From positions 1 through 27,489 of IMG/VR virus record IMGVR_UViG_3300009488_002146: a stretch of DNA of 27,489 nucleotides; one strand, written 5' to 3'. A model generated the notes under the pieces. That model was given only the letters and a program-made list of their open reading frames with translations, ran no database searches and had not been told where the DNA came from. Positions 1-27,489 of the stretch are shown piece by piece. The position numbers and the translations under genes are program-made. Each line of letters starts with the position of its first letter. Position 1 is the stretch's first letter. This stretch comes from a virus.

Positions 1-366
1 GTCACCAGCGCCACGTCCGACCTGGAGATGTTCTGGCAGAACGTCACGACCGAGACCCGCACCATCTTCGAGCGGACGTTCGTGGCCATCCGGCTGCGCC
101 CGTTCCTGCGCCCGCAACACATGGTGCGGCAGGCGTTCGGCACGCCGGTGCCGCGACCTGGCCCCTACGTGTTCCGCGCCGCGCCGGTGCCACCGACGCC
201 GCCGCCGGTCACGATGCCGGGCTTCATGGTGAACATGGGCATCGAGCGGTTCCCACGGACGCGCCAGCAAGGCTGGTCAGCCCGCGCGCCCGCCAACGGA
301 GTGTTCAGCCTGACACCGCTGCCGGGCGTGGCCACGGGATTCGTGGGCACGAAGTTCTTACGATGA
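1..366 (+). CDS. Unknown phage protein, C-terminal part (5' end outside window)
   Basis: The frame is open from base 1 (reading VTSATSDLEMFWQNV) and ends at TGA 364-366, so this is probably the tail of a longer gene; an internal ATG at 28 would give 112 aa. The visible part starts with a helix-like segment rich in aromatic and charged residues and then becomes Pro/Gly-rich (APVPPTPPPVTMPG), like a flexible C-terminal region. I recognise no family. It lies 16 bases before the portal gene on the same strand, so it belongs to the head-gene operon. The position would suit a terminase or a small head gene, but no terminase motif (Walker or nuclease) is visible in the part present. Confidence 0.6.
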   Translation, partial: VTSATSDLEMFWQNVTTETRTIFERTFVAIRLRPFLRPQHMVRQAFGTPVPRPGPYVFRAAPVPPTPPPVTMPGFMVNMGIERFPRTRQQGWSARAPANGVFSLTPLPGVATGFVGTKFLR

Positions 367-382
367 TTCGGAGGAGATAACC

Positions 383-2740
383 ATGCCGACTGCACCCCCA
401 GGAGGTGGCCGAGGCGTCGGCGCCCGGACAGCTGGCGCGAGCTCGAAGCAGTTCACGTTCCGGGACATCCCGAAGATCCGCCCCGAGGCCACAGAGCCCG
501 ACCCCCAGGACGGCTCGCGGCTGGAGTGGGTGTCGTTCCTGTGGGATAGCCAGGATGAGCTCGTGCGCCTCCGCGATCGCATGATCGAGGAGAACCTGCG
601 GATGCTCGCCGGCCAGCAATGGACGGTGTTCAACCCGCGCCTCGGGCGCTTCGTGGACGTGACGCGATGGATGACCGACGAGGAAAAACGCTGGCGCTCG
701 CGGCCCGTCTTCAACCGCTTGCTCCTGTGGTTCATGCTCACGCACGCGCGGATGACCGAGAACCCGCCCATCATCACGTTCGCTCCGGGGCCGGACCGTA
801 TCGACTCTGAGCTCGCCGCCACGATGGACATCATCTTCAAGACGAAGTGGCGCGAGATCGACATGAATGAGATCTGGGATCGCGCTGCGTCCTGGCTCAT
901 CCCCTCGGGCACCGTGTACCTGCGCAGCCGGCTGGACACCGAGAAGGGGGCCCTGCAGCCGCGCATCGCGCGCGCGCCGCTGCCCATGGTCGGGCCCGAC
1001 GGCGAGCCACGCCTCGACGAGGCCGGAGCGCCGATGGAGACCGAGGAAGAGTTCGACGATGTCCCGCTCGGGGAGGACTTCGAGCCCCTGAAGCAGATGA
1101 CGCCCGACGGGCCGATGCAGACCGGCGAGGCGTTCGCCGAGAAGAAGGGGGACCTCAACGTCGACGTGTTCAACGCCCTGCAGGTCCGGGGTGAGTGGTC
1201 TCCCCGCCCGTGGCACGAGAAGCGGTGGCACATGATCCGCACGTTCCTGACCCCCCTGGAGATCTTCGAGCGGTGGGGTGTGGACACGGTGGGCGAGGCG
1301 GAGACCACGCCGGACGGGACGGGGGCGCTGGAGCGCATCCTCTTCGGGAAGGGATTCTTTGGCGCGGCCGAGGCCTTCTTCGGCTCCGACTTCGCGAGCG
1401 CGGGGATGCCCGAGCAGCTGGTCGAGGTGTTCGAGCTCTGGCACCGCCCGGTGAAGAACCCCAACGAGCCCCGGATGGCGGAGACCGAGGAGTCACCTGG
1501 CGGCCGGCTGCTGATCTGCACGCGGAAGAAGGTGCTGTCCGACGACGTGCGGCCCGTGCGCTTCAAGTTCACGAGCTCGCTGCGGCGGATCGAGTTCGTC
1601 CGCCTACCGGGCCGGATGTCCGGGGGCACGACCCCGCAGGAGGCGATGAACGGCGCCCAGCGCAGCTACAACCGCGGCTGGTCCCAGATCATCGAGCACC
1701 GCAACCTGGTCACCAACCCCAAGGGCATCATCGACGCGATGAGCGGGCTGGAGGAGACCGAGATCGACAACGAGCCGGGCACGTTCCACGTCGTGGCTCG
1801 CCGGCCAGGCGTGCCGGCGTTCGAGTGGGTGGTCCCGCCGCCGATCTCCGAGGACGTCTACCGCACGCAGGCGCTGCTGCTCAACGAGATCAACGACCTC
1901 GGGGCGCTGGCTGGCACCGAGGGCGACGCGCCGACGCAGGACGCCTCTGGCGAGCTCGTGAAGGAGCTCCGCTTCAACGCTGACCGGTTCGTCGGTCCCA
2001 CCATGCGCCGGGCCGTGAACGAGATGGCGCGGATGGGTGACGACTGGCTCACGCTGATGCCGCTGATCTTCGACCGGGAGGAGCTGTTCTCCTACGCCGG
2101 CGAGGACAACGTGGCGCGCACCACGATCATCATCCCGCAGATGTTCGCCGAGGGGAAGGTCAACATCATCCCCGACGTCGAGTCGATGCTGCCCGAGGGG
2201 CGCGGAGAGCGCCAGGCTCGGATCACCTCGCTGTATGTGAACGGGCTGTTCGGCCCGCCGGGCACGCCGGAGTCGGTGCGCCGCTTCTTCGAGCTCTCGA
2301 CGTTCCCCCACATCGACCGGGCCAAGAAGTTCGGCGGAGTGGACCGCATCACGGCTGAGCAGGAGAACGGCCAGCTCCTCCAGGGCATGGACCCGCGGCA
2401 GATCCCCGTGTTCGAGTGGTACGACCACTCGATCCATCTGCTGATCCATGAGGAGTTTATGAAGTCCCCGGAGTTCCTGAAGCAGCCCGAGCAGATCCGG
2501 GCGGCGTTCGAGGCGCACCGGCAGATGCACATCCTCATCATTCAGATCACGCTGATGGAAGCCGGATCGGTCGGCGGGCTGGCGCCGGGGGGAGGACCCC
2601 CCGCTCCGAGCGGTAACGGCAATGGCGCGCCGGGACCAAGTTCCCAGGACGTGGCCGGTGGCGGGACGATCGGTCGTGAACCAGAAGGAGTCACCGAGAC
2701 GCCGACCGCCGCAGGCCAGGGTGTGCCGGCTGGGGGATAG
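383..2740 (+). CDS. Portal protein (podovirus type)
   Basis: This 785-aa protein is the likely portal, the dodecameric ring at one capsid vertex through which DNA is packaged and ejected. It starts at ATG 383 behind a strong GGAGGAG. The N-terminal part (about residues 55-170) has the helical, Trp-containing pattern of P22/T7-like portals (DRMIEENLRMLAGQQW, RPVFNRLLLWFMLTHARMTENPP). The central part includes the segment DASGELVKELRFNADRF, as expected near the portal stem and crown. Residues from about 725 on are Gly/Pro-rich and look disordered. Its length is close to large podoviral portals (P22 about 725 aa). Its position before scaffold-like and capsid genes supports the call. The assignment rests on pattern and synteny, not a search. 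Confidence 0.8.
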   Translation: MPTAPPGGGRGVGARTAGASSKQFTFRDIPKIRPEATEPDPQDGSRLEWVSFLWDSQDELVRLRDRMIEENLRMLAGQQWTVFNPRLGRFVDVTRWMTDEEKRWRSRPVFNRLLLWFMLTHARMTENPPIITFAPGPDRIDSELAATMDIIFKTKWREIDMNEIWDRAASWLIPSGTVYLRSRLDTEKGALQPRIARAPLPMVGPDGEPRLDEAGAPMETEEEFDDVPLGEDFEPLKQMTPDGPMQTGEAFAEKKGDLNVDVFNALQVRGEWSPRPWHEKRWHMIRTFLTPLEIFERWGVDTVGEAETTPDGTGALERILFGKGFFGAAEAFFGSDFASAGMPEQLVEVFELWHRPVKNPNEPRMAETEESPGGRLLICTRKKVLSDDVRPVRFKFTSSLRRIEFVRLPGRMSGGTTPQEAMNGAQRSYNRGWSQIIEHRNLVTNPKGIIDAMSGLEETEIDNEPGTFHVVARRPGVPAFEWVVPPPISEDVYRTQALLLNEINDLGALAGTEGDAPTQDASGELVKELRFNADRFVGPTMRRAVNEMARMGDDWLTLMPLIFDREELFSYAGEDNVARTTIIIPQMFAEGKVNIIPDVESMLPEGRGERQARITSLYVNGLFGPPGTPESVRRFFELSTFPHIDRAKKFGGVDRITAEQENGQLLQGMDPRQIPVFEWYDHSIHLLIHEEFMKSPEFLKQPEQIRAAFEAHRQMHILIIQITLMEAGSVGGLAPGGGPPAPSGNGNGAPGPSSQDVAGGGTIGREPEGVTETPTAAGQGVPAGG

Positions 2741-2743
2741 GCG

Positions 2744-3007
2744 ATGCCGCTCAGGAAGGGCACGAGCCAGCAGACCATAAGTGAGAATATCGCGCGGGAG
2801 ATCGAGGGTGGTCGCGACCGGAAACAGGCTGCCGCCATCAGTTTCTCCACCGCGAGAAAAAGCGCACGCGCTCGAACTGGCCGCGTGCCCGAGCGGTTAA
2901 AACCACCTGGCGAGCGGCGCCGGCCACGTACCACGGTGAGCACCCGCCGCCGCCGGACATCCAAGCGACGGAAGCGTCGCCTATCGCGTGTGACCACAAG
3001 GAGATAA
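2744..3007 (+). CDS. Small basic phage protein between portal and scaffold
   Basis: This 87-aa protein starts at ATG 2744, three bases after the portal stop, and its TAA lies inside the ribosome binding site of the next gene (AAGGAGATAACC). Residues 1-42 (MPLRKGTSQQTISENIAREI then RKQAAAISFSTARKSA) resemble the short 'KGxS..xIxxNI..E...G...KQAxAI' proteins often found beside phage head genes; their function is not known to me. Residues 43-87 are extremely Arg/Lys-rich with no clear fold. Over that second half the frame of the following gene is also open and reads more like a normal protein, so the C-terminus here may be a frame artefact (see findings). Confidence 0.6.
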   Translation: MPLRKGTSQQTISENIAREIEGGRDRKQAAAISFSTARKSARARTGRVPERLKPPGERRRPRTTVSTRRRRTSKRRKRRLSRVTTRR

Positions 3008-3009
3008 CC

Positions 3010-4272
3010 GTGGCAGCTCCAGTAAAGCCCGACCCGTCTGCATCGACAGACGCCGAGGGCGGAGAGCAGGAAGGTGGACTGCGACTGAGTCCACTGGAAG
3101 CAGCGATCGCAGAAGCCAGGCGAGCATCGACCGAGGGCGAGCCACTCGTGCCGCCGGCAAAAGAAGAGGGGGAGGGCGACGAGAAGCCCGCCGGCGAGGC
3201 GGAAGCCGAGGGTGCCGAAGCAAGCGAGGCCGAGGGAGGTGAGCCGGATGCCACCGAAGAAGACGAAGAAGGAGCTGCTGACGCCGACGCAGGCGCGGAG
3301 GAAACGGAGGCCGGCGAGGAAGGCGGCGAGCCGCCCGAAACGGAAGGCGCTGCCGAAGCCGATGCGCAAGCCGAGGACGATGTAGACCCCGAGCTCGTGG
3401 TGGGATTGCCGCCACGGCGCGAGGGCGACGAGGAAGTCGAGATCGTCGCGGAGAACCAGGAGGTGGCCGAACGACTCCGCCAGCTGAAGAACCAAGCCGT
3501 CGCAGGCGCCCAGCTGCAGGAGCGGGAGGCGAAGGTCGAGACCGACTTCGCACAGATCGAGGAGATGGAGCTGCAGATCGGGACCGACCCGGTCGGCTTC
3601 ATCCTCAAGAACGTGCCCGAGCAGACGATCGGTCTGCTCACGTTGGCGCTCGTGACGGACGACGCCGTGCTGGCGTCGATCAAGGATCAGCTGTTCCCGG
3701 CGCTCCAAGATGAGAAGGAGCTCCGCACCCTACGTGCTGAGCTCAAGGGCGCACGGGCCGAAGCGAAGAACAGCCTCCGCGACGCCGTCGAGGCGAAGCG
3801 GTACGGCAAAGAGCAGGCAAAGATCATCCGGGGCGCGATCGCCCACATGGTGCCGGTCACCGACGGGATCTCGGAGAGCCGGCGCACGGCGATCATTCAG
3901 GACTTGGAGCTCGCAGCCGCCACGGAGGTGCGCACGAAGCAGCTGCAGAAGGTGGAACCGGGCGACCTGCCCGTGCTGCTGAGCGCGAAGTTGCGGGCCC
4001 ATGGCATTGATCCTCTCGCAGCATCGAAGGCGATAACAGACGGCGCCAATTCGGAGGCCGGCTCCACGAGCTCCCCGAAGAAGAAGGCGAAGCGTCCCAC
4101 GACCAAGGAGCTGAAGACGGCGAGTGCCAGGCGGAAGAAAGCAGCCGCAGTCACGCCCCCCGGCGGATCTGCCCCTGCGTCTCGGCCGAAGCTGCCGGAA
4201 GGCCAGAAGCTGAGCGATCGGTTCAAGTTGGCGCGCGAGAAGGGTCTCGGCGCGCTGCTCTCGAACCGGTGA
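3010..4272 (+). CDS. Putative capsid scaffolding protein
   Basis: The start is GTG 3010, set by an ideal AAGGAG seven bases upstream; the product is 420 aa. The first 140 or so residues are very rich in Glu, Asp and Ala (low complexity). A long helical, coiled-coil-prone middle follows (about 140-190 and 235-270, for example ELRTLRAELKGARAEAKNSL). The C-terminal 90 residues are Lys/Arg-rich and finish with a short helix, LSDRFKLAREKGLGALLSNR. Acidic, coiled coil and basic tail is the usual build of podoviral scaffolds, whose basic C-terminus binds coat protein during procapsid assembly. The location directly between portal and major capsid genes is the standard scaffold position. No protease motif is seen. 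Confidence 0.65.
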   Translation: MAAPVKPDPSASTDAEGGEQEGGLRLSPLEAAIAEARRASTEGEPLVPPAKEEGEGDEKPAGEAEAEGAEASEAEGGEPDATEEDEEGAADADAGAEETEAGEEGGEPPETEGAAEADAQAEDDVDPELVVGLPPRREGDEEVEIVAENQEVAERLRQLKNQAVAGAQLQEREAKVETDFAQIEEMELQIGTDPVGFILKNVPEQTIGLLTLALVTDDAVLASIKDQLFPALQDEKELRTLRAELKGARAEAKNSLRDAVEAKRYGKEQAKIIRGAIAHMVPVTDGISESRRTAIIQDLELAAATEVRTKQLQKVEPGDLPVLLSAKLRAHGIDPLAASKAITDGANSEAGSTSSPKKKAKRPTTKELKTASARRKKAAAVTPPGGSAPASRPKLPEGQKLSDRFKLAREKGLGALLSNR

Positions 4273-4300
4273 ACTGACCTTTCACCGAGGAGCTGTGACA

Positions 4301-5749
4301 ATGGAGTACAACCGACTCACGGTCGGCTTCAGTCGCTTCCTGGTGGGCTGTGGTTTCTTGGCGCTGTATCTCCTGACGGGACCGGTTGCCCTTGCGGCGC
4401 CGGTGTTCGGCATGGCCGGAGACACCACGCTCACGTCGGACATCGACGAAGCCCTCAAGATCATCTTCTCGGACCCACTCATCAACAACATCGTCGAAGA
4501 CACGGAGCTGATGGACATCTTCAAGGTGGATATGAACGTCCAAGCGGACGATACCACCGGCGGGAGATTCATCGAGATGGCTCACTACTTCACGCTGCCG
4601 GCTGGCGTTGGCGCGCGTGCAGAGAACGAGTACATCCCCGAGCCCGACGATCCTCGCTTCGAGAACTCGCGCCTCTTCCTGCGGAAGCTGCAGGGTGTGG
4701 TCGAGATGACGGGCGATGTGATGCGCAAAGTGCGGTCCGACGAAGGGGCGTTCCTGAACTACATGGAGCGCGCACTCCCCGATCTCGTCACCCGGCTGGT
4801 GAACGAGATCGACCGGATGTACATCTCTGATGGATCGGGCATCAAGGCCCGAATCGAGAGCGTCACCTCGGCCGTGGGCACGACGCTCGTGGCTGTGGTC
4901 AATCGCACCTACGGCATCGACGGACTCACCGGCTCGATCTTCCAGTTCATGGAGGGCGAGCGGAACGTGTTCGACCCGGCGGCTGACGGTCAGTCGTTGC
5001 GGGCCGGCGGTGGCGATCAGTCGTTGCAACTCACCGACATCGACGAAGACACCAACACGCTTACGTGGACCGGGCTTGCTGCGCTCGTGAGCATCGTGGT
5101 GGCTGACGATTACATCTTCTCCGGCGACGAAGCCGGGGCGTCGAGCAACACGGCCGCGGGCGAGGATCGCGAGATCGCCGGCCTGTTGGCTGCGGTGGAC
5201 GATGGCGGGATCATCGCCACGTACAACAACATCGACCGCACGGCGTCGGGTAACCGGCTCTGGAAGTCGATCGTCATCGACGGGTCCGTGCCCCAGTGGG
5301 GCGGACAACTCACCGAGGAACTGCTGACGTTCGCGGACGATGAGGTCACGGTGAAGGGTGCCGGCCGCATTGATACGTGGGTCATGGCGCGGTCCGCTGC
5401 GCGTGGCTACTGGCAGAGCCTGAAGGGCGACCGGACCATGGTCGATCCTCGCTCCTTCACGGGCGGGAAGGCCGGACTCTCGGTCGTGCTGGGTGATCGG
5501 ACCATCGACCTCAAGGTCGCGCGCAAGCTGCCGCCCGAGCTCACGTTCGGTCTGCAGTCGGACAGCTTCCGGCGCCTGACGTTGGGCCAGTGGGAGTGGG
5601 ACGACAGAACCGGCTCCATCTGGAATCGGGTGACCGACTCGGTCGGTCGGAAGGATGCGTTCTTCGCCGTCGGCAACATGTACGAGCAGCTGTTCTGCAT
5701 GGCGCCGCGCAAGAATGTACGGATCGAAGGCCTGACGGCCGTATTCTAA
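4301..5749 (+). CDS. Major capsid protein with signal-peptide-like leader
   Basis: This is the likely coat subunit (HK97 fold expected). ATG 4301 is chosen because GAGGAG at 4287-4292 is eight bases upstream; a GTG at 4295 would be only two bases away. The product is 482 aa. Family-like segments include TLTSDIDEALKIIFSDPLINNI near the N-terminus, then TLPAGVGARAENEYIPEPDD and KLQGVVEMTGDVMRKVRSD (N-arm and E-loop style region), then a long mixed alpha/beta body. Residues 1-37 form an unusual leader: Arg5 and Arg12, a hydrophobic stretch from 13 to 33, and an ALA-AP cleavage-like site. An internal ATG at 4412 would remove it but has no ribosome binding site. A strong hairpin follows the gene, as after many capsid genes. 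Confidence 0.85.
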   Translation: MEYNRLTVGFSRFLVGCGFLALYLLTGPVALAAPVFGMAGDTTLTSDIDEALKIIFSDPLINNIVEDTELMDIFKVDMNVQADDTTGGRFIEMAHYFTLPAGVGARAENEYIPEPDDPRFENSRLFLRKLQGVVEMTGDVMRKVRSDEGAFLNYMERALPDLVTRLVNEIDRMYISDGSGIKARIESVTSAVGTTLVAVVNRTYGIDGLTGSIFQFMEGERNVFDPAADGQSLRAGGGDQSLQLTDIDEDTNTLTWTGLAALVSIVVADDYIFSGDEAGASSNTAAGEDREIAGLLAAVDDGGIIATYNNIDRTASGNRLWKSIVIDGSVPQWGGQLTEELLTFADDEVTVKGAGRIDTWVMARSAARGYWQSLKGDRTMVDPRSFTGGKAGLSVVLGDRTIDLKVARKLPPELTFGLQSDSFRRLTLGQWEWDDRTGSIWNRVTDSVGRKDAFFAVGNMYEQLFCMAPRKNVRIEGLTAVF

Positions 5750-5775
5750 GCCGGCAGGTGCGATGCAGGTGGTGT

Positions 5776-5797
5776 TCCGGGGGCTCCGGCCCCCGGA
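5776..5797 (+). terminator. Hairpin downstream of the capsid gene
   Basis: A perfect 9-bp stem, TCCGGGGGC and GCCCCCGGA, is closed by the loop TCCG. A C-G pair around a UNCG loop is one of the most stable RNA tetraloops. It lies 27 bases after the capsid stop and before the next ribosome binding site. No T-run follows, so it may act as a partial terminator or as a 3' stabiliser of capsid mRNA rather than a full terminator. Confidence 0.6.
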
Positions 5798-5830
5798 CCC
5801 ACATCATTTCGCCTTCACGAGGAGGGACCG

Positions 5831-6691
5831 TTGTCTACTCAAGATCGCAATATCGACCGGAACGCCGAGGTGGCCCGGAAGTACATCGCCGCCATCGCCG
5901 CGGCGCCGACGGCCACCGACGTCGACCAGATCCGGTACTTGTATCAGATGCGCCACAATTTCCGGCTGACCGACCTGGAGGTGTACGCCCAGGATGTGGG
6001 TACGGCCGTGATTCGGGCGCGGGCCTGTATCGCCAAGGAGCTGAGCGCCGTGGGCGCCCCGCTGGCGACGCCGGCCGCGGCCGTCACGTTCGCCATCGAG
6101 GCCTTCACCCAGCTGGACGCCGGGATCTTCGTGGCCGTGGGCGCGACGGCGGCCCAGGCGTTCGGCAACACCGCGCAGGTCAGCGATACCTTCTGGGGCG
6201 CGTGGACCGTGCAGATCGACGGCGCGCAGGTGATAACCACGAAGCCCGCCGCAAGCGTCATGGCGTTCCTCAGCCAGGACGACGCTCTCAAGAACGCGCC
6301 GGCGCCGGATGCCCTCAACGGGCTGGTCGGTGTGCTGACGATCGAAGCCAATGGCGGCGACTTCATCGCGGGCACGACCCTCACCAACGCCGCTCTCGTC
6401 GACAGCTTCGACCTTGTCGATCGCGGCGGGATCTTCGTCGACGCGCCCATCTCGGCGACGCCGGATGCCGTGCAGGCCAACCTGGACTTCGGCGCGAATC
6501 GGCGGCTGACCGTGGCGAAGGTGGGGAACCTGGTGGGCATCGAAGGCGACTTCCTTGTCGCCACCGTGCGCTCGGTCGGTGCGGCCACCATCACCGACGG
6601 CAAGCTGACCCTCGGGTATCGCAAGTTCCCGCTCCAGGGCGAGTCCGGTCCCGACGTGGCTACCGGGCTCACTGCGGCGCAAGTCGTCTAA
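5831..6691 (+). CDS. Unknown virion-type protein after capsid gene
   Basis: The 286-aa product starts at TTG 5831, supported by AGGAGGG at 5820-5826; no ATG fits better. Residues 1-75 are mostly helical (VARKYIAAIAAAPTATDVDQ, then TDLEVYAQDVGTAVIRARACI). From about residue 80 the protein turns into small, Ala/Gly/Thr/Val-rich beta-type sequence with few charged residues, as in virion surface or decoration proteins. It has its own strong ribosome binding site after the capsid hairpin, so its expression may be set separately from the capsid protein. A decoration or head-stabilising role is a guess from position only; I recognise no family. Confidence 0.7.
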   Translation: MSTQDRNIDRNAEVARKYIAAIAAAPTATDVDQIRYLYQMRHNFRLTDLEVYAQDVGTAVIRARACIAKELSAVGAPLATPAAAVTFAIEAFTQLDAGIFVAVGATAAQAFGNTAQVSDTFWGAWTVQIDGAQVITTKPAASVMAFLSQDDALKNAPAPDALNGLVGVLTIEANGGDFIAGTTLTNAALVDSFDLVDRGGIFVDAPISATPDAVQANLDFGANRRLTVAKVGNLVGIEGDFLVATVRSVGAATITDGKLTLGYRKFPLQGESGPDVATGLTAAQVV

Positions 6692-6701
6692 AGGAGGCAG
6701 T

Positions 6702-7016
6702 ATGCCAAAGGGCAGAAAAGCAGGATCGAACCTGGCGCGACCCGATGACGGGGGTGCGCCCAATACCCTGCGGACGGGTCGGGACATGGCCTCGGAGAAC
6801 GCCGGCCAGTCGGGACCGAACCGCGGCACCAACACCGGGTCACCAACGCCAGGCGGCGTGAACGGCTCGGCGAAAGCGGGCGCACGCCAGCGCGGGGGCT
6901 CGAAGAGCTCAGCTCCCGGTGGGCGGAAGGGCCCAGTGACCATTCCAGGCGCAGGACGCGGAGCCCAGACGATCTCGGGCGTGGCCGTGGCCGGCGTCGC
7001 CAAGAAGGGGGGATAA
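6702..7016 (+). CDS. Small disordered Gly/Ser/Arg-rich protein A
   Basis: The 104-aa product starts at ATG 6702 behind AAAGGAGG, which begins inside the preceding gene's TAA; this is among the best ribosome binding sites in the window. The sequence is low complexity: Gly, Ala, Ser, Pro, Asn and basic residues dominate, there is no Trp, Tyr, Phe or Cys, and there are no predicted membrane segments. It should be intrinsically disordered and strongly basic. It sits next to a second protein of the same style. A DNA- or capsid-associated role is possible but not shown. Confidence 0.7.
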   Translation: MPKGRKAGSNLARPDDGGAPNTLRTGRDMASENAGQSGPNRGTNTGSPTPGGVNGSAKAGARQRGGSKSSAPGGRKGPVTIPGAGRGAQTISGVAVAGVAKKGG

Positions 7017-7017
7017 C

Positions 7018-7350
7018 GTGGGTCTTCAGAAATCACCGAGGCGTTCGGAGATGTCGACCGGGGGCCTGAATCGCACGAAGATGGCCGGCGCGTCGCAAGG
7101 CTCCGGCGGCTCGCGGCTGGAGAGCAACGTGTCCGGGCGCGAGTTCCCCGGCAAGGCGCCAAGGGCGGGCGCTGGGCCGAAGAGCCCGAGCGCGAAGAAG
7201 CCGGCACAGCAAGCGGCCACGGCGGGGCGGATCACGACGGCAGGCCAGGCGCGCGGCGGCCCGAACCAGATGAGCGATGCGGTCGCTACGACGGACTCGG
7301 GCACGAAGAGCGGACGCGGACGCGGCAAAGTCGGTGGCACGCTCGGATAG
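7018..7350 (+). CDS. Small disordered Gly/Ser/Arg-rich protein B
   Basis: The 110-aa product starts at GTG 7018, with the G-rich stretch AAGGGGGGAT just upstream overlapping the end of the previous gene. Like its neighbour it is basic, low complexity and lacks Trp, Tyr and Cys (one Phe). Typical pieces are ASQGSGGSRLES, KSPSAKKPAQQAATAGR and SGRGRGKVGGTLG. The two proteins share style rather than clear alignment, so an old duplication cannot be claimed. The 3' end overlaps the following gene. Function unknown. Confidence 0.65.
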   Translation: MGLQKSPRRSEMSTGGLNRTKMAGASQGSGGSRLESNVSGREFPGKAPRAGAGPKSPSAKKPAQQAATAGRITTAGQARGGPNQMSDAVATTDSGTKSGRGRGKVGGTLG

Positions 7351-7906
7351 GCTCACCGACGTCTCGACGTTCTACGAGGCGCCGCCCGAGGTGATCGCGC
7401 AGTTCCGGGCCATCGACCCTCTCACCGAGCTCGTGCACGTCGGTAAGGACCGTTGGTGGCTCGGGCGCGTGGACCCAGCCACGCCGGCGAGGCTGGCCGG
7501 CGAGGTCGAGCTGCTCAGGTGCCAGCAGGAGGGCGTGATGTGGCCGACGTTGCGGAAGGCCATGCTGCAGGCGCAGGGCTTCCGGCGGGTGCTGCTCTGG
7601 GACGTGAACGCCCGCACGCACGAGTGGGAACAGCTCACCCGCATCTACAACGAGGCGAGCTGGGGCCACTGGATAGCGCAGTTCCGGCTGCAGGAGTGGG
7701 TTTATCGGCACTGGCCCAATTCGGACGCGGCGTGGAATCGGCTGATGCTGCGCCACGAGATGGGCATGATGGATACGAAGCTGAAGAAGAAGATCGCGCA
7801 GGTGCTCGACATGGTGCACGCGGACCGCAAGATCATCCTGAAGCGGGTGCGCCGTGAGAAGTTCTTCACCGGCCTGGGCGGATTGCTCAAGCGCCGAGCC
7901 AGCTAA
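7334..7906 (+). CDS. Unknown 190-aa phage protein, Trp-rich
   Basis: The frame is open from an ATG at 7277, but the first 19 residues (MRSLRRTRARRADADAAKS) look like a shadow of the previous gene. GTG 7334 is preferred because it reduces the overlap to 17 bases; neither start has a clear ribosome binding site. The mature sequence is helical with many aromatic residues (KDRWWLGRVD, RVLLWDVNARTHEWEQLTRIYNEASWGHWIAQFRLQEWVYRHW) and a very basic C-terminus (LKKKIAQVL, KRVRREKFF, LLKRRAS). I do not recognise the family. It lies between capsid-type and neck-type genes, so a minor head or replication-linked role cannot be separated. Confidence 0.65.
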   Translation: MARSDRLTDVSTFYEAPPEVIAQFRAIDPLTELVHVGKDRWWLGRVDPATPARLAGEVELLRCQQEGVMWPTLRKAMLQAQGFRRVLLWDVNARTHEWEQLTRIYNEASWGHWIAQFRLQEWVYRHWPNSDAAWNRLMLRHEMGMMDTKLKKKIAQVLDMVHADRKIILKRVRREKFFTGLGGLLKRRAS

Positions 7907-7916
7907 GGAGACGACC

Positions 7917-8321
7917 ATGGCCCCGAAGTTCGGACCTCGAAAGATCGGCCAGGCGGCGTTCGCCCGTGACCAGATCCGGCAGTCGCAGAAGAAAAAGTTC
8001 GGGCCTCGGAAGTTCGGGGCGCGCAAGGCCGCGCAGATGGCCGCCGACCTGAGTAGGGCGGAGGCCGCAGCTGACGCGGAGGCGGCGCGCACAGCACCGG
8101 TGCCTGAAGATGGTGGCGAGGCCTCCACGACGTCGGTCAAGCAGATGGCCGCGGCGCTGGCCGAGAACCACGTTTTGCTCGATGAGTTCATCGGCCTGGA
8201 GAAGGCGCGATCGGGTGGGCCACGGAAGACGGCGATCAAGCTGTTCCTGGGCACCGAGATGGCAAAGGCCGAGGACGCACGCGATGAGGTGCTCGACGAG
8301 CTCCAGGCTCTGCTGAAGTAG
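7917..8321 (+). CDS. Small protein with duplicated KFGPRK motif
   Basis: ATG 7917 is chosen because AAGGAG at 7905-7910 is six bases upstream and starts in the TAA of the previous gene; the product is 134 aa. The N-terminal 50 residues carry KFGPRKIG and then KKKFGPRKFGARKAA, a repeated basic motif. The rest is helical and acidic (RAEAAADAEAARTAPVPEDGGE, EMAKAEDARDEVLDELQALLK). No membrane segment or catalytic motif is visible. Function unknown; the basic N-terminus suggests contact with nucleic acid or an acidic protein surface, which is inference. Confidence 0.65.
   Translation: MAPKFGPRKIGQAAFARDQIRQSQKKKFGPRKFGARKAAQMAADLSRAEAAADAEAARTAPVPEDGGEASTTSVKQMAAALAENHVLLDEFIGLEKARSGGPRKTAIKLFLGTEMAKAEDARDEVLDELQALLK
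7926..8018 (+). repeat. Imperfect DNA repeat coding for KFGPRK
   Basis: AAGTTCGGACCTCGAAAGAT at 7926-7945 recurs as AAGTTCGGGCCTCGGAAGTT at 7995-8014, with four differences. Both copies are in the same reading frame and encode KFGPRKIG and KFGPRKFG. Confidence 0.7.
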
Positions 8322-8327
8322 CCGGCC

Positions 8328-9014
8328 ATGACGATCACGGCACTGGAAGTGATCGAGGCCGCACGCGACGAGCACATGGCGTTCTCGCCGGCGCGGACTC
8401 CCAACGCGCTGCTGCTCCGCCAGTTGCAGAGCTACAAGCGGCGGCTGTTCCAGAAAATCACGAACGTCAATTCGTCCGTGCTGCAGAATGCAGCCAGCGA
8501 TGTGGCGGTCGACATCCTGACGTTCGACTTCGCGAACGGCTTCGACCTCGGGGATTACCTCTACGTGCTCCCCGATGGGGAGATCGAGCCGCAGAACGAG
8601 ATCGACCCCGGCGATCGCTCGAAGTTCTGGCTCATCGGCCAGAACGCGCGGCTCTTCAGCCGGCCGGCCCTCTCCGGCTGGATTCGGGGCACGCGCCTCT
8701 TCCTGCAGGGCAGCGCCCAGGACTGGTCGGGCTTCCTGTTCCTGCACCTCTCGATCATCCCGCAGCCCACGGGCCCGACAGGCCTGGCGGATGACTTCGA
8801 CCCGATGCCGGACAGTGGTCGGGACGTCCTGGTGGCCTACCTCGCACGATTCATGGCGAAGCGCGGCCACGCCGACCCGACCCTGCCGGCGATCGACTCG
8901 CGCACGTACCAGGGGGAGCACCTCCAGCGGGAGACCGAGTTTCTCACGGAGATGGGCCTCCGCAAGAAGGCGAACCGCATCAAGACGCTCGACACCTTCC
9001 CGGCGGGGCCGTAA
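8328..9014 (+). CDS. Putative neck / head-tail adaptor protein 1
   Basis: The 228-aa product starts at ATG 8328, six bases after the previous stop. The N-terminal helical part (VIEAARDEHMAFSPARTPNA then LLLRQLQSYKRRLFQKI) has the look of small phage adaptor proteins that begin with helices packing against the portal. The middle is beta-type (LYVLPDGEIEPQ, KFWLIGQNARLF) and the end is helical. Its size and place between capsid and nozzle genes fit a head-tail connector of the gp4/gp11 class. The stop TAA overlaps the next ATG (TAATG). The specific role is inferred from synteny and could equally be another minor virion protein. Confidence 0.55.
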   Translation: MTITALEVIEAARDEHMAFSPARTPNALLLRQLQSYKRRLFQKITNVNSSVLQNAASDVAVDILTFDFANGFDLGDYLYVLPDGEIEPQNEIDPGDRSKFWLIGQNARLFSRPALSGWIRGTRLFLQGSAQDWSGFLFLHLSIIPQPTGPTGLADDFDPMPDSGRDVLVAYLARFMAKRGHADPTLPAIDSRTYQGEHLQRETEFLTEMGLRKKANRIKTLDTFPAGP

Positions 9015-9691
9015 TGGCAGTTACCACGACCGGGCAGGACATCGTCAACGGTGCCCTCGCCAAGAGCTCGAAGAACGAACCGGGCAACTTCTCGCCCGCC
9101 GAGCAGATCAAGCGGGTGAACGATCGGCTGAGCGGCCTGTTCGAGGTCGCTGCGCGGGTGAATCCGGGCTTCTTCGCCGAGATCGCCAACGTCGCCGAGG
9201 CGGCGGGCACCTGGCCGCGGCCGGAGAGCGCGCTCAGCGTGGAGCGCCTGGAGCAGAACAGCGACGGCGCCGAGGTGGTGGTGGTCCCGTTCGACGACCG
9301 CCAGGCGGAGCCCTCCAAGCTCAGCGTGTACGAGTGGGCCCACGTCTTCACGGCCGTGACCAACAGCGCCGGCACGCCCGCGGGCTCCTTGGACTTCTAC
9401 AACGCGCGCCGGCCGGTGCTCATCACGAACCTGACGCCGGACACCCTGGACCCGCTGTGGCGCGAGGACTTCAACGAGCTCATGCACCTGGAAGTGGCCA
9501 TCGAGTTCGCCAACAAGGACGGCCGGCAGGGTGAGGAGACGCCGGCCCTCATCGCTGATCGGAACGACTGGCTCACCCGCTACGTGGGCTTCCTCCAGCA
9601 CGCCACGGGCAACGTCCGCCGGCGGTTCGGCAACAAGAAAGTGATAAACATCGAGGAGCTCATCCCCTTGCTGGCGGGAGGCCGCGGATGA
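9014..9691 (+). CDS. Putative neck protein 2
   Basis: The 225-aa product starts at ATG 9014 in a TAATG overlap. The opening TTTGQDIVNGALAKSSKN followed by QIKRVNDRLSGLFEVAARVN resembles the N-terminal helix pair of podoviral head-tail connectors (gp4-like or T7 gp11-like). A beta-rich middle contains VVVVPFDDRQAEPSKLSVYE, and a helical region near 150-200 follows (WREDFNELMHLEVAIEF). It ends with an ATGA overlap to the next gene. It is one of three successive genes of almost equal length (225-231 aa), which suggests a set of stacked neck proteins. Confidence in the exact role is low. Confidence 0.55.
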   Translation: MAVTTTGQDIVNGALAKSSKNEPGNFSPAEQIKRVNDRLSGLFEVAARVNPGFFAEIANVAEAAGTWPRPESALSVERLEQNSDGAEVVVVPFDDRQAEPSKLSVYEWAHVFTAVTNSAGTPAGSLDFYNARRPVLITNLTPDTLDPLWREDFNELMHLEVAIEFANKDGRQGEETPALIADRNDWLTRYVGFLQHATGNVRRRFGNKKVINIEELIPLLAGGRG

Positions 9692-10383
9692 CCTACGAAG
9701 ACGTCGTGATCGCCACGCTCGCCCGCACGCTGGAGTGGGATGCGGAGTTCCCGTCAACCCGCTTGCCCATGTTTCGTCGCATCGGCATCCGGCAGCAGCA
9801 GCTCTTCTGCCTCGCCTCGAAGAGCAACCCGGACTACTACGGCCGGTGTGCGACGGGCGACATCGACGCCAACGGGTGCCTCGACCTGCGGGACCTGGCC
9901 ACCGCCGTCGCGCCCGTCGATCAAGCCGCCGGCGTCCAGTACATCGAGATCAACGATCCCGGCACGGGCGTCCACCCCACGGGCACCGAGGTCCACATCA
10001 TCAGCATCGGCGACCAGGCCGCCGACATCGCACCGCGCGCGACCCTGCGCGACTTCATCATCCGGGGCATTGACCTGGACCTGGAGGGCGTGATCTCGCT
10101 GGACGTCTACTACCCGCGCGTGCCTGACATGCCGCTGGTGGGCGAGGACGGCACGACCGTCCTGGAGCTGCTCGAACAGCACCAGGAGCTGCTGGTCATC
10201 GACCTCACCAAGGATCTGATCCGCAAGACGATCGACCTGAGCCCCGAGGTGAAGGCCGCCGTGAAGGGCATCCTCGACCAAGAGGAAGCCGACGCGCTGG
10301 CGAACTATCTGGAGGACATCCGCGGCTTCGCCATCGACCAGGCGCACCGCTTCAGCGAGCCCATCCCGACCGCGACGCGGTAG
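9688..10383 (+). CDS. Putative neck protein 3 with calcium-loop-like motif
   Basis: The 231-aa product starts at ATG 9688 (ATGA overlap). Residues 1-55 are helical with aromatic residues (RRIGIRQQQLFCLASKSNPDYYG). Residues 58-69 read DIDANGCLDLRD, which fits the DxDxNGxxDxxD ligand spacing of dockerin/EF-hand calcium loops; Cys54 and Cys64 flank it. Beta-type sequence follows (VQYIEINDPGTGVHPTGTEV then HIISI), and a helical C-terminus. A weaker echo, DLDLEGVISLD, occurs near residue 130. Context says neck or tail assembly; I do not recognise a named family. Confidence 0.55.
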   Translation: MTYEDVVIATLARTLEWDAEFPSTRLPMFRRIGIRQQQLFCLASKSNPDYYGRCATGDIDANGCLDLRDLATAVAPVDQAAGVQYIEINDPGTGVHPTGTEVHIISIGDQAADIAPRATLRDFIIRGIDLDLEGVISLDVYYPRVPDMPLVGEDGTTVLELLEQHQELLVIDLTKDLIRKTIDLSPEVKAAVKGILDQEEADALANYLEDIRGFAIDQAHRFSEPIPTATR

Positions 10384-10386
10384 CCG

Positions 10387-11199
10387 ATGCCCCTGGCCGT
10401 TGTTGCCTTCGACGACTTCACCGACACGTTCGGACAGGAGCTGGATCTCCACACGCCCGACCTCGGCATCGCCGGCTGGGAGTACGATGGCAGCTGGTTT
10501 ACGCTGGGCGGAGGGCCGCCCGCCGACCCGACTCGTACCCAACGACAGTCGGGGGGTGCCGGTGCGTTTATTCGTTCCACCGCGGACGTGACGGCGGTGG
10601 TCTTCACGGGACCATTCACGATCTTTGGCCGGGCGATCAAGGGGGCGGTGGACGACACCCTGGCCAATGGGCTCTTTGGTTTTTTCATCCGTGGCAGTGG
10701 GACCGTGGGGCCCGGCAATGAATACGACGGTGAGGGCGTCTGGGTCGGCTGGCAACGTACCAGCGCGTCGTTCGCGGACATGGTCGCCATCCGGCGCCTC
10801 GCCGGTGGCGCCATCGCCGAAACGCTGAACTGGGGGAGTGTCGCCATCGGGGGCGCCACGCAGAAGCAATTCACCTGCAACGTGGCCGCCGACGGGGTGA
10901 CGCTGGAGATGATCGTCGCCGACGCCTTCACGGGAGCGAGTCCCACCAATCTCGGCTTTAGGGTGCTCAGTGCCGACATCCGGGACGCCGACCATCGGCG
11001 TATCGGGCTCTCGAACGCCATCGTCGGCTCTGGCGTGAGCGACTTCTACATCTACCAGCTGCTCCAGGATGCGCAGCTCTTGAATCCCTGGAGCGAGTGC
11101 GACCCCTGTGCCGGGCCCACGACCTGGGCGGACTCCAGCTGTCCGCCGGAGCCGGCCGCCGCGTTTGACGCCGGATTTGAAGATGGAGGGTTCCAATAA
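10387..11199 (+). CDS. Concanavalin A/LamG-like jelly-roll virion protein
   Basis: The 270-aa product starts at ATG 10387, three bases after the previous stop, probably by coupling since no ribosome binding site is clear. The opening FDDFTDTFGQELDLHTPDLG followed by W...W.. is the typical first strands of ConA-like/LamG-type jelly rolls in phage and secreted proteins. Alternating beta strands continue to about residue 225 (AVVFTGPFTIFGRAIKG, GLFGFFIRGSG, GVTLEMIVADAF). The C-terminal 35 residues hold a Cys/Pro segment (ECDPCAGPTTW, SSCPPEP). Such domains often bind sugars, so a role in host-surface binding is plausible. No tail spike or fibre is otherwise seen between neck and ejection genes. 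Confidence 0.65.
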   Translation: MPLAVVAFDDFTDTFGQELDLHTPDLGIAGWEYDGSWFTLGGGPPADPTRTQRQSGGAGAFIRSTADVTAVVFTGPFTIFGRAIKGAVDDTLANGLFGFFIRGSGTVGPGNEYDGEGVWVGWQRTSASFADMVAIRRLAGGAIAETLNWGSVAIGGATQKQFTCNVAADGVTLEMIVADAFTGASPTNLGFRVLSADIRDADHRRIGLSNAIVGSGVSDFYIYQLLQDAQLLNPWSECDPCAGPTTWADSSCPPEPAAAFDAGFEDGGFQ

Positions 11200-11750
11200 T
11201 GGCAGAACAAGAACGCACGATCGCCAACCTGGCCGCGCTGCTGGCCGACAACGTCACGGGGGACATCTCACCCCAAGAGGTCCGCGACCTCATGGCGTCC
11301 GCCATGGGCGGCTACGCGGGGCTGCTGCAGACCGTTGCGGGCGGGCCCGATACCATCGTCGGTGTGGGCGCGACGCCGGTGCTCATCGACGTGTTCGACG
11401 TGGTCTCCAGTCAGTCGATCGACGTCAACCTGGTCGGCGCCCAGGCCAGCCTGGCCAACAGCCAGCTGACGGTCGGCGTGGACGGCTTCTACCTGCTGAG
11501 CTTCTTCGCGTCGTTCAATCTCGGCTCCAACAACAAGACCGCGAAATTCATCGCGTTCCTCAACGCCGTCGCCACCGATCTGGAGTTCGATGTGTTCGTG
11601 TCGAATGGCTCCGACATCGGCGCGGTGGCGCTCTCGCATGTGTTCGCGCTCACGGCCGCCGACCTCATCGACTTCCGGGTTGCGATCGAGACGCCGAGTG
11701 CCGATGTGATCTTCACGAGCTGCGGGCTCTCCATGCACCGGGTCGGCTGA
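11199..11750 (+). CDS. C1q/TNF-like jelly-roll virion protein (fibre-like)
   Basis: The 183-aa product starts at ATG 11199 with a one-base overlap. The N-terminal 45 residues form helix (ERTIANLAALLADN, SPQEVRDLMASAMGGYAGL), a style common to phage structural proteins with a trimeric beta tip. Residues 75-183 alternate beta strands as in C1q/TNF-like domains: GVDGFYLLSFFASFNLG, then KFIAFLNAVATDLEFDVF, and VIFTSCGLSMHRV at the end. Trimerisation and surface exposure are family knowledge, not shown here. With the preceding jelly-roll protein it may form the adsorption apparatus or a head fibre. Confidence 0.6.
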   Translation: MAEQERTIANLAALLADNVTGDISPQEVRDLMASAMGGYAGLLQTVAGGPDTIVGVGATPVLIDVFDVVSSQSIDVNLVGAQASLANSQLTVGVDGFYLLSFFASFNLGSNNKTAKFIAFLNAVATDLEFDVFVSNGSDIGAVALSHVFALTAADLIDFRVAIETPSADVIFTSCGLSMHRVG

Positions 11751-14126
11751 ATGGGCCGGCTTGAACGGCAGAAGCTGCCGATCCCCTTCGGCGAGGGCCT
11801 CGATCGAGCGACGGGCGTCACCAAGCTGCAGGCCACCCAGTTCGAGGATCTCCGCAACGTCCTGCTGTTCGAGGGGAAGGCGGAGATCCGCAAGGGCTAC
11901 GAGCGGCGCTCCACGCTGACGGACAACGTCCCCGCGGCGCTCGATCGCGTGCTCGGGTTGCACTCCCTGCGCTCGGAGTCGGCCGGGATGGCCGTCGGGT
12001 TCGATGACACCAGCAAGGAGGCCTTCCTCAACTTCCTGAGCTTGGACGGGGTGACGGTGACGCCGGTCGCGAGTGGCGATCCGAATGGCCGGCTGTTCCT
12101 GCTCGATGGCGGTGCGCAGTTCGATCCGCCGAGCGTGCACATGGTCGACACGTTCAACCGGATGTTCATCGCGCACGATGAGCCGGTCCTCACGTCGCGC
12201 AACGCCACGAGGGTCTGGAGCGGCCTGACCTCCCCCGAGATCATTGACCTGGAGGCGGATCTCGACGATGACGGCACGGAGGCGCCCGTCAAGTTCCGGG
12301 GCGTCACCCGTCACCTCTCCTACCTGGTAGGCTGGGGCTACGGCACCGACGCCGATCCCGATCGGCCGGACGTGGTGCGCGTCTCGCTGGCGGGAGATCC
12401 CACGCTCTTCGATCCGCGCCACTTCTTCCACGCCGGCCAACGGTCTGAGCCGGTGATGGTGTGCCGCACCGCCGGCAACCTGCTGCTCGTGTTCAAGGAG
12501 ACCGAGACCTTCGAGATCTTCGGCTACTCCCCCGAGACGTTCGGCATCCGGCCGGCCGATACGCTCTTCGGCTGCATCGGCTCGCGCCTGGCCGTTACGG
12601 TGGCCGGGGCGGTGTTCTTCTGGAGCACGCAGGGCCCCCGGATGTCCGCCGGTGGGGAGTCGATCGACCTGGCGATCCCGCTCGACATCGGCGGCCCGGA
12701 CCCGGCGACGCTGGTGGCGGAGAGCGAGCCCCAGGAGGCCTTCGCCGTCTACAGCGCCACCGATCGCGTGGTCATGTTCGTCTGGGGCCGGCGCGTTTAC
12801 GCGCTCTCGATCCGCCAGCCCAACCGGCTGCGCTGGAGCTATTACGAGCTCGGCGCCAACGCGGAGCCGTTCTCTGGCGGCTCCTTCTTCCCGACCAGTG
12901 TGACGTCGGGCGGCGGCGTGGCGCCCGTGGGCTGGCCGTTGGTGGGCGGCGCGAACGATGGCATGGGTGGTGGCGTCGTGGGGCCACCGCCGGCGTTGCC
13001 GATCCCCACCGACACGACCATCGAGTTCGAGATCTTCAACACCGGCGGCGGTGGGCTCGGCACCAACGAGGTGCTGGAGGTGCACGTCAAGGATGTGGAC
13101 GGCACCGGCGGCTGGATCAAGAAGCCCGACATCTCTCTGGCGCCGGCGCGTGCGGCGGGCGGGCCGAACTTCGAGCAGACCGTGACCGTTACGGGGCTGA
13201 AGCCGGCGCAAGAGTACGAGGTCTCGATGCGCTACCGTGGCGGTGGCGCCTTCACGCCCGGATTCGGCAGCGGCGATCCCGACACCTGGAATGACCCGGC
13301 GTGCCCGGCCTGCCCGGACAATCCGCCCGCTTACGTGCCGGGCCTCTTCACCACCGTCTCGGCGCCGATCCTCCCCAGTCGCGGTGGCAACAACGAGGGC
13401 AAGTGGGAGCGCGTCAACGCCAGCGTCGAGACCATCCGTGTCCCGATCACCATCCCGGCAGACCACGAGCTCCTGGTGATGGAGGTCGAAATCCAGCGGT
13501 TCACGATCGGTGACACCGCTGTGCAGGACATCGGCGGCACCGGTATGGGCCCGCCCGACACGGCGAACCAGTCTCAGGGGCCCTTCGCGGTGATCGAGCC
13601 GGCGCTGGCGGCGGCCTCGACGTCATACCTCGACAGCTCCCCGGTGCCCGAACAGCTGCACAGCTACAGAATGCGGTTCCTGGCGCCGGGCAACGCGCCC
13701 GATGGCCCGTTCAGTAACATCCTGCCCTGCCATGCCGGGCCCGATCCGCCCACGGCGTTCACCGCCGATTGCTCGGGTGGGGCGTTCTCCGTCATTACTT
13801 CGTGGGCCAACACGGCCACGCCGGTGGCGAGCGATCCCAACTTCCCGCGGGTGTGTCCGCCACCGACCGCAGCGCCCGATGCTGTGCCCCTTGGGCACCT
13901 CACGGAGACGTGGTTTGCCAACAAGACCCAGGCGCCGACGACCTGGCTCCCCAATCCCGGCGACCCTGCTGGGGTGTGGGCCACCGGCGGCAGCATCTTT
14001 CCGATCGGTGGGATGACCGCGGACCTGATCCGCGCAGCGGTGCGTCACCGGGTGGAGTGCTCGCCGGGGATCTTCGACTACTCGCGGTGGTCAGGCCACG
14101 ACGCCTGCAACATTTTCGGGCCATAA
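11751..14126 (+). CDS. Tail nozzle-like protein with FN3-like C-terminal half
   Basis: The 791-aa product starts at ATG 11751 directly after the previous TGA. Residues 1-390 have the features of podoviral nozzle proteins (P22 gp10/T7 gp12 class): an opening GLDRATGVTKLQATQFEDLRNV, repeated beta segments, and the blade-like AGNLLLVFKETETFEIFGYS with VTVAGAVFFWSTQGPRM. From about residue 420 the sequence changes to fibronectin-III-like repeats, shown by TVTGLKPAQEYEVSMRYRGG and by FSVITSWANTATP, with Cys/Pro linkers such as DPACPACPDNPP. The total length equals T7 gp12 but the second half is built differently. It would form the distal tail channel, with the FN3-like part exposed. Confidence 0.7.
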   Translation: MGRLERQKLPIPFGEGLDRATGVTKLQATQFEDLRNVLLFEGKAEIRKGYERRSTLTDNVPAALDRVLGLHSLRSESAGMAVGFDDTSKEAFLNFLSLDGVTVTPVASGDPNGRLFLLDGGAQFDPPSVHMVDTFNRMFIAHDEPVLTSRNATRVWSGLTSPEIIDLEADLDDDGTEAPVKFRGVTRHLSYLVGWGYGTDADPDRPDVVRVSLAGDPTLFDPRHFFHAGQRSEPVMVCRTAGNLLLVFKETETFEIFGYSPETFGIRPADTLFGCIGSRLAVTVAGAVFFWSTQGPRMSAGGESIDLAIPLDIGGPDPATLVAESEPQEAFAVYSATDRVVMFVWGRRVYALSIRQPNRLRWSYYELGANAEPFSGGSFFPTSVTSGGGVAPVGWPLVGGANDGMGGGVVGPPPALPIPTDTTIEFEIFNTGGGGLGTNEVLEVHVKDVDGTGGWIKKPDISLAPARAAGGPNFEQTVTVTGLKPAQEYEVSMRYRGGGAFTPGFGSGDPDTWNDPACPACPDNPPAYVPGLFTTVSAPILPSRGGNNEGKWERVNASVETIRVPITIPADHELLVMEVEIQRFTIGDTAVQDIGGTGMGPPDTANQSQGPFAVIEPALAAASTSYLDSSPVPEQLHSYRMRFLAPGNAPDGPFSNILPCHAGPDPPTAFTADCSGGAFSVITSWANTATPVASDPNFPRVCPPPTAAPDAVPLGHLTETWFANKTQAPTTWLPNPGDPAGVWATGGSIFPIGGMTADLIRAAVRHRVECSPGIFDYSRWSGHDACNIFGP

Positions 14127-14130
14127 GCTT

Positions 14131-14661
14131 ATGCCAGGCACGCCGATACCCAACCTGTTCCTCGGACGCAAAGACACGTCGGCAGACGTGTGGATCTGGG
14201 GCACTGGGGCCACTGATGGCGCCGGGCCCTCGCAGGTGCCACCGGGCGACGACATCGTGCAGCTCGCCAAGACGGCGCGCTTCTTCCCGGCCGGCTTCCA
14301 GGGCGAGGGGATCTTCACGCAATTCTGGGTGGGCTTCACGTCTGACATGGACGCGCTCACGGTGCAGTTCACGCCGATCGTCGACGATGTGGTCTACGAC
14401 GGCACCGGTGGCAACCCCGACCTGCGGCAGACGGTGGCCATCGCGGAGGTGATCGGCACGCGCCGCACCTTCAAGTTCAACTTCTCGCTTGCCCTGCCCT
14501 TCGACGACGGCGCCGATCCCGACGCGCTGCGTACCTCTCTGCGCGGTAGCTGGTTTCAGCTGCAGGTGGATACTGTAGGGGGCCTGGGGGTGGGCGACTT
14601 CATCATCGACGCGCCAGAGATCGAGTTCGAGATCGTGCGCGAGTCCACAGCGGCGGAGTGA
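14131..14661 (+). CDS. Unknown small virion-type protein
   Basis: The 176-aa product starts at ATG 14131, four bases after the nozzle stop. It is beta-rich throughout, for example ADVWIWGTGATDG, FTQFWVGFTSDMDALTVQF, RTFKFNFSLALPF and GSWFQLQVDTVGGLG, with acidic turns, and has no Cys. The composition and place suggest a small tail-tip or nozzle-associated protein. I do not recognise a family, and no enzymatic motif is seen. Confidence 0.65.
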   Translation: MPGTPIPNLFLGRKDTSADVWIWGTGATDGAGPSQVPPGDDIVQLAKTARFFPAGFQGEGIFTQFWVGFTSDMDALTVQFTPIVDDVVYDGTGGNPDLRQTVAIAEVIGTRRTFKFNFSLALPFDDGADPDALRTSLRGSWFQLQVDTVGGLGVGDFIIDAPEIEFEIVRESTAAE

Positions 14662-14664
14662 CCT

Positions 14665-15342
14665 ATGGGATTCTCACGAACTTTCGAGGCGAACGTCAGT
14701 CGTTCCCAGCGCGCCCTCCAGGAGCAGGAACGGCTGGGCGGGCTGGCACAGAACGAGTTCTTCCAGCGATCGCTCGGGTTCGACGCGCAGTCGGCGGCCG
14801 AGGAGTCGGCTCGGGGCATCGTCGGCGGGCTGAGGCCCCAGCTTCAGCAGAACCTGGAGTTCGCGCGCGGCCAGGCGGTGGGCGGGGGCCGGCTCGATAC
14901 CGGCTTCTTCGACATCGACCGGGGTCGCATCTTCGAGGACTTCAACGACCGGGTCGCCAACGCGGTGGCGCGCAATGCGTTGCAGGCCCAGCAGCTCAAC
15001 CTCCAGAACATCGGCCAGATCGGCACCTTCGGCGAATCCACGCAGAACCGCTTCGTCAACCTGCTGGGCGGCTCGCTCGATCGGGCGACGGCGGAGGAGA
15101 ACGCGCGCCGGCAGGGCGGCGGGCTCTTCGGCAAGCTGCTCGGTGGTGCCGCCGGCCTCGCGACGGGCATCGCCACCGGCAATCCGTTCGCCGGACTCGG
15201 TGTCGGCCAGGCAGTGAGCGGCGCGTTCGGCGGTGGTGGTGGTGGCAACAGCTTCCAGATCCCCCAGGACGCCTCCAGCGCGTTCGGTGGCCGGGACCGG
15301 TTCGAGGACAAGCGGTCCAAAGCTGACAAGAGGTTCGGCTAA
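14665..15342 (+). CDS. Putative ejection / internal virion protein 1
   Basis: The 225-aa product starts at ATG 14665 behind GGAG. The N-terminal 150 residues are helical, Gln/Ala/Arg-rich (RSQRALQEQERLGGLAQ, FARGQAVGGGRLDTGFFDID). A Gly/Ala-rich hydrophobic stretch follows at about 152-190 (GLFGKLLGGAAGLATGIATG), then poly-Gly. This is the pattern of small podoviral ejection proteins (T7 gp14 or P22 gp7 class), which leave the capsid before DNA and form a channel in the envelope. It is the first of four such genes in a row. Its stop overlaps the next start (TAATG). Confidence 0.6.
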   Translation: MGFSRTFEANVSRSQRALQEQERLGGLAQNEFFQRSLGFDAQSAAEESARGIVGGLRPQLQQNLEFARGQAVGGGRLDTGFFDIDRGRIFEDFNDRVANAVARNALQAQQLNLQNIGQIGTFGESTQNRFVNLLGGSLDRATAEENARRQGGGLFGKLLGGAAGLATGIATGNPFAGLGVGQAVSGAFGGGGGGNSFQIPQDASSAFGGRDRFEDKRSKADKRFG

Positions 15343-17036
15343 TGGGCGTCCCGTTCCGGCCGAGCGTGGTGCCCATAGCGGGCCCACAGTTCGGCGACAC
15401 GTTCAGCCGCGCGCTTGAAGGCGCGTTCGGCTTCGTCCAGGACGTCGCCGAGGCGCGGCGCAGGGGCGCGGAGTTCGAGACGGAACAGCGTCAGGCAGAG
15501 TTGCGCAATCGGGCACTGGAGCAGGAGCTCGGCATTCGCGGCCGGCAGGCACGGCTCGACATCCTGAGAGATCCGACGCAGATCACCGCGGGTGAACGGA
15601 AGAGACGCCTGGCGGAGTTCGACGCCGAGCAGACCGGAGGGGACCAGGCGGCAGCGCCCCCTGGCCCGACGCCCCCCTCCCCCGCGCTCGAAGCCGCACT
15701 CGAATCGGCACGCGGCCAGGTGAGGGGTGACCGGCCCCCCGCGCCGGGAGAGGAGCCCGGTCGGCCCGTCACGCCGCCCGGTGGGGTGACGCCCGGTGGG
15801 CCGGAGGAGGCCGCCGGCTTCCAGCCTCCACCGTTCATCCGCCAACCGGAGCAGGTCTTCGCGCCGGGAGGGCAAGCGGTGCGGCTGCCCGACATCGGCG
15901 TGAGCGCCCAGGCGCCGGAAGCCCAGGTGGGGGTGCCGGACGCGGCGCCGCCGACGGTGCCGGACGCGCTGGCTGATGCGTTGGCGCCACAGCAGCCCAA
16001 GATCCCCCGGCCCCAGCTCCAGCAGTTCGGGGCAGATCCCCAGCTCGGGCCCCTGTTCTTTGATCCACGGGGCGGGCAGCGCGAGGCCTTCGCCGCCGGC
16101 TCGTTCGCGGCCGAGGAGACCGCGGACCTCCTGGAGCGTGCAGCCCGACAGCAGGAGCTGCAGGGCAACCAGCGGATGGGCGACTCCATCCGGGAGCTCA
16201 TTCCGCAGGCGGTGGCCGCCATCTCGGCGGGCAACCCGCCCAACGACGTGGTGCAGGGGATCTTCCAGCAAGCGGAGGAGGGCGTGGAGGGACGCGCCGA
16301 GGAGCGGTTCCTGACCGGCGAGCTCGAAGAGCTGGGCGAGGGCGAGACGACTACTTCACCCGGCTTCCAGGCGATGTCCTTGGAGGATCGGGTCGCCGAG
16401 CTCCGCGCACGGCGCAACCAGCTGGTGCAGTTGGCCGCGGTGGACGTGCGCGCGGAACGCCAGGAGACGGCTGCTCAGCGACGCGCCGACGCGACGCTGA
16501 CGCAGCAGATCGTTCAGGGGCTCCGCGCGGACACACGCGACCTGGTGGATGCCGCGAACGGCTTCAGCTCGATGCAGCAGGGGTTCAATCAGCTCCGGGA
16601 GGGCAACCCGGCGGGCGGCTTCAGCTTGCTGAGCGGCTTCGCGCGGGTGAACGATCCGGGCTCGGTGGTGCGGGGCGAGGAGCTCCGGGCGGTCGAGGCG
16701 CTGGGCGCGTTCGATCAGCGGATCAAGACGGCGCTCAACAAGGCGCGGGATGGCACACTGGACATCGAGCTGGCCGGGCAGATCCTGGCCATGGGGCGCG
16801 CGCTCATGGAGGAGCGGTCCCTGACGTTCCAGGAGTTCCGCAACGCGGCGATCCAGCGTGGGTCGATTCAGGGCCTGGACCCGGAGGACATCAGCGGCGC
16901 GCTTGGCCCTGGTCCGTTCGAGCGGTTCAGCAACGAAGCAGCGGCGGCGGCTGATGCCGAGACGGTGCGGGAGCTCCTGGGCGATGACGCCTTCCCGCCC
17001 CCGCCGACTCGCAACCCTGGCCGAGGGCGACAGTAA
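15342..17036 (+). CDS. Putative internal virion protein 2 (coiled coil, Pro-rich)
   Basis: The 564-aa product starts at ATG 15342 in a TAATG overlap. Residues 1-90 are helical and charged (EARRRGAEFETEQRQAELRN). Residues 95-230 are Pro/Gly/Ala-rich and probably disordered. Residues 245 to the end return to long helices (ADLLERAARQQELQGNQRMG, VRAERQETAAQRRADATLTQ). There are almost no cysteines, as expected for proteins that must unfold to pass the portal. Position and composition match the middle-sized ejection proteins of podoviruses; no enzyme motif is visible. The stop overlaps the next ATG. Confidence 0.6.
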   Translation: MGVPFRPSVVPIAGPQFGDTFSRALEGAFGFVQDVAEARRRGAEFETEQRQAELRNRALEQELGIRGRQARLDILRDPTQITAGERKRRLAEFDAEQTGGDQAAAPPGPTPPSPALEAALESARGQVRGDRPPAPGEEPGRPVTPPGGVTPGGPEEAAGFQPPPFIRQPEQVFAPGGQAVRLPDIGVSAQAPEAQVGVPDAAPPTVPDALADALAPQQPKIPRPQLQQFGADPQLGPLFFDPRGGQREAFAAGSFAAEETADLLERAARQQELQGNQRMGDSIRELIPQAVAAISAGNPPNDVVQGIFQQAEEGVEGRAEERFLTGELEELGEGETTTSPGFQAMSLEDRVAELRARRNQLVQLAAVDVRAERQETAAQRRADATLTQQIVQGLRADTRDLVDAANGFSSMQQGFNQLREGNPAGGFSLLSGFARVNDPGSVVRGEELRAVEALGAFDQRIKTALNKARDGTLDIELAGQILAMGRALMEERSLTFQEFRNAAIQRGSIQGLDPEDISGALGPGPFERFSNEAAAAADAETVRELLGDDAFPPPPTRNPGRGRQ

Positions 17037-19129
17037 TGGACCCAGAACAACTTCGCCGACTCATGCAGCGGGCCACCGAGGCCTTGCGTCGGGGCGCGAC
17101 CGCCCACGAGGTCGACAACTTCATTCGTGATGAGTCTGCCGGGCTGTTCACCAGCGCGGCGGCGTTGCGCCAGTCCCCCGACGTGCGGGATCTGGCCTTC
17201 ACCGAGGGACAGGCGGGGCGTGAGGCGGAAAAGGTTCGACTGCGCGACGTGTTCCGCTCCGCGGCACAGGGCGCCACGTTCGGCTTCGCCGATGAGCTCG
17301 CCGGCGTCGGCGCTGCGTTGGTTCCTGGCGGGCGCAACTTCGCCGAGGCCACCGAGGCGGTCCGCGCAAACGAAGAGCGGTTCCGTGCGGCGCACCCGCG
17401 GATCGCGCTGATGTCGGAGATCGGCGGAGCGGTCGCCACGTCGTTCCTGGGTGGGGCGGCCATCGCGCGCGCCGGCACTCGGGGCGCTCGCGGCCTGACG
17501 TCGGCGGCGCGGGCGAAGTCCCCCCAGACGGGCTTCCTGCCGGGGATCGCTCGTGGGGCGGCGGCGGGCGGCGTCGAGGGCGCCGTGGAGTCCGTCGGTC
17601 GGGCCGAGGGCGGACTGCTGGATCGGGCGGGGCCGGGTGGTGTGGGTGGGCTGGTGGGCGGTGTGGTCGGTGGCGCCCTGCCGGCGGTCGGGACCGGGAT
17701 TCGGACGGCCCGGCGAATCGGCGCGGCGAACTTCCGGCCCGAGCAACGGGTCGTGGAGATCGCGGACAGAGAGCTCGCTGGGGCGTTGGGATCACGGCCC
17801 GGCGGCTTCGCTGCGGCGCGTCGCGCGCTCACGGAGATCGAGTCCGCGCGACCGGGCCAGTCGACGCTGGCGGATATTTCCCCGGAGACCCAGAGCCTGC
17901 TGGATACGGCGGTGAGCGCCAGCCCCCAGGCTCGCGAGGTGGCCGGCGAGCAATTCGCTCGACGGCAAGCGGGGCAGGCAAGGCGCCTGATTCGCGATCT
18001 CGAACAGGCTTCTGGAGGGCCACCCAACGTCAAGGTGGCGCTCGAAGAGGTGACGCAAGAGCTCCAAGATCTCGGTGCTGAGGTCTACGAGCCGCTGCGG
18101 CGCCAGTTCCGCGACTTGCTCCAACAGGGCCAGAACCCACAGGCGGTGGATGCGCTCAAGGCCTTCCTCGAACGGCCACGAGTCGCGCGCGCCTTCCGCG
18201 CGATCGACGCGATCGAGCAGATGGTCGACCCGAACCGTCTGCCGCCAACCTTCGACGAGCTCCAGCGCGTGCGCAAAACGCTGGGGCGCGCGGCCGATCG
18301 GCTGCGCCGCAACGACCCCCAAGGAGCGCGCTCCTTCCGCCTGGCGGCTCGGGAGATGACCGAGCTGATGGAGAAGGCCATCCCCGGCTTCAAGGAGGCC
18401 AACCGCCGGTATGCCAGCCTGGCCACCGTGCGGGATGCCCTCGAAGCGGCGCCGCGGGCCTGGCGCGACTCCACGGAGCAGATCGCCGAACAGCTGGCGT
18501 TCTTCCAGCGCCGGGGCGGGGACCGGGCGGCGAACAACTTCCGCCTGGCGATGCTCGACGGGCTGATCGACGACATCCGCGGCATCGCGTCCAATCGGCA
18601 GTCGCAGCGGCGCTTCACCGCGCCCACGCTCGACTTCGGTGACAACATGAAGCTGCTGTTCCCCGACGATGACACGCTCCAGGAGATCCTGCGCCGGGCG
18701 GAGATCGAGAACGTGTTCTCGAAGACGGCCCAGGCGGGCGGCGGCAGCGACACGGCACGCCGGCTGGCCGCCTTCGGCGACCTGGTGGGCGGCGCGGACT
18801 TCGCCGGGGCGCTCGCCACGGGCGGCGCTCGTGGTGGCGTCACGGGGTTCGCTGGCGCGGCACTGGGCGAGGCGCAGAAGGCGGTGCTGAAGGCAGAGCG
18901 CGGGCTGTTGCCGCAGGTGGGCGAGCGGATCGGCGAGGCGCTCACCTTGAGGGAGCGCGGGAGCATGTTGGTTCTGCTGCGCCGGCTGGAGCTCCAGCAG
19001 GTCAATCTGATGAAGAAGCTCGATCGCAGACGGGTCGGGGAGGCTTTCGTCGGCGGCTTCTTCGGCCGAGAAGCCGCTGCGGTGGCCACGGGACGGGAGA
19101 CGCGCCTCGGGGCGCTGATCCGCGGGTAG
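17036..19129 (+). CDS. Putative internal virion / DNA transfer protein 3
   Basis: The 697-aa product starts at ATG 17036 (TAATG overlap). Residues 60-150 contain RSAAQGATFGFADELAGVGA, then NEERFRAAHPRIALMSEIGG and AVATSFLGGAAIARA, a segment seen repeatedly in phage internal or transfer proteins. Residues 155-235 are Gly/Ala/Val-rich and could insert in membrane. The rest is helical (for example RQFRDLLQQGQNPQAVDALK) with another small-residue stretch near 580-615. Cys is absent or nearly so. Its length is close to T7 gp15 (747 aa). It most likely forms part of the ejected channel. Confidence 0.6.
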   Translation: MDPEQLRRLMQRATEALRRGATAHEVDNFIRDESAGLFTSAAALRQSPDVRDLAFTEGQAGREAEKVRLRDVFRSAAQGATFGFADELAGVGAALVPGGRNFAEATEAVRANEERFRAAHPRIALMSEIGGAVATSFLGGAAIARAGTRGARGLTSAARAKSPQTGFLPGIARGAAAGGVEGAVESVGRAEGGLLDRAGPGGVGGLVGGVVGGALPAVGTGIRTARRIGAANFRPEQRVVEIADRELAGALGSRPGGFAAARRALTEIESARPGQSTLADISPETQSLLDTAVSASPQAREVAGEQFARRQAGQARRLIRDLEQASGGPPNVKVALEEVTQELQDLGAEVYEPLRRQFRDLLQQGQNPQAVDALKAFLERPRVARAFRAIDAIEQMVDPNRLPPTFDELQRVRKTLGRAADRLRRNDPQGARSFRLAAREMTELMEKAIPGFKEANRRYASLATVRDALEAAPRAWRDSTEQIAEQLAFFQRRGGDRAANNFRLAMLDGLIDDIRGIASNRQSQRRFTAPTLDFGDNMKLLFPDDDTLQEILRRAEIENVFSKTAQAGGGSDTARRLAAFGDLVGGADFAGALATGGARGGVTGFAGAALGEAQKAVLKAERGLLPQVGERIGEALTLRERGSMLVLLRRLELQQVNLMKKLDRRRVGEAFVGGFFGREAAAVATGRETRLGALIRG

Positions 19130-22015
19130 ATGGGCACCTCCGTCCGGCCACTCGATCCTCGCGAGGCGTTCTCTCGCCTGGCGCGCACGGGCGGGCGCTC
19201 GCTCGGCCAGGTGGGTCTCGGCATCGGCGAGAGTGCGTTCGCCACGGCCGAGGGCCTCACCAACCTCATCCAGCGGTTCGGTCCCGAGGTCTTGTCCAAC
19301 TTCATCGCCAACGAGCTGGAGCCGATCGTGGAACGCGGCGACGATCTCGTTCGGGGGGCCCTGCCACCGCAAGGCCTGGGCGAGGTGGGGCTACGGCTCG
19401 GCGGCCGGCTGGCCGGCGACGTGGTGCAGATGCTGGCCTCTGGTGGGCCGGCACGCGCTGGGGTGCGAGCCCTCGGTGGCGGGCGGGTAGCCGCCGGCCT
19501 GGTGGGCTCGCTGCCACTGGCCACGGTCCAGGCCTCCGCCGGGCCCGAGGAATCGACGGTGGGCTCGCTGGGCGCGCTGCTGGAGCGGGCCGGGCGCGAG
19601 GGGCCGGTCTCGCGGGGTCTCTCAGCTCTCGCGGAGGACCCGGACGCGCGGGTGGCCACGGAGGTCGGCATCGACCTGCTGACCGGCGCGCTCACGGAGG
19701 CGGCGGCGGCTGGGTTGCGGCGGGCCCGAGGTCCGCGTGTGCCGCGGGATGTGGGTGGGGGGTCTCCCCTGCTCCCCCGAGGACGCGGAACGTCGCCAGG
19801 CGTCGCGCTGGGCGCCAACAGGACCACCACAGACCTCGCCCGCAACGTGCCCGACGAGGGAGACCTCTTCTCGATGATCGGCCGGTCCGATCGGCTGGGC
19901 GAGGCGGCCTTCACCGGCCGCGGCGGGATCATTCCACAGGAGTCGATCTCGGAGCGGTTGATCCAGGGCACGGGCGGTCTCACCGCACGGCAACGGGTGG
20001 ACCTGACCCGGAAGGTGCGGATGCGGGTCTTCCCGGCGATCGAGGAGATCATGGGCGAGTCGGCGGTGCGGAGCGGATTCGACACTCCGGCGGTGGCGCG
20101 CACGAGCGAGGGCCTTGGTGTGTTCGAGGGCGCGATCAACCCCAACACGATCTACAACCTGGGGGACGTGCCGGCCCAGCTGATCGAACAGCGCGCGGCA
20201 GCCCACGGGATCGTCGAGGGACAGAACGCGGCGGTCTGGTTCCGGCTGATCGGCGACGACGCCGTCAACCCGGTGAACCCTGGCCGGGCCTATGTGATCG
20301 CGGGCCCCAACGGCAGCAACCTGGACCCGGCGGACTTCCGCGAGCTCCACCAGATCACGAGCACCGATCCATCGTTCGCTCCGCTCTCCGCTGGCTCGAC
20401 GTTCTTTGAGGGGCGGGCGATCTATCGTAACTTCAGTGACGTCTCGGAACAGGATTACGCGGCCCTGGTCCGAGAGGCGGCCGACCGGATGCGCCGGGAG
20501 GTCGACCTCGAATTGGTCCGCGTGGAAGGGAACCTGCTCGATGGCCCTACGGCGTATCGGGCCGCCTTCGCTGGAGACCAAGAGGCGCTTGAGCGGCTCC
20601 TTCGTTTACACGAGCGTGAGGTCCGACCGATCTTCGGAAGCGTTGGAGCCTCCCTCGGCGATCCCAACGTCGCCCAGCAATCGCGGCAGTTCATCGACGA
20701 GATCAGGCGGGGAGCTCGGGAGGCCGATCGTGCCCGATCCGAAGTCCTCCCCGAGCTCGTTCTCGCCGGAGCCTTAGCCGGCGGGGCCGCCGCTGCGGCT
20801 CCACGACGCAGTGAAGGCGAGGACATTGCCATGGCGTCCACCCTCGGCGCCCTGGCCGGGCTCTCGCCCCCACGGAAGGCGCTGCCGGAGCACCTCGCCT
20901 CGGTGAACGGGGAGGTCGACGCGCGGCCCGGACCCAACCGCGACGTGTCCGGTATCGGCTACGTGGCGAAGTACCTGCGGCCCGAGGACGCGGTGAACTT
21001 CCGCCAGTCCACCGCGCGCCGATTCATGGACCTCATCGAGGCGCTGCCATCGGTGGGCGAGGTGAACCAGGCGGCTGCCTCGGCCGTGGCGAACACGAAC
21101 TGGTTCAAGCAGGTTGCGGAGGTGGCCACGGAGATCTTCGGGCCGGACGCCACGCGGTTCGTCTCGTTGCTCACGGTGGTCAACCCCATCCAGCCGGTAA
21201 AGCAGAACGTCGTGAACACCCTGAACATTTACAACGCATGGGTGCGGGCGGGCCGGCCGGTGGACGCCGAGTCGGTGTTCACGATCATTCGCAACAGTGT
21301 CCCGTCCGATGAGATCGCGAGCCCAAGGCCCTCGGCGCGCGGGCTGGTGCAGCGGGCGCGCGAGGAGTTCGGCTTCACGGAGCTCGACCCCCGCGCCGGC
21401 GAGCACATCCTGCGGGAGCAGCTGCTCGATCTCCCCCTTCGTGAACGGCGGGCCCTGGAGGCGGTCGAGCCGTGGGCGGACAACGCCGTCGAGGTGTTGA
21501 TCGGCGGCGACCCGGTGGGCTTCGCCAAGAGCGAGCCGAACGCCACGCAGTTCGCCCTCAACCTGATCGAGGAAACGTCCAACTCGACGCTGAAGACCTG
21601 GCTGGCCAAGCTGTCCGCTTGGGCTGAGAGGCTGTTCGGGGGAGGCGGTGCCAGCCAGCCCAAGGATCTGCCGCCCGAGGTGGCCGCGCGCGCCGGCGCG
21701 GATCAGATGGCCGACCAGCTCACCCGCCTGACCGGCGTGCAGTGGACCCCCGAGGAAACACAGGAGACGCTATGGGGCATGGCCTACGCGCTGGGGGAAG
21801 AGACCCCCAACAACTTCCACGACTTCAGGAGTCTGCTGAATGAGCCAGCCTATAAGGAGATCCTCATTCGAGGTAACGCTGCTCCTCCAGGACGTGCTCG
21901 ACCGTCAGGGGCAGTCGTCGCCCGAGCTGCAAGCGAAGCAGAAGCTGTTGCTCGACGCGCTGAGCAACGATCAAGTTTCCAACGGGTTGAGGGCGGCGCT
22001 TTCCGAACAGCTTGA
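19130..22015 (+). CDS. Large ejection-type protein with polyvalent-protein-like domain
   Basis: The 961-aa product starts at ATG 19130, directly after the previous TAG. Residues 1-200 are Gly/Ala-rich with hydrophobic helices. Residues 540-600 hold a hydrophobic Ala-rich stretch (LPELVLAGALAGGAAAAA). Residues 640-725 contain NTNWFKQVAEVATEIFGPDA, then a 'PxxxVxxNxxNxLxxYxxWxxxGRP' pattern, and near 870 GVQWTPEETQETLWGMAYAL. These resemble a domain of very large phage proteins and polyvalent proteins (DUF7178-like, from memory). No lysozyme or transglycosylase motif is seen. From about 21866 the codon usage of this frame collapses while the overlapping 62-aa frame takes over, so the last 50 residues are doubtful. 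Confidence 0.65.
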   Translation: MGTSVRPLDPREAFSRLARTGGRSLGQVGLGIGESAFATAEGLTNLIQRFGPEVLSNFIANELEPIVERGDDLVRGALPPQGLGEVGLRLGGRLAGDVVQMLASGGPARAGVRALGGGRVAAGLVGSLPLATVQASAGPEESTVGSLGALLERAGREGPVSRGLSALAEDPDARVATEVGIDLLTGALTEAAAAGLRRARGPRVPRDVGGGSPLLPRGRGTSPGVALGANRTTTDLARNVPDEGDLFSMIGRSDRLGEAAFTGRGGIIPQESISERLIQGTGGLTARQRVDLTRKVRMRVFPAIEEIMGESAVRSGFDTPAVARTSEGLGVFEGAINPNTIYNLGDVPAQLIEQRAAAHGIVEGQNAAVWFRLIGDDAVNPVNPGRAYVIAGPNGSNLDPADFRELHQITSTDPSFAPLSAGSTFFEGRAIYRNFSDVSEQDYAALVREAADRMRREVDLELVRVEGNLLDGPTAYRAAFAGDQEALERLLRLHEREVRPIFGSVGASLGDPNVAQQSRQFIDEIRRGAREADRARSEVLPELVLAGALAGGAAAAAPRRSEGEDIAMASTLGALAGLSPPRKALPEHLASVNGEVDARPGPNRDVSGIGYVAKYLRPEDAVNFRQSTARRFMDLIEALPSVGEVNQAAASAVANTNWFKQVAEVATEIFGPDATRFVSLLTVVNPIQPVKQNVVNTLNIYNAWVRAGRPVDAESVFTIIRNSVPSDEIASPRPSARGLVQRAREEFGFTELDPRAGEHILREQLLDLPLRERRALEAVEPWADNAVEVLIGGDPVGFAKSEPNATQFALNLIEETSNSTLKTWLAKLSAWAERLFGGGGASQPKDLPPEVAARAGADQMADQLTRLTGVQWTPEETQETLWGMAYALGEETPNNFHDFRSLLNEPAYKEILIRGNAAPPGRARPSGAVVARAASEAEAVARRAEQRSSFQRVEGGAFRTA

Positions 22016-22028
22016 GGGCCTCCGGTGA
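21840..22028 (+). CDS. Small helical protein overlapping the end of the ejection gene
   Basis: The 62-aa product starts at ATG 21840 with AGGAG at 21827-21831 eight bases upstream. It is in the +1 frame relative to the 961-aa gene and overlaps its last 176 bases. The sequence (FEVTLLLQDVLDRQGQSSPE then LQAKQKLLLDALSNDQVSNG) looks like a two-helix protein. Its third codon positions from about 21873 on are mostly G or C, as in neighbouring genes, whereas the long gene's third positions there are mostly A or T. It therefore appears to be the real coding frame at this end. Function unknown; the C-terminal stop lies in a terminator-like hairpin. Confidence 0.6.
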   Translation: MSQPIRRSSFEVTLLLQDVLDRQGQSSPELQAKQKLLLDALSNDQVSNGLRAALSEQLEGLR

Positions 22029-22037
22029 AGGAGGCCC
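22016..22037 (+). terminator. Hairpin at the convergence of the two gene blocks
   Basis: GGGCCTCC at 22016-22023 pairs with GGAGGCCC at 22030-22037 around a 6-base loop that holds the TGA of the 62-aa gene. No T-run follows. A second, overlapping inverted repeat, CCGGTGAAGG at 22022-22031 with CCTTCACCGG at 22051-22060, would form an alternative hairpin. Position between convergent genes supports a bidirectional terminator. Confidence 0.55.
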
Positions 22038-22045
22038 CCCAGCCC

Positions 22046-22363
22046 CTACGCCTTCACCGGCTTACCGCTGAGCCCGGTCTTCTCTGAGCGGGCCCGCGCG
22101 ATCAGGTCGGCGTACTTCTCTCGCTCGGCCACCGAGGCCTTGCGCCTGATGGCCCGATGCTTCGAGTACATCACCAGCCTGTAGCGGCGCTTGCCGTAGA
22201 GCACCGGCCGGTGACCCAGGCTCATCGTCTTCGGGCTCGGGTTCGCGAAGTCGATGTAGCCTCCATGCTGCACCGTGGCTTGCTCGGTCCATCTGCTGCA
22301 CACGCTGCAGCGCCGTTCCATTATCACCTGCGGAACGATCAGGTCGTAGTTCTTCTTAGCCAT
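22046..22363 (-). CDS. Small hypothetical protein with one CxxC
   Basis: The start is ATG at 22363 with AGGAGG (22370-22375 on the complement) seven bases upstream; the open frame extends further up but that part spans non-coding, AT-rich sequence. The 105-aa product has CSVC near residue 19 (ERRCSVCSRWTEQ), a nearby His, and a strongly basic second half (GKRRYRLVMYSKHRAIRRKA). It could be a zinc-dependent nucleic-acid-binding protein, but only one Cys pair is present. It is the last gene of the minus strand block and is separated from the genes upstream by a terminator, so it probably has its own promoter. Confidence 0.65.
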   Translation of the reverse strand: MAKKNYDLIVPQVIMERRCSVCSRWTEQATVQHGGYIDFANPSPKTMSLGHRPVLYGKRRYRLVMYSKHRAIRRKASVAEREKYADLIARARSEKTGLSGKPVKA

Positions 22364-22376
22364 GAGAGACCTCCTC

Positions 22377-22454
22377 GGTTGATGTGAAAACACATGGCCT
22401 GTATATGAAATATAACTTTCGTGTTTTCGGAATTTCGGAAATCTATGCGGCAAC
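22377..22454 (-). promoter_or_regulatory. AT-rich leader with repeats, likely promoter/operator of the 105-aa gene
   Basis: This is the most AT-rich stretch in the window and lies between a minus-strand terminator and the 105-aa gene. It holds an inverted repeat ATGTG-AAAA-CACAT (22382-22395), the direct repeat TTTCGGAATTTCGGAA (22425-22440), and on the minus strand TTATATTTCATATA, which could serve as a -10 region. No good -35 box is present at standard spacing, so a phage-specific or activator-dependent promoter is possible. Confidence 0.4.
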
Positions 22455-22496
22455 GAAAAAACCCCCCGCGGATTTCCTACAGATCCACGGGGGGTT
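22455..22496 (-). terminator. Rho-independent terminator for the minus-strand operon
   Basis: On the minus strand AACCCCCCG pairs with CGGGGGGTT, extended by four more pairs past a single mismatch (stem bases 22460-22473 and 22483-22496), with a 9-base loop. The stem is followed by a run of T residues (complement of the A-run 22456-22461). It lies 22 bases past the stop of the 43-aa gene, at the end of the recombination/replication operon. Confidence 0.8.
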
Positions 22497-22518
22497 GACA
22501 CGGTTTTTGCGTTTTCGT

Positions 22519-22650
22519 CTATCTAAGCACTGAGCTCGGGTAAATGAGCGCGCGGTGGCAGAGCTCACACACCAGGTGCCGAGCCCATCGACGCATCCTC
22601 CGCACGGGCCAATCGGTCCGGCACCGCCAACAGCACGCGGTGGCGCTCAA
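22519..22650 (-). CDS. 43-aa zinc-ribbon-like protein
   Basis: This frame starts at TTG 22650, which overlaps the TGA of the upstream gene (TTGA), with GAGGAG about nine bases upstream; it ends at TAG 22519. The product has C7-x2-C10 (CWRC) and C28-x2-C31 (CELC) with a basic stretch between (VRRMRRWARH), a plausible zinc-binding fold. A longer open frame exists upstream but overlaps the neighbouring gene and looks like a shadow. It is the last gene before the operon terminator. Function unknown; nucleic-acid binding is a guess. Confidence 0.5.
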   Translation of the reverse strand: MSATACCWRCRTDWPVRRMRRWARHLVCELCHRALIYPSSVLR

Positions 22651-23060
22651 CTGGCCTGCTCCTCGATCACGTCCAGCTTGAACGTCGTGAAGCTGAACCG
22701 CACCTCGGCCTTGCAGCCGATGTGTTCCTTGCAGTGCGCGCACTCCACCTCGAAGTGCCGGCGCTGGATGTGGTTCGGCGTCAGCTGGTGGACGGGCAGG
22801 ATCTCGCCCGGCATCCAGTTACCGCAGTGCGGGCACACGATGTCGTGCTGCGCGTCGCAGTCGCCAAACTCCGGCATCCCGGCCGCAATGCGCTCGCGCC
22901 GCGCCGTGCGCTTCAGGTTCTCCAGGTGCTGAGCAGCCCGCTCGCGCATGTCCGTGCTGATCTTCGCCCGACGGATCTCGTCGGGGAGCTGCTCGTCAGG
23001 AATGTGCGGCCAGGCCTTCCGTCCAGCCTCGATCTCTTCGGCCGTGACTTCGGGTATCAT
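22647..23060 (-). CDS. 137-aa zinc-ribbon protein
   Basis: ATG 23060 is chosen because AAGGAG (complement of 23067-23072) lies six bases upstream; the frame is also open to a GTG at 23090, which would include the parS-like site in the coding region. The N-terminal half is helical and charged (EEIEAGRKAWPHIPDEQLPD). The second half has C76-PH-C79 and C107-AH-C110, a four-Cys zinc-ribbon layout, followed by a beta-type tail (AEVRFSFTTFKLDVIEE). Similar proteins in phage early regions bind DNA or RNA polymerase; no specific function can be read here. It is coupled to the 43-aa gene by a TTGA overlap. Confidence 0.65.
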   Translation of the reverse strand: MIPEVTAEEIEAGRKAWPHIPDEQLPDEIRRAKISTDMRERAAQHLENLKRTARRERIAAGMPEFGDCDAQHDIVCPHCGNWMPGEILPVHQLTPNHIQRRHFEVECAHCKEHIGCKAEVRFSFTTFKLDVIEEQAS

Positions 23061-23073
23061 AATCCGCTCCTTC

Positions 23074-23089
23074 CGTTTCATGTGAAACA
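23074..23089. promoter_or_regulatory. parS-like palindrome
   Basis: CGTTTCATGTGAAACA matches the chromosomal ParB-binding consensus TGTTTCACGTGAAACA at 14 of 16 positions, and its core GTTTCATGTGAAAC is itself nearly symmetric. It sits in the short gap between the VRR-NUC gene and the 137-aa gene. No parA or parB is in the window, so the binding protein, if any, would be host-encoded or elsewhere in the phage. Confidence 0.4.
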
Positions 23090-23090
23090 C

Positions 23091-23492
23091 CTACCAGTGC
23101 CCAACCAACGCCGGCATGGTGACGATGCCGTGGATGTCGATCCACTCGATGGCGGTGTTCACGCCGCCGACGATCACCTCTTCGTTGTAGCTGCGCACCA
23201 TCTCGTGAAACTTGATCTGTCCCGGTGTCGGTCTCTTCCTCGACTTCCAGCTCTTCACTTCGTGCCACCAGGTGATGATCGAGTCCGGGTCGTTCCGCCT
23301 GAAATAGCAACGGAGGTCAGGAATCCCGATCGTCATCCCGGCCGGCTTCTGGGGCTGCGACGTCTTCACCACGTCGATGCCCACCTGCCGGTACAGCGAC
23401 ATCACCATCGCCTCGATCTTCTTCTCGCTCAGCCGGTGGGGGTCGCCGAGGTCCCACAGGTAGAGCGGTTTCTTACCCGCTGCGACCGCCAC
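23091..23492 (-). CDS. VRR-NUC domain endonuclease
   Basis: The 133-aa product starts at GTG 23492 (GAGGTGG upstream) and overlaps the end of the 46-aa gene. It fits the VRR-NUC branch of PD-(D/E)xK nucleases: an N-terminal helix with Glu27, then GIPDL with Asp59, WHEVK with Glu78 and Lys80, and the helix starting PTPGQIKFHEMV with Gln92, ending with the strand EVIVGGVNTAIEWI. Family members are compact metal-dependent nucleases, some cutting Holliday junctions or flaps. Its size is right for a stand-alone phage VRR-NUC protein. In this operon it would process branched intermediates made by the recombination proteins; that role is inferred. Confidence 0.8.
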   Translation of the reverse strand: MAVAAGKKPLYLWDLGDPHRLSEKKIEAMVMSLYRQVGIDVVKTSQPQKPAGMTIGIPDLRCYFRRNDPDSIITWWHEVKSWKSRKRPTPGQIKFHEMVRSYNEEVIVGGVNTAIEWIDIHGIVTMPALVGHW

Positions 23493-23613
23493 GGAGCCAC
23501 CTCAAGAGTAGGTATGCAGCCCAATGCGGCTCACACCACCACGACCCTACGCGAAACTTGTACGCCCGTCCATCGCAATACCGGCACGCGAAATGTGCAT
23601 CATTCGGGTTCAT
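23473..23613 (-). CDS. 46-aa zinc-ribbon-like protein
   Basis: ATG 23613 has GGAG four to five bases upstream and overlaps the last codons of the preceding coiled-coil gene; it ends at TAA 23473, 20 bases inside the VRR-NUC gene. The product begins MNPNDAHFACRYCDGRAYKF and has C10-x2-C13 with C27-x2-H30, then an aromatic and basic C-terminus (WAAYLLLRWLRGG). It fills what would otherwise be the only sizeable gap in the tightly packed operon, which supports it being real. Function unknown. Confidence 0.6.
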   Translation of the reverse strand: MNPNDAHFACRYCDGRAYKFRVGSWWCEPHWAAYLLLRWLRGGRSG

Positions 23614-23890
23614 TTGTCTCCCCCCCGCCGGCCAGCTGGCGCTCAACGCGCTCCAGCCTGGAGAGGAGCAGCTGCCGGAGCTCGGGCAGGAAGGCGCCCG
23701 TGAACTCCGCCTCGACCTTCTCGGTGAGGCGCAGGAGGTACTCGCCGATGACTTCTTCGCTCCGCAGCGTCTCGATCACGGCGTTGGCGATGATCTTGTC
23801 GCGCTGGCGGACGATCTCCTCCAGCACGTTGAGGCGCGTCGTGAGCTCGGTGAGCCATTCTTCGTGGGATAGGGGTTCGGAGCTGGTCAA
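23600..23890 (-). CDS. Small coiled-coil protein
   Basis: The 96-aa product starts at TTG 23890, which overlaps the upstream stop (TTGA) and has GGAAGGA about nine bases upstream. It is nearly all helix with heptad-like Leu/Ile spacing (LTELTTRLNVLEEIVRQRDK, IGEYLLRLTEKVEAEF, LRQLLLSRLERVERQL) and many charged residues. There is no signal peptide or membrane segment. It is likely a dimer or higher oligomer. Function unknown; the operon context points to DNA metabolism. Confidence 0.65.
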   Translation of the reverse strand: MTSSEPLSHEEWLTELTTRLNVLEEIVRQRDKIIANAVIETLRSEEVIGEYLLRLTEKVEAEFTGAFLPELRQLLLSRLERVERQLAGGGETNEPE

Positions 23891-24219
23891 AACGGTGGTC
23901 CTTCCTGGTCTGCGGTGGGCTCAGGGTCTTCTTCGGTTGGACGCTTCAGCACGGGCTCGCCGTCGGGCGCCTCACCCTTGCGGCGCGGGCGCGTGCGTTC
24001 GAGGAATGCGCGGCACTCCTGGTCTTCGGCCGGCTGGCAGGCCGGGCAGGTGCGCCACCACCACGGGTCTTCGCGCCCATCTCGCAATGCGATGTCGAGG
24101 AAGAGCTGGGGGACCTTGCCGTCCCAGAACTGGCTGCACCGTTTGCAGCGGCACTTGGCCGGCTTCAGCTCCCATGCCTGCACGATCTCGCTGTCACCTA
24201 CCCAGACTGTGGCGTCCAT
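23887..24219 (-). CDS. 110-aa zinc-ribbon protein
   Basis: ATG 24219 has GGAGGG about seven bases upstream and overlaps the end of the initiator gene by 22 bases. Residues 23-61 carry CRCKRC and CPAC (C25-x2-C28 and C58-x2-C61), a zinc-ribbon layout with Trp-rich sequence between (QFWDGKVPQLF, PWWWRTC). The C-terminal 40 residues are Pro/Glu/Arg-rich and probably disordered. The fold suggests nucleic-acid or protein binding; no enzymatic motif is seen. The gene is translationally linked on both sides. Confidence 0.65.
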   Translation of the reverse strand: MDATVWVGDSEIVQAWELKPAKCRCKRCSQFWDGKVPQLFLDIALRDGREDPWWWRTCPACQPAEDQECRAFLERTRPRRKGEAPDGEPVLKRPTEEDPEPTADQEGPPF

Positions 24220-25076
24220 CCTTTGCCCTCCAACTTTGCGAGTATGGCCTGGACCTTCTTCGGCGATCGCTGGCCGGCGTCGCGCAGCTTCTCGATCGTG
24301 CCGGCCCCATCGCGTGCCTTGAAGATGTTCTCGAAGTCGCGAAACTGCCGGCCGTCCGACGGGTTGTGGTCCGGGTGGTGGAAGGCGCCCTCAATGGCAT
24401 AGAGGCAATCGCCCAGCCCGTAGATCTTCAGCCATCGGTTGGCGCGCGCTTTCCGATCGCTCGTGAAAATCACCACCTTGTCGTTCTTCCCCGAGCGGTA
24501 TTGCCAGAAGGAGAACAGCGTGCGGCCCTCCCACAGGAGCCGCTGGTCCGAGAAGTCTTCGGCTCCCGCGGCGCTGATGGCTTGGGCAACCCAGGTGCCC
24601 GTCTCCCGGACCGCCGGCAAATTCCTCGACAAGGTTTTAGGTGTATCTGCTTCTGCCTCTGCATCTCCCTCTGCATTGGTTGACTTTGTAGACGGTTGTT
24701 GACCGTCAACACCCGCTCGGCGGGCTCGTGACTCCTGCTGCTTGATCCGCAGGTATTCACGCCGCTCCTCGGCATCACGGATCTTGCGGTATTGCATGTA
24801 GTTGACGACGCGGTACAGGAAGGGCCCCTCGGCTACCAGCCGGCGCCCCTCTTCCTCGGGCGAGCGGCTGCTCGGGTCGGGGGCGCACAGGTAGTCGATC
24901 GCCTCCTGGACTTCGGTGTCGGCCCCACCGAGCTGCACCGCGGTGAGCCTGGGGTTGATCTCGACGAAGCCGTCGCGGCTGCAGTTCGCCAGGATGTAGC
25001 CCCAGACTGCAAAGACGTGCATCCCGGCTCCGAGCATCGAACCGGTGTACATCGAGGCGTAGGCCTTCCCGAACAC
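24198..25076 (-). CDS. Phage replication initiator-like protein
   Basis: The 292-aa product starts at GTG 25076, supported by GGAGGG six bases upstream. Residues 1-115 match the winged-helix domain of phage replisome-organiser proteins: HVFAVWGYILANCSRDGFVE, then PDPSSRSPEEEGRRL (67-81), NYMQYR (92-97) and RREYLR (105-110). Residues 117-150 are an acidic, polar linker, and the C-terminal half is a second helical domain (IEKLRDAGQRSPKKVQAILA). Such proteins bind origin DNA and recruit the helicase loader. The linker-coding DNA carries a copy of the palindrome also found just upstream of the gene, as in phages with an origin inside the initiator gene. Confidence 0.7.
   Translation of the reverse strand: MFGKAYASMYTGSMLGAGMHVFAVWGYILANCSRDGFVEINPRLTAVQLGGADTEVQEAIDYLCAPDPSSRSPEEEGRRLVAEGPFLYRVVNYMQYRKIRDAEERREYLRIKQQESRARRAGVDGQQPSTKSTNAEGDAEAEADTPKTLSRNLPAVRETGTWVAQAISAAGAEDFSDQRLLWEGRTLFSFWQYRSGKNDKVVIFTSDRKARANRWLKIYGLGDCLYAIEGAFHHPDHNPSDGRQFRDFENIFKARDGAGTIEKLRDAGQRSPKKVQAILAKLEGKGWTPQSG
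24678..24713. repeat. Iteron-like palindrome inside the initiator gene
   Basis: TGTTGACCGTCAACACC at 24697-24713 is identical to the 17-mer at 25131-25147; its core GTTGAC-C-GTCAAC is a perfect palindrome with one central base. A further half site GGTTGAC lies at 24678-24684. The copy encodes part of the polar linker of the initiator, where sequence constraint is low. Confidence 0.6.
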
Positions 25077-25090
25077 AGGGCTCCCTCCCG

Positions 25091-25184
25091 TGTGGAGACG
25101 TGCACAACATGTGGAGAAGGTGTTGACAACTGTTGACCGTCAACACCTTCGCCCACTATTGGGGATTGTCCAGCGTGTGTCAAC
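25091..25184. other. Candidate replication origin / operator upstream of the initiator
   Basis: This gap between recT and the initiator gene holds several repeats. TGTGGAGA occurs at 25091 and 25110; the second, extended to TGTGGAGAA, matches the DnaA box (TGTGGATAA) at 8 of 9 bases. AAGGTGTTGAC (25117-25127) and GTCAACACCTT (25139-25149) form an 11-bp inverted repeat. TGTTGAC is repeated at 25121 and 25131, ten bases apart. A further half site GTCAAC is at 25179-25184. The layout suits an origin, or an operator through which the initiator controls its own gene. Confidence 0.5.
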
Positions 25185-26019
25185 CCTCGGCGTCTTTGTC
25201 CTGCGCCTGCCGCTTGCGCTCCTCCTCCAGCTGCATCTTGAGCTCTTCCTGCCGGTGCTGGGTTTCCTGGTCGATCTTCTCCTCCAGCACCGTCTGCTCC
25301 TCACCATCCATCGGCCGGGTGATCTTGCCGGTGTCGGCGCGGCTGTCAATCTCCAGCAGGTCGCCGAGGCGCACGCTGGTGATCGGGATGCGCTTGTCGA
25401 TCAGGAAGCGGATGCAGGTCTTCATGGCCATGCGGTCCCACCACTGCCGCCACGGGGCCTGGTCCTTCATCTTCGAGCTCGCGCGGATGCGCTCGATCTC
25501 GATGCGGTTCATCACATGGAAGAGCGGCGCGGGGGCGCCAGGGAGCCACGCGATCGCGTAGGCGTAGAGGATCTCCTGGGTGTTGCCCCGGTCGATCGAG
25601 TAGTCCGGCTCGTGCACCAGGGACATCGCCGAGCCCTTCTTCACCTCGAAGACGTCTTCGGCGAAGACCAGATCCGCGTCGATCATGCTCACGGCGCCTG
25701 AGCGCATCGCTCCGGTGATAAACCCCCGGTTGTCGACGATCAGGGTGCAGTGGCGCTTGAAGGGCACCAGGTGGGCTTCACGGCCCAACAACAGCCCGAG
25801 GCGTGCCGCGTCATACACGGCATTCATCACGCTGTGCGGGTGGCACTCCGCGAGCGAATCGTTCCGCATCACCTCGAAGCGGGCGATGCTGATGAGCTGC
25901 GCCCCGGTCAGCCCGGAGGCCTGGGGCAGCATCTCGTCGAGGGCGGTCTCGCGCGCCCGCAGCATGTCGATCGCGGTGAGCTCTTTCCCCCTGATCGGGG
26001 TGGTGGCCATGTTGGACAT
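25180..26019 (-). CDS. recT: RecT-family single-strand annealing protein
   Basis: The 279-aa product starts at ATG 26019, five bases after GAGGAG; a GTG six bases earlier overlaps that site and is less likely. The RecT pattern is clear: ISIARFEVMRNDSLAECHPH near 45-65, AARLGLLLGREAHLVPFKRH near 70-92, a central VFEVKKGSAMSLVHEPDYS, and WWDRMAMKTCIRFLIDKRIP near 200. The last 50 residues are a charged coiled coil (EEKIDQETQHRQEELKMQLE). RecT proteins coat and anneal complementary single strands. The upstream exonuclease gene ends within its ribosome binding region, the usual coupled exonuclease-annealase pair. Confidence 0.9.
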   Translation of the reverse strand: MSNMATTPIRGKELTAIDMLRARETALDEMLPQASGLTGAQLISIARFEVMRNDSLAECHPHSVMNAVYDAARLGLLLGREAHLVPFKRHCTLIVDNRGFITGAMRSGAVSMIDADLVFAEDVFEVKKGSAMSLVHEPDYSIDRGNTQEILYAYAIAWLPGAPAPLFHVMNRIEIERIRASSKMKDQAPWRQWWDRMAMKTCIRFLIDKRIPITSVRLGDLLEIDSRADTGKITRPMDGEEQTVLEEKIDQETQHRQEELKMQLEEERKRQAQDKDAEG

Positions 26020-26021
26020 CT

Positions 26022-27065
26022 TCACTCCTCGCTGATGTGGTAAATGCGTAGATCCTCGCTTGGCTTCCCTCGCTTCAGGAGCCCGTCAAGGTCTACTCGC
26101 AATTCTGCCGCTGCCTGCTGCAGCAGCGTCAGCACTCCAGGATACTCGGGTTCAATCTCTGCGGCCCACGCAGCCAATTTAAGCGGGTCGACCAGCCCCG
26201 CGGCCTCGACCACGTCCTTCTTCAGTGCCAGGTTGCCCTGGCGCTTCTTGAAGTAGACGCGCGCGCCGGCCCCCTCGAAGACGCCGTGGCGCTCGCAGAG
26301 ATCCTTGATCTCCTGCCGGGCCAGGTCGTAGAGCGCCTGGGCTTCGTCGCGCATCGCGCGCCGGCTGGCCTCCGTTTCGATCGCGTCCTTCCAGGCGGTG
26401 TCGTGGCGGTCTTCGACCAGCCCCTCGACCTTGGGGAGCTCGATGTTCCACTGCAGCTCTTTGGGGTTGGGTGGCTTGCGCGGTACGACGTGGTCGTACC
26501 AGAAGGCCTCGCACATCTGGACGATCTCGCGCTGGACCTCGGCGTTGGCCGTGAGCACGACCGAGGCGAAGCGGAACGTGTCCGGGTGGAGGATGGCCAC
26601 CGCGGCCCACGGCTTCCCGCACAGCTGCATGTAATGCTGGCATTGGAGCTGGTAGTCGGCGCTGATGCCGCGCTCCTGGGTCTTCTTCAGGACCGCGTAG
26701 GCCATCGTTTTGCATTCGAGGATGCCGCCCTGGTCGTACACGGCCTCGGTGCGCTGCTCGTCTTCGAGTGCGCGGATGAGCGAGTCCGGGTGGCCGATCA
26801 TCCACTTGTGGTCACGGTGTCGGCGGAACTGCGCGCGCTTGAGCTTGCGGCCCGTGCGCTTCTTCCAGAGCTCGCGGACGATGGGCTCCAGGTAGATGCC
26901 GCGCTGCAGCACGCCCTCGGGCTCATCGGCCGGTGGGTCGGGCTCGGTCTTCTCGATGTAGACGTTCAGAATGTTGCGGCGGGGATTCACCCCCACGATG
27001 GCTCCGACGTCGCTCCCCCCAATACCGCTCTGCCGGCGGCGGAGGAACGTAGCTCGGTCGCTCAT
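26022..27065 (-). CDS. YqaJ-type recombination exonuclease
   Basis: ATG 27065 is chosen for AGGAGG seven bases upstream; the open frame continues further up without such a site. The 347-aa product has the YqaJ/lambda-exonuclease core: GIGGSDVGAIVG (14-25), Glu60 in the first helix region, GHPDSLI with Asp94, ILECKTMAY with Glu117 and Lys119, and YQLQCQHYM (138-146), which together make the PD-(D/E)xK active site. The C-terminal 130 residues are helical and beyond the usual core. It would resect double-strand ends to give 3' single strands for the RecT protein encoded next to it. Confidence 0.88.
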   Translation of the reverse strand: MSDRATFLRRRQSGIGGSDVGAIVGVNPRRNILNVYIEKTEPDPPADEPEGVLQRGIYLEPIVRELWKKRTGRKLKRAQFRRHRDHKWMIGHPDSLIRALEDEQRTEAVYDQGGILECKTMAYAVLKKTQERGISADYQLQCQHYMQLCGKPWAAVAILHPDTFRFASVVLTANAEVQREIVQMCEAFWYDHVVPRKPPNPKELQWNIELPKVEGLVEDRHDTAWKDAIETEASRRAMRDEAQALYDLARQEIKDLCERHGVFEGAGARVYFKKRQGNLALKKDVVEAAGLVDPLKLAAWAAEIEPEYPGVLTLLQQAAAELRVDLDGLLKRGKPSEDLRIYHISEE

Positions 27066-27176
27066 TGATCGGCCTCCTGTTGTTGAGTAAGTTAATGGCC
27101 TCGGTTGGTGTGCCGGAGTGCGCGGGCCCTGACCTCCCACCGGTGACTCTGCGGTCCACCGTGGTGCTGCTCCCGG
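27066..27176 (-). other. Short gap before the exonuclease gene
   Basis: These 111 bases separate the zinc-finger gene from the exonuclease gene. They contain the short palindromes CACCGGTG and CCACGGTGG and an AT-richer end (ATTAACTTACTCAACAAC on the minus strand) just before the exonuclease ribosome binding site. I see no convincing promoter or gene. Confidence 0.35.
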
Positions 27177-27464
27177 TCAGGTGTCCGCCCTCCGTGCAAC
27201 TGGCATGGCTCCCCAACGCGCCTCAGTCTTCATCCAGAACCGGAACTTCAGCCGGAACTTCTTCTTCCTGTGCTTCTTCTGGTCGATCTCCATGGTGGCG
27301 TCGCCGTTGCGGACGTGCATCCGTCCGTGGTTGGTGGTGCCGGCCCATCCGTGAAAGCGGCGGGCGCACAGCAGGCATTGGATCTTGCCGGTGCGGCCGT
27401 CGTAGTCGTAACCCCACGGTGCGTCATCCCGGAACAGAGCGATCTTCTCGGTGGTGGTGGTCAT
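27177..27464 (-). CDS. 95-aa protein with classical C2H2-type zinc finger
   Basis: The product starts at ATG 27464 behind GGAGG. Residues 30-50 read C-LL-C, twelve residues, then H-GRM-H: the spacing C-x2-C-x12-H-x3-H and Phe37 match the classical C2H2 finger, with Thr in place of the usual core Leu. A very basic segment follows (QKKHRKKKFRLKFRFWMK), well suited to binding DNA or RNA. It is the first gene of the visible minus-strand operon; the operon probably continues beyond the window edge. Single-finger C2H2 proteins occur in phages, with function mostly unknown. Confidence 0.7.
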   Translation of the reverse strand: MTTTTEKIALFRDDAPWGYDYDGRTGKIQCLLCARRFHGWAGTTNHGRMHVRNGDATMEIDQKKHRKKKFRLKFRFWMKTEARWGAMPVARRADT

Positions 27465-27489
27465 TCGGCGCCTCCAGGTTGGGGAGGCA

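Follow-up and report, generated by a model that had tools for sequence, protein, structure and literature searches.

Procapsids of most tailed phages are regarded as assembling in the cytoplasm. A 2011 review states that membrane association of procapsid assembly has been shown only for T4, whose proheads assemble on the inner membrane via a separate anchor protein (PMC3185693). Partial precedents for a signal peptide on the shell protein itself are found in three systems. The capsid proteins of Porphyromonas gingivalis phages (proposed family Nixviridae) were predicted to carry N-terminal signal peptides (PMC10367356). In the engineered phage T7::PhoE, the PhoE signal peptide was placed on the capsid protein, and the resulting particles assemble, infect normally and bind phospholipid (PMC5157022). 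Finally, an encapsulin with a Sec-like signal has been described, whose assembly is proposed to follow translocation into the anammoxosome (PMC8346489). A literature search for a natural tailed-phage capsid with a signal peptide returned only the remark on the Porphyromonas phages.

Here, we analysed the viral record IMGVR_UViG_3300009488_002146 over its 27,489 nucleotides (the window), in which the major capsid gene starts with an additional coding segment. The best explanation is that the first ~40 capsid codons encode an N-terminal membrane-targeting sequence of the Sec signal-peptide or signal-anchor type, which is an inherited trait of a podovirus family. Such a leader is odd on a capsid protein because phage shells are made inside the cell. 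Packaging requires a capsid subunit that ends up in the cytoplasm, and an N-in signal sequence would pull it out.

The capsid gene and translation of its leader

The product of 4301-5749 on the plus strand, a 482-codon frame from ATG 4301, is the major capsid protein. It matches NCBIfam NF033394 (capsid_maj_Podo) over residues 46-478 with 97.5 bits (cut-off, 80 bits) and phrog_14242 at 6.6e-29. Fold searches with model residues 38-482 gave exclusively HK97-type capsids as top Foldseek matches, and the combined matches of Foldseek and VIA-align were HK97 capsids and encapsulins. The VIA-align scores (Z up to 12.0, rmsd 8.7, 279 residues) refer to a capsid model of modest confidence (pLDDT 57.7), too low for the leader to be positioned with respect to the shell. 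A PDB sequence search with the family profile returned no matching protein. Each genome contains a sole capsid gene with adjoining portal and scaffold genes (Table 1), and no second, leaderless capsid gene was found in the same genome. The scaffold-like gene adjoins the capsid gene in both leader-bearing and leaderless genomes, and its product in the window had no family match in profile searches.

Table 1. Features of the structural gene region, in window positions; residues are those of the capsid protein.
Feature	Position	Strand	Basis or remarks
P22-type portal protein	383-2740	+	phrog_156, 3.1e-15; PF16510 below its cut-off
Probable scaffolding protein	3010-4272	+	Directly 5' of the capsid gene; acidic N-part, basic C-part
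Shine-Dalgarno sequence GAGGAG	4287-4292	+	8 bases 5' of ATG 4301, the start codon served
Leader n-region, MEYNRLTVGFSR	4301-4336	+	Residues 1-12; net +1
Hydrophobic h-region	4337-4378	+	Residues 13-26; hydrophobicity extends to ~33
c-region GPVALA	4379-4396	+	Residues 27-32; signal-peptidase-I-like site after Ala32 (ALA-AP, 30-34)
Stub APVFGMAG	4397-4420	+	Residues 33-40; P-hydrophobic..G motif before TT
Major capsid protein body, HK97 fold	4421-5749	+	NF033394, phrog_14242, fold searches

Other genes of the region deserve brief mention. In one genome (G011, IMGVR 3300038548_000288), the equivalent of window 5831-6691 is present twice in tandem just 3' of the capsid gene (312 and 309 aa), possibly as a duplicated decoration or head protein. 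The window also encodes RecT and YqaJ-type recombination genes (25180-27140, minus strand) on the strand opposite to the structural genes. The 697-aa late protein encoded at 17036-19129 is of the ejection type, and its sub-threshold match to Ntox28 (residues 299-357; 17.6 bits, cut-off 25) is probably due to chance.

The capsid leader, MEYNRLTVGFSRFLVGCGFLALYLLTGPVALAAPVFG, resembles a Sec signal with arginines at positions 5 and 12, and Glu2 brings its n-region to the net charge given in Table 1. It is real and translated. Pairing with the anti-Shine-Dalgarno sequence has a duplex energy of -8.1 kcal/mol at ATG 4301 versus -3.0 at the codon of Met38 (position 4412); GTG 4295 is also in frame with the capsid gene, yet it is only 2 bases away from the Shine-Dalgarno sequence. 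The third-position G+C content of the leader is 0.78, compared with 0.85 for the capsid body, and a GGAG/GAGG/GGGG-type site precedes the leader start codon in 18 of 19 leader-bearing sequences, L143 being the exception. The peak hydropathy over 15 residues (KD) is 1.99 for the window leader and ranges from -0.8 to 1.48, and thus below the leader, in the other 24 open reading frames examined in the window. Among 697 plus-strand start codons with 36 open codons downstream, 15 reach the hydropathy of the leader and 4 of these also have a basic start. The decisive test for a leader beyond chance is its retention in relatives.

These data agree with the original prediction as to the position of the leader at 4301-4411, its two arginines, hydrophobic run and ALA-AP site. 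They also agree that the ribosome binding site is placed for ATG 4301 and that the leader with its G/C-ending codons is translated, to which conservation in relatives adds. Its description as a Sec-like signal that is surprising on a capsid protein is upheld. The placement of the conserved capsid start at Met38 needs adjustment: leaderless relatives do begin at the equivalent of Met38-Asp41, but the leader unit comprises residues 1 to ~40.

Distribution, selection and history of the leader

Pattern scans of viral contigs identified ~35 distinct contigs of a single family, and the last two scans added no relatives. Leader status was read by following each capsid frame upstream to its stop. Nineteen distinct sequences including the window are leader-bearing (homologues L002, L003, L004, L033, L048-L053, L079-L083, L088, L090 and L143), with capsid proteins that are 43-82% identical. 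Their leaders are 34-42 residues long and always have Lys or Arg close to their beginning and a hydrophobic run thereafter; a basic n-region is present in all leader-bearing relatives. A P-hydrophobic-G stub, in fuller form P-hydrophobic-hydrophobic..G-x-TT, is located 3' of the putative cleavage site and before the conserved TT in 16 of 18 leaders. In a leaderless group (L005-L013, L025, L029/L030), 68-74% identical to the window capsid protein, the start corresponds to the residue equivalent to Met38-Asp41 and stop codons lie immediately 5' of it; the same was observed for L078 and L084. Alignments of the window capsid protein with leaderless relatives resume at Thr42-Thr43, and stub and leader are missing together. 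An internal methionine equivalent to Met38 is not conserved, and L048, L052 and L053 have no equivalent internal start. Leader-bearing and leaderless homologues therefore both exist, and the outcome that the original prediction had named as speaking against the leader, a family uniformly starting at Met38, is not what was found.

The hosts of this short-tailed, uncultured phage family are probably Gemmatimonadota. Matches to bacterial genomes were confined to two Gemmatimonadota bins, one from a scan of 84,980 species and one among 395 Gemmatimonadota genomes; the host assignment is probable rather than certain because the sensitive profile was run on Gemmatimonadota only. As both contigs are phage-sized, they may be co-binned phages and not prophages. 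The L033 contig JAOTVV010000018.1 (60,016 bp), in which bases 6001-6400 recur at 56119, is a circular phage genome of ~50.1 kb that is inflated by an overlap of ~10 kb and was binned with a Gemmatimonadota MAG. The 46,623 bp contig of the second Gemmatimonadota genome (G107:C89; L143/L144) is a family member with a textbook-like leader, MKRVITSRLAAFAVLAAMFLVAAVNPAWA-FSG.

Selection acts on the physical character of the leader. Peak 15-residue hydropathy is 1.99-2.93 in the leaders and does not exceed 1.56 in capsid proteins without a leader; in the h-regions of 18 leaders, a single residue out of 270 is polar or charged. When neutral drift of the window leader to 75% divergence was simulated, leader-level hydropathy was kept in 3% of the runs. 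The pN/pS ratio is 0.42-0.80 in the leader and 0.11-0.34 in the capsid body. The leader pS is equal to or higher than that of the body, which makes an overlapping gene or an RNA element unlikely, and neither is supported as a source of the constraint. Thus, the letters of the leader are free, but its physical character is kept by protein-level selection, a pattern typical of signal peptides.

In the capsid-core tree, leader-bearing sequences occupy the basal positions of the family, with two leaderless lineages nested inside. The most parsimonious history consists of one gain and two losses, and on this reading of the tree the leader is the ancestral state; independent gains are possible because deep branches are long and some forks are open. 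The portal-scaffold-capsid gene order is identical in leader-bearing and leaderless genomes, and no compensating anchor gene was seen in the latter. Among the virion proteins common to most of 12 genomes, only the capsid protein has a signal-like or transmembrane-like N-terminus. The leader is part of the sole capsid gene, is selected for a basic start and an uncharged hydrophobic helix, and is cleanly absent in the leaderless lineages.

Signal class, cleavage and possible role of the leader

The combination of a basic n-region and an uncharged hydrophobic h-region corresponds to the Sec type. A Tat signal was rejected, because none of the 19 leaders has RR within residues 1-20. A lipoprotein signal was likewise rejected; the lipobox pattern matches only the window leader (LVGC, residues 14-17, 4340-4351, in the middle of the h-region) and L048 (LVAC), probably by chance. 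A strict PxxAxA-type site occurs in 13 of 18 leaders compared with 9.1 in shuffled sequences, which is a weak enrichment (100 of 2000 shuffles were as high), and a signal-peptidase-like site is absent in L053, L082 and L083. Cleavage by signal peptidase I is hence likely in most lineages and proven in none. Prohead proteases of the S78, S14 or S49 type were found in none of 11 records (ten of them 47-53 kb long), with working controls; a phage protease is therefore unlikely to remove the leader and the host signal peptidase is a plausible cutter.

Membrane contact, cleavage and purpose of the leader are what we infer from these features. New capsid subunits would be brought to, or held at, the host inner membrane, where procapsids would assemble with scaffold and portal, while the capsid domain, by folding, would stay cytoplasmic. 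The leader would then be clipped by host signal peptidase I after a small-residue site (Ala32 in the window phage) in most lineages, leaving the short P-hydrophobic-G stub as the mature N-terminus. We give this model, in which the leader recruits capsid subunits to the inner membrane for assembly of procapsids and is mostly cut off by the signal peptidase of the host, a little less than an even chance. Membrane-associated assembly is favoured because T7::PhoE is viable and T4 proheads form at the inner membrane. Against it stand the positive-inside topology, which would point the capsid domain towards the periplasm, a compartment in which it could not be packaged, and the cleavage site, which is weakly enriched and missing in three leaders. 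As leaderless lineages share the portal-scaffold-capsid order, a membrane step would not be essential for this capsid type. The wider statement, that an HK97-fold tailed phage family puts a host Sec signal on every capsid subunit and uses the inner membrane as a platform or lipid source for its procapsids, is offered tentatively, as somewhat less likely than not.

Since T7::PhoE assembles and infects, a leader is also compatible with cytoplasmic capsid assembly, and subunits that carry a signal are not necessarily drawn away from it. Two main rivals to the favoured model were considered. The leader could be retained on the mature capsid protein and bind phospholipid or another hydrophobic surface, giving a lipid-associated or stabilised shell as a natural counterpart of T7::PhoE (PMC5157022). 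The conserved stub and the hydrophobic leaders of L053, L082 and L083, which have no signal-peptidase-like site, would suit such retention, but the proline and small-residue c-region of most leaders is typical of cleaved signals, and we regard retention as unlikely. It is also improbable that the leader is a hydrophobic propeptide of the procapsid, a very short delta-domain-like element for assembly or scaffold contact that has no membrane role and is either kept or removed by an unrecognised protease. The structure model, in which the h-region is predicted as an isolated helix (residues 8-26) joined by a low-confidence stretch, would fit a propeptide, and the Nixviridae authors supposed that a prohead protease cuts the capsid signal peptides (PMC10367356). 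This membrane-free role is weakened because the 11 records contain no recognised S78, S14 or S49 prohead protease; moreover, a separate scaffold-like gene exists, and neither the consistently basic n-region nor the small-residue c-region would be needed.

The positive-inside topology would suit a leader that sends some of the capsid protein out to the periplasm or envelope, where it might act in interference, exclusion or lysis, while a shorter form builds the head. Met38 could be a second start for that form in the window phage, but it has no Shine-Dalgarno sequence, three relatives have no equivalent internal start and the gene is present as a single copy, which makes export very improbable. 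The leaderless relatives, which begin at the equivalent residue, would suggest that Met38 is the true start and that the segment 5' of it is not translated. This start-choice artefact can practically be dismissed: the Shine-Dalgarno sequence suits ATG 4301 and none serves Met38, relatives as distant as 43% identity retain the reading frame of the leader and its constrained hydropathy, and the internal methionine is not conserved, so that ribosome binding site, conservation and selection rule it out. The original prediction is thus partly supported in its interpretation. Among its proposals, membrane-directed procapsid assembly with cleavage fits best, a maturation protease of the phage is a less likely cutter given the S78, S14 and S49 searches, and a delta-domain substitute is possible, although a separate scaffold-like gene lies directly 5' in both genome states.

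Comparison with known systems

If procapsids are indeed assembled at the membrane, this route would be undescribed for a natural tailed phage whose own capsid protein holds the membrane anchor. The question is directly testable, because natural leaderless relatives (about 70-74% identical to the window capsid protein) provide built-in controls. On the practical side, automated start trimming or filters for secreted proteins may mishandle such capsid genes.

The nearest cultured homologues, Arthrobacter phage Jasmine and Microbacterium phage Shocker (phrog_14242), are 22-25% identical; they share the fold, but lack a leader and infect actinobacterial hosts. The pVIII procoat of filamentous phages (f1/M13; PMC3185693) is likewise a major virion protein with a leader, which is cleaved by the host signal peptidase, but pVIII is a small membrane protein of a different fold and is extruded rather than packaged. 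The encapsulin resembles the window protein as an HK97-fold shell protein with a signal peptide, and differs as a cellular compartment without DNA packaging. T7::PhoE also combines a Sec signal peptide with the major capsid protein of a viable tailed phage, but as an artificial fusion, for which lipid binding was shown. The literature searched contained no natural leader that spans a whole family, is cleanly lost in some lineages and comes without a recognised phage protease. For the Nixviridae, the likeness is a predicted signal peptide on the major capsid protein of a tailed phage, which is a comparison by feature and not by homology. The Nixviridae encode a prohead protease, to which the cutting is ascribed in a single sentence of that paper; here, no protease of the S78, S14 or S49 type was found, and the leader can be traced through a family together with its losses.
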